Assembly: GCF_900113085.1 (NCBI RefSeq)
Contig: NZ_FOOC01000003.1
Location: forward strand, 62,001-126,000
From: Fontimonas thermophila
Lineage (GTDB): Bacteria; Pseudomonadota; Gammaproteobacteria; Nevskiales; Nevskiaceae
Length of the DNA: 64,000 bases
Direction of reading: 5' to 3'
Below the pieces are notes generated by a model. It worked only from the letters and a program-made list of their open reading frames with translations. It ran no database searches and was not told the DNA's origin. Both the position numbers and the translations under genes were made by a program. Positions 1 through 64,000 of this stretch are shown in pieces. Position 1 is the stretch's first letter, and each line of letters opens with the position of its first letter.

Positions 1-594
1 GATCCAGCGCAGCACGCCGCCTTGCTGGACTGGATCGACCGCGGTGCGCAGCACGACCGTCCCAAGCTGTTGGTCGCCCCTGCGGCGATGCTGCCGCGCC
101 ACCGCTACGCTCTTTGCGCAACCGGCGGCCCGGGTACCGCTGCAGCGGCCGTGCAGTCGGATGGCTGGGATGGCTGGCCGGCGAGCTGGCAGGCCGTGCT
201 CGCGCGTATCGCCGACAGCGGCATCTGTGGGCTGGTGCTGCTCTCGGGCGATGAGCATCTGGGCCTGTGGGTGCAGGCGCGTGTGCAGCGCATGCAGCAT
301 GACATCGTCGATCGTGACGTGCGTTTCGAGTCGGTGCACACCGCCGGGCTTTACACACCTTACCGTTTCGCCAATGCCCAGCGATCCGACTTCGTGCTGG
401 CCGACGATTTTGCGTTCGCCTCCGCCGATGGGCGCTACCGGTATCGTTGTACGCTGCACACGCGCGTATTCGAGGGTGCGGGTTTTACCTTTCTCGAACT
501 GGCGCGCAGCGCCGGATCGTCCTGGAAGCTACGCGTGGAATACGACGACGGCAGTGATGCCCCGCAGCGCTGCGGCGAAGCCGAGCTGTCCTGA
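1..594 (+). CDS. PhoD-like phosphatase family protein, C-terminal part (5' end outside window)
   Basis: The frame is open from the first base, so the gene enters from the left and only its last 197 residues are visible. The stretch 'VLLSGDEHLG' matches the GDxH metal-binding motif near the end of PhoD-like metallophosphatases. After it come a 'VHTAGLYTPYRFANAQRSDF' segment and a final beta-rich part typical of this family. These enzymes are usually exported phosphodiesterases or phosphomonoesterases. The export signal and N-terminal metal ligands are not in the window, so substrate and location cannot be judged. It converges with the LuxR-type regulator 11 bases downstream. Family assignment is fairly sure; exact function is not. 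Confidence 0.7.
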   Translation, partial: DPAQHAALLDWIDRGAQHDRPKLLVAPAAMLPRHRYALCATGGPGTAAAAVQSDGWDGWPASWQAVLARIADSGICGLVLLSGDEHLGLWVQARVQRMQHDIVDRDVRFESVHTAGLYTPYRFANAQRSDFVLADDFAFASADGRYRYRCTLHTRVFEGAGFTFLELARSAGSSWKLRVEYDDGSDAPQRCGEAELS

Positions 595-605
595 CGTGCG
601 CTGTT

Positions 606-1259
606 TCAGGCCATGCCTTCGATCAGCAGGCCGGTTCTGGCGCAGGCAAATACGGCCTCAGTGCGGTTTTTCACACCGAGCACGCGGAACGCAGCAGCCA
701 GATGCGCCTTGATGGTCGCCTCGGAAACCCCTACTTCCTGGGCGATGATCTTGTTGGATTTGCCTTGCATCACCAGACGCAGGACGTGCCGCTGGCGCGC
801 GGTCAGCTGTTCGAGCGCGCGCCGGTCATAGACCGGCGGCGCTGGCATGAACGGGTCTTCGGCAGGCGCGTTCAGTGCGTGTGGCGGCAGATAAGTGCCA
901 CCGGCGAGGATCAGGCGCAGTGCCGCCATCATCACCGCGTGGCTCGACGCCTTGGGGATGAAGCCGGCGGCACCGGCATCGATGACCCGGCGGATCAAGG
1001 TCGGGCTGTCCTCGGCCGAGAGCACGACGATGGCCGCGGTCTGCGCTTTCTCGCGCAATGCCTGCAATGCATCCAGGCCGCAGGTACCGGGCAGGCGGAA
1101 ATCGAGCAGGATGACATCGAAGGCTTGCTGCTCGGCCAGGCCGAGCGCCGCAGCGCAGTCCGCCGCCTCGGCGAACGACAGCCGATCGGCGAGATCGGCG
1201 AGCAGCAGCTTCAGCCCGGCCCGGAACAGTTCGTGATCGTCGACCAGCAGGATGTTCAA
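606..1259 (-). CDS. LuxR/NarL-type response regulator
   Basis: This 217-residue protein has a CheY-like receiver (about residues 1-120) and a LuxR-type helix-turn-helix (about 145-210). The acidic pair is in 'LLVDDHEL', the phospho-acceptor is D53 in 'LLDFRLPG', and the conserved lysine is in 'IPKASS'. The output domain carries 'LTARQRHVLRLVMQGKSNK' and 'EVGVSEATIKAHL'. I chose the TTG at 1259 because it puts the receiver motif at the very N-terminus and follows a G-rich run; an in-frame ATG at 1331 would add 24 residues. No histidine kinase is adjacent, so it is an orphan here. It is divergent from the thioredoxin-like lipoprotein and its targets are unknown. Confidence 0.85.
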   Translation of the reverse strand: MNILLVDDHELFRAGLKLLLADLADRLSFAEAADCAAALGLAEQQAFDVILLDFRLPGTCGLDALQALREKAQTAAIVVLSAEDSPTLIRRVIDAGAAGFIPKASSHAVMMAALRLILAGGTYLPPHALNAPAEDPFMPAPPVYDRRALEQLTARQRHVLRLVMQGKSNKIIAQEVGVSEATIKAHLAAAFRVLGVKNRTEAVFACARTGLLIEGMA

Positions 1260-1394
1260 GGCACCCCCCCACAAGGCACTCCCCGTCGGATCGCGCCGGC
1301 CATGGAACGGCAGGGTAGGCGTGTCGCCCATTGACCTGCGCCACGCTGTTTTCCCGCGGCGGCACCGCGATCCTTCGCAGCGCATACTATAGCG

Positions 1395-2738
1395 ATGCAC
1401 AGCATCTGCCGATCCACCTTGCGCATGGTCATGGCCGCGCTCGCCCTGATCGTCGCCGGCTGCGGGCCCAGGCCGTCGTCCACGCCAAGCGGCGAGCTTG
1501 CCACCGCACTCGAGGCCGCCCGCGTGCGCAACGCGGCCGTGATCATCGATTTCCACGCGCCGTGGTGTTACTCGTGTTACTACATGGCGCGCAATGTCCT
1601 CAATGGGCCGGAATGGGAGGCCGTGCTGCGCCGTGCCGTCGTCCTTGAGCAGGATGTCGATTCGCCGCAAGGCCGCGCGCTCCAGCAGCAATGGCGGGTC
1701 AAGGCGCTGCCGACGTATCTGGTGCTCGACGCCCAGGGGCGCGAGCTGGGCCGCATTCTCGGTGAGCAGACACGCAAGGATTTCTACGCCCGTCTCGATG
1801 CGCTGCTCGATCGCGGCAGCACGCTGGAGGCGCTCGCTGCACGGGTCACGGGACGCGATCCGGAATCGGTGTCGGCCGCGCGCCAGGTGCTGGCCGCCTA
1901 TCACGCCCGCCAGGACGGTGCCGGCGCGCTCTCCTGGTATGCGCGATTGTCGCCGGATGCGCACGATGCCCTTGCATCCGACATGGTGGCTGCGCAGTGG
2001 CTTGCACGGTTGCGTTTTCTCGATGCGGCACAGCGCAAGGACGCTGCGGCCTGCCTGGCCTGGGGAGCCGAGGTCTTGCGCGCTGAACTCGGCTGCGATC
2101 GCGCCTACGAGCTTTCCCGCTTTCTTGGGTGCGCCGGGTCACATCCGCAGGCACGTTCGCTGATCGCGGCGCAGCGTGCGCCGATGCAGGCGCTGCTCGA
2201 CAGCGGCGTGTTCGGATCCGCGCGGTGCGCCGACGAGCGTTCAGTGGTGCTCACGGCGGCCGACATGTACGCGGCGCTGGGCGAACGCGAGGCCGAGCAG
2301 GCGCTGATCGAGCGTGCTGCTGCAGATCTTGCGCAGCGCATCGGTGACGCCGTCGCCGCCGATCGCAATCTCGCCGACAACCTGCGTGCCTATCTGGACC
2401 GCCTGGCCCAGCTCAGCGGCGACTACAGTCGTCTCGATGCGTGGATGCTGCGTCTGATCGCGGCCTGGCCCGGCGACTATGTCTATCCGTTCCGGCATGG
2501 GCGCAGCTTGCTCGCCCGCGGCAAGGCCGCCGAGGCGCTGCCCTATCTGGATCAGGCGGCGGCACATGCCTATGGCGTCAACCGCCTGCAGGTCGCCGAG
2601 CAGCGCGTACGCGCGTTGCAGGCGCTCGGCCGCGCCGACGATGCGCGGCGCATCGCTGCCGAGGCGCTCAAGGCCAACGGCCCCTGGTTCCCGGAGGAAG
2701 CCGCACGGCTCAAAGCCCTGATCCGCGGCGCTGCCTGA
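1395..2738 (+). CDS. Thioredoxin-fold lipoprotein with helical-repeat C-terminal region
   Basis: The protein has 447 residues. A signal peptide ends in lipobox 'IVAGC', so Cys23 is the predicted lipidated residue, placing the protein in the envelope. A thioredoxin domain follows (about residues 35-140) with active site 'WCYSC' (Cys58, Cys61) and the cis-proline loop 'ALPTYLVLD'. The remaining ~300 residues are alanine-rich and helical, with TPR-like character towards the end. This resembles DsbD-gamma/thiol:disulfide interchange-like lipoproteins, so a periplasmic thiol-redox role is likely but unproven. Met11 (1425) is an alternative start that still keeps a signal peptide. purU follows 70 bases downstream. 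Confidence 0.8.
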   Translation: MHSICRSTLRMVMAALALIVAGCGPRPSSTPSGELATALEAARVRNAAVIIDFHAPWCYSCYYMARNVLNGPEWEAVLRRAVVLEQDVDSPQGRALQQQWRVKALPTYLVLDAQGRELGRILGEQTRKDFYARLDALLDRGSTLEALAARVTGRDPESVSAARQVLAAYHARQDGAGALSWYARLSPDAHDALASDMVAAQWLARLRFLDAAQRKDAAACLAWGAEVLRAELGCDRAYELSRFLGCAGSHPQARSLIAAQRAPMQALLDSGVFGSARCADERSVVLTAADMYAALGEREAEQALIERAAADLAQRIGDAVAADRNLADNLRAYLDRLAQLSGDYSRLDAWMLRLIAAWPGDYVYPFRHGRSLLARGKAAEALPYLDQAAAHAYGVNRLQVAEQRVRALQALGRADDARRIAAEALKANGPWFPEEAARLKALIRGAA

Positions 2739-2807
2739 GGCGTCGCGCAAAACGTCCGCTTCCGGTATAAGGTCGCGCCGCATCTCCGAGCCGTGGCCGC
2801 TTTGTCC

Positions 2808-3683
2808 ATGACCACCGATCCCGATACCACTGCCCGCCTGCTGATCGCCTGTCCGGACCGCCCGGGCATCGTCTCGGCAGTGACCACGTTCCTCTATCAC
2901 CACGGGGTCAACATCACCGAGCTGGACCAGCATTCGACCGATCCCGAGGGTGGGCGTTTCTTCATGCGGCTGGAATTCCAGACGCCACACCTTGACGTGT
3001 CGCGCAATGCGCTGGCACAGGCTTTCGGTGATGTCGTCGGCCGGCGTTTCGACATGCAGTGGCACATCAGCTACGCCGCCGACCGCCCGCGCATGGCGAT
3101 TCTGGTGTCCAAACACGATCATGCGCTGATGGAGTTGTTGTGGCGCTGGGAGCGGGGCGAGCTGCGGGTCGATATCCCGGTCGTGATTTCCAATCATCCC
3201 GATCTACGCGCGGCGGTCGAACGCTTCGGTGTGCGCTTCGAACACGTGCCGATCGACACAGCGACCCATGCGCAGGCCGAGGCGCGCATGCTCGCACTGC
3301 TCGATGAGCCGCCGGGAGTCGATTTCATCGTGCTGGCGCGCTATATGCGCATCCTCTCGCCGAACTTCGTCGCGCGCTACCCGAACCGGATCATCAACAT
3401 CCACCACAGCTTTCTGCCGGCTTTCGTCGGCGCCGATCCGTACCGGCAGGCGTCCGAGCGGGGCGTCAAGATCATCGGCGCGACGGCGCACTACGTGACC
3501 TCGGAGCTCGATCAGGGTCCGATCATCGAGCAGGATACCGCGCGGGTCTCGCATCGCCACGAGGTGGCCGATCTGCGCCACCTCGGCCGCGATCTCGAGC
3601 GTCAGGTACTCGCACGCGCCGTGCGCTGGCATGTCGAGGATCGCATCATCGTCAACGGCAACAAGACCATCGTCTTTGCCTGA
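2808..3683 (+). CDS. purU: Formyltetrahydrofolate deformylase
   Basis: PurU hydrolyses 10-formyl-tetrahydrofolate to tetrahydrofolate and formate, balancing one-carbon pools and feeding PurT. The 291-residue product has an N-terminal ACT domain (about residues 10-85, 'ACPDRPGIVSAVT') and a formyltransferase-fold catalytic domain. The catalytic triad expected for this fold is visible as N197 and H199 in 'INIHHSFLP' and D235 in 'ELDQGPI'. I start at ATG 2808; a GTG at 2793 in the same frame would add five residues. Length and motifs match the family. A connection with the glycine cleavage genes 20 kb away would be metabolic only. Confidence 0.95.
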   Translation: MTTDPDTTARLLIACPDRPGIVSAVTTFLYHHGVNITELDQHSTDPEGGRFFMRLEFQTPHLDVSRNALAQAFGDVVGRRFDMQWHISYAADRPRMAILVSKHDHALMELLWRWERGELRVDIPVVISNHPDLRAAVERFGVRFEHVPIDTATHAQAEARMLALLDEPPGVDFIVLARYMRILSPNFVARYPNRIINIHHSFLPAFVGADPYRQASERGVKIIGATAHYVTSELDQGPIIEQDTARVSHRHEVADLRHLGRDLERQVLARAVRWHVEDRIIVNGNKTIVFA

Positions 3684-3737
3684 AACAGGCGGACCATGCA
3701 CTGGGCTGTTGTGTGCACGCGGCGGCGGTGCCGTTGA

Positions 3738-3770
3738 CGAAAAAGCCCCGCGCAGTGCACTGCGCGGGGC
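3738..3770 (-). terminator. Intrinsic terminator of the acyl-CoA synthetase gene
   Basis: Bases 3745-3770 form a perfect 26-base palindrome (arms GCCCCGCGCAGTG/CACTGCGCGGGGC). On the minus strand it is followed at once by TTTTT (3744-3740). This is a textbook Rho-independent terminator for the minus-strand gene ending at 3795. On the plus strand the hairpin lacks a downstream T-run, so it would stop purU transcripts less efficiently. Confidence 0.85.
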
Positions 3771-3794
3771 CGTGGTTGTTGCCGGTGTGCCGGT

Positions 3795-5458
3795 TTATTC
3801 CCAGATCACCTTGGTTTTGTAGTCGCCATCGTGGCGCTGCAGCAGCGGCATGTAGCGTTTTTCGACCTCGTTGCGCTTGACTTTCATCGTCGGCGTCATG
3901 ATGCCGTTGTCGATCGTCCAGGCGTCCTTGACGATGAGGATCTTGGCGATTTGTTCATGGGGTTCGAGCGTCGCATTGACCGCTTCCATGTCGGCGACCA
4001 GCCCCTGTTCGACTTCTTCGCGCGGCTTGGCCAGCCCGGCCTGGGACAGCGTCACGATCATCACCGGCTGCTTGAGTCCGGCGCCGACCAGGCAAAGCTG
4101 GTCGATATCGGTGTTGCGCGACAGCGCACCTTCGATGGGCGCGGGCGCGACGTATTTGCCCTTGAGCGTCTTGAAGATGTCCTTGACGCGGCCGGTGATG
4201 AACAGATAGCCGTCCTGGTCGATGCGGCCCTTGTCGCCGGTGCGCAGCCAGCCGTCGGCGGTGAACAGCTCGGCGGTTTTCTCCGGATCCTTGTAATAGC
4301 CGGGCGTGACGCCGGGGTGCTTGAACTGGATCTCGCCCTCGCCCTTGTCGTCGGGCTCATAGATGCGCATGTCGGCGCCGGGCAGCGCGCGGCCGACGGA
4401 GCCCAGGCGGTTGGCGTGGGGCAGGTTGGCCGTGGCGTAGATGTTGTTCTCGGTCATGCCATAGCCCTGCAGCACGGTGATGCCGATCTTCTGGAACCAT
4501 TGCATCAGCGGCACCGGCATCGGCGCGGCACCGACGAACAGATAGCGGGCGTTGTGCAGGCCGATGCCCTTCTTGATCTTCTTCTTCACGTAGCTCGACA
4601 GCAGCGGAATCTTCAGCAGCCGGTCGAGTTTTTCCTGCGGCATCTTCTTGAGCACGCCGCTCTGGATGCGGTTGTAGACCAGCGGCACGCCGTAGAAGCG
4701 CGTCGGCGCGACTTCCTTGAGCTGTTCGGCGAGTTTGTCGAGGTTTTCCAGGAACCAGACTTCGGCGCCCAGGTAGATCGATGCCATCTCGACGGCGCCG
4801 CGCTCGAAGGCGTGCGCCAGCGGCAGGTACGAGAAGAAGCGTTCCTGGCCCTGCGCCGGCATCACCTTGAGCAGGCCCTGCGTCGCGAACATCAGGTTCT
4901 CGCCGTTGATCATCACGCCCTTGGGATTGCCGGTCGTGCCCGAGGTGTAGATCAGCGAGATCAGCTGCTTGGGATCGGGCGCCTGGTAGCCGGCGAAGGG
5001 CTCGTTGGCGCGGACCAGGTCGTCCCAGTTGTAGGTACAGGCAGGAACGTCGGGGTAGGGGAAGGCGATCGTGATGATGCCCTGCGGCAGCGCGCCCATG
5101 AATTCGCCGACGTCGGGCATCGGCCCGATGAAGATGGCCTTGGCCTCGGAATGGGTCAGGATGTACTTGACCGCTTCCGGCGCCTGCTTCGGATACAGGC
5201 CCACGCTCACATAGCCGGCCATTGCAATCGCCAGGTCGGCCAGGAACCAGTGCGCGGTGTTGCGTCCGGAGATGGCGATCCGGGCGCCGGGTTCGAGCCC
5301 CAGGTTGCGCAGGGCAGTGGCCATCGAGCGCACCTGCGCCTCGCATTCGGCCAGGTGTATCGTTTCCATACGCCATTGACGGGTTGGTAAAGCCAGCCCT
5401 GATTGGGCCTCTCCTTGGCCCATTGCAGCAAGGTCTCGACCGGGTTTTTGAGCGACAT
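3795..5458 (-). CDS. Long-chain acyl-CoA synthetase (AMP-forming), interrupted by an apparent -1 frameshift
   Basis: This is an ANL-superfamily ligase that activates fatty acids to acyl-CoA through an acyl-adenylate. The P-loop 'YTSGTTGNPKG', the 'GYGMTE' motif, the 'WLRTGDKG' hinge region and the 'GRVKDIFKTLKGKYV' region are all present. The natural start is ATG 5458 ('MSLKNPVETLLQWAKERP') behind a GGGGGA ribosome site. That frame runs to 'GVWKRYTW', then the homology jumps to another frame at 'AECEAQVRSMATALRNLG'. Restoring one C on the plus strand at 5351/5352 (GGCCAGG to GGCCCAGG) rejoins the frames. Without it, translation could only begin at ATG 5369 (524 residues), losing about 30 N-terminal residues. 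It is either a real mutation or a sequencing error. Confidence 0.85.
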
Positions 5459-5728
5459 TCGGTTTCCCCCATCGCGGGTTGGTGGATGTGTGCGGCCTGG
5501 GCGTCCCCGTGCGCCGTTGTGGCCGCTGCCTCGGCCGCGCGCGTTTGCCGTCGCGGAAACGGACGACCGGGCGGGCATTATAATAGGCTCGCAGCCGGCT
5601 TTCGGCCCTTGCCGGTTTTGTGATCGATCCGGCACCGTGGCCGGGCACGCATGGCGATGGACGGCGCAATGCAAGCCCCCGCACAATCCTGGAACAATCC
5701 TGGGACAGGACGCACGCAAGGGGGTCGT

Positions 5729-6808
5729 ATGAGACTTTTGGGTTATCTGATCGGGCCGCTGGCGCTGGTCGCGGCCTATCTGCTGTTCTGGCCAGTGCCC
5801 ATCGATCCGGCTGCGTGGACGCCGCCGCCCATGCCCAGCGATCGCCATCCATACAACGAGGCGCTCAAGGGCATCGAACGACTGGCCGAAGGCGTCGGCC
5901 GCGGGCCCGAGGGCATCGCCATCGATGATGCCGGGCGTCTGTACACCGGCTATGACGATGGTCGCGTGATGTCCTTCGACCGCGACGGCGGCGATCCGCG
6001 CCTGCTCGCCGACACCGGTGGCCGACCGCTGGGTTTGAGCTTCGCGCCGCACGGTGGATTGGTCGTGGCCGATGCCGTGCAGGGTTTGCTGCTCGTGGAC
6101 GACAGCGGTGTGAAGACGCTGTCGCGCGAGGCCGACGGCCTGGCCTTCAAGTTCGTCGACGACGTCGACCGTGCGCACTTCGACGCGCGCGTGTTTTTCA
6201 GCGATGCCTCTTCGCGATTCGGCATCCACGAGGTGATGAGCGACGCGTTCGAGCACCGCCCCAACGGCCGCCTGCTCGAATACGACTTCGACACCGGCCA
6301 GACGCGCGTGCTGTTGAGCGGGCTGTATTTCGCCAATGGCGTCGCGGTGGGCCCCGAGGATGCCTATGTGCTCGTCTCCGAGACGACCGAGTACCGCATC
6401 CGCCGCTATTGGCTCAAGGGTGAGAAGGCCGGCACGTCGGATGTGTTCGTCGATAATCTGCCGGGTTTCCCGGACAACCTCAGCTATGACGGCGAGGGTC
6501 GCATCTGGGTGGCGCTGTATGCGCCGCGCCAGTCGCTGCTCGACGCGCTATTGCCACGTCCGTATCTGCGCAAGCTCGTGTTCCGTCTGCCGGAGTTTTT
6601 GCACCCGGCACCGGTGCATCATGCCTGGGTGCTTGGTTTCGACCTCGATGGCCGGCTCGTCGCCGATCTGCAGTACCGCGGCGACGGAGCCTATGCGCCG
6701 ATCACGAGCGTCGAACGCGCCGGCGAGATGCTTTATATGGGGAGCCTCACCGCTGCGGCGATCGGACGGCTGCCGCTCGCCGCCGTGCCGCAGCGGGCAA
6801 CCCCCTGA
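5729..6808 (+). CDS. SMP-30/strictosidine-synthase-like beta-propeller protein
   Basis: The 359-residue protein has an N-terminal membrane anchor or uncleaved signal ('LLGYLIGPLALVAAYLLFW'). The rest looks like a six-bladed propeller of the APMAP/strictosidine synthase-like group: 'GRGPEGIAIDDAGRLYTGYD', 'GRPLGLSFAPHGGLVVADA', 'LYFANGVAVGPEDAYVLVSE' and 'GFPDNLSYDGEGRIWVAL'. Related bacterial enzymes are lactonases or esterases, but the substrate cannot be told from sequence. ATG 5729 is preferred because it follows AAGGGGG and starts directly with the hydrophobic segment; the frame extends further upstream without a better start. It probably shares a transcript with the downstream oxidoreductase. 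Confidence 0.8.
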   Translation: MRLLGYLIGPLALVAAYLLFWPVPIDPAAWTPPPMPSDRHPYNEALKGIERLAEGVGRGPEGIAIDDAGRLYTGYDDGRVMSFDRDGGDPRLLADTGGRPLGLSFAPHGGLVVADAVQGLLLVDDSGVKTLSREADGLAFKFVDDVDRAHFDARVFFSDASSRFGIHEVMSDAFEHRPNGRLLEYDFDTGQTRVLLSGLYFANGVAVGPEDAYVLVSETTEYRIRRYWLKGEKAGTSDVFVDNLPGFPDNLSYDGEGRIWVALYAPRQSLLDALLPRPYLRKLVFRLPEFLHPAPVHHAWVLGFDLDGRLVADLQYRGDGAYAPITSVERAGEMLYMGSLTAAAIGRLPLAAVPQRATP

Positions 6809-6865
6809 ACCGCACGATGGCGCAGATGATGCATCGACGGGTCTGATCCGCGAAGGCCGGCACTG

Positions 6866-8485
6866 ATGCGCACGGATGTCTACGACTGCATCGTCATTGG
6901 TGCGGGCCACAACGGTCTGGTATGTGCCGCCTATCTCGCCGCGGCGGGCCGCAAGGTGCTCGTCCTCGAACGCCGGGATATCGTCGGTGGGGCAGCGGTC
7001 ACCGAGGAGATCGCGCCAGGGTATCGCGCGTCGACCGCCGCCTACCTGGTGTCGCTGCTGCTGCCAGAGATCGAGCGCGATCTCGGCTTGCGCGAGCATG
7101 GCTATCGCGTACTCACGCGCCATCCATCCTCGTTCACGCCGTTACCGGACGGGCGTTATCTGCTCATGGGGCCGGATGCCGAGCTCAACCGCCGCGAGAT
7201 CGGCAAGTTCTCGGCCCGCGATGCGGTGGCCTATCCGCGCTACGAGGCCTGGCTGACGCGCATCGCCGAGGCGCTGGAACCGGCGCTCGAAGACATTCCT
7301 GCCGATCTGCTGCCGCTGCCGCAGACGTTTCGCCGCCGCGGTTTTCGCGAGCGTCTGGCCAATCTGCGCCGCGCGCTGCGCTTCCACCGCAGCCTTGCGC
7401 GTCTCGGCGAGGATTTGCCGTCGGCGCTGGAACTGCTGACCGGTGCGGCGACGCCGATCCTCGATCGCTGGTTCGAATCGCCGGCGCTCAAAGCCACGCT
7501 CGCGACCGACGCCATCATCGGCGCATTCGCGCCGCCGTCCGCGCCCGGCACCGGCTATGTGCTGCTGCATCACGTCATGGGGACGGCCGGCGGCGCGCGC
7601 GGCGTCTGGGGTTATGTCGAAGGCGGCATGGGGGCGTTGACCACGGCGATGCGCAAGGCCGCCGAGGCGCGCGGGGTGCAGATCCGCACCGGAGCCGAAG
7701 TGGTACAGATCGAAACTGCCGGCGGACACGTCAGCGGTGTGCGTCTGGCGAGCGGCGAACGCATCGCCGGACGCATCGTCGTCTCCAATGCCACGCCCGA
7801 GGTCACCTTCCGGCGGCTGCTCGGTGCCGAGGTGCTGCCGATCTCTTTCCGCGAGGCGGTTGCACGCATCGACTATGCGAGTGCTTCGATGAAGATCAAC
7901 CTCGCGCTTTCCGAGCTGCCGGACTTCCGTTGCTGTCCCGGCAAGGACGCCGTCGGCCCGCAGCATCGCGGCACGATTCATATCAGCCCGACGCTGGATT
8001 ACATCGAAGCGGCATATGCCGATGCCCGGCAGGGACAGCCCTCACGCGCACCCGTCATCGAGCTGACCCTCCCCACTTCGGTGGACACGACACTGGCGCC
8101 GCCGGGACATCACATCGCGCAACTGTTCGTCCAGTACGCCCCATATGCCCTGCGCGATGGGCACTGGGACGAGATCGGTGCGGATTACGCGGATCTTTGC
8201 ATCGATGTCGTGACGCACTATGCGCCGAATTTCCGCGCCGCGATTCTGCACCGCCAGGTGCTGACCCCTGTCGATCTGGAAAGACGTTTCGCGCTCACCG
8301 GCGGCAACATCTTCCACGGCGCGATGTCGCTGCACCAGTTGTTCGGTTTTCGCCCCGTGCCGGGCTGGAGCGACTACCGCACCCCGCTCGCGGGGCTTTA
8401 TCTCTGTGGTGCCGGAGCACATCCCGGTGGCGGCGTCAGCGGCGCGCCGGGGCGCAACGCCGCGCGCGCGATTCTCGGCGGGTGA
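6866..8485 (+). CDS. FAD-dependent oxidoreductase, PYROXD2/phytoene-desaturase-like
   Basis: The 539-residue protein opens with a Rossmann FAD-binding motif ('IVIGAGHNGLVCAAYLA') and ends with the family signature 'LYLCGAGAHPGGGVSGAPG'. The architecture is that of the CrtI-like amine oxidase superfamily, closest to the PYROXD2 branch rather than true carotenoid desaturases. No other carotenoid genes are nearby, so a pigment role is not supported. It follows the SMP-30-like gene by 57 bases on the same strand. Family is confident; substrate is unknown. Confidence 0.85.
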   Translation: MRTDVYDCIVIGAGHNGLVCAAYLAAAGRKVLVLERRDIVGGAAVTEEIAPGYRASTAAYLVSLLLPEIERDLGLREHGYRVLTRHPSSFTPLPDGRYLLMGPDAELNRREIGKFSARDAVAYPRYEAWLTRIAEALEPALEDIPADLLPLPQTFRRRGFRERLANLRRALRFHRSLARLGEDLPSALELLTGAATPILDRWFESPALKATLATDAIIGAFAPPSAPGTGYVLLHHVMGTAGGARGVWGYVEGGMGALTTAMRKAAEARGVQIRTGAEVVQIETAGGHVSGVRLASGERIAGRIVVSNATPEVTFRRLLGAEVLPISFREAVARIDYASASMKINLALSELPDFRCCPGKDAVGPQHRGTIHISPTLDYIEAAYADARQGQPSRAPVIELTLPTSVDTTLAPPGHHIAQLFVQYAPYALRDGHWDEIGADYADLCIDVVTHYAPNFRAAILHRQVLTPVDLERRFALTGGNIFHGAMSLHQLFGFRPVPGWSDYRTPLAGLYLCGAGAHPGGGVSGAPGRNAARAILGG

Positions 8486-8566
8486 GCGCAGGCCGATGGC
8501 CGGCGGTTTGTGCTGCATCTTTCACGGATCGGGGCGGCGGTGTCTGCCGTAGCGGTATCATTCGCC

Positions 8567-8600
8567 GCAAAACCTCTCGCGAGGCGCACCGGTTTTTTGC
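8567..8600 (+). terminator. Weak terminator-like hairpin
   Basis: AAAACC (8569-8574) can pair with GGTTTT (8591-8596), with a nested CCTC/GAGG stem in the loop, and the 3' arm runs into TTTTTT. It lies between the oxidoreductase stop and the UPF0016 gene and could end the upstream transcript. The stem is short and interrupted, so the call is tentative. Confidence 0.35.
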
Positions 8601-8648
8601 ATCGGCGCGGGGGCTTTTCGTTTGCGGACAAACCGAGTAGGAGTACGC

Positions 8649-8930
8649 GTGGATCTGAAGGTATTCGCGACCGTCTTTGCGACGGTCTTTCTCGCCGAGC
8701 TGGGCGACAAGACCCAGCTGGCGACACTGCTGTTTTCGGCCGACAAGCCGGCGTCGAAATGGACCGTGTTCGCGGGTTCGGCCTCTGCGCTGGTGCTGGC
8801 AGCAGGAATCGGCGTGCTCGCGGGAACCTGGTTGTCGCAGCACGTGAGCGCCAAGCACTTGCAGCTCGTCGCTGGCGTCGGGTTCATCCTGATCGGCGGC
8901 TGGACCTTGCGCTCGGCGCTGACCGGATGA
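8649..8930 (+). CDS. UPF0016/TMEM165-GDT1 family protein, single-repeat form
   Basis: The 93-residue membrane protein carries one copy of the family motif ExGDK(T/S), seen as 'ELGDKTQLATL' near residue 15, and three hydrophobic helices. Characterised members export Mn2+ or Ca2+ and normally contain two inverted repeats in about 190 residues. Here there is one repeat and no second copy beside it, so a homodimer is the natural inference. GTG 8649 is chosen because AGGAG lies six to ten bases upstream and the protein then starts right at the first helix. It sits six bases before tadA. Confidence 0.85.
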   Translation: MDLKVFATVFATVFLAELGDKTQLATLLFSADKPASKWTVFAGSASALVLAAGIGVLAGTWLSQHVSAKHLQLVAGVGFILIGGWTLRSALTG

Positions 8931-8936
8931 TGCGCC

Positions 8937-9449
8937 GTGTCCGCAACGCTGCGGAGCCCGCCGGAGAATGAGTCCGAACCGTCGGCGCAGGATGGCGTGT
9001 TCATGCGCCATGCCCTGCTGCTTGCGCATCGCGCGCAGGCCGCCGGTGAGGTGCCGGTGGGTGCCGTCGTCGTCCATGACGGACGCATCGTCGGCGAGGG
9101 CTGGAACCGCCCGATCGGCACCTGCGATCCCAGCGCCCATGCCGAGCTGGTCGCACTGCGCGCGGCGGCACGGCGGCTCGGCAATTACCGGCTGACCGGC
9201 ACGACGCTGTATGTAACTCTCGAGCCCTGCGTGATGTGCGCCGGCGCCATCGTGCATGCGCGTGTAGCCCGGCTCGTGTTCGGCGCCTGGGACCCCAAGG
9301 CCGGTGCCGTGCGCTCGGTGTACGACGTCATCGCTCAGCCGCGCCTGAACCACCGCGTGGAGTGGCACGGCGGTGTGCTCGAGGACGCCTGTGGTGGCAT
9401 CCTCAAGCAGTTTTTCCGTGCGCGGCGCCGTGCGATGGCTCCAGGCTGA
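8937..9449 (+). CDS. tadA: tRNA-specific adenosine deaminase
   Basis: TadA converts adenosine 34 to inosine in tRNA-Arg(ACG). The cytidine-deaminase-fold zinc site is complete: 'CDPSAHAELVALR' supplies the histidine ligand and the catalytic glutamate, and 'LEPCVMCAGAIVHAR' supplies the two cysteines. The product has 170 residues from GTG 8937, close to the family norm. The C-terminal 'LKQFFRARR' helix is typical. It lies six bases after the UPF0016 gene and converges with the ankyrin gene, whose stop is six bases away. Confidence 0.95.
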   Translation: MSATLRSPPENESEPSAQDGVFMRHALLLAHRAQAAGEVPVGAVVVHDGRIVGEGWNRPIGTCDPSAHAELVALRAAARRLGNYRLTGTTLYVTLEPCVMCAGAIVHARVARLVFGAWDPKAGAVRSVYDVIAQPRLNHRVEWHGGVLEDACGGILKQFFRARRRAMAPG

Positions 9450-9455
9450 GTCCGG

Positions 9456-10112
9456 CTAGTCCAGTTCGAGCGCCGCGGCAGTGCCGAGATGGCCACGATC
9501 GCGCGCGATCTCGGCGGCGGTCTTGCCGTCCTCGGTTCGGGCGTTGCGGTCGGCACCGCGGTTGAGCAGCAGCCTGCACAGTGCCGTAAAGCCGCGCGAG
9601 GCGGCGAGATGCAGTGCGGTGACGCCACTGCCGCCGACATGTTGGATGTTCGCGCCCAGGGCGATGAGCAAGGGAGCCAGACGCTCGCCGTCGGCACCGG
9701 CGATGCCGGCATGCATCGGGGTGTTCGCCATCGGGTTTTGCGATACCGCGTCGAGGTCCGCACCCAGGCCGATCAGGACCAGCAGGCTGTCACGCGCGCC
9801 CATGAACGCGGCGAGATGCAGCGCTGTCCAGCCATCGACGCTGTATGCCCGCAGCAGCGCCGGATCGGCGCTCACCAGCGCGGCGACCCGGTGCGCATCG
9901 TTGCTGGCCGCGGCCTCGAACACGTCGAGCGGGCGAAATCCCTTGAGCAGTTCGGCGATTTCGGCGGCGCCGTTGTAGAGCGCGAACATCAGCGGCGACA
10001 GTCCGCCAGGCAGCGGATCGGTCGCCTGCGTGGGATCGCGTTTCAGAGCGGCGCGGGCGGCGGCGAGGTCGCGACTCTGGATCGCATGCATCAAGGGGCG
10101 GACGGCGCTCAT
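9456..10112 (-). CDS. Ankyrin-repeat protein
   Basis: The 218-residue protein consists mainly of ankyrin repeats. Clear repeat cores are 'GLSPLMFALYNGAAEIAELL', 'GWTALHLAAFMGARDSLLVL', 'GVTALHLAASRGFTALCRLL' and 'GKTAAEIARDRGHLGTAAAL', with a degenerate one around 'NTPMHAGIAG'. No signal peptide or enzymatic domain is seen, so it is a cytoplasmic protein-interaction module with unknown partners. I start at ATG 10112; the frame allows 21 further residues upstream. It converges with tadA and is divergent from tRNA-Val. Confidence 0.8.
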   Translation of the reverse strand: MSAVRPLMHAIQSRDLAAARAALKRDPTQATDPLPGGLSPLMFALYNGAAEIAELLKGFRPLDVFEAAASNDAHRVAALVSADPALLRAYSVDGWTALHLAAFMGARDSLLVLIGLGADLDAVSQNPMANTPMHAGIAGADGERLAPLLIALGANIQHVGGSGVTALHLAASRGFTALCRLLLNRGADRNARTEDGKTAAEIARDRGHLGTAAALELD

Positions 10113-10208
10113 CGGTGTCGGGGTGGCAAGTCGTGTGCGGGGCGCAAGCCTAACCGCGGCTCTTGCCAGGCTCAACGTGGGTTGTGCGGGTGTATGCGCT
10201 GCGTCGGT

Positions 10209-10237
10209 TTGACGACGCCGGATGCCGTCTCTATGAT
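10209..10237 (+). promoter_or_regulatory. Sigma-70 promoter of tRNA-Val
   Basis: TTGACG (10209-10214) and TATGAT (10232-10237) are separated by exactly 17 bases. They lie 18 bases before the mature tRNA 5' end. The GC-rich stretch after the -10 box resembles the discriminators of stringently controlled stable-RNA promoters. Both hexamers are near consensus. Confidence 0.8.
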
Positions 10238-10254
10238 TCCGCCCCCTATCGCGC

Positions 10255-10329
10255 GGACGGTTAGCTCAGCGGTAGAGCACCGCTTTCACACGGCGGGGGT
10301 CACAGGTTCAATCCCTGTACCGTCCACCA
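10255..10329 (+). tRNA. tRNA-Val (anticodon CAC)
   Basis: The cloverleaf is complete. The acceptor stem is GGACGGT/ACCGTCC, the D arm is GCTC/GAGC, and the anticodon stem CCGCT/GGCGG encloses loop TTCACAC, giving anticodon CAC for the GUG codon. The T arm ACAGG/CCTGT encloses TTCAATC. The CCA end is encoded (10327-10329). It has its own promoter upstream and a hairpin downstream. Confidence 0.97.
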
Positions 10330-10334
10330 AATTG

Positions 10335-10357
10335 GGGGCCTGGTCACGCCAGGCCCC
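10335..10357 (+). terminator. Hairpin downstream of tRNA-Val
   Basis: GGGGCCTGG (10335-10343) pairs perfectly with CCAGGCCCC (10349-10357) across loop TCACG. It starts six bases after the tRNA CCA. The following sequence GTTCTG is only weakly T-rich, so some read-through into ygfB is possible. Confidence 0.55.
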
Positions 10358-10398
10358 GTTCTGCACAGGCCTGGCGCAGGGCGGCCTATAATCCCGCC

Positions 10399-10968
10399 AT
10401 GAAGCGACTATTGGGCTACGACGAGTTGAACTCGGCCCTGCAGCGGATCGGATACATCGACGATGCCGCCGAGTATCACGGCGCCCTGTGCGGCGCCTTG
10501 TCCGTGCGCAAGCCTGACGACATCGATCTGTTCACGCTGATCGACCACGGCGCGCAGGCGCCGGCGCAGCGCGATGCGCAGACACTCGAGTTGCTGCAGC
10601 GTTTGCGCGCCGAAACCCTGGATGCGCTCTCCGACGACCAAATGATTTTCGCGCCGCTGCTGCCGGATGACGATACGGCGCTGGTTCCGCGCGTCCAGGC
10701 CCTGGCGGCGTGGTGCGAGGGTTTTCTCTATGGCCTCGCCAGTCGCCCGGGTTTCGATCTGGCGCGCTGTTCCGAGGACACGCGCGAGATCATTCGCGAT
10801 TTCACGGAGCTCACCCGGGCTGCCGTCGGCGAGGAGGCCGATCCGAACATCGAGGAAAGCGCATACGCCGAGCTGGTCGAATACGTGCGTGTCGGCGCGC
10901 AGCTCGTTTTCATGGAACTGCATCCGCGTCCGATGCTCGACCCTTCCGATTCCCAACAGGTGCATTGA
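10399..10968 (+). CDS. ygfB: UPF0149 family protein YgfB
   Basis: The 189-residue protein matches the UPF0149/YgfB family: an N-terminal 'AAEYHGALCGAL' segment, a central 'AWCEGFLYGLA' helix, and an acidic C-terminal 'EESAYAELVEYVRVGAQLVF' region. The function is not settled for most bacteria; work in Pseudomonas links it to regulation of beta-lactam resistance genes. It is the first gene of the conserved ygfB-pepP-ubiH-ubiI run, and pepP starts seven bases after its stop. Confidence 0.92.
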   Translation: MKRLLGYDELNSALQRIGYIDDAAEYHGALCGALSVRKPDDIDLFTLIDHGAQAPAQRDAQTLELLQRLRAETLDALSDDQMIFAPLLPDDDTALVPRVQALAAWCEGFLYGLASRPGFDLARCSEDTREIIRDFTELTRAAVGEEADPNIEESAYAELVEYVRVGAQLVFMELHPRPMLDPSDSQQVH

Positions 10969-10975
10969 AAAATCC

Positions 10976-12325
10976 ATGCCGACCCGTATTCCGGCGCGCC
11001 GCCGCGGCGCATCGTCCGAGCATGCCGCGCGCCGTGCGCGGCTGATGCAGTTGATCGGTGAGGATGGCGTGGCCATCATCCCGGCCGCACGCGAGGTGAT
11101 CCGCGCCCGCGACACCCATTACAAGTTTCGCCAGGACAGCGATTTCCGTTACTTGACCGGCTTCCCCGAGCCGGATGCGGTCGCGGTGCTGGTGCCGGGG
11201 CGCCGGCGCAACGGCCGCAAGGCCGAGTACATCTTGTTCGTGCGCGAGCGCAATCCGGAACGCGAGATCTGGGATGGGCGCCGCGCCGGACCGGAAGGTG
11301 CGGTCCGCGACTACGGCGCGGATGAGGCCTACACGCTCGCCGAGTTCGAGGCCCAGTTGCCGGGGCTGATCGCCGGGCGCACCCACCTGCACTACACCCT
11401 GGGCGAACATCCGCACTGGGACGCCAAGCTCACCGCCTGCGTGCGCGAGATCCGCGAGGTGTCGCGCCGCGGTGCCGCCGCGCCGGTGGATTTCATCGCG
11501 CTGGAGGCGACGCTGCATGAAATGCGCCTGCGCAAATCGCCTGCCGAGCTGGAGCTCATGGCCAGCGCCTGCGCGATCACCGCCGAGGCGCATTGCATCG
11601 CCATGCGCACCGCGCGCCCCGGGCTTTACGAATGGCAGCTCGCTGCCGAAATCCACGCTCACTTCGCGCGCCACGACATGGAGCCGGGTTACGGCACGAT
11701 CGTCGGAAGCGGAGAGAACGCCTGCATCCTGCATTACGTGGACAATCATGCCGAGCTGCGCGATGGCGATCTCGTCCTGATCGATGCCGGCGGCGAGCTG
11801 CAGGGCTATACCGCCGACATCACGCGCACTTTCCCGGTCAACGGGCGCTTCAGCAAGGCCCAGCGTGCCGTCTACGAGGTCGTGCTCGAAGCCAATGTGC
11901 AGGCGATCAGGGAGCTCAAGCCCGGAAACTCTTCGGCCCGGCCGCACGAGGTGGCCACGCGTGTGCTCACCGAGGGCATGGTCGAGCTCGGTCTGCTCAA
12001 GGGCAAGCCGGCAGAGCTGATCAAGGCGGGCAAGCACCGGCAGTTCTTCATGCACGGTACCGGTCATTGGTTGGGCATGGACGTGCACGACGTGGGCCGC
12101 TACAAGATCGAGGGCAAGCCGCGGCCATTTGAGCCGGGTATGGTCATGACCGTCGAACCGGGGCTGTACATCGCGCCGGGAACGCCTGGCGTGCCGCGAA
12201 AGTACTGGGGGATCGGCGTGCGCATCGAGGACGATGTCGTCGTGACGACACAGGGGCCGCGGGTGCTCACCGCGGACGTGCCCAAGACCGTGCGCGAGAT
12301 CGAGTCGCTGATGGCGCAGGCATGA
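10976..12325 (+). CDS. pepP: Xaa-Pro aminopeptidase
   Basis: PepP is a cytoplasmic dinuclear-metal peptidase that removes an N-terminal residue preceding proline. The 449-residue product has an aminopeptidase P N-terminal domain ('FRQDSDFRYLTGFPEPDAV') and a pita-bread catalytic domain. All five metal ligands are in place: 'LIDAGGE', 'TADITRTF', 'GTGHWLGMDVHD', 'MTVEPGLY' and 'GVRIEDD'. ATG 10976 gives the expected length. Its stop overlaps the ubiH start (ATGA), implying translational coupling. Confidence 0.96.
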   Translation: MPTRIPARRRGASSEHAARRARLMQLIGEDGVAIIPAAREVIRARDTHYKFRQDSDFRYLTGFPEPDAVAVLVPGRRRNGRKAEYILFVRERNPEREIWDGRRAGPEGAVRDYGADEAYTLAEFEAQLPGLIAGRTHLHYTLGEHPHWDAKLTACVREIREVSRRGAAAPVDFIALEATLHEMRLRKSPAELELMASACAITAEAHCIAMRTARPGLYEWQLAAEIHAHFARHDMEPGYGTIVGSGENACILHYVDNHAELRDGDLVLIDAGGELQGYTADITRTFPVNGRFSKAQRAVYEVVLEANVQAIRELKPGNSSARPHEVATRVLTEGMVELGLLKGKPAELIKAGKHRQFFMHGTGHWLGMDVHDVGRYKIEGKPRPFEPGMVMTVEPGLYIAPGTPGVPRKYWGIGVRIEDDVVVTTQGPRVLTADVPKTVREIESLMAQA

Positions 12326-13605
12326 CGGCAGCATCCGGATCCGGCACGGACGGCTCGAGCGCCGGCAGCACGGAAAAGACCGCCGAGACGGCGCGCATCG
12401 ACGAGCCGGTCGATGTCGCCATCGTCGGCGGCGGGCTGATCGGTGCCAGCGTGGCGCTCGGACTTGCCCGATCGCCGCTGTCGGTGGCCCTGATCGAACC
12501 GGCCCCGCCGCGGCCCACGCCGCCGAGCTGGGACGAGCGCTGCATCGCCATCAATCATGTCAGTCACCGCATCCTCGATGCGCTCGGCGTCTGGCCGGAA
12601 CTGTCGCGCGCTGCCGCGCCGATTCTGTCCACTCATATCTCGGAACAGGGGCGATTCGGTGTCGCCCGTTTTTCCGCCGACGAGGCGGGTTTGGAAGCGC
12701 TCGGCTACAACGTGCCGATCCACCGTATCGGCGAGCTGCTGTGGCAGCGCGTGCTGGCGCACGGCCATGCGCGGATATTCGCGCCGATGCGCGTCGCCGC
12801 GCTCACGATGCACGCGCATCATGTCGCGCTTGCGCTGGACGGTGGCGGTACGCTGGCGGCGCGGCTGGTCGTGGCGGCCGACGGCGCCGATTCGCCGCTG
12901 CGCCGTTTACTGGGTGTCGATACCGAGCATCGCGACTACGCACAGTCGGCTATCGTCACCGCCGTGCGCTGCACGCGCCCGCATCGGGGCTGCGCCTATG
13001 AGCGCTTCACCTGCGGCGGCCCGCTCGCGCTGCTGCCCAAGCCCTGGGCGGCGGAAGAGCATCTCTGCTCGCTGATCTGGACCACGCCAGCGGCGGAGGT
13101 GGCGTCGCGCATGGCCTGGAGCGACGCCGAGTTCCTCGCGCAGGCCCAGGCCGCTTTCGGCGAGCGGCTCGGCCGCTTCGTCGAGCTGGGCCGACGGCAG
13201 GCGTATCCGCTCGCCCGCGTCGTCAGCAGGCGTGTGCATGCCCCGCGCGTGGTTTTCGTTGGCAATGCCGCGCAATCGCTGCATCCGGTGGCCGCGCAGG
13301 GGTTCAATCTGGGGCTGCGCGATGCGGCCACGCTGATCGAGCTGCTCGCCGGGCATCGCGGTGATCCCGGTGACGGCGAGCTATTGCAACGCTACGCGGA
13401 TCTACGCAGCGCCGATCGCCGGCGCGTGGCCGATTTCACGGACGGTCTCGTGCGGGTGTTCTCGAACCGCCTGCCCGGCTTGCGCGGTCTGCGCCATCTC
13501 GGTCTGCTTGCGCTCGATTTACTGCCGCCCCTGCGCGAGGCGGTACTGTGGCAAAACCTCGGTTATGCCGGCTACACGCCGGCGGTCGCACGTACGCCGC
13601 GATGA
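12322..13605 (+). CDS. ubiH: 2-octaprenyl-6-methoxyphenol hydroxylase UbiH
   Basis: UbiH is a class A flavoprotein monooxygenase of ubiquinone biosynthesis, assigned to ring C1 hydroxylation in E. coli. The 427-residue product has the FAD motif 'VAIVGGGLIGASVALGLA', the 'VVAADGADSPLRRLLGV' motif and the 'GNAAQSLHPVAAQGFNLGLRDA' motif, whose 'GNAAQ..HP' form is characteristic of UbiH. The first ~28 residues are Ser/Thr/Glu-rich and probably disordered. It overlaps pepP and ubiI by four bases each. Confidence 0.93.
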   Translation: MTAASGSGTDGSSAGSTEKTAETARIDEPVDVAIVGGGLIGASVALGLARSPLSVALIEPAPPRPTPPSWDERCIAINHVSHRILDALGVWPELSRAAAPILSTHISEQGRFGVARFSADEAGLEALGYNVPIHRIGELLWQRVLAHGHARIFAPMRVAALTMHAHHVALALDGGGTLAARLVVAADGADSPLRRLLGVDTEHRDYAQSAIVTAVRCTRPHRGCAYERFTCGGPLALLPKPWAAEEHLCSLIWTTPAAEVASRMAWSDAEFLAQAQAAFGERLGRFVELGRRQAYPLARVVSRRVHAPRVVFVGNAAQSLHPVAAQGFNLGLRDAATLIELLAGHRGDPGDGELLQRYADLRSADRRRVADFTDGLVRVFSNRLPGLRGLRHLGLLALDLLPPLREAVLWQNLGYAGYTPAVARTPR

Positions 13606-14807
13606 GCATGTCGTCCGCTCAGGCACGGACCATCCGCGCATCGCCGCGCGCTGATGTCGACTGCGACGTCGTCGTCGTCGGTGCCGGTTGCGTCGGTGCC
13701 GCGGCGGCGCTGGGCTTGCACCGGGCGGGCCTGCGCGTGCGCCTGCTTGAACGCGCGCCCTTCACCGAATCCGATGATGACTACGATCTGCGGGTGTATG
13801 CCATCGCGCCGCGCAGCGTGCGGCTATTGCAGCGGCTCGGGGTTTGGGCCGCGATTGCGGCCGAGCGCGTCAGCCCGTACACGCACATGCAGGTTTGGGA
13901 GACCGCACCCAGCGAGGCGCTGCATTTCGATGCATCGGATATACGTGCCGATGTGCTGGGTTACATCGTCGAAGGCCGCGTGATCCAGCGCCATCTCTGG
14001 CGGGCGTTGCCGGCTGGTGTATTGCGGGAGGGCGCTGCCGTCGTCGATTGCACCACCGATGAGAGCAGCGCGGTGCTGACGCTCGACGGTGGCGCGCGGC
14101 TGCGCACGCGCCTGATCGTGGCCGCCGATGGTCCATCTTCACCGCTGCGGAAACTGCAGGGCATCGAGGCGTGGAGTCAGACTTACGCGCAGACCGCGAT
14201 CGTCTGTCACGTGCGGACACAAAGGCCGCATCGCGGGTTTGCCTATCAGCGTTTTCTCGACACTGGCCCGCTGGCATTGTTGCCGCTCGCCGACGGACGT
14301 TGCTCGATCGTTTGGTCGTCGACCGAGGCGCCGGACCTGATGGCGCTCGACGATGTCGCGTTCTGCGCAGCGCTGGAGACGGCGAGCCAGCAGGTACTGG
14401 GCGCTGTCGAAGCCTGCACCCGGCGGCTGACGTTTCCGCTCGCCGCGCAGCATGCCCGGACGTACGTGCAGCCGCGTTTTGTGCTGGCCGGTGATGCGGC
14501 ACATGTGGTTCACCCGCTGGCCGGGCAGGGTATGAATCTGGGGCTGGGGGATGTCGATGACTTGCTGCGCGTCGTCGAAGACGCCCAGCGCCTGCGGCAG
14601 GACATCGGCAGCCTGCGTGTACTCCAGCGCTACCAGCGTGCACGTCGTGCCGAAGTCACCGAGATGATCGCGGTGACCGACGGCTTGTACCGGGCTTACC
14701 GCGTACGCATCCCCGGCTGGGTATCGCTGCGCCAGCGTGGGTTGGGTCTGGTCAATGCGCTGACACCGCTACGCCAGGCATTGGTCCGCCGCGCCTGCGG
14801 CCTGTAG
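13602..14807 (+). CDS. ubiI: UbiI/VisC-type flavin monooxygenase of ubiquinone biosynthesis
   Basis: The 401-residue paralogue of UbiH shows 'VVVVGAGCVGAAAALGLHRAG' (FAD dinucleotide fold), 'VAADGPSSPLRKLQGIEAW' and 'GDAAHVVHPLAGQGMNLGLGDV'. In E. coli the gene in this position is ubiI (visC), the C5 hydroxylase. Related UbiF and UbiM can look similar, so the symbol rests on context as well as sequence. ATG 13602 overlaps the ubiH stop; another ATG lies at 13608. It is the last gene of the operon. Confidence 0.88.
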   Translation: MSMSSAQARTIRASPRADVDCDVVVVGAGCVGAAAALGLHRAGLRVRLLERAPFTESDDDYDLRVYAIAPRSVRLLQRLGVWAAIAAERVSPYTHMQVWETAPSEALHFDASDIRADVLGYIVEGRVIQRHLWRALPAGVLREGAAVVDCTTDESSAVLTLDGGARLRTRLIVAADGPSSPLRKLQGIEAWSQTYAQTAIVCHVRTQRPHRGFAYQRFLDTGPLALLPLADGRCSIVWSSTEAPDLMALDDVAFCAALETASQQVLGAVEACTRRLTFPLAAQHARTYVQPRFVLAGDAAHVVHPLAGQGMNLGLGDVDDLLRVVEDAQRLRQDIGSLRVLQRYQRARRAEVTEMIAVTDGLYRAYRVRIPGWVSLRQRGLGLVNALTPLRQALVRRACGL

Positions 14808-14825
14808 CCGCGGACAATCCGCGGC
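14807..14825. terminator. Hairpin between convergent ubiI and sapC-like genes
   Basis: GCCGCGGA (14807-14814) pairs with TCCGCGGC (14818-14825) around a three-base loop, starting on the last base of the ubiI stop codon. It sits between two convergent genes and could serve both strands. No T-run follows on either side, so its terminator activity is uncertain. Confidence 0.4.
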
Positions 14826-14845
14826 GACGCAGTGTCTGCCCCCGC

Positions 14846-15598
14846 TCAATGGCGTGCCGTGGCGAGGTCCAGCAGCCGGCCGAAGTTTTCCAGCGAGATC
14901 AAATGGGCATAGACCGCGCGCAGCTCGCCTTTGTGCATCAGCGTGCGCAGATCACGGCCGGCGATCTGCTGCAGACGCTGCTCGTCGACCCGGAACAGGC
15001 CTTGCAGGCGGCGGTGCGGCCCCTGCCGCGGCAAGGCCAGCGCGTCGAACGGTACCAGCAGGTTGAGCGCCTCCAGACGCCGTGCCAGGACACGGGTCTG
15101 CAGGCGCGCGCCTTCGAAGGTCTCGATCAGCTGCTGGATCGGTGACCAGGCTGGCGTCGGGTTGCCGTCCGCGTCGAACAGCGGCTGGGCGGTATCGCGG
15201 GTCAGCGCGCGCTCATCGACGCAGATCAGCCGGCGCGCGCCGGACACACGGGTTTCACCCGGGATTTCGGCGATGCAGAACGGATAGCGCCGGCAGTATG
15301 CCGGCACGTAGGCGCCGGATCGCCAGTGTCCCTTCGTGTCGACGAACAGGTTTTCGCCGCTGCGCAGGCCAAGGACGGCAACCGGTTGATACTCACCGCC
15401 GGGCTCGCGTGCGAAGGCAAGCGGATAATCCAGTGCGGCACGCGCGAATTCTGCCGCGCTCACGTAAACGGCATTGAGCGTCGCACACCACGTATAGGCG
15501 ATTCCCGGAACAAGCCCCATGCCGGCGTGGCGCCGACGGTCGAACGGCACCACGCCTCCGTAACCGGGCGGGGCGCCCAGGCGAAGCGATCGGCTCAT
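14846..15598 (-). CDS. SapC family protein
   Basis: The 250-residue protein matches the SapC family, named after a gene in the Campylobacter fetus S-layer locus; a biochemical function is not established. Family-like features are an N-terminal 'HAGMGLVPGIAYTWCATLNAV' segment, 'GWRSGAYVPAYCRRYPFCI'-type residues around 'AYVPAYCRRYPF', 'CVDERALT', and the C-terminal 'LISLENFGRLLDLA'. There is no signal peptide, so it appears cytoplasmic. It starts 52 bases after the FecR/SPOR gene on the same strand and is probably the last gene of the tpsB-tpsA-fecR-sapC unit, which ties it by context to surface protein export. Confidence 0.8.
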   Translation of the reverse strand: MSRSLRLGAPPGYGGVVPFDRRRHAGMGLVPGIAYTWCATLNAVYVSAAEFARAALDYPLAFAREPGGEYQPVAVLGLRSGENLFVDTKGHWRSGAYVPAYCRRYPFCIAEIPGETRVSGARRLICVDERALTRDTAQPLFDADGNPTPAWSPIQQLIETFEGARLQTRVLARRLEALNLLVPFDALALPRQGPHRRLQGLFRVDEQRLQQIAGRDLRTLMHKGELRAVYAHLISLENFGRLLDLATARH

Positions 15599-15650
15599 GC
15601 GAGCGCGCGACTCCCCCGCCGGGGCGCTGGGAGTGGCGAGGCCGTCGTGC

Positions 15651-16754
15651 TCACTCCTGGGCGCAAATCGTCAGCGGATTGGGAATCGGGTCGATGCGCA
15701 GGAAGCGCGGCTCAAACGGCAGATAGATCTGCGCGCCATCGGGCAGTGTGACGAGGTATTGCCCGGCGCCGACATCCGCGGTTTTGCCGCTCTCACTGGT
15801 GACGAAGACGCCGCCTTCGATCACCCCGACGACGATCCCGTTCTCCGCACTGCTGCCCGCGGGCAGCGCGTCTGACAGCACCGGATCCCTGGCGCAGGCG
15901 GTATCGCACAGGATGACGAGATAGTCGGTGCCGCGGATGCCGATCGTCGCAACCGGCGTGCTGACGCGGTATTCCTGCGGATCCGACTTGCCGATCAGCC
16001 CGGAGACTGCGCGAAAGCCGCCTCTGAGCAGGCGGAAATAGGCGCGCGAAACGGCCGGCTCGGCGGGCGCGGTGGCGACGGGCACCGTCTCCGGCGCCGG
16101 TGGGGTTGTCGGTGCGGGCTGTGCCACGGTCGGTGCCGGCGGTGTTGGGGTTGTCGTCGTGCCCGGCACGATCGACGGCTTGCGAAAACCGGTGCGTTTG
16201 AGATCGGAGATGAGCTTCTCCGCGGCGGTGCGGTCCGCGAGCTCGCGCACATACACGCGGTGCCAGGTCGTGCCCGGCCGGATGCGGACTGCAACCGCCT
16301 CGGCCTTGAGCCCGCGCGCATTCATGCGCCGGACGATCCGCTGCGCCTCGTCGGCAGTGGCATAGGTTTCGACGATGACCGACCAGTCGCCGCCAACCGA
16401 TGGAGGCGGGGACGCCGTGGCTGGAGGCGCAGCCGCTGCTGTGGTAGTGGCAGGCGGTTGCCCGACGGGCGCCTGGGCATAGTCCTCGATCATGAACCGC
16501 GTGTTCGGACGCAGGAGCACATGGCCGCCATCGACGAATTTGAGGTTGATGTAGCTGTTGGTCGATGAACTGATGATCTCCCCGGCGTGGACGGCATCGC
16601 CCTTGGCGAGTTCGCGGATCGTTCCCGCCCGTGGGTCGGTTGCCGTGCCGCGGCCGGTGATCAGCAAGACCTCGCCGGCAGGCGTGGCGGATATCCCACG
16701 ACCGGCTCCCAGCGCCAGCACCGAGGCGAGCAGCAGCGTAAAGGACTTGTGCAT
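15651..16754 (-). CDS. Secreted FecR-domain protein with an inserted SPOR domain
   Basis: The 367-residue protein has a signal peptide (residues 1 to about 23). The first half of a FecR domain spans about residues 26-94 ('GEVLLITGRG', 'GHVLLRPNTRFMIEDYA'). A Pro/Thr/Ala-rich linker (95-122), a SPOR-like domain (123-197, 'WSVIVETYATADEAQRIVRR') and a second Pro/Thr linker (198-236) follow. The FecR domain then resumes at about 237 ('AYFRLLRGGFRAVSGLIGK', 'TPVATIGIRGTDYLVI'). In ordinary proteins of this type those two FecR parts are nearly contiguous, so the SPOR unit is nested. SPOR domains usually bind denuded peptidoglycan. ATG 16754 lies 16 bases after tpsA. Confidence 0.85.
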   Translation of the reverse strand: MHKSFTLLLASVLALGAGRGISATPAGEVLLITGRGTATDPRAGTIRELAKGDAVHAGEIISSSTNSYINLKFVDGGHVLLRPNTRFMIEDYAQAPVGQPPATTTAAAAPPATASPPPSVGGDWSVIVETYATADEAQRIVRRMNARGLKAEAVAVRIRPGTTWHRVYVRELADRTAAEKLISDLKRTGFRKPSIVPGTTTTPTPPAPTVAQPAPTTPPAPETVPVATAPAEPAVSRAYFRLLRGGFRAVSGLIGKSDPQEYRVSTPVATIGIRGTDYLVILCDTACARDPVLSDALPAGSSAENGIVVGVIEGGVFVTSESGKTADVGAGQYLVTLPDGAQIYLPFEPRFLRIDPIPNPLTICAQE

Positions 16755-16770
16755 GCGAAAGTCTCCGGCG

Positions 16771-19700
16771 TTACGGACAGGCCAGCTCGGTACGCTCGCC
16801 GCTGACGATGTCGATCTGCGCGCCATCGCCATATTCGGGATCACGCGCCTTATCATCCGTCTCGGGGTTCTGATGGGCGAGCGTTTCGCCGCCCAGATCA
16901 TCGGTCAGCACGATTGCGCTTGCGGTTTCCTGATCCGGGTTCGTGCCGGGCCCGGGTTGCTGCGGCCCGACGACGATTTCGCCGCCGAGCACCACGACCT
17001 GGCCATTCGTGCTGAGGCCGTCGAGCCTGCGCAGTCGGCCCGTGGTCAAGAAGATGTAGTTGGCATCTTCGAGTGATCGGATATCGATCTCTGGAGCGAA
17101 GATCTCGATATCGCCCGCATAGCCGGTGCCCCCGAAGGCCAGCGTGAGGCTGCCCCCGACCTCGAAACTGCCGCTGTTCGGATCGACCTGGATCGGGGCA
17201 CTGTCGCTGAACGGCCGGTAGTTGTAGAACAGATCGCCCGGCGCGGCGATCGATACAGCGCCCAGGAAGGGCGCGCGCACGAACAAATAACCGCCGTCGA
17301 TGGTCAGCGTGCCGAGCGAAACACCGTCTTGCGCGATGAATGCGGCATTGGGCGCGCTGGTCGCAGGGAGCAGACCGGGCGCTACGTCTTCCAGCAGTTC
17401 GAGCATGTCGGGATCTTGGCCTTTCTGGGCAAGACCCGTACCGACGTGGAGGGTCGAGTGTGTCAGGTCGATCGATTGCGCAGAGACATCGAGCGCACCT
17501 GCATTGATCTCAAGCCCGGCGGTGGCAGCGGTGATGGATCCGACGCTGATCAGATCGACATGATCGCCCTCGATGATGCCGTCGAGCGTCTGGCTGGCGC
17601 CGTCCAGCAGGACCTCGCCGCCGGTGATACCAGAGCCGCTGACCGCGAGATCACCCCCGGCCACGGCTTCGAGCGAGTTGAAATTCTCGATGCGGCTGGT
17701 CCGAAGCTCGATCGTGCTGGCCGATTCGAGCGTGATCGTGTCGTCGAAGGACAGAGTGCTTTGATCGATCACGATGCCGCTTCCCGCAGCATTCGGGGTT
17801 TGCAGCCGCAGTGTCTGGCCTGCGAGTTCGGTTTGAATCAGGCGCAGGCCACTGCTCGCTGTTGCGTCGATGCTGCCGGCCGTGATCGCCGTGTTCTGGA
17901 GCTCGATGGTCTGGGCTCCGCTGAAAGTCACGCTGCCGAGTTCTTCGATGCGGGTATTGTCATGGATCGTCCATTGCGCACCGGCGAGCAGCAGGGTGCC
18001 GGTGCCGCTGTCGCTGAGGATGTGGCTGTCGCGAATCAGAGCGCTGGGTGCGCTCAAGGTGGTCTGCTCCCCGATGAGTCCGCTATTGTCGATCGTCAGT
18101 GTCCCGCCAGCAGAGAAGCTGCCGATGCGATAGGCCAGATTGGCGCCGGTGATGGACAGATGGGTGTCGGCAAGCAGGGCGAGGTCGATGCTGGTGACGT
18201 CGAGTGCCGCTGCATCGATCGTATCCGCACGCAGCTCGAACAGGCTCGCGGATTCGATGGCCGTGGTGTCGAAGTCAAGCGTGCTGTGGTCGATCAGAAT
18301 GCCGGCGCCGCTGGCACTTAGGGTCCGGAGCATGGCGGAATCGGTGTTCAGCCTGCCGCCGATGATGCGCAGCTCGCGGTTGGCGGTTGCGTTGAACGCA
18401 AGGGCGGTGATCGTCGTGTTCTGGATCGACAGGCTGTCGGCACTCCAGCTCGCGGTGCCGAGGTCGAGGCTCGCTCCATGGCCGTTCACCATCAGCGTGC
18501 CGGCGGCGGTCAGGGCGGCATCGCGCAGATCCGAGTCGGTGCCAAAGTCGAGCGTGATGCTGTCTGCCTGGATGTTCAGCGGATCGAAAACGAGATCCGG
18601 ATTGCCGGACTCCCCCTCGTTCACGGAGGCCGGGTGTACGAAGTCAGAATAGACGCCGGGCAGGGTCTGCGTCAGCCGATCGGCCTGCAACGTCACGGCA
18701 CCGCTGGCAATGACATCGAGTCCGGTGACGAGCCGGCCATCGACCTGTGCGTCGATGCCGGTAACCGTTGCCGGTGTTCCGACCCCGCCGACGTACAGGA
18801 GCGCAGCCGCGAAGTCCGGCGGCGGCACGGAATGGGCTGGATCGTCGCTGGTGTAGCGGCCTGCGTCGTGTTGAAGGCTGATGGTCCCACCGATGCTGAC
18901 GGTGTTCCCCTGGATGACCGCGCCGACCAGGCCGGTTCCCTGGACCTGGACGTCGCCGTCGATCGTCACGCTCGACGGCGTACCGCCGTCGGCAAAGCCG
19001 ATGGTCACGCTGCTGACGGCGCCGATGGCCTCGGTGGTGAAGGGCCCCATGGGGGTCACCGAGGGGTTGTCGACGGGCGGTCCGTAGTTCGCAACATCGG
19101 CGACATGCGGAGCCTGCGCGCCGAGTGCGCCGAGCGCCCGGACACTGCCCAGATGCACGCTGCCCATATGGATGATATCGATGCTCGCAGCGTCGCCGCT
19201 CGCCTCTAGCGTGCCGGCGATGTCAAAATCCGTTCCCGCGTTGCCCGAGTTAAAAGTGAACAGGGCTTCGCTGTACCGTGCGGTGCCCGTGACCGTCGGA
19301 TTGCCGCCATCGAACACGACGGTCTCGCCGATCTGGCGCTCAACCTCGTAGCATTGCGAATCGACACACTCCTCCTGGACGAGCGTGCCGGAGACGAAGC
19401 CGGTTGTGGCGTGCACCGTCGCATCGCCTCCCACGGAAAGGCCTGTTGCGCTGATGTCGGCGTACACCCCCCCCTGTCCGCTCACGCTGAGGTTGCCGCT
19501 GATGCTGACGTCTCCGGCCATCCAGTTGTCGAAGCCCGCGATCGTCAGTCGAGCGCCCCCCCATTCACTGTGTCCCGTGGTCAGGGTGACTTCATCGCCT
19601 CCCGTGAAGGACTGATCATCACCCGGTGCATGCCCGAAACCCAAGGCCGTCCAGTCGCCCTCGATCCGATACCCCTGGCCGGTGATCGCGAGGTCACCGT

Positions 19701-22272
19701 CGATCGCGACGCTTTGGTTCGCGCTCATGAACAGCGCAGCGCTCGGACCGCTGAGCGTGATGTCGCCGCCCGCGATGATGCTGGGGTTCGTTGCGCTGCC
19801 GCCGGTTCCGGTGATGGTGGCGGCAGCGACACCGTAACTGGAATCGACGACGGTGACGTTGCCGGAATCGAGTATGGTGAAAGTGTTGTCCCCCGGCCGC
19901 GCCATCAGGCGGAGCGCCTGGCCTGCCGAGCCTGCCAGGACCACACGGTCGGCATGGGCATCGAAAAATGCGTTGGGACCGGAGATGTCGATGCCGTGGG
20001 TCGTGATTGTGCCGTTACCGGTGTAAAAGTAAGCAGAAGCATCGCCGAAATGGCGTTCGATCCGGGACGCGCCGGTATCGACCGTTTCGGTTGCGGTTTC
20101 GGCCGTGATGGTCAGTGCGCCGCCGAAATTGATGTCACTGCCTGTATCGATGCCAGTGCCGGCACTGACATAGGCAGAGCCAATGCCGTGGACCGTTACC
20201 GAGCCATCGAAGTTGACCGAGCTGCCGTAGGCGGACAGCGTGGCGTCGCCCCTGGACGTTGTGACGATGCTGCCGGAATCGTCGATCGTCGAGTCGATGG
20301 CCTCTCCGGTGATGGTCACGTCGCCATCGACGTCGATCGCGCCTGAGAAAGCGTTCATGAAGACCCCAGCAGCGGAGCTTTCTGCCGATCTCGAGGCGCT
20401 GAAACCACCGCCACTGGCCACGATGTCCCCGCCGACCTGGATACCGCCATTGGCGTTGAAGAGGTCGATCGAGGCAAGACCAAGACTTGCCGTCGCCGAC
20501 AGGGTGCCGGTGCTGACGGCAGCAGAGGTGCTGGCGCCGGTGCGGGCGATGTTGATCTCGGCATCGTGGAGGTCGTCGATGCCCGTGCGTCCGGTCACGG
20601 TGACGTTCTGCACATCGATACCGCCGGCAGTGGTCATGAGATCCACACGACCGCGTGCGTGGATGTCGCCGCCGACATGGATGTTGCCATTGGCATACAT
20701 CGCAACATTGCCGCCGGCATCGATGGTGTTGGTCACGTCGATGGCATCGGCTGCTTCGATGGAAACATCACCGCCGCTGATCAGGCGCGCATTCACGTTC
20801 ACCGTGCCGCTGCTCGAACCGCCGAAGATCGAGATGTCACCAGCGATGTCCAGCGTATCGTCGGCGCCCTGGATGGCGATGGAGCCGGCGCTGGAGCGTG
20901 TGACGGAGCCGATGCATTCGCCGAAGCCGCCAAACTGATCGCAGGTGCCGGTTTCGAGCCGCAGGCCAGCGCCTTTGGTGTCATCCGTCGGGTTGACGCC
21001 GTTGAGCGTGTTGTCGCCGCCCAGGTCCTGAATCGTGATCGTATCCGTGGCCACGATGTGCACGGTGCTGCCGCGGTCGTTGTTCTGCAGCAAAGCCTCC
21101 AGCGTGGAGGTCTGCAGGTCGGCATCCACGCCATCGCCGATCGTCATCGTCGCGGGGTCGATCAGCAGATGGCCGTTCCTGCCCAGATCGACGCTGCCGG
21201 CAATGCGCACGCGTCCGCGTCCCGACAGCTCCACGGTACCGCCCTGACCGCCGACATCGACATGCGCGCCCGCCTGATGGTCGAGGCTGCCGCCGGCGAT
21301 GGCCAGTACGCTGCCGCGATCACCCGAGGCCTCGACGAGGGCTCCGCTGGTGAGCGTGATGTCGCGGTCACCGGCGAGCACGATGCGGCCGTCGCCGCCG
21401 GAAGCATCGAGGATGCCGCTGTGGGCGATATCCCCGCCCGCGGCCACGAGATAAATCTCGCCGCCGCGCTGCTCGATGGCCTGTGCCGAGATGCGGCCGC
21501 TGTTGTTGACGGCATGATGGAGCAGGTCTTGTGCGACGCGCGCATGCAGCAACACGCTGCCGCCGTCGGCGACAATCGCGCCGGCGTTGTCCACGCCGGC
21601 CGCAGCCGACAGCGCCGCTGCATCGACGGCGACGCTGACCAAGCCTTCTGGATCGAGCTGCAGGGACAGCTGGCCGGCGGCGGCCAGCACGACATCGCCG
21701 CTTTGCGCCGTGATCGTGCCGCGGTTGTACACATGGTCGGCGGCGAGCACGACGAAGCCACCGTCGCTGGCGTGAATGGTGCCGGCATTGACGACGCCGG
21801 CGCTGCTGCTGCCGGCGAAGAGGTAACGCCCATCGATGAAGTCCTGGTCGGAGAGCGCGTGGGTCGTCGCCACCAGCGCGCCGACGTCGATGCGGCTACC
21901 GGCGCCGAACAGGATGCCCTGCGGATTGATCAGGAAGACCCGGCCATTGGCCGTGAGATCGCCGAGAATCTCCGACGGCAGGCCGCCGATCACGCGGTTG
22001 AGCACCGCTGCGGAGGCCGATGGCTGGTTGAACAGGACGTATTCGCCGCTGCCGATCGAAAACGTCTCCCAGTTGATGATCGCCGTATCCGAAGTCTGCT
22101 CGATGACCAGTCCGCCGGCGCCTGGCGAGGCAATGCCCACCTGGCCGTGGATGACATCCGCACCGGTGGGTGCCGCCAGCGTTCCCAGCGGGGCGAGAAG
22201 ACCACCCCAGGCGAGCAGCGGAGTGCGCTGCCGCAGGATTCGCGCGATGCAAGTCAGGGCATGCTCTGTCAT
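16771..22272 (-). CDS. TpsA-type exoprotein with filamentous haemagglutinin N-terminal domain
   Basis: The 1833-residue protein has a signal peptide ending near 'LAPLGTLAAP' and a two-partner secretion (TPS/haemagglutination activity) domain over roughly residues 35-165. Landmarks are 'INWETFSIGSGEYVLFNQP', 'NRVIGGLPSEILGDLTANG' and 'LINPQGILFGAGSRIDVG'. The rest is Gly/Asp/Thr-rich beta-helix sequence. A module of about 100 residues occurs twice (18131-18441 and 17619-17916). The C-terminus has no obvious toxin, protease or anchor domain. ATG 22272 follows tpsB by ten bases. An adhesin or surface-fibre role is the likely reading; cytolysin activity cannot be excluded. Confidence 0.9.
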   Translation of the reverse strand: MTEHALTCIARILRQRTPLLAWGGLLAPLGTLAAPTGADVIHGQVGIASPGAGGLVIEQTSDTAIINWETFSIGSGEYVLFNQPSASAAVLNRVIGGLPSEILGDLTANGRVFLINPQGILFGAGSRIDVGALVATTHALSDQDFIDGRYLFAGSSSAGVVNAGTIHASDGGFVVLAADHVYNRGTITAQSGDVVLAAAGQLSLQLDPEGLVSVAVDAAALSAAAGVDNAGAIVADGGSVLLHARVAQDLLHHAVNNSGRISAQAIEQRGGEIYLVAAGGDIAHSGILDASGGDGRIVLAGDRDITLTSGALVEASGDRGSVLAIAGGSLDHQAGAHVDVGGQGGTVELSGRGRVRIAGSVDLGRNGHLLIDPATMTIGDGVDADLQTSTLEALLQNNDRGSTVHIVATDTITIQDLGGDNTLNGVNPTDDTKGAGLRLETGTCDQFGGFGECIGSVTRSSAGSIAIQGADDTLDIAGDISIFGGSSSGTVNVNARLISGGDVSIEAADAIDVTNTIDAGGNVAMYANGNIHVGGDIHARGRVDLMTTAGGIDVQNVTVTGRTGIDDLHDAEINIARTGASTSAAVSTGTLSATASLGLASIDLFNANGGIQVGGDIVASGGGFSASRSAESSAAGVFMNAFSGAIDVDGDVTITGEAIDSTIDDSGSIVTTSRGDATLSAYGSSVNFDGSVTVHGIGSAYVSAGTGIDTGSDINFGGALTITAETATETVDTGASRIERHFGDASAYFYTGNGTITTHGIDISGPNAFFDAHADRVVLAGSAGQALRLMARPGDNTFTILDSGNVTVVDSSYGVAAATITGTGGSATNPSIIAGGDITLSGPSAALFMSANQSVAIDGDLAITGQGYRIEGDWTALGFGHAPGDDQSFTGGDEVTLTTGHSEWGGARLTIAGFDNWMAGDVSISGNLSVSGQGGVYADISATGLSVGGDATVHATTGFVSGTLVQEECVDSQCYEVERQIGETVVFDGGNPTVTGTARYSEALFTFNSGNAGTDFDIAGTLEASGDAASIDIIHMGSVHLGSVRALGALGAQAPHVADVANYGPPVDNPSVTPMGPFTTEAIGAVSSVTIGFADGGTPSSVTIDGDVQVQGTGLVGAVIQGNTVSIGGTISLQHDAGRYTSDDPAHSVPPPDFAAALLYVGGVGTPATVTGIDAQVDGRLVTGLDVIASGAVTLQADRLTQTLPGVYSDFVHPASVNEGESGNPDLVFDPLNIQADSITLDFGTDSDLRDAALTAAGTLMVNGHGASLDLGTASWSADSLSIQNTTITALAFNATANRELRIIGGRLNTDSAMLRTLSASGAGILIDHSTLDFDTTAIESASLFELRADTIDAAALDVTSIDLALLADTHLSITGANLAYRIGSFSAGGTLTIDNSGLIGEQTTLSAPSALIRDSHILSDSGTGTLLLAGAQWTIHDNTRIEELGSVTFSGAQTIELQNTAITAGSIDATASSGLRLIQTELAGQTLRLQTPNAAGSGIVIDQSTLSFDDTITLESASTIELRTSRIENFNSLEAVAGGDLAVSGSGITGGEVLLDGASQTLDGIIEGDHVDLISVGSITAATAGLEINAGALDVSAQSIDLTHSTLHVGTGLAQKGQDPDMLELLEDVAPGLLPATSAPNAAFIAQDGVSLGTLTIDGGYLFVRAPFLGAVSIAAPGDLFYNYRPFSDSAPIQVDPNSGSFEVGGSLTLAFGGTGYAGDIEIFAPEIDIRSLEDANYIFLTTGRLRRLDGLSTNGQVVVLGGEIVVGPQQPGPGTNPDQETASAIVLTDDLGGETLAHQNPETDDKARDPEYGDGAQIDIVSGERTELACP
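17619..17916 (-). repeat. TpsA internal duplication, copy 2
   Basis: This stretch encodes about 100 residues starting at 'IELQNTAITAGSIDATAS' and containing 'GSGIVIDQSTLSFDDTITLE', 'SASTIELRTSRI' and 'SGSGITGG'. It aligns along its length with the copy encoded at 18131-18441. Shared landmarks include QNT-IT, G-GI-IDHSTL/IDQSTL-FD, ESAS and ELR. The copies have diverged, so the duplication is old. Confidence 0.7.
18131..18441 (-). repeat. TpsA internal duplication, copy 1
   Basis: This stretch encodes about 100 residues starting at 'LSIQNTTITALAFNATAN' and containing 'GAGILIDHSTLDFDTTAIE', 'SASLFELRADTI' and 'LSITGANL'. It is homologous to the module at 17619-17916, and about 70 residues of unrelated beta-helix sequence separate the two. 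Confidence 0.7.
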
Positions 22273-22282
22273 GGCCGTCGCC

Positions 22283-23929
22283 TCAGAATTTGACGGAGAG
22301 AGAACCGTACAGGCGGCTGTCGTCGCGACCGTCGCTGGCCGGGTGTTGATCGAGCGGGAACGCCCAGTCGAGCTTGAGCGTGAGCCAGCGGTAGCTGGCA
22401 TCGGCGCCGACCCCCGCACTGGTCAGGGTTTCCGTGTCGCTGACGCCGGGCGGTGCATCGACGAGCATCGCCTTGCCGGCGTCGGCGAACACCCGCGGAT
22501 TGACGCGCACATTCCCGAACGCGAACGGTTTGTGCAGCTCGATGCTGCCAAAATAACCGCGGTCACCGCGGATCTCGGCCGGCGCATAGCCGCGGATCGT
22601 CGTCGGTCCACCGAGGGCGTACTGCTGTGGCGCGGCCAGCGGGTCCGGCGAATAGACACCGTTGAGATGCACCCGGATCTGGAACAGTGTGGATACCGGC
22701 TGCGCATGCTGTACGTCCAGCTCCCAGCGCAGGCGCTGGTCGGCGCGCACACGGCCCGACGGCGGGTTGAGCTCGGCGCGCGTTGCTTGGTCGAAATTGG
22801 ACGCGATCGTGGTCGCCACTTGCGTCACCGCAAAGCCCGGATGGGTGTGAGTGTAGGTGAGCCCGGCCTCGGCAAGTGTGATGGAAGTGTCATTGAAGGT
22901 TGCGCCGCCGAAGTCGGCGTTCGACAGCGTGCGCGAGGCGCCGAGCGAGCCGGTCAGGACGTGACGCGCGTCACGCAGGAAAGGGTGGTCCAGCACGATG
23001 CGCCCGGAACGGCTGCGGCCATCGACCGGGGCTCCGTCGATCTCGAAATCGGCGTGGCCATAGGACAGGGTCAGCCGCGTGCCGCGGACGGTGACCGGCA
23101 GACTGTAGGCGCCGTAACCATAGTTCAGCAGACCGTCTTCGGAGGTCAGGGCGAGCAGTTGCAGCTGATCGGCCACGCGTAGAGGGTTGTTGAGTTGCAG
23201 CAGCCCGGTCAGCCGGTATTCGCCGATGCTCTCGCGGCCATAGTTGTCCACGGTGACGAGGCCGGCGAGGCGGTCTTCCTCGGTCCTGATCCAGAGCTCG
23301 CTGGTGCCAGGGGCTTCGCCGGGCTTGAGCACGGCGCGTACTTTGAGCCCCGGCAGCGTGTTGAGTGTGCGCAGGCCGGGTTCGAGGGTTCCGGATCGGT
23401 AGATGCTGCCTCTGAGTCCGGGGAAATACCCGGCGAGCTGGTGCGTGCGGTATGAGACGTTGCCCTCAGCCTTGATTGCGGCGATGCGGCCTTCACTCAC
23501 GCTCAGACGCACGGTGCCGGCCGATACTTGCTGCGGTGGTACGTTCACCGAGGCCAGTGTGTAGCCCTGTTCGTGATAGAACGCCGCCACCTTGTCTGCG
23601 GCGGCGTAGAGGTCGAGCAGCGTGATCGGGCGGCCGACGTAGCTTTCGATCAGTGCCTGGAGCTGCGCCTCCCCAAACAGCGTGTTGCCTTCGAAGACGA
23701 AACGCTGGACGGTGATGGTCGCCAAGGCTGTTTCACGGGGCGTGCCCGCACTGGGGCGGGTGCGAACCTCCGGCGGTATTGCCTCTTGGGCGGGCAGCGG
23801 GTTTGTCTGGGGTACCAGGGGCGCGCCGGGCTGTGTGGTCTGCGCGGCGGTATGGCCGGCATGAATCAGCATGCCGATTCCCATGAGCGCGGCGGAAACG
23901 GCGGGGTTGAGTCTCAGACACATGCGCAT
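22283..23929 (-). CDS. TpsB outer-membrane transporter (ShlB/FhaC family)
   Basis: The 548-residue protein is the partner transporter for TpsA. A signal peptide ends near 'HTAAQ'. A Pro-rich linker and two POTRA domains follow (about residues 70-225, with 'VQRFVFEGNTLFGEAQLQAL' in the first). The rest is a 16-stranded-type barrel with 'VDNYGRESIGEYR', 'YALGGPTTIRGYAPAEIRGDRG' (the conserved RGY loop) and a C-terminal 'SLSVKF' ending in Phe, as expected for BAM-dependent insertion. It is the first gene of the minus-strand unit and has a good promoter upstream. Confidence 0.93.
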   Translation of the reverse strand: MRMCLRLNPAVSAALMGIGMLIHAGHTAAQTTQPGAPLVPQTNPLPAQEAIPPEVRTRPSAGTPRETALATITVQRFVFEGNTLFGEAQLQALIESYVGRPITLLDLYAAADKVAAFYHEQGYTLASVNVPPQQVSAGTVRLSVSEGRIAAIKAEGNVSYRTHQLAGYFPGLRGSIYRSGTLEPGLRTLNTLPGLKVRAVLKPGEAPGTSELWIRTEEDRLAGLVTVDNYGRESIGEYRLTGLLQLNNPLRVADQLQLLALTSEDGLLNYGYGAYSLPVTVRGTRLTLSYGHADFEIDGAPVDGRSRSGRIVLDHPFLRDARHVLTGSLGASRTLSNADFGGATFNDTSITLAEAGLTYTHTHPGFAVTQVATTIASNFDQATRAELNPPSGRVRADQRLRWELDVQHAQPVSTLFQIRVHLNGVYSPDPLAAPQQYALGGPTTIRGYAPAEIRGDRGYFGSIELHKPFAFGNVRVNPRVFADAGKAMLVDAPPGVSDTETLTSAGVGADASYRWLTLKLDWAFPLDQHPASDGRDDSRLYGSLSVKF

Positions 23930-23986
23930 GCGGCATCTCCCAGGTCTGACGGCTGCGGCCCGCGCGGCGGGCAGAAGTGGGCCGAC

Positions 23987-24015
23987 TATATAGCGAAAGC
24001 AGATGGTCCTTCCAA
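23987..24015 (-). promoter_or_regulatory. Candidate sigma-70 promoter of the tpsB operon
   Basis: On the minus strand, TTGGAA (24015-24010) and TATATA (23992-23987) are separated by 17 bases, and the -10 box lies 57 bases before the tpsB ATG. It faces away from the gcv promoter region. No operator was recognised. Confidence 0.6.
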
Positions 24016-24084
24016 CCGCGCACCAACGCCGACTGTGACCAAGTCTACATGGGCTGGTCCCGGGTCTGCGGTGCAGAATCGATC

Positions 24085-24114
24085 TTTCCGTCGCCCGTGG
24101 CGGCAGGCTAAGAT
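24085..24114 (+). promoter_or_regulatory. Possible promoter of the gcv operon
   Basis: TAAGAT (24109-24114) is preceded after 18 bases by TTTCCG (24085-24090). It would start transcripts just before the first glycine aptamer, which is where a promoter is needed. The -35 match is poor, so confidence is low. Confidence 0.35.
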
Positions 24115-24130
24115 GCCTACCCTGCAGGTT

Positions 24131-24322
24131 GCAGCGACGTTGCGCGAGAGACCGCCCGGTATGCCCGGCGGCACCGAAGGCGCAAATCCGCCCGGAATCG
24201 CTCAGGTAAAAGGAGCGCAGCGTCGATTCACTCTGGAGAGCGTCCGCCCTGTGTGCGGACCACCGAAGAGGCAGAAGCGCGGCGTCGCTTCCGAACTTTC
24301 AGGTCAAAGGGACAGAGGGGCG
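24131..24322 (+). ncRNA. Tandem glycine riboswitch
   Basis: Two consecutive glycine aptamers precede gcvT. Aptamer 1 (about 24133-24225) shows GCGAGAG, then CACCGAAGGCGCAA, then CTCAGGTAAAAGGAGC. Aptamer 2 (about 24228-24322) shows CTGGAGAG, CACCGAAGAGGCAGAA, and TTTCAGGTCAAAGGGACAGAGG. These are the conserved core blocks of this riboswitch class. Tandem forms normally turn on glycine cleavage genes when glycine is plentiful. The 70 bases between the second aptamer and the start codon hold a GCTGCC/GGCAGC hairpin (24342-24356) without a T-run, so control of translation initiation seems more likely than termination. Confidence 0.93.
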
Positions 24323-24392
24323 GGTAGGCCGGATCGGGCATGCTGCCGCTGGCAGCTTGCCGCCCGGTGGATGCCGCCAACGGAGTGCCGCT

Positions 24393-25478
24393 TTGACGCT
24401 CAAGCAAACCGCTTTATACGCCGAGCACGTTCGCCTCGGCGCGCGCCTGGTCGATTTCGCCGGCTGGGCGATGCCGATCCAGTACGCTTCTCAGCTCGAC
24501 GAGCACCATGCCGTGCGCCAGGACGCCGGCATGTTCGACGTCGCGCATATGTCCGCGATCGATTTGCACGGCGCACACGCGCGCGCATTGCTGCGCCGTC
24601 TGCTCGCCAATGACGTTGCCAAGCTGACCAAGCCGGGCAAGGCGATGTACAGCTGCATGCTGCGCGAGGATGGCGGCATCCTCGACGATTTGATCGTCTA
24701 TGCGCTGACCGATACGGAGTTTCGCGTCGTCGTCAATGCCGCAACGACGGACAAGGATCTGGCGTGGATCCGCGGCCATGCCGCCGAATACGGCGTCGAG
24801 GTGCGGCATCGATGCGATCTCGGCATTCTCGCCGTGCAAGGCCCGCAGGCGCGTGCCCGGGTGTTGCCGTGTCTGCCGGATGCGCTGCGCGCGCCGGCGC
24901 AGGCGCTCAGTGCTTTCCAGGCCGTGCAGGATCGCGAGGTCTTCGTCGCGCGCACGGGGTATACCGGCGAAGACGGTTTCGAACTCATCCTGCCGCACGC
25001 GGCGCTGGTCGCACTCTGGGGGTGTCTGCTCCAGGCCGGCGTCAAACCCTGTGGCCTTGGCGCGCGTGACACGCTGCGGCTCGAGGCCGGAATGAATCTT
25101 TACGGCCAGGATATGGACGAGTCCACGCATCCGTTGGAGTCCGGCCTGGGCTGGACGATTGCGTGGGAGCCGGCCGAACGCGATTTCATCGGCCGCAGGG
25201 CGCTCGAGGCGTTACGCGGCCGATCCGCACGCAAGCTCGTCGGATTGGTGCTCAACGGGCGCGGCATCCTGCGTGCGCACATGCCGGTGCGCTTTGCCAA
25301 TGGCGCCACCGGCCAGGTCACGAGCGGTGGCTTTTCGCCGACGATGAAGCGGTCGATCGCGCTGGCGCGTGTCGATGCCGCTGCGGACGGCGACTGTGAG
25401 GTGGAAATCCGCGGCCAGTGGGTTCCCGCACGTGTGGTCAAGCCGCCTTTCGTGCGTCACAACACGGTATTGGTTTGA
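24393..25478 (+). CDS. gcvT: Glycine cleavage system T protein (aminomethyltransferase)
   Basis: GcvT releases ammonia from the aminomethyl-lipoyl H protein and passes the one-carbon unit to tetrahydrofolate. The 361-residue product aligns with the family throughout: '[17 protein letters not shown]', '[13 protein letters not shown]', 'ANDVAKLT', '[12 protein letters not shown]', '[17 protein letters not shown]' and 'TSGGFSPTM'. I place the start at TTG 24393 because GGAG lies seven bases upstream and the protein then begins '[12 protein letters not shown]', matching other T proteins. It is the first gene after the glycine riboswitch. Confidence 0.95.
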
Positions 25479-25500
25479 TCGATCCATCCGGAGCAGAACG

Positions 25501-25890
25501 ATGAGCAAGGTGCCCGCAGAACTGAAATACGTGAAGTCGCATGAATGGGTCCGGCGTGAAGCCGACGGCACGGTCACGATCGGCATCACCGATCATGCCC
25601 AGGCTGCGCTCGGCGATCTGGTCTTCGTCGAGGTGCCTGCCGTCGGACGCCGGGTCGCCGCCCACGAGGCCTGTGCCGTGGTCGAGTCGGTGAAGGCGGC
25701 GTCGGATGTCTATGCGCCGCTGTCCGGCGAGATCATCGCCGTGAACGAGGCGCTGAGCACGAATCCCGAGCTGCTCAACCGCGATCCGTATGGCGCGGGC
25801 TGGATGTGGAAGCAGCGCCCTGCCGATCCCGCCGATTTCGATGCGCTGCTCGATGCCGCCGGTTACCAGGCCTATCTCAAGACACTGTGA
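25501..25890 (+). CDS. gcvH: Glycine cleavage system H protein
   Basis: The H protein carries the lipoyl arm that shuttles intermediates between the P, T and L proteins. The 129-residue product has the lipoylation site K65 in '[14 protein letters not shown]', and '[21 protein letters not shown]' at the N-terminus. The downstream '[15 protein letters not shown]' is also conserved. ATG 25501 has a GGAGC ribosome site and lies 22 bases after gcvT. The L protein is not in this window, as usual, because it is shared with other dehydrogenases. Confidence 0.97.
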
Positions 25891-25913
25891 TTAACTGCGT
25901 CTGACGACTGCTC

Positions 25914-27272
25914 ATGCCCTTCATCCCCCATACCGAAGCCGACGTAAAGGAGATGCTTGCCGCGATCGGCGTGTCGAGCATCGATGCACTGTTCGACGAG
26001 ATTCCGGCAGCGCTGCGCTGCCAATCGCTACGCAATATTCCAGAAGGCCTGCCCGAGATGCAGGTATCGCAGCTGATGCACCGGCGCGCCGAGCAGGACG
26101 GACTGGCGCTCAATTTCATCGGCGCCGGCGCCTACGAGCACCACATCCCTGCCGCCGTCTGGGACATCGCCACGCGCGGTGAGTTTTACTCGGCATACAC
26201 GCCGTACCAGGCCGAGGCGAGCCAGGGCACGCTGCAGGTGCTCTACGAGTACCAGACCATGATGTGCGCGCTCACCGGCATGGAAGTCTCCAACGCATCG
26301 ATGTACGACGGCGCGAGCGCGCTCGGCGAAGCGCTGTTGATGGCATTGCGCGCCAACCGGACGAACGCCTCCGGACGCGTGCTGATGCCGCGCACGGTGC
26401 ACCCGTATTACCGCGACGTGGTGCGCAGCACCACGCAGGCGCAGGGGATTCAGCCGGTGCTGCTCGACTACGCCCCGGCAACGGGGACGACGCTGCTCGA
26501 TGCACTCAAGCCCTACGAGGGGCAGGATCTGACTGCAGTCGTGATTCCGCAGCCGAACTTTTTCGGCATGCTCGAAGACGTCGATGCCCTGACCGACTGG
26601 GCGCATGCGCACAATGCGCTGGTCGTCGCCGTCGTCAACCCGGTATCACTGGCGCTGCTCAAGCCGCCAGGGCTATGGGGTGCAAAAGGGGCCGACATCG
26701 TCTGCGGGGATGGGCAGCCGCTGGGGGCACCGCTGTCCTCGGGCGGACCGTATTTCGGTTTTTTGACGACCAGGATGGCGCTGGTGCGCGAGATGCCGGG
26801 TCGCATCGTCGGTCGCACCGTCGATCTCGATGGCAAGCCGGGATTCACGCTGACGCTGCAGGCGCGCGAGCAGCATATCCGTCGCGCCAAGGCCAAATCC
26901 AACATCTGCACCAACCAGGGCTTGCTGGTCACCGCGGCGACGATCCACCTGTCCCTGCTCGGCCCCGAGGGGCTTGCCCAGGTGGCGTCGAGCTGCATGG
27001 CCAACACGCGCAAGCTCGTCGCCGCATTGACCACGATTCCCGGAGTTGAGTCCGTGTTCTCCGGCGCGCGTTTCCACGAGGCCGTGATCCGCCTGCCCAA
27101 GGCCGTCGCTCCGGTGCTGGAAGCGCTGTCGCGGCGCGACATCTTCGGCGGCTTCGACCTGTCGCGGCACTATCCGGAACTCGGCAATGCCCTGCTCGTC
27201 TGCGCCACCGAGACCAAGACCGATGCCGATATCGACGCCTATCGCGCCGCGCTCGCCGAGTTGTTGAGCTAA
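25914..27272 (+). CDS. gcvPA: Glycine dehydrogenase (decarboxylating) subunit 1
   Basis: This is the N-terminal half of a split P protein, 452 residues. '[20 protein letters not shown]', '[14 protein letters not shown]' and '[25 protein letters not shown]' are standard for the subunit 1 family. It pairs with GcvPB to form the PLP-dependent decarboxylase that loads an aminomethyl group onto GcvH. E. coli has one fused gcvP of roughly 950 residues; the split form is common in Gram-positives, archaea and some gammaproteobacteria. It starts 23 bases after gcvH. Confidence 0.96.
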
Positions 27273-27284
27273 GGCCTGTTACCC

Positions 27285-28745
27285 ATGACCGAAAAGCTGA
27301 TCTTTGAAATCTCCCGCCCTGGACGCGTCGCTTCTGCGCAAAACCCCGGTGCGGGCATCGACATCTCCGGCATTCCGCAGGCCTTGCGCCGCTGCGACAG
27401 GCCACGCCTGCCGGAAGTCTCCGAACTGCAGGCGGTGCGTCATTTCACCCGGCTGTCGCAGAAGAACTTCTCGATCGATACGCACTTCTACCCGCTGGGT
27501 TCGTGCACGATGAAGTACAACCCACGTGCCTGCAATCGCCTGGCGATGCTGCCGGAGTTTCTCGCGCGCCATCCGCTCGCACCGGAATCCCACTCACAGG
27601 GTTTTCTCGCCTGTCTGTTCGAGCTGCAGGAAATCCTCAAGGAAGTGACCGGCATGGCCGGCGTGTCGCTGACGCCGATGGCCGGCGCGCAGGGCGAGTT
27701 CGCCGGCGTGGCGATGATCCAGGCCTATCACCGCGCGCGCAACGATCATGCGCGCAAGGAGATTCTCGTCCCCGATGCCGCGCACGGCACCAACCCGGCG
27801 ACGGCGGCCATGCTCGGCTGCACTGTGCGCGAGATTCCGACCAATGCCGATGGGGACGTCGATGTCGAGGCGCTCAGGGCAGCGGTCGGGCCGCAGACCG
27901 CGGGCATCATGCTCACCAATCCCTCGACCTTGGGCGTGTTCGAACGGCGCATCGAGGAGATCGCCGGCATCGTCCATCGCGCCGGCGGTTTGCTGTACTA
28001 CGACGGCGCCAACCTCAACGCGATTCTCGGCAAGGTGCGGCCGGGTGACATGGGCTTCGATGTCATCCACATGAACCTGCACAAGACTTTCTCGACGCCG
28101 CATGGCGGCGGCGGTCCCGGCGCCGGGGCGGTCGGTGTGTCCGAGCGGCTCAAGCCGTTCCTGCCGATCCCGATCGTCGGCCGGCAGGGCGATCGCTACC
28201 GCTGGCTCGACGAGCGCGATCTACCGCAGACCATCGGTCGCCTGTCCGCCTGGATGGGCAATGCCGGCGTGCTGCTGCGCGCCTACGTCTATGCCCGCAT
28301 GCTGGGACGCGAGGGGATGCATCGCGTCGCCGAGTTTGCGACGCTCAACGCCAATTACCTTGCGGCACGCCTGGCCGAGAAGGGCTTCGAGCTCGCCTTC
28401 CCGCGGCGTCGCGCCTCCCACGAGTTCATCATCACGCTCAAGCGCCAGAAGCAGGAAATCGGCCTGACCGCGACCGACGTCGCCAAGCGCCTGCTCGACT
28501 ACGGCTTTCACGCACCGACCATTTATTTCCCGCTGCTGGTTCCAGAGTGCCTGCTGATCGAGCCGACCGAGACGGAGGACAAGGAAACGCTCGATGCCTT
28601 TGTAGATGCGCTGGTGGCGATCTGGGAGGAAGCCCGGACCGATATCGGCAAGGTCAGGGGCGCACCGTACACGATGCCGGTGCGCCGGCTTGACGATGTG
28701 CGCGCCGCCCGCCAGCTCGACCTGCGTTATCTGCCCCCCGCGTAA
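27285..28745 (+). CDS. gcvPB: Glycine dehydrogenase (decarboxylating) subunit 2
   Basis: This is the PLP-binding half of the split P protein, 486 residues. The Schiff-base lysine is in '[18 protein letters not shown]', and '[14 protein letters not shown]' and '[14 protein letters not shown]' are conserved family blocks. With gcvPA it makes the alpha2beta2 decarboxylase. It starts 12 bases after gcvPA, is last in the operon, and is followed 17 bases later by a strong intrinsic terminator. Confidence 0.96.
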
Positions 28746-28762
28746 GGGAGGAACGGGTACGA

Positions 28763-28790
28763 AAAAGCCCGCCGGTGGGCGGGCTTTTGT
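28763..28790. terminator. Bidirectional intrinsic terminator after gcvPB
   Basis: AAAAGCCCGCC (28763-28773) pairs with GGCGGGCTTTT (28778-28788) around a GGTG loop. A-runs on one side and T-runs on the other make it work on both strands. It can end the gcv operon on the plus strand and the small membrane gene on the minus strand. Confidence 0.9.
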
Positions 28791-28797
28791 CGGCACC

Positions 28798-29007
28798 TCA
28801 GGCCGCCTTGCGCAGGGGGCGAGCCTCGGGCGCGTTCGCGGCAGTGGTGCCTTGCGCGCAAGGAGCGACCCGATGGACCGGAGGCTGGGGTGACGCCCGG
28901 CGTTGTTGCCGTGCGCTATGCCAGTCCAGCAGCATCAGCCCCGCCAGCGCAGCGACGCTCAGGCCGGTGGCCCACAGCACGAAACTGACCAAAGGAAGTA
29001 CGTCCAT
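28798..29007 (-). CDS. Small single-pass membrane protein of unknown function
   Basis: The 69-residue ORF starts at ATG 29007 behind a good AAGGAG ribosome site seven bases upstream, and its stop lies just before the shared terminator. One hydrophobic segment spans about residues 3-27 ('LPLVSFVLWATGLSVAALAGLML'-type composition), followed by a basic, Pro/Ala-rich cytoplasmic-looking tail ('HSARQQRRASPQPP'). I recognise no family. The combination of ribosome site, membrane segment and terminator makes it a plausible real gene. It is divergent from the PfkB kinase gene, with a 17-base palindrome between them. Confidence 0.6.
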   Translation of the reverse strand: MDVLPLVSFVLWATGLSVAALAGLMLLDWHSARQQRRASPQPPVHRVAPCAQGTTAANAPEARPLRKAA

Positions 29008-29076
29008 TGTCCAACTCCTTGACTTACAAAGGACCACAGGATTGCGGCCCATCCGTTGGACCTATTTATGGGCGTT

Positions 29077-29093
29077 TTGTTGCATTGCAACAA
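29077..29093. promoter_or_regulatory. 17-base palindrome, candidate operator
   Basis: TTGTTGCA (29077-29084) and TGCAACAA (29086-29093) are perfect inverted repeats around one central base. The one-base centre rules out a useful RNA hairpin but suits a dimeric DNA-binding protein. It lies between the divergent small membrane gene (70 bases away) and the PfkB kinase gene (135 bases away). The regulator is unknown. Confidence 0.5.
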
Positions 29094-29228
29094 CAGAGAT
29101 TTTCTGCGCTGCTCCTTAAGAAAAGCTAATGGGTTTCACAAAAGCTTCAGGCGGCAGGCGCGGTGTATTTGCGCCACACTGGTTTGCGGTATGACGACCC
29201 TCTCACCGAAATAAAGGACGAATCGACG

Positions 29229-30161
29229 ATGTCGGCTTTGATTTGCGGTTCTCTGGCCTACGACACCATCATGGTGTTCCCGGGACGCTTCAAGAACGAA
29301 ATTCTCCCGGACAAGGTCCACATCCTCAACGTGGCATTCCTGGTGCCGCAGCTGCGGCGCGAGTTCGGGGGTACCGCGGGCAACATCGCGTACAACCTCA
29401 GGCTGCTCGGCGCTGAGGTCTTGCCGATGGGGACCGTTGGCGAAGATTTCGACCGCTATGCCGAATGGCTCGACAGGCTCGGGATATCGCGGCAGTACAT
29501 CAAGACCATTCCCGGCACTTACACCGCCCAGGCCTATATCACCACCGACCTCGACGACAACCAGATCACCGCGTTTCATCCCGGGGCGATGAACCATGCG
29601 CATACCCAGGACATTCCGACGGCGGGAATCCGCATTGGCTCGGTGTCTCCCGATGGCCGTGAGGGCATGATCAAGCATGCGCGCCAGTTCGCGCAGGCCG
29701 GCATTCCCTTTCTGTTCGACCCCGGGCAGGGTCTGCCGATGTTCACCGGCGATGAGCTCAAGACGTTCATCGAGCAGGCCAGCTATGTCGCCGTCAACGA
29801 TTATGAGTCCGAGCTGCTGATGGAGCGCACCGGCTGGTCCCTCAAGCAGATCGCCGCACGTGTCGAAGCGCTGATTGTGACCCGGGGCGCCAAGGGTTCG
29901 CAGATTTATGCGAACGGCAAGGTATATGACATCCCCTGCGCCAGAGCCGATTCGCTGACCGATCCGACCGGCTGTGGCGACGCCTACCGTGGCGGGCTGC
30001 TGTACGGCATGCTGCAGGGTATGGATTGGGAGACGACGGGGCGCATCGCCGCGTTGATGGGGGCCTACAACATCGAACGGCCCGGTACGCAGAACCACCG
30101 GTTCCACATCGACGAATTCCGCGAGCGTTTCCGCCGGGAATTCCGTTTCGATTTCGCCTGA
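29229..30161 (+). CDS. PfkB-family carbohydrate/nucleoside kinase
   Basis: The 310-residue kinase has an N-terminal 'ALICGSLAYDTIMVFPGRF', the PfkB signature region 'EFGGTAGNIAYNLRLLGAEV', and the C-terminal anion-hole motif 'DPTGCGDAYRGGLLYG' containing the catalytic Asp. Proteins of this subgroup are often annotated adenosine kinase, but ribokinase-like specificities cannot be separated by eye. ATG 29229 lies about 11 bases after AAAGGA. It is followed 19 bases later by rlmI. Confidence 0.85.
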   Translation: MSALICGSLAYDTIMVFPGRFKNEILPDKVHILNVAFLVPQLRREFGGTAGNIAYNLRLLGAEVLPMGTVGEDFDRYAEWLDRLGISRQYIKTIPGTYTAQAYITTDLDDNQITAFHPGAMNHAHTQDIPTAGIRIGSVSPDGREGMIKHARQFAQAGIPFLFDPGQGLPMFTGDELKTFIEQASYVAVNDYESELLMERTGWSLKQIAARVEALIVTRGAKGSQIYANGKVYDIPCARADSLTDPTGCGDAYRGGLLYGMLQGMDWETTGRIAALMGAYNIERPGTQNHRFHIDEFRERFRREFRFDFA

Positions 30162-30180
30162 GGCCTTTGGCGCCGCGCCC

Positions 30181-31356
30181 ATGCTCACCCTCACGCTCAA
30201 GCCGCACGAGGAGCGGCGCGTGCGCGCCGGTCATCTCTGGATTTATTCCAACGAGATCGAAACCGACGCGCAGTTTCGTACGATCGCGCCCGGCAGCCTG
30301 TGCCGGGTGGTGGACAGCCGCGGCAAGCCGCTCGGCATTGGCTACGTCAACCCGCATACCGTGCTTGCCGTGCGGCTGCTCAGCAGCGATGCGCGGGCAA
30401 CGATCGACCTTGCCTGGTTCGAGCGGCGTCTGCACGCGGCGCTGGCGTTGCGCGAACGGCTGTATGCGCAGCCGTACTACCGGCTCGTTCACGGCGAGTC
30501 CGATGGTTTGCCGGGTGTCGTCGTCGATCGCTATGGGGGCATCCTCGTCGTGCAGGTCACGACGGCCGGCATGGAGCGGCTCAAGCCGCTGCTGATCGAT
30601 GCGCTGCGCAGCACGTTGCGGCCCGACGGCATCGTGCTGCGCGGCGATGGCGCCATGCGCGCACTCGAGGGTTTGCCGGCCGATGACGAGATTCTGGGGG
30701 TGGTGCCGGAGACGGTCGAGGTCGTCGAGGACGGTCTGCGTTTGCGCGTCGATCTGCGGGAGGGGCAGAAGACCGGTTTTTTCTTCGATCAGCGCGACAA
30801 TCGCAGCCGCTTGCAACGCTATGTGCGCGGCGCTCGCGTACTCGACGTGTTCAGCTACGTCGGGGCCTGGGCCCTGCATGCCCTGCGCTACGGCGCGGCA
30901 TCGGCAGCGTGTATCGATGCGTCGGCATCCGCGCTGGATGCGGCGCGTGGCAATGCCGCGCTCAATGGCCATACCCTGGAAACGATCCACGGCGATGCCC
31001 TCGATGCGCTGAAGTCCCTGCGCGCAGCCGAACGCCGTTTCGATGTCGTCATCGTCGATCCGCCAGCGCTGATCAAGCGGCGCAAGGATTACGAGGCCGG
31101 TCTTGCCCATTACGCCGCACTCCACCGCGCCGCATTGCACGTGTTGGCACCGGACGGCATCCTCGTGGCCTGCTCGTGTTCGTATCATCTCGACGCCGAT
31201 GCCCTGCAACGGGTTTTGTTGCGGGAGTCACGCCAGGTTGGCCGGCGGCTGCAAATCCTGGAGCAGGGCGGGCAGGGGCCGGATCATCCGGTGCATCCGG
31301 CGATCCCGGAAACACGTTACTTGAAGGCGTTTTATTGTCGCGCGTGGAAAGGCTGA
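30181..31356 (+). CDS. rlmI: 23S rRNA (cytosine-1962-C5)-methyltransferase RlmI-like
   Basis: The 391-residue protein has an N-terminal PUA domain ('LTLKPHEERRVRAGHLWIYSNEI'), a central EEHEE-type domain, and a Rossmann methyltransferase domain with 'VLDVFSYVGAWALHAL' (SAM site) and 'DVVIVDPPALIKRR'. The catalytic cysteine region is 'VACSCSYHLDA'. This is the RlmI architecture, and the expected activity is m5C formation on 23S rRNA. It overlaps nothing and is followed by a short hairpin before lgt. Confidence 0.9.
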   Translation: MLTLTLKPHEERRVRAGHLWIYSNEIETDAQFRTIAPGSLCRVVDSRGKPLGIGYVNPHTVLAVRLLSSDARATIDLAWFERRLHAALALRERLYAQPYYRLVHGESDGLPGVVVDRYGGILVVQVTTAGMERLKPLLIDALRSTLRPDGIVLRGDGAMRALEGLPADDEILGVVPETVEVVEDGLRLRVDLREGQKTGFFFDQRDNRSRLQRYVRGARVLDVFSYVGAWALHALRYGAASAACIDASASALDAARGNAALNGHTLETIHGDALDALKSLRAAERRFDVVIVDPPALIKRRKDYEAGLAHYAALHRAALHVLAPDGILVACSCSYHLDADALQRVLLRESRQVGRRLQILEQGGQGPDHPVHPAIPETRYLKAFYCRAWKG

Positions 31357-31358
31357 AC

Positions 31359-31376
31359 GACGCGCTATGGCGCGTC
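31359..31376 (+). terminator. Short hairpin between rlmI and lgt
   Basis: GACGCGC (31359-31365) pairs with GCGCGTC (31370-31376) around TATG, two bases after the rlmI stop. No T-run follows, so it may be an mRNA stability element or a weak terminator. Confidence 0.35.
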
Positions 31377-31431
31377 ACCCCTGGTCTTTCCACCCGCGTT
31401 TCCCGACTGGCAACGGCTACAATCGCTCGCC

Positions 31432-32253
31432 ATGCTTATCCATCCCAATATCGATCCCGTTGCGCTGCGGCTCGGGCCGTTGTCCGTGCACTGGTACGGG
31501 CTGATGTATCTGCTCGGGTTTCTCGGATTCTGGTGGCTGGGTTTGCGCCGCGCGGCGCTACCGCACGTCAACTGGCCGCGCGAACGCGTCTCGGACCTGT
31601 TGTTCTACGGCGTGCTCGGCGTGATTCTGGGCGGCCGCATCGGCTATACGGTGTTCTATGGTCTGGACCGGTTCATCGCGGAGCCACTGTCGGTCCTGCG
31701 CATCTGGGAGGGCGGCATGTCTTTCCACGGCGGACTGATCGGCGTGCTCGTCGCAATCGGCTGGTACGCGCGCATCCAGCGGCTCAACTTCTTCGATGTC
31801 GGCGATTTCGCGGTGCCGATGATTCCGGTCGGTTTGTTCACCGGCCGCATCGGCAATTTCATCAACGGCGAACTCTGGGGGGCGCCGACCAGCCTGCCCT
31901 GGGGCATGGTGTTCCCGCGCGTGGATGCCGTGCCGCGCCATCCCTCGATGCTCTACGAGGCGCTGCTCGAAGGTCTGGTGCTGTTTGCCATCCTCTGGTG
32001 GTTCGGCCGCAGGCCGCGGCCGCGCATGGCGGTGTCGGGGTTGTTCCTGCTCGGGTATGGGGTGTTCCGCACGCTGGTCGAGTTCGTGCGCCTGCCGGAT
32101 GCGCACATCGGCTATCTCGCCGGTACCGACTGGCTGACGATGGGGATGGTGCTCAGCGCGCCGATGTGGGTCGCAGGTCTGGTGATGATGGTTCTGGCTT
32201 ACCGTCATCCGGTGTATGCACCCGTGGGGGGCAGCGCCCGCGGCTCGGGCTAG
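31432..32253 (+). CDS. lgt: Phosphatidylglycerol-prolipoprotein diacylglyceryl transferase
   Basis: Lgt is the inner-membrane enzyme that transfers diacylglycerol to the lipobox cysteine of prolipoproteins. The 273-residue product has seven predicted membrane segments, the 'MSFHGGLIGVL' motif, and the Lgt signature 'GRIGNFINGELWG'. It ends with 'GYGVFRTLVEFVRLPD'. Lipoproteins that would need it here include the thioredoxin-like protein and LpoA. thyA starts nine bases after its stop, and the lgt-thyA order is common in proteobacteria. Confidence 0.97.
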   Translation: MLIHPNIDPVALRLGPLSVHWYGLMYLLGFLGFWWLGLRRAALPHVNWPRERVSDLLFYGVLGVILGGRIGYTVFYGLDRFIAEPLSVLRIWEGGMSFHGGLIGVLVAIGWYARIQRLNFFDVGDFAVPMIPVGLFTGRIGNFINGELWGAPTSLPWGMVFPRVDAVPRHPSMLYEALLEGLVLFAILWWFGRRPRPRMAVSGLFLLGYGVFRTLVEFVRLPDAHIGYLAGTDWLTMGMVLSAPMWVAGLVMMVLAYRHPVYAPVGGSARGSG

Positions 32254-32262
32254 AATGGGGCC

Positions 32263-33057
32263 ATGCGCCAGTATCACGACCTGATGCGCCACGTGCTCGA
32301 GCACGGGGTGGAGAAAAGCGACCGTACCGGGACCGGTACGTTGTCGGTGTTCGGTTACCAAATGCGTTTTCGTCTCAGCGACGGGTTTCCGCTGGTGACG
32401 ACCAAGAAACTCCACGTGCGCTCGATCATCCACGAGTTGCTGTGGTTCCTCAGGGGTGAGACCAACATCCGTTACCTGAGGGAAAACGGGGTCACCATCT
32501 GGGACGAATGGGCCGACGAAAACGGCGAACTCGGCCCGGTCTACGGCAGGCAATGGCGATCCTGGCCGACCGCCGATGGCCGTTACATCGACCAGATCCA
32601 ACTTCTGCTCGACCAGATCCGCGGCAATCCGGATTCGCGGCGGCTGATCGTCTCGGCCTGGAACGTCGGCGAGCTGGACCAGATGGCCCTGATGCCCTGC
32701 CACGCCTTGTTCCAGTTCTACGTCGCGCAGGGGCACTTGTCGTGCCAGCTCTATCAGCGCAGTGCCGATATTTTCCTTGGCCTGCCCTTCAACATCGCCA
32801 GCTATGCATTGCTGACGATGATGATCGCGCAGGTCACGGATCTAAAACCTGGCGAGTTCATCTGGACCGGTGGCGACTGTCACCTCTACCTCAATCACCT
32901 GGAGCAGGCGCGTGAACAGCTGTCGCGCACGCCGCGGCCGCTGCCGGTGATGAAACTCAATCCGGACGTCAAGGATTTGTTTGCGTTCCAGTACGAGGAT
33001 TTTGAACTCATCGGATACGATCCCCATCCGCATATCAAAGCGCCGGTGGCGGTGTAG
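32263..33057 (+). CDS. thyA: Thymidylate synthase
   Basis: ThyA methylates dUMP to dTMP using 5,10-methylene-tetrahydrofolate, producing dihydrofolate. The product is 264 residues, identical in length to the E. coli enzyme. The catalytic nucleophile is Cys146 in '[13 protein letters not shown]'. '[13 protein letters not shown]', '[10 protein letters not shown]' and '[20 protein letters not shown]' are the conserved substrate and folate sites. The dihydrofolate it forms is recycled by folA, encoded 74 bases downstream. Confidence 0.98.
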
Positions 33058-33131
33058 CAGGGACCGTTTCTGGACGGGCGCCTGGGCGCAAGGAAGGGCG
33101 AGATGGGACCGGGCGGCGGGTGTGTGCGACC

Positions 33132-33632
33132 ATGAGTATCGAGCCCTCTGTGCTGGCCATCATCGTCGCGATGGACCGCAGTCGCCTGATCGGCCGCGCG
33201 GGCGGGCTGCCATGGCGATTGCCGAACGACCTGCGGCATTTCAAGCGTCTGACCGTCGGCAAGACCGTGCTGATGGGGCGCAAAACCTGGGATTCACTGG
33301 GGCGCCCGCTGCCCGAGCGCGAAAACTGGGTGCTGACACGCGATCCTCGCTTTGCCGCGCCCGGCTGCCGGGTGTTCCACACCCTCGAGGCAGCCCTCGA
33401 GGCGCATCGTCACGGTGAATTGATGGTGATCGGGGGCGCCGAGCTGTATCGGCAAACGCTGCCGCAAACGGAGCGGATCTATCTCACGGAAGTGGACGCG
33501 GAACTGCCCGGCGATACATATTTTCCCGAGCTAAAGCCCAGTCAGTGGCGCGAGGTGTGGGCCGAACCGCATCCTGCGGATGCGCACCATCCATACGCCT
33601 ACTGCTTCAAGCTGCTGGAGCGCAAATCGTGA
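33132..33632 (+). CDS. folA: Dihydrofolate reductase
   Basis: FolA reduces dihydrofolate to tetrahydrofolate with NADPH. The 166-residue product shows 'AIIVAMDRSRLIGRAGGLPW', the 'PNDLRHFKRLTVGKTVLMGRKTWDSLG' region, and the NADPH-binding 'MVIGGAELYRQTL'. ATG 33132 is chosen over a GTG twelve bases earlier. Its stop overlaps the GTG start of the outer-membrane protein gene, so the two are translationally coupled even though their functions are unrelated. Confidence 0.96.
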   Translation: MSIEPSVLAIIVAMDRSRLIGRAGGLPWRLPNDLRHFKRLTVGKTVLMGRKTWDSLGRPLPERENWVLTRDPRFAAPGCRVFHTLEAALEAHRHGELMVIGGAELYRQTLPQTERIYLTEVDAELPGDTYFPELKPSQWREVWAEPHPADAHHPYAYCFKLLERKS

Positions 33633-34873
33633 AGCGATGGTATGCCGCGGTGCTGTGGGCGTGCGGATTTCCGGCGCTCGCCGAAGTTCAGTCCCATCCG
33701 CCGATTGCCGAGATCGTTTTCGAGGGCAATGCGGTCACCCGTCGCAGCGTCATGCTGCGTGAGCTGGTGGTGCGCGTCGGCGATCCGGCCGATCCCGTCG
33801 CACTCGAACGCAGCCGTCAGGGCCTGCTCGATCTTGGTCTGTTCCGGCGTGTGCATCTGCGTACCGAAACGGTCGAGGGCGGCGTGCGGGTGATCTTCAG
33901 CGTCGATGAGCGCTACTACGTGCTGCCGATGCCGCGCGGGGACATCAAAAGCGACGGCCGCTATGCCTATGGCGCCCAGTTGCGCTGGGACAATGTCGCC
34001 GGGCTCAACCACACCTTTCGCCTCGTTGCCGAGCAGGAAAACGCGCAGCGGCAGGGCATCGGCAAGGAAACGCATGTCTTCACCAGCTACGATGCGCCCT
34101 TTTTTGCCGATGGCCTGTACCGGCTGGGAGGAGGTGTCAGTTACACGACACGCCCGGTTACCGGGGACGGCGGGGAGTACACGGAGACTTTCCGGCGCGC
34201 CAGCGTACGTCTGTCGCGCACTTTTTCCGACGGTCCGGCGAGCCAAGGCTTAACGCTCGGCACCGGTCTGGCCTGGACCCGGCAGCGTACCAGCGGTGCA
34301 GCGGCTCCGCCGGCGTACGGCGATGCGCTGTCGCCCACGCTGTCCGTCGGGTACCGCGATTCTCACAACCGTATCTACAGCGAGGTCGGTCAGCGCTGGA
34401 GCGTGAGCACTGCTTTTGCCGCGGACGGCTGGGGCAGCGATTACAGTTTTGTGAGTCTGGACACCGCCTATGTGGGCAGTTTTGCGGTCGGCACCACTGC
34501 GCACCAGACCCTGCATCTGCTGGCGCAAACGGGCCAGTACTTCGATGGCCCCGATGGCGTCGTGCAATACGGACTCGGCGGTGCCAGCCGCCTGCGCGGC
34601 TACGACAGCAATTTCATCGAGGGCAACGCTTACTACTACGTCACCGTCGAGTTCGCGCGGCCGATCTGGAAGCGCTGGCTGCGCTGGGTCGTCCTCGCCG
34701 AGGCCGGTAATGTGTTCGCGCGCCCGCAGGACGTTGGCTTCGATCGCATTTACGGCAGCCTGGGGCTTGGATTGCGCATTCGTTTTTCGCATTTCGTCGA
34801 TTTCGAGGCCGAAATCGGGTATGCGATCCCGCTCGATGGCGGTTCCGGACGGATTTTTGCAAGCCGTGTCTGA
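33629..34873 (+). CDS. Outer-membrane protein with one POTRA domain and a D15/BamA-type barrel
   Basis: The 414-residue protein starts at GTG 33629, overlapping the folA stop. A signal peptide ends near 'GFPALAEV'. One POTRA domain follows ('IAEIVFEGNAVTRRSVMLREL...LFRRVHLRTE', about residues 25-100), then a surface-antigen barrel containing 'GGASRLRGYDSNFIEGNAYY', which carries the conserved RGY loop. With one POTRA it is neither BamA (five) nor TamA (three). It ends in Val ('FASRV') rather than the usual aromatic residue. It may be a small Omp85-family translocon or assembly factor. Confidence 0.8.
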   Translation: MKRWYAAVLWACGFPALAEVQSHPPIAEIVFEGNAVTRRSVMLRELVVRVGDPADPVALERSRQGLLDLGLFRRVHLRTETVEGGVRVIFSVDERYYVLPMPRGDIKSDGRYAYGAQLRWDNVAGLNHTFRLVAEQENAQRQGIGKETHVFTSYDAPFFADGLYRLGGGVSYTTRPVTGDGGEYTETFRRASVRLSRTFSDGPASQGLTLGTGLAWTRQRTSGAAAPPAYGDALSPTLSVGYRDSHNRIYSEVGQRWSVSTAFAADGWGSDYSFVSLDTAYVGSFAVGTTAHQTLHLLAQTGQYFDGPDGVVQYGLGGASRLRGYDSNFIEGNAYYYVTVEFARPIWKRWLRWVVLAEAGNVFARPQDVGFDRIYGSLGLGLRIRFSHFVDFEAEIGYAIPLDGGSGRIFASRV

Positions 34874-34964
34874 GCATCCCTTGCGCGCGGTTTTGATCGC
34901 CTTTGTTATGCTCGCGTGAGCATGTCCGCGCCCGATCACGGGCTTTCATTCACGGAGAGACGAG

Positions 34965-35231
34965 ATGGCCGACCTCAAGGCACAGTTCGCGCAGGCGCAG
35001 CAAGACGTCAAGACGCTGACCCGGCGCCCCGACAACGACACCATGCTGTTTCTCTACGCGCATTACAAACAGGCCACGGAAGGCGATGTCCACGGCAGCC
35101 GTCCGGGCATGCTCGACATGGTCGGTCGCGCCAAGTACGACGCCTGGGCCAAGCTCAAGGGCATGAAAACCGACGAAGCGATGAAAAAGTACATCGACAA
35201 AGTCGCCGCGCTGCTCAAAACCCACAAGTAA
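34965..35231 (+). CDS. Acyl-CoA-binding protein
   Basis: The 88-residue protein matches the ACBP family over its whole length, including 'LFLYAHYKQATEGDVHGSRP' and 'GRAKYDAWAKLKGM', the core acyl-CoA-binding residues. ACBPs buffer cytosolic long-chain acyl-CoA; they are nearly universal in eukaryotes but scattered in bacteria. It is a single gene with a GGAGAGACGAG ribosome site. The acyl-CoA synthetase at 3.8-5.5 kb and the AidB-like dehydrogenase at 36.8 kb act on the same class of compounds. Confidence 0.93.
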   Translation: MADLKAQFAQAQQDVKTLTRRPDNDTMLFLYAHYKQATEGDVHGSRPGMLDMVGRAKYDAWAKLKGMKTDEAMKKYIDKVAALLKTHK

Positions 35232-35313
35232 GAATTTCTGCTCGCCGGGATTTCCCGACGCGCGCGAGCGTCTGCCATGCGATGCGCGGCGTGATTCGGG
35301 TGTGATCGCGCGA

Positions 35314-36468
35314 TTACACTCCGGCCTGCAGCTCGACCTGCACGTCGCGGTGTTGTCCGGAGCGCTCGACGGACAGGGTCACCACGTCGCCGACGTTGCG
35401 GTCGTCGAGCCGCGCGAGCAGGGCGGCGACATCGTCCACGGGTTGGCCATCGATCCGTGCGATGCGGTCGCCGGGAACGATATTCCCGCCAACGATTTGG
35501 GCCCCGATCAGCCCGGCTTTGTCTGCCGCCGAGCCGGGGATGACGCGCAGAACGAACACGCCCTTTTGCCCGGTCAGCAGTTGCAGATGCGCGTTGAGAT
35601 CCTCATCCACTTCGATGCCCAGCGCCGGGCGGATGTAACGGCCGGTCTTGATGAGCTGGGGGACCACGCGCATGACCGTATCGACCGGTACGGCAAAGCC
35701 GATTCCCGCCGATGCCCCTGACGGGCTGTAGATCGCGGTATTGATGCCGATCAGACGCCCGGCCGAGTCGAGCAGCGGGCCGCCGGAATTGCCGGGATTG
35801 ATCGCGGCGTCGGTCTGGATCAGATGGTCGATCGTCGGGCCGCCGGCTTCGCCTGGCAAGGAGCGGTCGAGCGCGGAGACGATGCCGGTGGTCAGCGTCC
35901 AGTCAAGGCCGAACGGATTGCCGATCGCAAACACTTTCTGTCCTACCTTGAGATCGGCGCTGGTACCGATGGGCACGGCCGGCGGGCGCTTGAAACCGAC
36001 ACCGATCTTGAGCACGGCGATGTCGTGCGCCGGGCTTGTGCCCACCAGCGCAGCGCGGTAGCTGCGGCCATCGGCCAGCTTGACCGTGGCTTCGGAGGCG
36101 CCCTGGATGACATGGAAATTGGTGACGACGTGGCCGGCATCGTCCCAGATGAAGCCGGAACCCGTCCCGCGCGGCACGGAAAAGACGTTGCGGGTCCAGA
36201 CATCGCGCACCCACTGTGCGGTGCTGATATAGACCACCGAGTCGCGGGCTTTCTCGAACAGCTCGATCGTCGCCTGCTCGTCTGCGGCCAGATCCCCGCG
36301 TGGCGTGACCGTGCGTTCGCTCGCCACGCGCGGACTCAGCAGAGCCTCGATCGCTGGCAGGAACTGCCACAGCAGCATGAGCGCGGCGATGCACGCCGTC
36401 ATGAACAGCCAGCGACGGATGAACGGATCTGGCGCGGAGCGGCCGTAAGGATCGGGGGGTGGTGTCAT
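35314..36468 (-). CDS. DegS-like membrane-anchored serine protease (HtrA family)
   Basis: The 384-residue protein has an N-terminal anchor (about residues 18-38, 'RRWLFMTACIAALMLLW'), a trypsin-like domain and one PDZ domain (about 285-375). The catalytic triad is H119 ('VVTNFHVIQG'), D149 ('SPAHDIAVLK') and S228 ('NPGNSGGPLL'). One transmembrane anchor plus one PDZ is the layout of DegS and AlgW, which sense misfolded outer-membrane proteins and cleave the anti-sigma factor RseA. Because the anchor and PDZ count match DegS rather than DegP, I favour that role. No rse genes are nearby. Confidence 0.88.
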   Translation of the reverse strand: MTPPPDPYGRSAPDPFIRRWLFMTACIAALMLLWQFLPAIEALLSPRVASERTVTPRGDLAADEQATIELFEKARDSVVYISTAQWVRDVWTRNVFSVPRGTGSGFIWDDAGHVVTNFHVIQGASEATVKLADGRSYRAALVGTSPAHDIAVLKIGVGFKRPPAVPIGTSADLKVGQKVFAIGNPFGLDWTLTTGIVSALDRSLPGEAGGPTIDHLIQTDAAINPGNSGGPLLDSAGRLIGINTAIYSPSGASAGIGFAVPVDTVMRVVPQLIKTGRYIRPALGIEVDEDLNAHLQLLTGQKGVFVLRVIPGSAADKAGLIGAQIVGGNIVPGDRIARIDGQPVDDVAALLARLDDRNVGDVVTLSVERSGQHRDVQVELQAGV

Positions 36469-36789
36469 ATCGGCGTCCTGGGATGCTTGTTGTGCCCGAG
36501 CAGATCGGATATCGGTAAAAAATTTGTCTCAGCGCCGGTTTCAGACCGGTACAGCGAGTAAAACTCAAGCTTGTTCAGTTCACAACCATCACGGCAACCA
36601 GCACGAAGCTTGTGCACGCTCACAGTGATGCGATCGGTGTGTTCGCAGGTTACCGCAGGTGGTTGTACATCGATGCCTGTCATCGATGGGTGTGCGTGAG
36701 ACCGTCCTTGGGTCGGGCGCTGGCGCGGCAACAATCGTGGAATGTGCAAACATAGAGATCTCATGGCATGCCACGACACCGGAGAGCGT
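36469..36789. other. Intergenic region between protease and AidB-like genes
   Basis: This 321-base divergent region is clearly less GC-rich than its surroundings and must hold both promoters. Visible elements are a small hairpin CCGGT/ACCGG (36535-36549), an A6 run near 36517-36522, and two copies of the palindrome CATCGATG (36668-36675 and 36681-36688) spaced 13 bases apart. I see no convincing sigma-E site for the protease gene, no ORF with a good ribosome site and no known RNA motif. Confidence 0.5.
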
Positions 36790-38436
36790 ATGAGCGTTGC
36801 CGAGCGCTTCAAGACCCATGTCGTCGAAAACCAGGCGCCGCCGCTGGGCCGTTACGACGCCTGGACGACCGATATCGCCTTGCGCGAGGCGGTCGAGCGC
36901 GAGGGAGGGCTCTGGGCCGAGCCCGAGCTCGCTGCTTTTGGTGTCGTCGCGGGGGGCGAGCTGATGGAACTCGGCTTCGCGGCGAACGAGAACAAGCCGA
37001 AACTGCGCGCCTTCGACCGCTACGGCCACCGGATCGATGAGGTTGAATTCCATCCGGCTTATCACCGCGTGATGCAGCTCGCGATGCAGCACGGCGTGCA
37101 TGCTTTCGCATGGCGCAACGAATCCACGCCCGGCGCGCATGTCGCCCGCGCGGCGCTGTCATACATGCACAGCCAGGCCGAGGCCGGTACGGGTTGTCCG
37201 CTGACGATGACCCATTCGGCGGTGCCGGTGTTGCGCCGCGAGCCAGCGCTCGCCGCGCTGTGGTTGCCGAAAATCACGGCATACGAGTACGACCCGCGCG
37301 TGCTGCCGGCGGCGCAGAAAACCGCATGCACGATCGGTATGGGCATGACCGAGAAACAGGGGGGGTCGGATGTGCGCGCGAACACGACGCGCGCGTATGC
37401 GCAGGCCGATGGCAGTTACGAGATCGTCGGGCACAAGTGGTTTTTCTCCGCGCCCATGTGCGATGCCTGGCTCGTGCTCGCGTATACCGATGCTGGGCTG
37501 GGCTGTTTCTTGATGCCCAAGCTGCGGCCCGACGGCTCGCGTAACGCGATCCATATCCAGCGTCTGAAAGACAAGCTCGGCGATTGGAGCAATGCGTCGA
37601 GCGAAGTCGAATTCCACGGGGCCTGGGCCCAGCGCGTCGGCCCCGAGGGGCGCGGCGTGGCCACGATTCTGGAAATGGTCGCGCTGACGCGCCTGGACTG
37701 CATGATCGGTTCCAGCGCGTTGATGCGGCAGGCGCTGGTTCAGGCCATCCATCACGCACAGCATCGCAAGGCCTTCGGCAAGCGACTCGTCGAGCAGGTG
37801 CTGATGAAGAACGTGCTCGCCGATCTGGCGCTCGATGCCGAGGCGAGCATGGCCCTCGCCTTGCGTGTTGCGCGGGCGGTGGACGGCGCGCCGCGCACGG
37901 CCCACGAATCAGCGTTCGCACGCATCGCCACGGCCATTGGCAAATACTGGATCTGCAAGCGCGCGCCTGCTTTCGTGAATGAAGCGCAGGAGTGCCTGGG
38001 CGGCGCCGGTTATGTCGAAGAGTCGATTCTGCCGCGCCTGTACCGGCAGGCGCCGCTGAATTCGATCTGGGAGGGCAGCGGCAACATCCAGTGTCTCGAC
38101 GTGCTGCGCGCACTGTCCAAGGAACCGGAGACGCGCGAGGTCTTTTTCGGCGAGCTGATGACCGCCAAGGGCGGCAACGCCCATCTCGACCGCGAAATCG
38201 CGTGGCTCGCCACGGCCTTCGACGATGTCACCACGCTGGAGTTGCGCAGTCGCATGGTCGTCGAGCGCATGGCGCTGGCGCTGCAGGCGGCGGTGCTCGT
38301 GCGTGCCGGCAATGCTGCCGTTGCCGATACCTTTTGTGCGACGCGCCTGGGCGGCGAACATGGCCTCAATTACGGCACGCTGCCGGCCGATGCGCCGATG
38401 GATGTCTTGATCGCGCGCGCCGCGATCGCCCGGTGA
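36790..38436 (+). CDS. AidB-like acyl-CoA dehydrogenase
   Basis: The 548-residue flavoprotein has acyl-CoA dehydrogenase motifs 'GMGMTEKQGGSDVRANTTRA' (FAD and substrate binding), 'KWFFSAPMCDAWLVLA', and the C-terminal 'ECLGGAGYVEESILPRLYRQAPLNSIWEGSGN'. Length and the long N-terminal extension match the AidB subfamily (E. coli AidB, 541 residues), induced in the adaptive response to alkylating agents and reported to bind DNA. Whether this member keeps that role cannot be seen. ATG 36790 has GGAG five bases upstream. A fatty-acid or branched-chain role is an alternative. Confidence 0.88.
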   Translation: MSVAERFKTHVVENQAPPLGRYDAWTTDIALREAVEREGGLWAEPELAAFGVVAGGELMELGFAANENKPKLRAFDRYGHRIDEVEFHPAYHRVMQLAMQHGVHAFAWRNESTPGAHVARAALSYMHSQAEAGTGCPLTMTHSAVPVLRREPALAALWLPKITAYEYDPRVLPAAQKTACTIGMGMTEKQGGSDVRANTTRAYAQADGSYEIVGHKWFFSAPMCDAWLVLAYTDAGLGCFLMPKLRPDGSRNAIHIQRLKDKLGDWSNASSEVEFHGAWAQRVGPEGRGVATILEMVALTRLDCMIGSSALMRQALVQAIHHAQHRKAFGKRLVEQVLMKNVLADLALDAEASMALALRVARAVDGAPRTAHESAFARIATAIGKYWICKRAPAFVNEAQECLGGAGYVEESILPRLYRQAPLNSIWEGSGNIQCLDVLRALSKEPETREVFFGELMTAKGGNAHLDREIAWLATAFDDVTTLELRSRMVVERMALALQAAVLVRAGNAAVADTFCATRLGGEHGLNYGTLPADAPMDVLIARAAIAR

Positions 38437-38461
38437 GCCGGATCTGCTGCGCGCCGACGGA

Positions 38462-38498
38462 ACGGCGGTGATTGCCTTGCAGGCTCATCACCCGCCGT
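38462..38498. terminator. Hairpin between aidB-like gene and tRNA-Pro
   Basis: ACGGCGG (38462-38468) pairs with CCGCCGT (38492-38498), extended by TGAT/ATCA with one bulged base. It lies between convergent transcripts (AidB-like gene and tRNA-Pro) and could terminate either. No real T-run is present, so efficiency is doubtful. Confidence 0.4.
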
Positions 38499-38525
38499 GC
38501 CAGTGGCGACGGGGTATGAACGAAC

Positions 38526-38602
<77 letters not shown>

Positions 38603-38627
38603 ACACGGGAAAAGATGAGGGGCGCGC

Positions 38628-38656
38628 AGTGTAGCCGACGCCCACGGGCAATGAAA
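38628..38656 (-). promoter_or_regulatory. Possible promoter of tRNA-Pro
   Basis: On the minus strand TTTCAT (38656-38651) and TACACT (38633-38628) are spaced by 17 bases, 25 bases before the tRNA 5' end. It lies just after the merR stop. The tRNA could also be processed from the upstream operon transcript. Confidence 0.45.
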
Positions 38657-38664
38657 GCGAATGC

Positions 38665-39066
38665 TCAGTCGGGCAGCATGCGCAACAGCGATTCCAGCTC
38701 GTCGCGCAGTTTTTTGATTTCCTCGGCCCGATTGCTCACCGGTCGGCCGCTGTTGGCGGACGCGGTGGCGGAGTGATCGTTGACGGGCGTTGGCGCCTTG
38801 CCCATTTCCTTGAGGCGCTGGCGTGCACCGCCGATCGTGAAGCCCTGCTCGTAGAGCAGACTGCGGATGCGGCGCACCATCAACACGTCTTCCTGCTGGT
38901 AATAGCGGCGGTTGCCGCGCCGTTTCACCGGCCTAAGCTGCGGGAATTCCTGCTCCCAGTAGCGCAGCACGTGTGGTTTGACTTCGCACAGCGCGCTGAC
39001 CTCGCCGATCGCGAAGTAGCGCTTGCGCGGAATCTCCGGCAACGGCTTGCTATCGGCGGGTGACAT
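38665..39066 (-). CDS. MerR-family transcriptional regulator downstream of ihfA
   Basis: The 133-residue protein has a MerR winged-helix DNA-binding domain ('[25 protein letters not shown]', '[26 protein letters not shown]') and a short Ser/Thr-rich linker leading to a C-terminal coiled coil ('[17 protein letters not shown]'). It lacks an effector or metal-binding domain, as is usual for the MerR homologue found beside ihfA. Targets are unknown. It overlaps ihfA by 17 bases. Confidence 0.92.
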
Positions 39067-39346
39067 CGGTTTCGACCCTCAGGCGTAGTTTCTGGCCAGG
39101 ACGGAACGTTACGACACGGCGCGCGGAAATCGGAATCTCCTCGCCGGTTTTGGGATTGCGGCCCGGGCGCTGGTTCTTCGAGCGCAGTTCGAAATTACCA
39201 AAGCCGGAGAGCTTGACCTCCTCGCCGGTTTCCAGGCAGCGGCGAATCTCCTCGAAAAAGAGGTCCACGAATTCCTTGGCTTCGCGCTTGTTCAGACCCA
39301 GCTCATCGAACAAGGCTTCTGCCAGTTCTGCCTTCGTCAGCGCCAC
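39050..39346 (-). CDS. ihfA: Integration host factor subunit alpha
   Basis: IhfA forms with IhfB a sequence-specific DNA-bending protein. The 98-residue product has the full signature: '[32 protein letters not shown]', the '[28 protein letters not shown]' beta arm with the conserved Pro that intercalates into DNA, and '[17 protein letters not shown]'. It lies 22 bases after pheT, the normal gammaproteobacterial position. (Quoted stretches are read in pieces; the first spans residues 1-32.). Confidence 0.97.
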
Positions 39347-39368
39347 GTACAGTCCCTTTCTGGAATGC

Positions 39369-43230
<3,862 letters not shown>

Positions 43231-43249
43231 CGTGATGTCTCCTTATCGC

Positions 43250-43447
43250 TCAAGCGTACGGCAGCATGATGCGGACTTCGCGCAGATCGGACGGATGCAC
43301 TTGCGTCTCGCCGCGAAGCTGGCGGATGCGCTTGCCCGACTTTTTGGTCAGCAGGTGGCGCTTGTGCGAGTGGGAGCGCTTGAAGCCGCCTTTGCCGGTT
43401 TTGGCAAAGCGCTTGGCCGCGCTTTTCACGGTTTTCATCTTAGGCAT
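43250..43447 (-). CDS. rpmI: 50S ribosomal protein L35
   Basis: The 65-residue product has the L35 signature '[20 protein letters not shown]' and ends 'RIMLPYA', exactly as in other L35 proteins. ATG 43447 has a CAGGAG ribosome site. It is preceded by an intrinsic terminator and a second GC-rich hairpin in the interval from infC, which suggests that rpmI-rplT expression is regulated separately from infC. Confidence 0.98.
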
Positions 43448-43507
43448 TTCTTGGGCTCCTGTTGGGTCGTTGCCGGCTTCGCATCCATGCCTCGGGAGCT
43501 GGCCGGG

Positions 43508-43526
43508 CCTCCCCGGAACGGGGAGG
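43508..43526 (-). other. GC-rich hairpin in the rpmI leader
   Basis: CCTCCCC (43526-43520 on the minus strand) pairs with GGGGAGG (43514-43508) around a five-base loop. It lies seven bases downstream of the intrinsic terminator and 61 bases before rpmI. It lacks a T-run and may be part of a leader structure read by L20 or the ribosome. Confidence 0.5.
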
Positions 43527-43532
43527 ACTTCC

Positions 43533-43557
43533 AAAAAATTCTGCGGCGACCGCAGAA
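43533..43557 (-). terminator. Intrinsic terminator between infC and rpmI
   Basis: On the minus strand TTCTGCGG (43557-43550) pairs with CCGCAGAA (43546-43539) around TCG, followed directly by TTTTTT (43538-43533). It lies 91 bases after the infC stop. An upstream CCTGCGGG (43586-43579, minus strand) is complementary to the terminator's 3' arm and could form an antiterminator. Confidence 0.85.
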
Positions 43558-43648
43558 AGGGGCGCGATTGTTGCCGTTCCCGCAGGAAGTTTCAAGTCGC
43601 ACGGCGGCGCAGGGTATACGCCGGCGCCGCCGCAGCTTGCGCGATTCG

Positions 43649-44167
43649 CTACTTGCGCTTGGGTGCGATGACCATGACCGACTGGCGGCCTTCCATTTTC
43701 GGGAGTTGCTCGACCACGACCAGATCGCCCAGATCGTTACGCAGGCGGTCCATCATCTGCATGCCGAGTTCCTGATGAGCCAGCTCGCGCCCACGGAAGC
43801 GGACGACGATCTTGACCTTGTCGCCGTCTTCGAGGAAACGCAGGATCGCGCGCAGCTTGGTCTGGTAGTCCGCTTCCTCGGTCGTCGGCCGGAATTTGAT
43901 CTCCTTGACCTGGATCTGCTTCTGCTTTTTCTTTGCAGCTTGCGCGGCCTTGTCCTTTTGGTAAAGGTACTTGCCGTAATCCATGATCTTGCAGACCGGC
44001 GGATCGGCATTGGGGGAGACCTCGACGAGATCTAGCCCCGCCTCCTCGGCCCTCAGCAGCGCTTCACGGGTCGGCAGGATGCCGAGCTGGCTGCCGTCTT
44101 CTGCGATGACACGTACGCGCGGCGCGGTGATCTGATGGTTGCGCCGGTCTTCACGTTCCAAAGCGAT
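43649..44167 (-). CDS. infC: Translation initiation factor IF-3, apparent ATC start
   Basis: IF-3 binds the 30S subunit and enforces correct start-codon choice. The 172-residue product contains '[20 protein letters not shown]', '[14 protein letters not shown]', '[20 protein letters not shown]' and '[15 protein letters not shown]'. No ATG, GTG or TTG with a good ribosome site fits the expected N-terminus. ATC at 44167 lies seven bases after GGGAG, and a non-AUG start (AUU, AUC or AUA) is the known basis of infC autoregulation. A TTG two codons later is a weaker alternative. thrS, often adjacent to infC, is absent here. Confidence 0.93.
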
Positions 44168-44259
44168 GCGAAATCTCCCAAAATCGGCCCGCGGATTGGG
44201 GCCCCAAACCCGCTTGAGGCGCGCACGGACACGCATGCCCAGCGGGGACAAGGCCGCGC

Positions 44260-44288
44260 ATTGTACGGACGCATTCGCCCTGCTACAA
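44260..44288 (-). promoter_or_regulatory. Candidate promoter of the infC operon
   Basis: On the minus strand TTGTAG (44288-44283) and TACAAT (44265-44260) are 17 bases apart. The predicted transcript starts roughly 85 bases before the ATC start of infC. The 233-base gap between the DUF885 gene stop and infC supports an independent promoter here. Confidence 0.6.
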
Positions 44289-44400
44289 GTCAATCGCGCG
44301 CCATCCGGCGCGGTCTGTGTCCCGCTGCGCCGCACCCCGTGCTCGCACACGGCGCGCAGGTTGGGTGGGCTAGACGCGGGATTTCGCGCAGCGAGCGACT

Positions 44401-46170
44401 TTATGGGCGCGCAGGCTGCCGTTGGGCGATCCAGGCTTCGACGGTGCGTTCGAGGATGTCGAGCGGGACAGCGCCGCTGCCCAGGACGACATCGTGGAAT
44501 TCGCGCAGATCGAAGCGCTCTCCCAGCGACTGTTCGGCGCGGGTGCGCAGCTCGCGGATTTTGAGTTGCCCGATCTTGTAGGCGAGCGCCTGACCGGGCC
44601 AGGCGATGTAGCGGTCGACTTCGTTGACGATGTCGAGCTCGGATTTCGCCGCGTGGGTCATGAAGAAGTCGATCGCCTGCTGTCGGGTCCACTGCCGGTC
44701 GTGGATGCCGGTATCGACGACCAGTCGCACTGCACGCCACATCTCATAGGTGAGCGCGCCGAACTTCGAGTAGGGATCCTGATAAAGCCCCAGTTCCTCG
44801 CCCAGCGATTCGGCGTACAGCGCCCAGCCCTCGACGAAGGCGGTGAACCCGGGGCCGTTTCTGCGGAACTCCGGTAGGTCGCCCAGCTCCTGCGCGCGGG
44901 CGATCTGGAAATGGTGGCCGGGCACGGCTTCGTGCAGGCTCAGTGCTTCCATCTCGTACTTGGGTCGCGTCTCCGGCCGGTACAGGTTGACGTAATACCA
45001 GCCCGGACGCGTGCCATCGGCCGCGCCGGGCAGGTAATAAGCCGTCGTCGTATCCGCAGCGATGGCGTCCGGGACGGGACGCACGCCATAGGGCAGGCGT
45101 GGAATCGTCTTGAACAGCCGGGGCAGTTCGGGGTCGATGCGCTTGGCCAGCGCACGATAGGCCTGCAGCAGTTCTTCGCCGGTCCGGTAATAGTGGCGAG
45201 GGTCGCTGCGTAGTTGTTCGACAAAGGCCTTGAAGTCGCCCTGGAAACCAATCTCGCGGATGAGCTGTTCCATCTCGGCGCGGATGCGCCGGACCTCACG
45301 CAGGCCGATATCGTGGATTTGCGCGGGGGTCAGTGTGGTCGTCGTGTACTGGCGCGCAAGAAACGCATAAAGCGCGCGGCCATCGGGTTGAGCCCAGACC
45401 CCGACCTGGTCCGGGCAGGCCGGCAGGTATTCCTCGATGAAGAACCGGTGAAAGCGCCGGTACGCCGGCACGATGGCTTCAGCGATCAGTTCACGCGCGC
45501 GTGCGGCATACGCCGCGCGTCGATCCGGTGGGATGGCATCGGGGAAGCGCAGAAAGGGTTTGTAGAACGGGCTGTCCTGCGGATTTTCGACCAACTGTTT
45601 TTCGAGCTGCGGTCCGACCCGCTGCATGACGATCTTCGGGTTGAGGCGCTTTTCGCGCATCCCTTGGCGCATCAGCAGCTCGGTTTGTTCGATCAGGCGC
45701 GGCAGTGCCTGCAGACGCGCCAGCCAGTTCTCGTAGGCGCGCTCGTCGTCAAAGCGCAGCACGTCGAGGATTTCATCCTGGGTCTGGATTCCGCCGCGCT
45801 GATTCAGCGGAATCAGGAACCGGCGGAATGCGTGCGCCTCGATCGCCTCGCGGTACTGGCGCTGGAACAAGTCGTAGTTGAGCTGTTCATCGGGCGGCAG
45901 ATGCGCGCGGTCGATCGCGGCCAGGCGCGAAAGCGCTGCCCGATCGGCGGCATGGCGGTCGGCGATCGCCTGGAGCGAGAGATCCGTCCAGCGGTCCTCG
46001 TAGCGGCGGTCGCCCAGATGGCTCGCCAGCTCCGGCTGCTCGCGGAGCTGGCGCTGCCACTCTGCATCGAACAGGGCATGCAGGTCGGCGACTGCATCGG
46101 CAAAGGAAGTTCCCGGCAGCGACAAGGCGAGTGCGAGCAGGGTCGCGGTGGCGGTCTTACGCATGCGCAT
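44401..46170 (-). CDS. DUF885-family predicted zinc peptidase, secreted
   Basis: The 589-residue protein has a signal peptide (residues 1 to about 24, cut near 'GTSFADA') and a DUF885 domain over nearly the whole length. The predicted metal site is the HExxxGH motif '[15 protein letters not shown]' with downstream '[17 protein letters not shown]', as in other members thought to be metallocarboxypeptidase-like. The substrate is unknown; a periplasmic peptidase is the likely role. ATG 46170 has GGGAG eight bases upstream. Its start overlaps the rsmI end by 14 bases. Confidence 0.85.
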
Positions 46171-47029
46171 CGCGTTCTCCCGGTGGAGCCAGTTGCAGCG
46201 CTCTCTCGTACAGTTCTTTCTTGCGCGCGCCGGTGATGTCGGCGGCGATGCGGACGGCGCTGGAGACCGGCAGCTCGCGCAGCAGGATGCGCAGCACGCG
46301 CTCGGCTTCGGCACCATGATCGGCTTCCGGGGCCGGCGCGCCGGCGATGAGCAGCACAAATTCACCACGGCAGCGGTGGGTATCCTCGCGCAGCCAGGCC
46401 GGGAGCGCCGTCGCTGGCAGGACGACGCTTTGCTCGTGCAGCTTGGTCAGTTCGCGCGCAAGGCAGACGCTGCGCGACCCCAGGACGGCGGCCAGATCTT
46501 CTGCGGTGTCCAGAATGCGGTGGCTGGATTCATAGAGGATCAGCGTGCGCGGCTCCGTCGCGAGTGTCTGCAGACGACGGCGGCGTGCCGCCGGTTTGGC
46601 CGGCAGAAAGCCTTCGAAGACGAAGCGATCAGTGGGCAGTCCGCTGATCGACAGCGCAGCGATTGCCGCGCAGGGGCCCGGGACGGCGATGACCGGCACG
46701 CCGGCGGTGCGTGCCGCACGGACCAGAGCGAACCCCGGATCGGAGATCAGCGGAGTGCCGGCGTCCGAAATCAGCGCCAGCGCCGCACCGTCGCGCAGCG
46801 CCGCGACGAGGCCATCGACGAGCGTGGCTTCGTTGTGCTCATGCAGTGCCGTCATCGGCCGGCGGATGCCGTAATGCGCCAGCAGATGTCCGCTGGTGCG
46901 GGTGTCTTCCGCACAGATTCGATCGACCGCCGCGAGCACCGCCTGTGCCCGCGGCGACAAATCGCCGAGATGGCCGATCGGTGTGGCGACGACGTACAGT
47001 GTGCCCGGGGTGACGCAGGCCGTGGTCAC
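46157..47029 (-). CDS. rsmI: 16S rRNA (cytidine-1402-2'-O)-methyltransferase
   Basis: RsmI methylates the ribose of C1402 in the decoding centre. The 290-residue product has the tetrapyrrole-methylase fold with 'GTLYVVATPIGHLGDLSPRA', 'ICAEDTRTSGHLLAHYGI', 'LISDAGTPLISDPG' and 'VPGPCAAIAALSISGLPTDRF'. The start is GTG 47029. It is divergent from lpoA with a 36-base gap, the same arrangement as rsmI/lpoA in E. coli. Confidence 0.97.
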   Translation of the reverse strand: MTTACVTPGTLYVVATPIGHLGDLSPRAQAVLAAVDRICAEDTRTSGHLLAHYGIRRPMTALHEHNEATLVDGLVAALRDGAALALISDAGTPLISDPGFALVRAARTAGVPVIAVPGPCAAIAALSISGLPTDRFVFEGFLPAKPAARRRRLQTLATEPRTLILYESSHRILDTAEDLAAVLGSRSVCLARELTKLHEQSVVLPATALPAWLREDTHRCRGEFVLLIAGAPAPEADHGAEAERVLRILLRELPVSSAVRIAADITGARKKELYERALQLAPPGERDAHA

Positions 47030-47065
47030 GGCGCATCAGGAAGGTCGCATGTCATACTTGCGATT

Positions 47066-48334
47066 ATGGTTCTGGAGCGCATGCAAACCCAAACCCTGGC
47101 CGTTGTTCTGGCCGTTGTTATCGGCGCCAGCCTGTTCGGCTGCGCCAGTCACCTGCCGGCGCCACAGACGGCATCCGAACCAGCGCCCGACACATCGCCG
47201 CCGCTTGAGCAGCGCACGTCCACCGAGCCCGAACCCATGCCGGCCGAGGTCCAAGCCTGGCTGCATGAACCGCCGCCGGCGATGCACACCGGGCATCTGG
47301 CGCTGCTGTTGCCCTTGAGCGGGCCTTATGCGAGCACGGCGGAGGCCGTGCGCGACGGTTTCTTGTCGCGCCATTTCGATAGCGGGCATGATGGCGAGAT
47401 CCGGATCTATGACGTCGGCGACAGTCCACAAACCTTGTTGTCGGCGTATCAGCACGCGCTCGATCTGGGGGCGGGTTTCATCGTCGGACCGCTGAAGAAG
47501 GAGAGCGTCGCCCAGCTCGCGATGCTGCAGCCGCCGGTGCCGGTGCTGGGGCTGAATTACCTCGATCCGGGAGCCGTGGTGCCGTTCAATTTTTACCAGT
47601 TGGGGCTTGCGCCCGAAGACGAGGCTCGTGCCGCGGCCGACGATGCCCTTCGCAAGAACCTCCGCCGCGCCGTGGTTCTCGTGCCCGAAGGAGATTGGGG
47701 CACGCGCGTGCTTGCGGCCTTCGAGGACCAACTTCAGCAAGGGGGAGGACACATCATCGACGTTGCGCGCTACCGCCAAGGCGTCAGCGATCAGAGCGAG
47801 TCGATCGCGCGGCTCATGGGCATGACGGAGAGCGAGGAGCGCCACCGCGCGCTGACCAGCGTACTGGGGACGCGAACTGTATTCGAAGCCCGCCGGCGTG
47901 GCGACATCGACGTCGTCTTTCTCGGCGCACGGAGTCAGGATGCGCGCGTGCTGTTGCCGCAGTTCCGTTTTTATCGCGCCGGAGGCCTGCCGCACTACGC
48001 CACGGCGCTGGCCTACGACGGCAAACCCGATCCGGAGCTCACCGGTCTGCGGTTTTGCGACATACCGTTCATGCTCGATGCCCAGGGCGTCTGGGCGCAA
48101 GAGCGTGCGCTGGCCGCGCGCCTGCCGGCGGCTGCCGCCTATCCACGCCTCTATGCCCTCGGCCGCGATGCCTACGACCTGGCCGTGGCCCTGCAGCGTG
48201 GGTTCTTGCGCGTCGGTGACGGTTATACCGGCGCCATCGGCCGCCTGGAATGGATCGGCAGCAGCGTTCTGGCACGGCGGCTCGACTGTGCCGAGCTGCG
48301 CGCGAGCGGCTTGGTGCCGACGGCTTTGCCTTGA
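47066..48334 (+). CDS. lpoA: Penicillin-binding protein activator LpoA, short form
   Basis: LpoA is an outer-membrane lipoprotein that stimulates PBP1A. The 422-residue product has a lipoprotein signal ending 'GASLFGC', a short Pro/Glu-rich linker, and a periplasmic-binding-protein-like domain ('HLALLLPLSGPYASTAEAVRDGF', 'FIVGPLKKESVAQL', 'VPVLGLNYLD'). E. coli LpoA has about 678 residues with an extra N-terminal TPR-like domain that is missing here. ATG 47081 is an alternative start with GGAG close by. Position next to rsmI and yraN supports the assignment. Confidence 0.88.
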   Translation: MVLERMQTQTLAVVLAVVIGASLFGCASHLPAPQTASEPAPDTSPPLEQRTSTEPEPMPAEVQAWLHEPPPAMHTGHLALLLPLSGPYASTAEAVRDGFLSRHFDSGHDGEIRIYDVGDSPQTLLSAYQHALDLGAGFIVGPLKKESVAQLAMLQPPVPVLGLNYLDPGAVVPFNFYQLGLAPEDEARAAADDALRKNLRRAVVLVPEGDWGTRVLAAFEDQLQQGGGHIIDVARYRQGVSDQSESIARLMGMTESEERHRALTSVLGTRTVFEARRRGDIDVVFLGARSQDARVLLPQFRFYRAGGLPHYATALAYDGKPDPELTGLRFCDIPFMLDAQGVWAQERALAARLPAAAAYPRLYALGRDAYDLAVALQRGFLRVGDGYTGAIGRLEWIGSSVLARRLDCAELRASGLVPTALP

Positions 48335-48336
48335 GT

Positions 48337-49314
<978 letters not shown>

Positions 49315-49315
<1 letters not shown>

Positions 49316-50733
49316 TGAGCGTCCACACCCCGCAGATCCAGGCCAGTCCACCCTTGCCCGAACCGGTGTTGCGGCGTCTGCGCGACGTGTTCCCGCCCGG
49401 GCGTCTGTATACCGATCCCGCCGATCGTCTCGCCTATGGCTACGACAATTCCAAGCGCATGGCGATGCCGCAGGCGGTCGTGCTCGCCCAGTCGCACGAG
49501 GATGTCGTCGCCGTCGTTGCGATTTGCAACGAATTCTCGGTGCCGCTGGTGGTGCGCGGGCGCGGTACCAATACCACCGGCGCAACGGTGCCGATCCACG
49601 GCGGCGTCGTGCTGTCGCTGGAGCGCATGAACCGGATTTTGCGCGTCATGCCCGGCGATCGCCTGCTCGAATGCGAGGCCGGCGTGCTCAACGGCGACGT
49701 GCAGGCCGAGGCAGCCAAGTACGGATTGTTCTGGGCACCGGATCCGACCAGCCTCGCGTATTCGACGGTCGGCGGTAATCTCGGCTGCTGCGCCGGCGGG
49801 CCGCGCGCGGTCAAGTACGGCACGGCGCGCGACAATGTGCTGGGACTGCGTGCAGTCACCGGGGCCGGTGATTCGATCAAGACCGGTTGTACGACGACCA
49901 AGGGTGTGGTCGGTTACGATCTCACGCGGCTTCTGGTCGGCAGCGAAGGCACGCTGGCGATCATCACCGAGGCGACACTCAAGCTGTTGCCGCGGCCGCA
50001 GCAGGTCAAGACTGTGCGCGCCTGCTACGCCGATGTGAAGTCGGCGGCCGAGGCCGTGGCGCGGGTGATGAACCAGCCGCAGACGCCCAGTGCGCTGGAA
50101 TTCATGGACGGGGATGCCGTGCGTCTGGCGGAAGACTACCAGCCGACCGGTATCCCGCTTGGTACCGGCGCGCTGCTGCTGATGGAAGTCGATGGCAGCG
50201 ATGCGTCGGTCGACGCAGCGCTGCAGGCCGTGTGTGCCGCCGCGTCCGGCCCGGGGCTCATCGAGTTACGCACGGCTGCGAACGCAGCCGAGACCGAGGC
50301 ACTGTGGGCCTGCCGCAAGGCCTTGTCGCCGAGTCTGCGCAAGATCGCCCCCAAGAAAGTCAACGAGGATGTCTGCGTGCCAGTCACGCGCATCCCCGAG
50401 CTGGTCGAGGGACTTGCCGCGCTGTCGCGCCGGCACGGCATCCGCATCGTGAATTTCGGTCATGCCGGTAACGGCAACCTGCACACCAACCTGCTCGCCG
50501 ATCCGGACGATCCGGCGCAGATGCAGGCCGTGCAGGCCTGCCTTGGCGATGTCTTCCGCCTCGTCCTCGCACTCGAGGGGACGCTCTCCGGTGAGCACGG
50601 CGTCGGCATCGAGAAACGCGACTATGTGGGCTGGGAAATCGCCGAGGCCACGCTCGGGGTCATGCGCGCCATCAAGCGCACGCTCGATCCCCGTGGCATT
50701 CTCAACCCCGGCAAGGCGCTGCCCGGCATCTGA
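49315..50733 (+). CDS. GlcD-like FAD-linked 2-hydroxyacid dehydrogenase
   Basis: The 472-residue flavoprotein has a VAO-type FAD-binding domain ('VVRGRGTNTTGATVPIHGGV', 'APDPTSLAYSTVGGNLGCCAGG', 'LTRLLVGSEGTLAIITEATL') and the C-terminal cap with 'FGHAGNGNLHTNLL' and 'SGEHGVGIEKR'. This is the architecture of glycolate oxidase GlcD and D-lactate dehydrogenases, which normally work with an Fe-S partner. An Fe-S CCG-domain protein is encoded 560 bases downstream. ATG 49315 overlaps the diaA stop (TGATG). Confidence 0.9.
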
Positions 50734-50835
50734 GACGATAGTTCGAGGTTATCGTCTGGATAGCGAAGTCTGTCTACCACATCCGCTGCAAAAGGCGTAG
50801 GCTCGGTCTACCGTGCCACCCAGGAGGAGAAGACG

Positions 50836-51255
50836 ATGGCAAACCTCAAAGGCAGCAAGACGGAAGCCAACCTCAAAGCCGCTTTTGCCGGGGAATCGCA
50901 AGCCAACCGGCGCTATCTCTACTTCGCCCAGAAGGCGGATGTCGAAGGCTACAACGACGTCGCCGCGGTGTTCCGCTCGACGGCGGAAGGCGAAACCGGC
51001 CACGCCCACGGGCATCTGGAGTATCTCGAGGCCTGTGGTGATCCGGCTACCGGCCTGCCATTTGGCGAGACCAAGCTGAACCTCAAGGCGGCGATCGCCG
51101 GCGAGACGCACGAGTACACGGACATGTACCCGGGCATGGCCAAGACGGCGCGTGAAGAAGGCTTCGACGAAGTCGCCGACTGGTTCGAGACCCTGGCCAA
51201 GGCGGAGCGCTCGCACGCCAACCGCTTCAGCAAGGCCTTGCAGGACATCAGCTGA
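50836..51255 (+). CDS. Rubrerythrin-family diiron protein without rubredoxin domain
   Basis: The 139-residue protein is a ferritin-like four-helix bundle with the diiron glutamates and histidines in '[17 protein letters not shown]', '[15 protein letters not shown]', '[12 protein letters not shown]' and '[14 protein letters not shown]'. The rubredoxin FeCys4 domain of classical rubrerythrins is absent. Such proteins usually reduce peroxide. It has a strong GGAGGAG ribosome site and is followed 37 bases later by the Fe-S protein and then DUF3501, a recurring trio. Confidence 0.92.
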
Positions 51256-51292
51256 TCCGGCGGCGGGTCCGTGAGGAACCCGCCGGCAGCCC

Positions 51293-52642
51293 ATGAACGA
51301 ATCATTCCGCGATCGGCCCTCTGCCGAGGGGGGGCTGCAGGCGCCGACACGCCATCCCCTGCCATGGCGGAGCGCCGAATTCTGGGACCGTGACGCGCTC
51401 GAGGCCGAGCTGTACCGGGTTTTCGACATTTGCCACGGTTGCCGCCGCTGCGTCAGCCTGTGCCATGCGTTTCCGACGCTGTTCGATCTCGTCGATGCCT
51501 CGCCGACGATGGAACTCGACGCAGTGGCGAAGTCTGACTACGCCAAGGTCGTCGAGCAGTGCTACCTCTGCGATCTGTGCTACCAGACCAAGTGTCCGTA
51601 TGTGCCGCCGCACGAATGGAACGTCGATTTCCCGCACCTGATGCTGCGCGCCAAGGCGCAGGCGTTTCGGCGCGGCGAGGTCAGCGCGCAGCACCGGCGC
51701 TTGACCGATACGACGCGCATCGGTCGGCTGGCGTCGATTCCGGTGGTCGCCGAGACGGTCAATGCCATCAATCGCAGTCCGACGATGCGCAAGGCCGTAC
51801 GGGCCATCATGGGGGTTCATCCCGACGCGCGAGTGCCGGAATATCACCACCCCACGGCGCGGCGGCGCCTGCGCAAGCAGGCGGTGGATGTCCATGCGCA
51901 ACCCGCCGGGCCGACCCGCGGCCGCGTGGCTTTGTTCGTCACCTGCTACGGCAACCACAACATGCCGCAGGTGGTGGAGGATTTGGTTGCCGTCTTCCGC
52001 CACAACGGCATTTCCGTGCGACTGCTCGAGCGCGAGCAGTGCTGCGGCATGCCCAAGCTCGAGTTGGGGGATCTCGACTGCATCGAGCGCTACGCGCAGA
52101 CGAATCTGCCCGTGCTCGCCCAGGCGGTGCGCGAGGGCTGGGACATCACGGCGCCGATTCCCTCCTGTGTGTTGATGTTCCGCCAGGAGATTCCGCTGCT
52201 GTTCCCGGAGAGTTCCGACGCCCAGGCGGTGCGCGCGGCGATTTTCGATCCGTTCGAATACCTGATGCACCGCCACAAGGCCGGCTTGCTCAATACCGAG
52301 TTCAAGCAGCCGCTGGGCAAGGTGGCCTATCACGCGCCTTGCCATCAGCGCGTGCAGAACATCGGTCCGAAGACCCGCGAGCTGCTCTCGCTGATTCCGG
52401 GGACGCAGATCGAAGGCATCGAACGCTGTTCGGGTCACGATGGCACCTATGGCGTGCGCGATGCGACGTATGAGCGTGCGATGAAGATCGCACGGCCGGT
52501 CGTCTCCAGAATCCGTCAGGTGCAGGCCGATCACATCAGCAGCGATTGTCCGATGGCCGGCGAGCATCTCGCGCACGGAGTCGATCGGGCACGGCATGCG
52601 GTGCATCCGATCTCGCTGCTGCGCCGCGCGTACGGGATTTGA
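51293..52642 (+). CDS. Fe-S oxidoreductase with two 4Fe-4S sites and two CCG domains (GlpC/HdrD-like)
   Basis: The 449-residue protein has two [4Fe-4S] ferredoxin-type motifs, '[11 protein letters not shown]' (about residue 47) and '[16 protein letters not shown]' (about residue 90). It also carries two CCG cysteine-rich domains: '[13 protein letters not shown]' and '[12 protein letters not shown]...[12 protein letters not shown]'. This is the GlpC/GlcF/HdrD layout, passing electrons from a flavoprotein to a quinone or disulfide. The GlcD-like flavoprotein upstream is a candidate partner. It is followed by DUF3501, five bases after its stop. Confidence 0.88.
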
Positions 52643-52647
52643 ACACC

Positions 52648-53229
52648 ATGCAGCCGCTGAAGCCGGAAGACTTGATGTCGCTGGAAACCTACGCACGCCA
52701 ACGTGCCGATTTCCGCCGCCAGGCGATTGCCCACAAGCGACGGCGTACCGTGCATCTGGGTCCGCACCTGACGCTGCTGTTCGAGGACCGCCTGACCGTG
52801 CAGTACCAGATACAGGAGATGCTGCGCATCGAGCGCATCTTCGAGCCCGAAGGCATTGCCGACGAATTGTCGGCCTACAACCCGCTGATTCCGGACGGCA
52901 GTAACTGGAAAGCGACTTTGCTGATCGAATTCCCGGGCGTGGCCGAACGGCGCCGGCGCCTGGTCGAATGGCGGGGCATCGAGCACTGCTTCATGGTTCA
53001 GGTCGGATCCCTGCCGGCTGTTCCCGGAATCGCCGATGAGGACATGGAACGCAGCAACGACGAGAAGACCGCCGCCGTGCATTTTCTGCGCTTCGAACTG
53101 ACGCCGCCGATGCGCGCAGCAGTCCGGGAAGGGGCGGATGTCGTGTTCGGTGTCGAACATCCGCGCTGTTGCGTCCACACGGCCCTGACGCCAGAGCAGC
53201 GCAGTGCGCTTGCCGCAGATCTCGACTGA
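52648..53229 (+). CDS. DUF3501 family protein
   Basis: The 193-residue protein matches DUF3501 from end to end: 'MQPLKPEDLMSLETYARQR', 'RRRTVHLGPHLTLLFEDRLTVQYQIQEMLRIE' with its acidic helix, and 'AVHFLRFELTPPMRAAVREG'. No known catalytic motif is seen. It is nearly always encoded beside a rubrerythrin and a CCG-type Fe-S protein, as here, so a role in the same redox system is inferred. It converges with sspB. Confidence 0.88.
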   Translation: MQPLKPEDLMSLETYARQRADFRRQAIAHKRRRTVHLGPHLTLLFEDRLTVQYQIQEMLRIERIFEPEGIADELSAYNPLIPDGSNWKATLLIEFPGVAERRRRLVEWRGIEHCFMVQVGSLPAVPGIADEDMERSNDEKTAAVHFLRFELTPPMRAAVREGADVVFGVEHPRCCVHTALTPEQRSALAADLD

Positions 53230-53266
53230 CTCCGTGCGCGCAACGCGGTCTGCTGGCCGCATCGGG

Positions 53267-53281
53267 CCGATTCTGAATCGG
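53267..53281. terminator. Small palindrome between DUF3501 and sspB
   Basis: CCGATTC and GAATCGG flank one base in the 57-base gap between convergent genes, followed on the plus strand by ATTAATTA. As RNA it could form a five-bp stem with a five-base loop. It may be a weak bidirectional terminator. Confidence 0.3.
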
Positions 53282-53286
53282 ATTAA

Positions 53287-53694
53287 TTACTTGACGACGC
53301 GCAGCTGCGGACGGTTGGGTTTGGTCGGCTTGGGCGGCTCTGGGTCGCGTCCAGGTGTGGCATCGCCCTGTGTGCCCGCTGGCTCGACCTCGCCGAACAG
53401 CACACCTTCTCCATTTTCCCGCGCAAAGATCGCAAGCACTGCCGATGCCGGGAACTGCACGTCGAAAGCGCGGCCGCCGAATCGCGCCGAAAACCAGATC
53501 GGATCGCCGTGCAAATCCAGGTTTTGCACCGCGACCGGGCTGATGTTGAGCGTGATGCGTCCGTCCTTGACGTATTCGCGGGGCACGACCACGCCCGGAT
53601 GATCCGCTGCGACGAGTACGTGCGGCGTATAGCCATTGTCGCAACACCATTCATAGATGGCGCGGATCAGATACGGGCGGCGGGATCTGGACAT
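53287..53694 (-). CDS. sspB: ClpXP protease specificity-enhancing factor SspB
   Basis: SspB binds ssrA-tagged polypeptides and delivers them to ClpXP. The 135-residue product has the globular substrate-binding domain ('RPYLIRAIYEWCCDNGYTPH', 'VAVQNLDLHGDPIWFSARFGG'), a flexible Pro/Glu/Gly-rich linker, and ends in 'PQLRVVK', the conserved ClpX-binding tail. It starts two bases after the sspA stop. Pairing with sspA is the normal arrangement. Confidence 0.96.
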   Translation of the reverse strand: MSRSRRPYLIRAIYEWCCDNGYTPHVLVAADHPGVVVPREYVKDGRITLNISPVAVQNLDLHGDPIWFSARFGGRAFDVQFPASAVLAIFARENGEGVLFGEVEPAGTQGDATPGRDPEPPKPTKPNRPQLRVVK

Positions 53695-53696
53695 GG

Positions 53697-54344
53697 TCAG
53701 ACGGTATTTGAGCGCAATGCGGATTGTACGCTCGGACGCGCGAGCACACGCTGGGCATAGCGCTGCACGGCGGCGTCCGCGGGCAGGCGCAGCTGCAGCG
53801 CCGGCAATTGGGACAACAGCGCAGCCCAGGCGCAATCGGCAAGGCTGAAATCCAGGCCCAGACACCAACCACGCTGGGGGAAGAAACGGCTGCCCGCAGC
53901 GAGCTGTTCCGCGAGCTGTTTGCGCGCCGTTTTGGCCTCGTTGGATCGGGGTGCCGACAGGATCGATTGCGCGAGCGGCCACACTTCTTGCTGTAGGCGC
54001 AGCAACAGCATGCGGATCAGCGCGCGCATGCCAGGATCCGGCGGCAACAGACGCGGATGCGGGTAGCGCTCTTCCAGATACTCGGCGATGACGCCAGCGG
54101 GATAAACCACGGCGTCGCGGTCGGCCAATGTCGGTAGGATTTGCGCCGGATTGAGAACGACGAGGTCGGGATGTACTTGCCCGGGTCGTACCCATTCGAT
54201 CCGCGCGTGTTCGACCTCTTTTTCGCCCAGGACAATCCGTGCCCAGAGTCCGGACAGATCGTCCGGTGCACAGAACAGCGTGAGGCCTGCACGTGCGCCG
54301 GGGCGCGTGTCCATCACGTATTTGCTCCGGGTCGGGACCGACAT
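53697..54344 (-). CDS. sspA: Stringent starvation protein A
   Basis: SspA is a glutathione-transferase-fold protein that binds RNA polymerase and helps stationary-phase and acid-stress gene expression. The 215-residue product has the thioredoxin-like N-domain ('LTLFCAPDDLSGLWARIVLGEK', 'VVYPAGVIAEYLEERYPHPRLLP') and an all-helical C-domain ('GLDFSLADCAWAALLSQLP'). ATG 54344 follows GGGGG. The N-terminal Cys is not in an active GST arrangement, as expected for SspA. Confidence 0.93.
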   Translation of the reverse strand: MSVPTRSKYVMDTRPGARAGLTLFCAPDDLSGLWARIVLGEKEVEHARIEWVRPGQVHPDLVVLNPAQILPTLADRDAVVYPAGVIAEYLEERYPHPRLLPPDPGMRALIRMLLLRLQQEVWPLAQSILSAPRSNEAKTARKQLAEQLAAGSRFFPQRGWCLGLDFSLADCAWAALLSQLPALQLRLPADAAVQRYAQRVLARPSVQSALRSNTV

Positions 54345-54360
54345 GTTCAGCCCCCGGACG

Positions 54361-54411
54361 CAAAGTAAACGGCGCCGTTCATGGCTGAACATCCAGCATG
54401 AACGGCGCCGT
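54361..54411 (-). terminator. Terminator of the petABC operon
   Basis: ACGGCGCCGTTCAT (54369-54382) and ATGAACGGCGCCGT (54398-54411) are a perfect 14-bp inverted repeat between petC and sspA. On the minus strand the stem is followed by TTACTTTG. It is strong enough to separate the pet and ssp transcripts. Confidence 0.7.
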
Positions 54412-54444
54412 GCACATGTCAGGCGCGGAAGCGGGCGGGACGTC

Positions 54445-55203
54445 CTAGTGGACGTCTTTCCAGTATTCGCGCTTGAGCAGCCACGCCAGCACCGTGAACA
54501 CCAACAGGAACAGCATCACTTTGACGCCGGTGGCGATGCGGCCCGCCCGGCCGGGTTCGGCGGCATAGACCATGAAGTTCACCGTGTCGGCGACGAACTT
54601 CTCATATTCCTGCGGGCTCAGTTTGCCTGCACTGGCGAGTACAAAGCGCGGTGCGGCGTGCGTTCCGTGACCTTCGGCGCCATCGCTGGCCGGATGGTCT
54701 TCCTTGATCTGCCAGCCCTGCAGCGCGCCGAGTACGTGCGGCATCGATGCGCCGGGCAGCATCAGGTTGTTGGTCCCCAACGGGCGCGAGGGATCGACAT
54801 AAAAAGTCATCAGGTAGTTGTAGACCCATGCCGGCCCGCGCATGCGCGTTTCGACGCTCAGATCGGGCGGTTTGGCACCGAACCATTGCGCCGAGGTCGC
54901 GGGCATCGCGGAAAGAATTGGATCACCCGGTTTGTCGGTCGTGAACATCAAGTGCTTCTGCAGCAAATCCTCGGGAATGCCGAGATCGGCTGCAAGGCGG
55001 TTATAGCGCAGGTGCTGCATCGAGTGGCAGCCAGCGCAGTAGTTCATGAAATTGCGCGCGCCGCGCTGCACCGAGGCCAGATTGTCCGGGTCCGGTTCGA
55101 AGTGGTAGGGCATGGCCTGCGCGCCTGCGGCATGCGTGTTGGCGCTGCCCAGCGCGGTGATGGCGAGCAGTAGGGGGCGCAGGTAGACGTTAATGCGCTT
55201 CAT
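54445..55203 (-). CDS. petC: Cytochrome c1 of the bc1 complex
   Basis: Cytochrome c1 accepts electrons from the Rieske protein and passes them to soluble or membrane cytochrome c. The 252-residue product has a signal peptide (to about 'THAAG'), the haem site 'NYCAGCHSMQHLRYN' (C56, C59, H60), a distal 'SMPHVL' Met-ligand region and a C-terminal anchor ('VKVMLFLLVFTVLAWLLKREYW'). It overlaps petB by 14 bases. Confidence 0.97.
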   Translation of the reverse strand: MKRINVYLRPLLLAITALGSANTHAAGAQAMPYHFEPDPDNLASVQRGARNFMNYCAGCHSMQHLRYNRLAADLGIPEDLLQKHLMFTTDKPGDPILSAMPATSAQWFGAKPPDLSVETRMRGPAWVYNYLMTFYVDPSRPLGTNNLMLPGASMPHVLGALQGWQIKEDHPASDGAEGHGTHAAPRFVLASAGKLSPQEYEKFVADTVNFMVYAAEPGRAGRIATGVKVMLFLLVFTVLAWLLKREYWKDVH

Positions 55204-56437
55204 AGGTCACGCGCTCCGGTTCCGGCTTGGTTTTGTCGATTTTGGAGTAGAAGGGCATCAGCAGGAAAAAGCCGAAATAAATCGCTGTGCCGATGCGCGA
55301 GATCAGCGTGCCGAGGGTCGTCGGTGCCTGCATGCCGAAATAGCTCAGGGCGATGAAGGCCAGCGTGAACAGCGCCAGCGCGGTCTTGAAGATCGGCCCC
55401 TTGTAGCGGATCGATTTCACCGGCGAGCGATCGAGCCACGGCAGTGCGAACAGGATCAGCACGGCGCCGAACATGGCGACGACGCCGAGCAGCTTGTCCG
55501 GGATGGCGCGCAGGATTGCGTAGAACGCACCGAAGTACCAGGCCGGCGTGATGTGTTCCGGCGTGACCATCGGATTGGCTTCCTGGAAATTCGGTTTTTC
55601 GAGGAAGTAACCGCCGCCATCGGGGGCGAAGAACACCACGCCGAGGAACACGATCAGGAACACGGCGACGCCGAGGATGTCCTTGACCGTGTAGTACGGA
55701 TGGAACGGCACGCCGTCGAGCGGAATGCCATTGGCATCCTTCTTTTTCTTGATCTCGATGCCATCGGGATTGTTCGAACCCACTTCGTGCAGCGCCATCA
55801 GATGCGCGACGACCAATCCGACGAGCACGAACGGAATGGCGACGACGTGCAGTGAGAACAGGCGGTTGAGCGTGGCATCCGAGGGGATGTAATCGCCTTG
55901 GATCCAGACCACGAGATCGGGACCGACGACCGGGATCGCGCCGAACAGCGAGATGATCACCTGTGCGCCCCAGTACGACATCTGCCCCCAGGGCAGCACG
56001 TAGCCGCAGAAGGCCTCGGCCATCAGCGCGAGGAAAATCAGGCAGCCGAAGATCCAGATCAGCTCACGCGGCTTTTTGTACGAACCGTACATGAGCCCGC
56101 GGTACATGTGCAGATAGACGACGATGAAGAAGGCGCTGGCGCCGGTCGAATGCAGGTAGCGGATGATGTTGCCCCAGGGCACGTCGCGCATGATGTACTC
56201 GACACTGTGCCAGGCCTGGGCCGCGTCCGGCTTGTAGTGCATCGTCAGGAAGATGCCGGTTAAAAGCTGGTTGACGAGCACCAGCAGCGCGAGCGAGCCA
56301 AAGGTGTACCACCAGTTGAAGTTTTTCGGCGCGTAATACTCGCTGATGTGATCCTTCCACAGCTTGGTGAGCGGGAAGCGGTCGTCGATCCAGCCGAGGA
56401 AGCCGGTGGTTTTGTGTGGATTGGGGATGATCGCCAT
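55190..56437 (-). CDS. petB: Cytochrome b of the bc1 complex
   Basis: Cytochrome b carries both b haems and the quinol oxidation and quinone reduction sites. The 415-residue product has eight hydrophobic helices, 'GNIIRYLHSTGASAFFIVVYLHMYRGL' and 'FSLHVVAIPFVLVGLVVAHL' with the haem-ligating histidines, and the Qo-site 'ITPAWYFGAFYAILR' region (PEWY-type loop seen as PAWY). 'FCGYVLPWGQMSYWGA' is also conserved. Its start codon overlaps the petA stop by one base. Confidence 0.97.
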   Translation of the reverse strand: MAIIPNPHKTTGFLGWIDDRFPLTKLWKDHISEYYAPKNFNWWYTFGSLALLVLVNQLLTGIFLTMHYKPDAAQAWHSVEYIMRDVPWGNIIRYLHSTGASAFFIVVYLHMYRGLMYGSYKKPRELIWIFGCLIFLALMAEAFCGYVLPWGQMSYWGAQVIISLFGAIPVVGPDLVVWIQGDYIPSDATLNRLFSLHVVAIPFVLVGLVVAHLMALHEVGSNNPDGIEIKKKKDANGIPLDGVPFHPYYTVKDILGVAVFLIVFLGVVFFAPDGGGYFLEKPNFQEANPMVTPEHITPAWYFGAFYAILRAIPDKLLGVVAMFGAVLILFALPWLDRSPVKSIRYKGPIFKTALALFTLAFIALSYFGMQAPTTLGTLISRIGTAIYFGFFLLMPFYSKIDKTKPEPERVTYEAH

Positions 56438-57033
56438 TACGCGGCCTCCGTCTGGTCTTCACCGACGACGACGGTGTGGTCGTCCTTGTAGCGGTGGGGG
56501 GGCACCAGCAGGTTGAGCGGTGCCGGCACGCTCTTGTAGACGCGGCCGGCGAGATCGAATTTGGATCCGTGGCAAGGGCAGTAAAAGCCACCCTGCCAAT
56601 TGGCGTCGATCTCCGGGGCCGGGTGGTCCGGGCGGAACGTCGGCGAGCAGCCCAGGTGCGTGCACGAGCCGACCATCACTAGAAGCTCGGGTTTGATTGA
56701 GCGCGCCTCGTTGCGGGCATACTCGGGCTGTTGGGGCTCTTTCGATTCGGGGTCGCGCAGGTCGGCTGCGACCTTGGGCAGCGAGGCCAGCATCTCGGGG
56801 GTGCGACGCACGAACCACACCGGTTTGCCGCGCCAGGCCACGATGACACGCTGACCCGGCTCGATCTTGCCGACGTCCACGGTGACCGGTGCCCCCAGCG
56901 CCTTCGCGCGCTCGCTGGGTTTCAGCGAGGCCAGAAATGGCCAGACCGCCGCGACCGTGCCCGCGCCGCCGACGACGGTGGTCGTCAGCGTCAGGAATCG
57001 GCGCCGGCCGTGATCCACGCCTTGATTGCTCAT
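56437..57033 (-). CDS. petA: Rieske iron-sulfur subunit of the bc1 complex
   Basis: The 198-residue protein has a twin-arginine type N-terminal signal-anchor ('GRRRFLTLTTTVVGGAGT'), so it is exported folded through Tat, and a soluble Rieske domain with cluster ligands in 'GSCTHLGCSPTF' and 'FYCPCHGSKFDLAGRV'. ATG 57033 is chosen over an upstream in-frame Met because AAGGGG lies about ten bases before it. It is first in petABC, which couples quinol oxidation to proton translocation. Confidence 0.96.
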   Translation of the reverse strand: MSNQGVDHGRRRFLTLTTTVVGGAGTVAAVWPFLASLKPSERAKALGAPVTVDVGKIEPGQRVIVAWRGKPVWFVRRTPEMLASLPKVAADLRDPESKEPQQPEYARNEARSIKPELLVMVGSCTHLGCSPTFRPDHPAPEIDANWQGGFYCPCHGSKFDLAGRVYKSVPAPLNLLVPPHRYKDDHTVVVGEDQTEAA

Positions 57034-57089
57034 TGAACAAAGCCCCTTCGAGGAGAAACGTTGAAATCCGAGAGGCGCGAGCAAGACAA

Positions 57090-57143
57090 AAGCGCAGTCC
57101 GATGCCTGGCTGCGCTTATGCTCGGCCTAACCCGGAAAGTATA
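57090..57143 (-). promoter_or_regulatory. petABC leader: possible -10 box followed by a terminator-like hairpin
   Basis: On the minus strand a TATACT box (57143-57138) lies just upstream of a hairpin, AAGCGCAG (57117-57110) with CTGCGCTT (57097-57090), followed by TTTTGTCTTG. The hairpin may end the upstream regulator operon, or act as an attenuator in the petA leader, because the -10 box precedes it. The -35 region (TTACGC, 18 bases away) is weak. Confidence 0.5.
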
Positions 57144-57222
57144 GCGGGTGGGAGACGGGTGGCGTAAGACCGTCCGCGCATCTTGCAAGGGAGCGTTCCG
57201 TTGCCGGATGCGCACGCACCGG

Positions 57223-57867
57223 CTAGGACAGCAGTCCGCGCAGTGCGGCGAAGCGTACGACCTCCGCGGTGTTGCGCAGGCCCAATTTTTCCATCATGCG
57301 TGCGCGGTGGTTTTCGGCGGTCTTGACGCCGATGTCGAGGATTTGTGCGATTTCCTTGGTCGTCTTGCCCTGGATCACCAGGTGGAAGGTTTCGCGTTCG
57401 CGCGCGGTAAGGCTTTCGTAGGGGTCGGTGCTGAGCGTGCGGCCGCGCGCCTGGCGGTCGGCCAGCACCTTGGCTGCGCGTGGACCGAAGTAGGACTGGC
57501 CAGCGTGGATGGTCTTGATCGCAGTCATCAGCTCGGCGACGGACGTGTCCTTGTTGAGGAAGCCGTGGGCGCCGGCGCGCAGGATCGGCAGGATGTACTC
57601 GTCCTCCTCGTGCACGGTGAGCACCAGCGTGCGCGTGTTCGGCAGCTCGGCGCGTACGCGCTTGACCACTTCCAGGCCCGACAGGCGCGGCATCGACAGA
57701 TCGGTGACGACGACGTCGGGGCATGTCTTGAGCGCGAGTTCCATGGCCTGATGACCATCCGCGGCCTGGGCGACGACCTGGCATTCGCCGGTCTCCTCGA
57801 GCATCGAAACCAGGCCCTCACGGACGATGGTGTGGTCATCGGCGACCAGCAGGCGGATCGGGTTCAT
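57223..57867 (-). CDS. NarL/FixJ-type response regulator
   Basis: The 214-residue protein has a receiver (phospho-acceptor D56 in 'VVVTDLSMPRLSG', acidic pair in 'LLVADDHT', lysine in 'FLNKDTS') and a LuxR helix-turn-helix ('LTARERETFHLVIQGKTTKEI', 'ILDIGVKTAENHRARMMEKL'). It is encoded 32 bases after the HisKA_3 kinase and is its obvious partner. Downstream on the same strand lies petABC, which makes the cytochrome bc1 genes a candidate target by position only. Confidence 0.92.
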   Translation of the reverse strand: MNPIRLLVADDHTIVREGLVSMLEETGECQVVAQAADGHQAMELALKTCPDVVVTDLSMPRLSGLEVVKRVRAELPNTRTLVLTVHEEDEYILPILRAGAHGFLNKDTSVAELMTAIKTIHAGQSYFGPRAAKVLADRQARGRTLSTDPYESLTARERETFHLVIQGKTTKEIAQILDIGVKTAENHRARMMEKLGLRNTAEVVRFAALRGLLS

Positions 57868-57899
57868 CGTCGCGGGAAAGTTGATGGCGACGGGCTTTC

Positions 57900-58757
57900 T
57901 CAGCCCGCATCCGGTGGATCGAGGGCGAGCGTCATCTGTACCACGGTGCCGCTGCCCGGCTTGGATTGGATTTCGACACGGCCGCCGAACAATTCGGCGC
58001 GGTCGCGCATGCCGCGGATGCCACCGCTGGCGCCAGCCCGCTCGCTTTCGGCCAGCGTCTGCGGATCCAGCCCGCGGCCATCGTCTTCGACGCGCAGGCG
58101 CAGCACCGGGCCGCGCCGCTCCAGAGCGATGCGGGCACTGCGCGCCTGGGCGTGACGGATCACGTTGGTGAGTGCTTCCTGGGTGACGCGGAACACCAGT
58201 GTCTCGACGTCCGGGTGCAGGCGCTGCTCGTCGAGCTCCGAGTGCAGCTCGATACTCAGGCCGGTGCGTTCGGTGAGCGTGCGCGCGAGCCAGTTGAGCG
58301 CCGCATCGAGGCCCAGATCATCGAGGAGGGTGGGTCTGAGCAGGCGCGACAGTTCGCGCGTGTCGCGCAGCGAATTGCGGGTGAGCTCGAGCGCATCTTC
58401 GAGACGGTGCTCGAGGCCCAGATTGCCGGCGCCGCGGGCATCGTCGAGGATGCGTTGCAGTTGGTTGGCGAGTGCGGTCAGGGTCTGGCCGATGCCATCG
58501 TGCAGCTCACGGGCGAGGCGGCGCCGCTCTTCTTCCTGTACGTGCCAGACCGATTTGGCAAGTGTGCGGAAGCGCCGTTCACTGCGCACGACCGATTGCA
58601 ACAGGCGCTGATTGTCGGCGGTGAGCGCTTCGACCTGACGCAGAACGGCCTGACGGAAGTCTTCCGCCTGAACTTGCGCCGCACGCGACGCGGCCAGTCG
58701 TGGGTCTGCAGTCATGTCGCGCTGCGCGTCCGTTCGCGCCACGTGTTTCTCAGGCAA
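57900..58757 (-). CDS. NarX/DegS-type soluble sensor histidine kinase
   Basis: The 285-residue kinase has no membrane segment. A coiled coil over about residues 25-75 leads to a HisKA_3 domain with the phospho-acceptor in 'RRLARELHDGIGQTLTALA', then a HATPase domain with N box 'EALTNVIRHAQA', 'VEDDGRGLD' and 'GGIRGMRDRAELFGG'. The start is uncertain: TTG 58757 overlaps the GAF gene by eight bases, while ATG 58715 is 14 residues shorter. Sensing is probably provided by the separate GAF protein encoded just upstream. Confidence 0.88.
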   Translation of the reverse strand: MPEKHVARTDAQRDMTADPRLAASRAAQVQAEDFRQAVLRQVEALTADNQRLLQSVVRSERRFRTLAKSVWHVQEEERRRLARELHDGIGQTLTALANQLQRILDDARGAGNLGLEHRLEDALELTRNSLRDTRELSRLLRPTLLDDLGLDAALNWLARTLTERTGLSIELHSELDEQRLHPDVETLVFRVTQEALTNVIRHAQARSARIALERRGPVLRLRVEDDGRGLDPQTLAESERAGASGGIRGMRDRAELFGGRVEIQSKPGSGTVVQMTLALDPPDAG

Positions 58758-59367
58758 GCTGCGGCGCGAGGCCGTTGAGCCTCGCGGCGAGCTGACTCAA
58801 AGCCGACTCCTGCTGCGCGGCGCGCAGGGCGAGCGCGGCTTGTTCGGCGAGCGCGCCGAGGATATCCAGATCGAGCGCGGACAGCGGCCGCAGCGAACCG
58901 CTGCGCAGCAGGCACAGTACACCGCACTGCTGCACCCCCAGATCGAGTGGCAGGGCGACGATGGCGGCGCCGGGGTCTGGGCAGGGCAGGATCGCACCAC
59001 TGCGATCGCTCATGCCGATCGCATTGCCAACCATCGCCCGGTGCAGAACCCGCGCGGCGGGTCCGAGAACGGTGTCGAGCAGCGGTCGTGGCGCGATGCG
59101 GTGCGCGTATGCGACTTCAAGGGCGGCATCTTCGCGCGAGCGCAGGATGAAGCCGCGCTCGGCGCCGATCAGATCGCAGGCCGATTGCAGCGTGTTCCTT
59201 AGCACTTCCCGCGCCGGTTCGCTGCCGCCGGCATCCGTCCAGGTGATGGCGCGGCGACTGGCCTGCGCATGTGCACGACGGCGGCGCTGGCCGCCATCCG
59301 GGAACGACACGACGCCGCGCGGCGCTACGGGCATACGATGGTTGAACAACGTTCGATCCTCCAGCAT
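58750..59367 (-). CDS. GAF-domain protein, predicted sensor partner of the kinase
   Basis: The 205-residue protein has a GAF domain over about residues 50-190 ('LQSACDLIGAERGFILRSRE', 'MSDRSGAILPCPDPGAAIVALPLDLGVQQCGVLCL') and a basic N-terminal segment rich in Arg. GAF domains bind small ligands, haem, bilins or Fe-S; the two cysteines around 'LPCPDP' and 'QQCGVLC' could matter but no specific ligand can be named. Overlap with the kinase start indicates coupled translation. ATG 59367 is the first convincing start; the frame extends to GTG 59430. Confidence 0.8.
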   Translation of the reverse strand: MLEDRTLFNHRMPVAPRGVVSFPDGGQRRRRAHAQASRRAITWTDAGGSEPAREVLRNTLQSACDLIGAERGFILRSREDAALEVAYAHRIAPRPLLDTVLGPAARVLHRAMVGNAIGMSDRSGAILPCPDPGAAIVALPLDLGVQQCGVLCLLRSGSLRPLSALDLDILGALAEQAALALRAAQQESALSQLAARLNGLAPQLA

Positions 59368-59491
59368 CGGGGTGGTATTGACGCAAGGTCCGTGCCAGAG
59401 CCTGTGCGTCTGAACCCAACCTGCCGCCACTGCATTGGTGGCGGTCTGTCGGTGAAGTGTAACAGAAGCATCATTATCCGCCGTGTCGGTG

Positions 59492-60808
59492 TTATTCCTG
59501 ATCCAGGCCGAGCTTTTTGATGCGATAGCGCAGTGAGCGGAACGACATGCCCAGCAGTTCGGCGGCGCGCGTCTTGTTGTAGCGCGTTTTTCGCAGCGCT
59601 TCGCGAATGGCCTGGCGTTCCATGTCCTCGATCTGTTGCTCGAGCCCCGTATGCGCGCTGGTTGCGACGGACGCGCGCAATTGCAAGTCGGCGGTGCGGA
59701 TGGAGGTGCCGTCGCAGAGGGTCACCGCACGTTCGAGAATGTTTTCGAGCTCACGCACGTTGCCCGGGAACGGATACTGCTGCAGCGCCGACATGGCGCG
59801 CTCATCCAGCTCCGGGACGTTTTCGAGTCCGGCCTCACGGGCGATGCGGCGCAGGATGTGTCTGGCCAGCAGCGGGATGTCATCCGGCCGCTCGCGCAGC
59901 GGTGGTGTGCGCACGGTGATCACGTCGAGCCGGTAGAACAGGTCTTGGCGGAACTGCCCGCGCTGCACCAGCTCGGCGAGGTCACGATGTGTCGCCGAAA
60001 TCACGCGCACGTTGACCGGGACCTCGGTTTCGGCGCCGACCGGACGCACACGGCGTTCCTGCAGCGCGCGCAGCAGCTTGACCTGCATGTGCATCGGCAA
60101 CTCGGCGACTTCGTCGAGGAACAGCGTACCACCCTCGGCAGTCTGGAACAGACCTGGCTTGTCGCGGTAGGCGCCGGTGAAGCTGCCCTTCAGGTGCCCG
60201 AAGAACTCGCTTTCCATCAGCTCGGTGGGAATCGCACCGCAGTTGATGGCGACGAAAGGACCCGACGCGCGCGGGCCGCTGGAGTGGATCAGCCGTGCGA
60301 CCAGCTCCTTGCCGGTTCCGGATTCGCCGCTGATGTGCACGGGTGCCTGGCTGCGTGCGAGGCGTTGGATTAAAGCACGTAACTGGCGGATGCTCTCGTG
60401 CTCTCCGAGCAGCGTGCTGGTGTCATCGCGCCGTTCGCTGCCGCGCAGCTTGAGGGCGGTATCGACGAGTTTGCGCAGCACGGACACGTCGACCGGTTTG
60501 GAGACGAAATCAAAGGCGCCGGCCTTGAGACTCTCGACCGCTGCTTCGGCATTGCCATATGCGGTGATGACGGCGACCGGCGTCTGTGGCCAGCGTTGCT
60601 GGATTTCCGCAACCAGCGCAATGCCGCTGCCGTCGGGCAGGCGCATGTCGGTGATGCAGACGTCGAATGGCTGTGCCGCCAGGCACTTGCGCGCTTCCGC
60701 CAGCGTCGCCGCCGCATGGGTGCGCAGGCCCATGCGGGACAGCGTGATTTCGACGAGTGCACGGATGTCGGGCTCGTCGTCGACGATCAGGACGCTGGCG
60801 GTATTCAT
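59492..60808 (-). CDS. pilR: PilR-type sigma-54-dependent response regulator
   Basis: The 438-residue protein has a receiver (D54 in 'CITDMRLPDGSG'), a sigma-54 AAA+ domain with Walker A 'GESGTGKELVARLIH', the GAFTGA loop as 'GSFTGAYRDK', Walker B 'GGTLFLDEVAELP' and 'YPFPGNVRELENILERAV', and a Fis-type helix-turn-helix ('YNKTRAAELLGMSFRSLRYRIKKLGL'). In Pseudomonas PilR activates pilA. The first loop residue is Ser rather than Ala, a tolerated variant. No pilin gene or -24/-12 promoter was found in the window. Confidence 0.9.
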   Translation of the reverse strand: MNTASVLIVDDEPDIRALVEITLSRMGLRTHAAATLAEARKCLAAQPFDVCITDMRLPDGSGIALVAEIQQRWPQTPVAVITAYGNAEAAVESLKAGAFDFVSKPVDVSVLRKLVDTALKLRGSERRDDTSTLLGEHESIRQLRALIQRLARSQAPVHISGESGTGKELVARLIHSSGPRASGPFVAINCGAIPTELMESEFFGHLKGSFTGAYRDKPGLFQTAEGGTLFLDEVAELPMHMQVKLLRALQERRVRPVGAETEVPVNVRVISATHRDLAELVQRGQFRQDLFYRLDVITVRTPPLRERPDDIPLLARHILRRIAREAGLENVPELDERAMSALQQYPFPGNVRELENILERAVTLCDGTSIRTADLQLRASVATSAHTGLEQQIEDMERQAIREALRKTRYNKTRAAELLGMSFRSLRYRIKKLGLDQE

Positions 60809-62478
60809 GGAGATGGTGGAGCGTGTCCTCTCGAAACGGTTGCGTTCGATGTCGGTCCGAAGCGGATGCGGAACGTTGCGCCGGTTGCGCTCGCCACGTG
60901 GCTCAGCCGGGCCTGATTGTATTCGCACAGTTCGCGGCACAGGAAAAGTCCGAGTCCGGTGCCGCCGGTATGGGTGGTGAAGAAGGGTTCGAAGATGCGC
61001 TCGTGCAGCTCGGCCGGGATGCCGGCGCCATCGTCGATGACGTCGAGCAGTACTGCGCCGTCCTCCGCGCTGTGCGAGGCGCGCAGTCGTACGTTCACCG
61101 TGCGGCCGATGCGCGCGCCGTGTTCGAAGCTGTTGTCCCACAGGTTGAACAGCACCTGCTGCAAGTGCTGCGGATCGAAGCGGACTTCGACGTTGCCCGG
61201 TACGTCGTCGAGCTCGATCGGACGCACGGTGTGCGGATGGCTTTCATGGTAGAACGCAACAGTGCGTATCAGCCATTCCCGCAGGCGTAGGTTCATCCGT
61301 TGCGACGGCCCTGGGCGTGACAGGTCGAGCACGTCGCGGACAATACGCTCGATGCGTGCACCGTGGCGCTGGATCATTTCCAGCAGGCGTGCATTTTCGC
61401 CGCGCATCTCGGCAGCTTCCGACAACAGTTGTCCGGCCTGCAGGATCGCCGACAATGGATTGCGGATTTCGTGCGCGATGCTGGCCGACAGCCTGCCGAG
61501 CGCGGCGAGTTTCATCTGCTGCGCCTGCTCGCGCAGGTGTGCCGCATCGTCCAGCAGCACCAGCACCTGTGTCTGAGCGCCCCATCCCAGCGGGGTGAAG
61601 CGCACCGTGAGTTCGCGCCCGCTGCGCGCGCCAGAGAGCAGCAGGCTTGCATCGTCGCGGCCGGCGCGCCAGGCGGTGAGCGCCTCACCCAGCGCGGGCA
61701 TGGTGCGCGCTGCCGTCGTGCCGGGGGTGAGGGCATCACCGAGCAGGCGTCGTGCCGCGGTATTGGCCAGGCGCACGCGATCCTCGGCATCGATGACGAG
61801 TACGCCGGTCTGCATCGATTCGATGATGCTCTCCGACAGGCGGGAGAGGTTCATGAATTCGCTACCGACGCGCTCGGCGACGGCTTCACTGCGGCGCGCG
61901 CGTTGGGCGACGAGGTTGGCGACCAGGCTCGACGCGAAGAACATCAGGCCGAGCAGGCCGGTTTGGGAGTAGTCGCTACTGTCCCAGGCATGCGTGTTCA
62001 GTTGCTGGGCCGTCTCCGCCGCGAACATGCCCAGCGTCGCCACCGCTGCCTGGACGGCAGCCAGGCGCGGACTCAGCACCAGGCTGCAGCCGATCACCGG
62101 TGGCACCAACAGGATGCCCAGGCCGCTGCCTATGCCGCCGGCGGCATAGACCAGCGTGCCGATCGTCAGCGTGTCCGCAAGACAGTGCAGATGAGCCTGT
62201 ATACGCAGGCCCGGCCGGCGATAGGCGCCGAGCAGCAGCAAAACGAGCGCGAAGATGACGTAAACCAGGCAGCCGTAATAAAAGGCCGGGGCCGACAGGC
62301 GCTGAAAGAATTCCGGCGCAAAACCGCTGCGGTACAGGGACAGCAAGGTCGCCACCAGGAGCAGGCGGTACGGCCCCAGCACCGCGAGGATGCGCCAGTC
62401 CTCTAGGCGTGCCGGCTCGGTGAACGGCCGCGGCGCAGCCGGTTGTCGTGCACGGTGCGCGCTGAGGCGTTCACTCAC
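60805..62478 (-). CDS. pilS: PilS-type membrane sensor histidine kinase
   Basis: The 557-residue kinase has about six N-terminal membrane segments (residues 30-200), a PAS domain (about 215-325, 'ESMQTGVLVIDAEDRVRLAN'), a HisKA domain with 'LSASIAHEIRNPLSAILQAG', and a HATPase with 'LFNLWDNSFEHG', 'DDGAGIPAELHERIFEPFFTTHTGGTGLGLFL'. This matches PilS of Pseudomonas, which pairs with PilR to sense pilin levels. It overlaps pilR by four bases, so the pair is translationally coupled. Confidence 0.9.
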   Translation of the reverse strand: MSERLSAHRARQPAAPRPFTEPARLEDWRILAVLGPYRLLLVATLLSLYRSGFAPEFFQRLSAPAFYYGCLVYVIFALVLLLLGAYRRPGLRIQAHLHCLADTLTIGTLVYAAGGIGSGLGILLVPPVIGCSLVLSPRLAAVQAAVATLGMFAAETAQQLNTHAWDSSDYSQTGLLGLMFFASSLVANLVAQRARRSEAVAERVGSEFMNLSRLSESIIESMQTGVLVIDAEDRVRLANTAARRLLGDALTPGTTAARTMPALGEALTAWRAGRDDASLLLSGARSGRELTVRFTPLGWGAQTQVLVLLDDAAHLREQAQQMKLAALGRLSASIAHEIRNPLSAILQAGQLLSEAAEMRGENARLLEMIQRHGARIERIVRDVLDLSRPGPSQRMNLRLREWLIRTVAFYHESHPHTVRPIELDDVPGNVEVRFDPQHLQQVLFNLWDNSFEHGARIGRTVNVRLRASHSAEDGAVLLDVIDDGAGIPAELHERIFEPFFTTHTGGTGLGLFLCRELCEYNQARLSHVASATGATFRIRFGPTSNATVSRGHAPPSP

Positions 62479-62677
62479 TGCAGCGGCCGCAGAGTCCCTG
62501 GGTGTTGAGGGAACGCGCCGGAAGAAACGTACCGCATTTGTTGCAGCGCGCCATGGGTTCGTAGTGGTCGGCCGCGGGCGGTGGCGGTTTGTGCCGGAGT
62601 TGGGTCCGTACCTGGCGCACGATGCGCCAGATCAGCCAGATCGCCGCGGCCAGCAGCAGCAGTCGTAGAAGATTCAT
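62471..62677 (-). CDS. PP0621-family small membrane zinc-ribbon protein
   Basis: The 68-residue protein has one N-terminal membrane segment ('LLRLLLLAAAIWLIWRIV') and a cytoplasmic zinc ribbon with two CxxC pairs, 'RCNKCGTFLP' and 'GLCGRCSE'. Such a protein is commonly found immediately before pilS in gammaproteobacteria; the function is not known. It overlaps the pilS start by eight bases, so it is co-translated with the pilS-pilR system. Confidence 0.85.
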   Translation of the reverse strand: MNLLRLLLLAAAIWLIWRIVRQVRTQLRHKPPPPAADHYEPMARCNKCGTFLPARSLNTQGLCGRCSE

Positions 62678-62838
62678 CGACAAAGCCCTCGATCCACCAC
62701 CCATTCTAGGCCGTGGATGGCCGGTGCGTACCATGCGCCGGCGTGTTGCATTTTTGCGTCCACCGGATCGGTAAGCGAGAATGCCGCCCCGATCGCAATT
62801 GACCCAGACAGACCTTTGGGGGCCGTGAGGAACATCGC

Positions 62839-64000
62839 ATGAATCTGCACGAGTATCAGGCAAAAGAAATTTTCGCGCGGTACGGCATTCCCGTTCCGCA
62901 GGGGCAGCTCGCCGAGAGTCCGGAGGCGGCGCGTGCCGCCGCCAAGCAGCTCGGTGGCGAGCGGTTCGTCGTCAAGGCGCAAGTCCACGCCGGCGGTCGC
63001 GGCAAGGCCGGTGGTGTCAAGCTGGTCGAGGGTTACGACGCCGTCGAGGAAGCGGCCAAGAAAATGCTCGGGCAGCGTCTGGTGACCAAGCAGACCGGTG
63101 CCGAAGGGCTGCCCATCAACAGCGTCTGGATCGAGAAGCCGTCGGCAATCGCGCGCGAGCTATACGTCTCGGCGCTGGTCGATCGCTCGCGCGAGCGTAT
63201 CGTGTTCATGGCATCGGCGGCCGGCGGCATGGACATCGAGGAAGTTGCGGCCCATACGCCGGAGAGAATCAAGCATGTCTATGTGCATCCGGCTGCCGGT
63301 CTGCAGCCCTACCAGGCACGCCAGCTCGGCTTTTTCATGGGTCTGACCAAGGCCCAGGTCGATCAGTTTACGAGAATCTTGATGGGGCTATACCGCATCT
63401 TCACCGAGCTCGATGCCGCGCTGGTCGAAATCAACCCGTTGATCGTGACTGCCGACGGCGATGTGATGGCGCTTGACGCCAAGCTCAATTTCGACAGCAA
63501 CGCGCTCTTCCGGCAGAAAGCGATCGCCGAGATGCGCGACTTCTCCCAGGAGGATGAACGCGAACGCGAAGCCTCCAAATACGATCTCAATTACGTCACA
63601 CTCGATGGTGACATCGGCTGTATGGTCAACGGCGCGGGTCTGGCGATGGCGACGATGGACATCGTCAAACTGCACGGCGGACGCCCGGCGAACTTCCTCG
63701 ATGTCGGCGGCGGCACCACCGCCGAGAAGGTGACCGAAGCGTTCAAGCTCATCACCAAGAGCCCGGACGTCAAGGCCATCTTCATCAACATCTTCGGCGG
63801 TATCGTGCGCTGCGATCTGATCGCCGAGGGCATCATCCAGGCCTGCAGGCAGGTGGGTCTGAAGATTCCGGTGGTCGCGCGGCTGCAGGGCACCAACATG
63901 GACAAGGGTCGCGAGATGCTCAAGGCATCGGGATTGGCGATCACGCCGGTGGAGGATCTGACCGAAGCGGCCAAGACCGTCGTTGCTCTCGCCAAGGGCG
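62839..64000 (+). CDS. sucC: Succinate-CoA ligase (ADP-forming) beta subunit, 3' end cut by the window
   Basis: SucC is the nucleotide-binding beta subunit of the TCA-cycle enzyme converting succinyl-CoA to succinate with ATP formation. '[20 protein letters not shown]' begins the ATP-grasp domain, followed by '[20 protein letters not shown]', '[15 protein letters not shown]', and the CoA-ligase part '[18 protein letters not shown]' and '[19 protein letters not shown]'. 387 codons are present with no stop; the E. coli protein has 388 residues, so only the last codon or so is missing. ATG 62839 has a GAGGA ribosome site. sucD should follow. Confidence 0.97.

Follow-up and report, generated by a model that had tools for sequence, protein, structure and literature searches.

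A two-partner secretion locus of Fontimonas thermophila with a FecR-like protein that may tether the fibre in the periplasm

Two-partner secretion (TPS) adhesins are either released from the cell or held on it through a disulfide within TpsA, according to the account of PMC5422565, in which adhesins of the HMW1/HxuA/CdrA type combine TPS export, a cysteine near the TpsA C-terminus and retention of that C-terminus in the periplasm. CdrA is described as having a cysteine hook (PMC7616799). In the account of LapA-type adhesins given in PMC6890996, the retention module is the adhesin's own N-terminus, exported by a T1SS and released by LapG. As for additional genes, HMW1C is presented as the third gene of the HMW1 TPS locus (PMC3983070), and sapCDEF is mentioned for the S-layer locus of Campylobacter fetus (PMC4943207). 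We analysed a four-gene locus in a window of 64,000 nucleotides from Fontimonas thermophila. It is similar to the HMW1/HxuA/CdrA type in TPS export and in a C-terminal TpsA cysteine; however, the disulfide of that type lies inside TpsA, which is held in TpsB, whereas F. thermophila has one terminal TpsA cysteine and a cysteine-tailed protein encoded by a second gene. The reading that we favour, at somewhat better than even odds, is that the locus encodes a TPS fibre with its own periplasmic tether, FecR being disulfide-bonded to the TpsA tail and SapC helping before export. This retention model is built on co-occurrence in sequence and on similarity of fold.

Composition and genomic setting of the locus

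The four genes lie on the minus strand in the order tpsB-tpsA-fecR-sapC, with gaps of 10, 16 and 52 bases. The features, in window coordinates, are as follows.

22283..23929, minus strand: tpsB, 548 aa, outer-membrane exporter with a POTRA domain and a ShlB-type barrel (Pfam ShlB 1.3e-26, POTRA_2 7.6e-20)
16771..22272, minus strand: tpsA, 1833 aa secreted fibre with an N-terminal TPS domain and an acidic C-terminal tail (Pfam TPS 5.1e-37, NCBIfam adhes_NPXG 8.8e-23)
16777..16779, minus strand: codon of the terminal TpsA cysteine, the penultimate residue (...TELACP), from the sequence
15651..16754, minus strand: fecR, 367 aa, FecR/retention-module-like, with an N-terminal signal sequence by eye
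16425..16673, minus strand: FecR residues 28-110, resembling the LapA retention module and the 5ix9 cell-surface anchoring domain
16185..16394, minus strand: SPOR domain inserted within the FecR linker (residues 121-190)
15915..16040, minus strand: second FecR half, residues 239-280 (Pfam FecR 3.6e-7; invariant alignment columns)
15663..15665, minus strand: codon of FecR C364, the invariant C-terminal cysteine (two 25-row alignments)
14846..15598, minus strand: sapC, 250 aa, predicted cytoplasmic, with no signal sequence by eye (Pfam 1.1e-57)

Coordinates and Pfam matches bear out the positions, gaps and families given in the original prediction. Pfam finds in TpsB the POTRA domain and ShlB-type barrel of a TPS exporter, and TpsA matches PF05860 over residues 37-285. 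From family membership, TpsB would export TpsA; this role, which had been claimed for the pair, is upheld by the family matches and by gene mapping in relatives. The sole cysteine of F. thermophila TpsB is residue 4, and 15 of the 16 TpsB proteins compared have none after residue 21, so TpsB is not a likely disulfide partner.

The genome (2.73 Mb, 28 contigs) contains one SapC, one TPS domain and one FecR of the window type (E<=1e-10). Upstream of tpsB and in the opposite orientation are glycine-cleavage genes, behind a glycine riboswitch (RF00504, 61.5 bits, 24133-24227, plus strand) that lies upstream of the divergent tpsB start. Two ubiH-like genes lie downstream of sapC and are convergent with it. 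We take these flanking genes to be gcv and ubiH from the look of their sequences.

Distribution of the gene set

A SapC relative was found in 41 of 100 genomes of relatives. Relatives with a name include Solimonas, Sinimarinibacterium, Nevskia and Stagnimonas, so that the host very likely belongs to Nevskiales. We fetched 40 of the 48 listed sapC places outside the F. thermophila genome and located the four genes in them by profile search; fetched loci carry L numbers. The complete order tpsB-tpsA-fecR-sapC was present in 12 of the 40 (L032, L033, L034, L036, L038, L043, L046, L048, L049, L053, L054, L056) and a rearranged set in two: tpsB-fecR-sapC-tpsA in L052, and fecR upstream of tpsB in L057. 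At nine loci fecR accompanies sapC and the TPS side is beyond reach of the fetched stretch, at eight sapC adjoins a TPS gene without fecR (L035, L040, L042, L058, L059, L062, L063, L065; the TPS domain of L058 and L063 was called in a separate TPS-domain search), and at nine there is neither fecR nor a TPS gene. In L041, fecR and sapC are about 4.6 kb apart. A lack of conservation beside tpsBA would have refuted the original prediction; when looked for, it did not do so. The set tpsB-tpsA-fecR is kept without sapC in five loci (L112-L115, L117), so these three genes form the core and sapC is optional; in L116 only short SapC-like pieces follow fecR.

Across the class, a FecR-profile search of 369 genomes matched 72 at E<=1e-15, and 20 loci were picked for a short or high-scoring FecR. 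In nine of these, the neighbour of FecR is a TPS-profile match or a long cysteine-tailed ORF (L240, L244, L245, L246, L247, L249, L252, L255, L257), and SapC follows in seven of the nine. The long ORF leaves the fetched stretch in L244, L252 and L257, where the TPS profile has no match to it.

In most loci of the window's family the block sits at the same address, between gcv and ubiH, so the order there alone could be due to inheritance. On this account the genes would be neighbours by descent only, a gcv-to-ubiH-like block kept together without a joint role, and the persistence of sapC alone at the address in L055 and in L071/L085 agrees with it. However, the same set occurs in other gammaproteobacterial families (L092, L097, L240, L245, L247, L249), the association is found at varied addresses and in varied gene orders (L052/L090, L057, L255), the set is reordered in L052, L057 and L255, and the paired cysteines described below also speak against descent alone, so we regard pure inheritance as very improbable. 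The loci with solitary sapC at the gcv/ubiH address (L071 and L085 are one contig, fetched twice) have no TPS gene, and their sapC is either a relic or a gene with an independent role.

Paired C-terminal cysteines and a retention-module-like FecR

The TpsA tail of the module is acidic and, by eye, disordered-looking, with a cysteine at -1 to -7. We counted complete TpsA, no two identical, from loci whose FecR is recognisably TPS-linked. All 25 have a cysteine within the last seven residues, where 0.32 would be expected from the cysteine content of these same proteins, the counts not being phylogenetically independent. No other cysteine is present in the counted body of six of them (L032, L036, L112, L114, L240, L255). 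F. thermophila TpsA has a cysteine at -2 and the next at -860, and so the two cysteines near the end that make an intramolecular hook are not found there. On the FecR side, C364 is invariant in both 25-row alignments. Our survey of 68 non-identical FecR frames, including two set aside as cut at the 3' end, found a terminal cysteine in every one of the 27 FecR that have a recognised tpsA or tpsB, against 7 of the 23 that have no TPS gene in the fetched stretch (L118, L119, L120, L123, L124, L248, L259), a difference with a Fisher p of 5e-8 when relatedness is ignored. The cysteine is also present in 13 of 13 FecR that follow a long cysteine-ending ORF running off the sequence, the TPS role of these ORFs being assumed from place and tail. 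Three more FecR, all cysteine-ending, were set aside: sapC is present, no upstream ORF exceeds the size limit, and they lie at or near a contig edge. DsbB is present, which is in keeping with the disulfide reading. This pairing suggests that the TpsA tail may be disulfide-bonded to the C-terminal cysteine of FecR.

We also retrieved the end regions of 20 further TpsA, fixing each frame by its TPS domain; a profile search found no fecR in these stretches, which cover a few kb downstream. TpsA leaves the contig in L194 and L196, and the remaining 18 comprise five with a single terminal cysteine (L190-L193, L195), five with two in the last 14 residues (L197, L201, L202, L208, L209) and eight without a cysteine close to the end (L198-L200, L203-L207). 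L059 TpsA has two cysteines in its last 12 residues, L155 TpsA has cysteines at -25 and -7, and no cysteine is close to the end in those of L062, L063, L065, L136 and L143. Six TpsA that have no fecR in the fetched stretch and two cysteines in the last 14 residues (L059, L197, L201, L202, L208, L209) resemble self-contained hooks, a point in favour of the tether. With no fecR in the few kb downstream of them, the five single-cysteine TpsA weaken a strict rule linking the two cysteines. Three of the five are in genomes with a second, lone cysteine-tailed FecR (L191 and L193 in G036, L192 in G017; FecR at L119 and L120), which could serve them in trans. These five TpsA, together with the lone cysteine-ending FecR, speak for a rival reading, in which the TpsA cysteine would make a TpsA-TpsA dimer or a bond to another periplasmic protein, with FecR a folding or assembly factor using its own cysteine separately. 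However, both terminal cysteines co-occur where the genes adjoin, in several families and gene orders, and we consider this alternative unlikely.

Two side observations concern these proteins. TpsA of about 3600-4300 aa form a class in the same family (L059, L198, L201, L203-L205, L207-L209), with two terminal cysteines or none near the end. In L119 (10158-12738), L120, L123 and L124, the lone cysteine-tailed FecR directly follows a beta-barrel-looking ORF of 480-600 aa, perhaps another secreted partner; Pfam gave no match in those of L119 and L123.

A periplasmic fold is assigned to FecR by Pfam and by fold comparison. NF033682, the LapA retention module profile, matches 25 of 25 FecR, F. thermophila scoring 30.5 against a curated cut-off of 50. 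The N-terminal part also matches the anchoring domain 5ix9, which we take to be the MpIBP domain, by profile and fold, a second-look comparison giving a Z of 7.3, level with unrelated chains. Invariant columns of the 25-row alignment are V268, A269, T270, G272, I273, R274, G275 and T276. The job common to the FecR N-terminal part and the LapA-type module is likely that of a folded periplasmic stopper. Unlike in LapA, where the module is the adhesin N-terminus, here it belongs to a separate gene, whose product would be joined to a TPS substrate at the C-terminus of the latter, and the LapG protease profile PF06035 gave 0 matches in the F. thermophila genome at E<=0.001. The retention role previously proposed for FecR is supported, although by features that had not been named: the cysteines paired at the two C-termini and the domain resembling the LapA retention module.

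FecR could instead be a cell-surface-signalling sensor, as in PupR/FecR, that reads the export state and passes on a signal. It differs from such proteins in that no anti-sigma domain was found in it, SPOR and FecR being the only Pfam matches above cut-offs, and in that its hydrophobic start reads by eye as a signal sequence, so that it is apparently wholly exported; moreover, neither a sigma factor nor a TonB receptor is among the four genes. We judge signalling to be improbable.

SPOR, SapC and the proposed tether

The SPOR domain of F. thermophila FecR has the expected fold and looks sound, so peptidoglycan binding is possible in this species. It was found in 1 of 35 FecR scanned (25 aligned and 10 more that are TPS-linked or TpsA-adjacent), that of F. 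thermophila alone. The other 24 aligned FecR have a different linker at the site, usually Pro/Ala-rich, with a Cys-rich insert in three. With SPOR in 1 of 35, the module as such cannot be credited with a septal role, and peptidoglycan or septal placement through SPOR is at most peculiar to this species.

SapC matches PF07277 with 195.7 bits (cut-off 28.9) and, on inspection of 30 aligned rows, has no visible signal sequence. Its predicted model (pLDDT 93.1, pTM 0.87) had no PDB match and no recognised fold when compared with solved structures. Among 99 non-identical SapC, conservation is 97-100% for E50, N83, Y97, P99, P106 and S235, 93% for W92, 91% for R103 and 88% for H232, so one shared function is likely; the conserved core is polar. 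Within the phylum, SapC is present in 138 of 398 genomes, and PF07277 genes have varied neighbours, which may be TPS genes, M50-HlyD/GAF-HlyD exporters (some accompanied by giant proteins) or halogenase/Cupin_8/TonB clusters; other loci show no such neighbour. No S-layer gene is among the four module genes, tpsB being the sole secretion gene, and what the protein shares with C. fetus SapC is the Pfam family name. HMW1C, which is cytoplasmic, is likewise encoded by a third gene in a TPS locus, but it is a glycosyltransferase, whereas SapC has no recognised fold. We take SapC to be probably a cytoplasmic factor acting before export.

In the original prediction, SPOR would bring the fibre to the septum, where SapC would organise it in the manner of an S-layer. 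We hold this to be highly improbable, given the rarity of SPOR, a SapC that has no visible signal sequence and that five otherwise intact loci do without, and the several unrelated contexts of SapC across the phylum. Its idea of a joint surface module is supported for export and retention, but not for a septal role of the module or for SapC as an S-layer part.

Other sapC neighbourhoods were also recorded. A peptidase M50-HlyD fusion is near sapC in eight loci (L130, L132, L134, L167, L060, L066, L068, L069), five of which also have a GAF-HlyD fusion. An OEP channel is present in L132 and L167, a short SecA-like protein and an RTX giant in L130, and a cadherin-like giant in L066; no ABC transporter was found among six scanned neighbours of L130 and L132. 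These neighbourhoods are possibly an unusual exporter. In 9 of 40 sampled loci (L137, L138, L147, L150, L157-L160, L166), sapC is beside tryptophan-halogenase-like, TonB-receptor and often Cupin_8 genes. The sapC of L096 and L099-L109, on contigs mostly labelled betaproteobacterial, encode proteins 34-43% identical to F. thermophila SapC, and no TPS or fecR match was found in the fetched stretches.

We propose that the acidic TpsA tail, with its one cysteine 1-7 residues from the end, would stay in the periplasm after export and there be joined to the C-terminal cysteine of FecR. Folded FecR would be unable to pass TpsB, and the fibre would be held on the cell. The SPOR domain in the F. thermophila FecR linker may additionally bind denuded peptidoglycan. 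SapC, which some relatives lack, would act ahead of export on the fibre itself or on how it is delivered, probably within the cytoplasm. A fuller version, to which we give slightly less than an even chance, is that of a split retention module acting in trans: one disulfide between the extreme C-termini joins FecR to the fibre as a stopper under TpsB, SPOR ties it to peptidoglycan in this species, and SapC helps in the cytoplasm, as it would also do for other giant exported proteins.

If this is correct, a separate cysteine-tailed retention protein would be a third, new way of anchoring TPS fibres, and would link the worlds of T1SS retention modules and TPS. It would also account for a gene with a FecR domain next to TPS loci in several families of Gammaproteobacteria. 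The analysis also shows SapC, named for S-layers, to be a common protein whose fold is not recognised and whose conserved core is polar.
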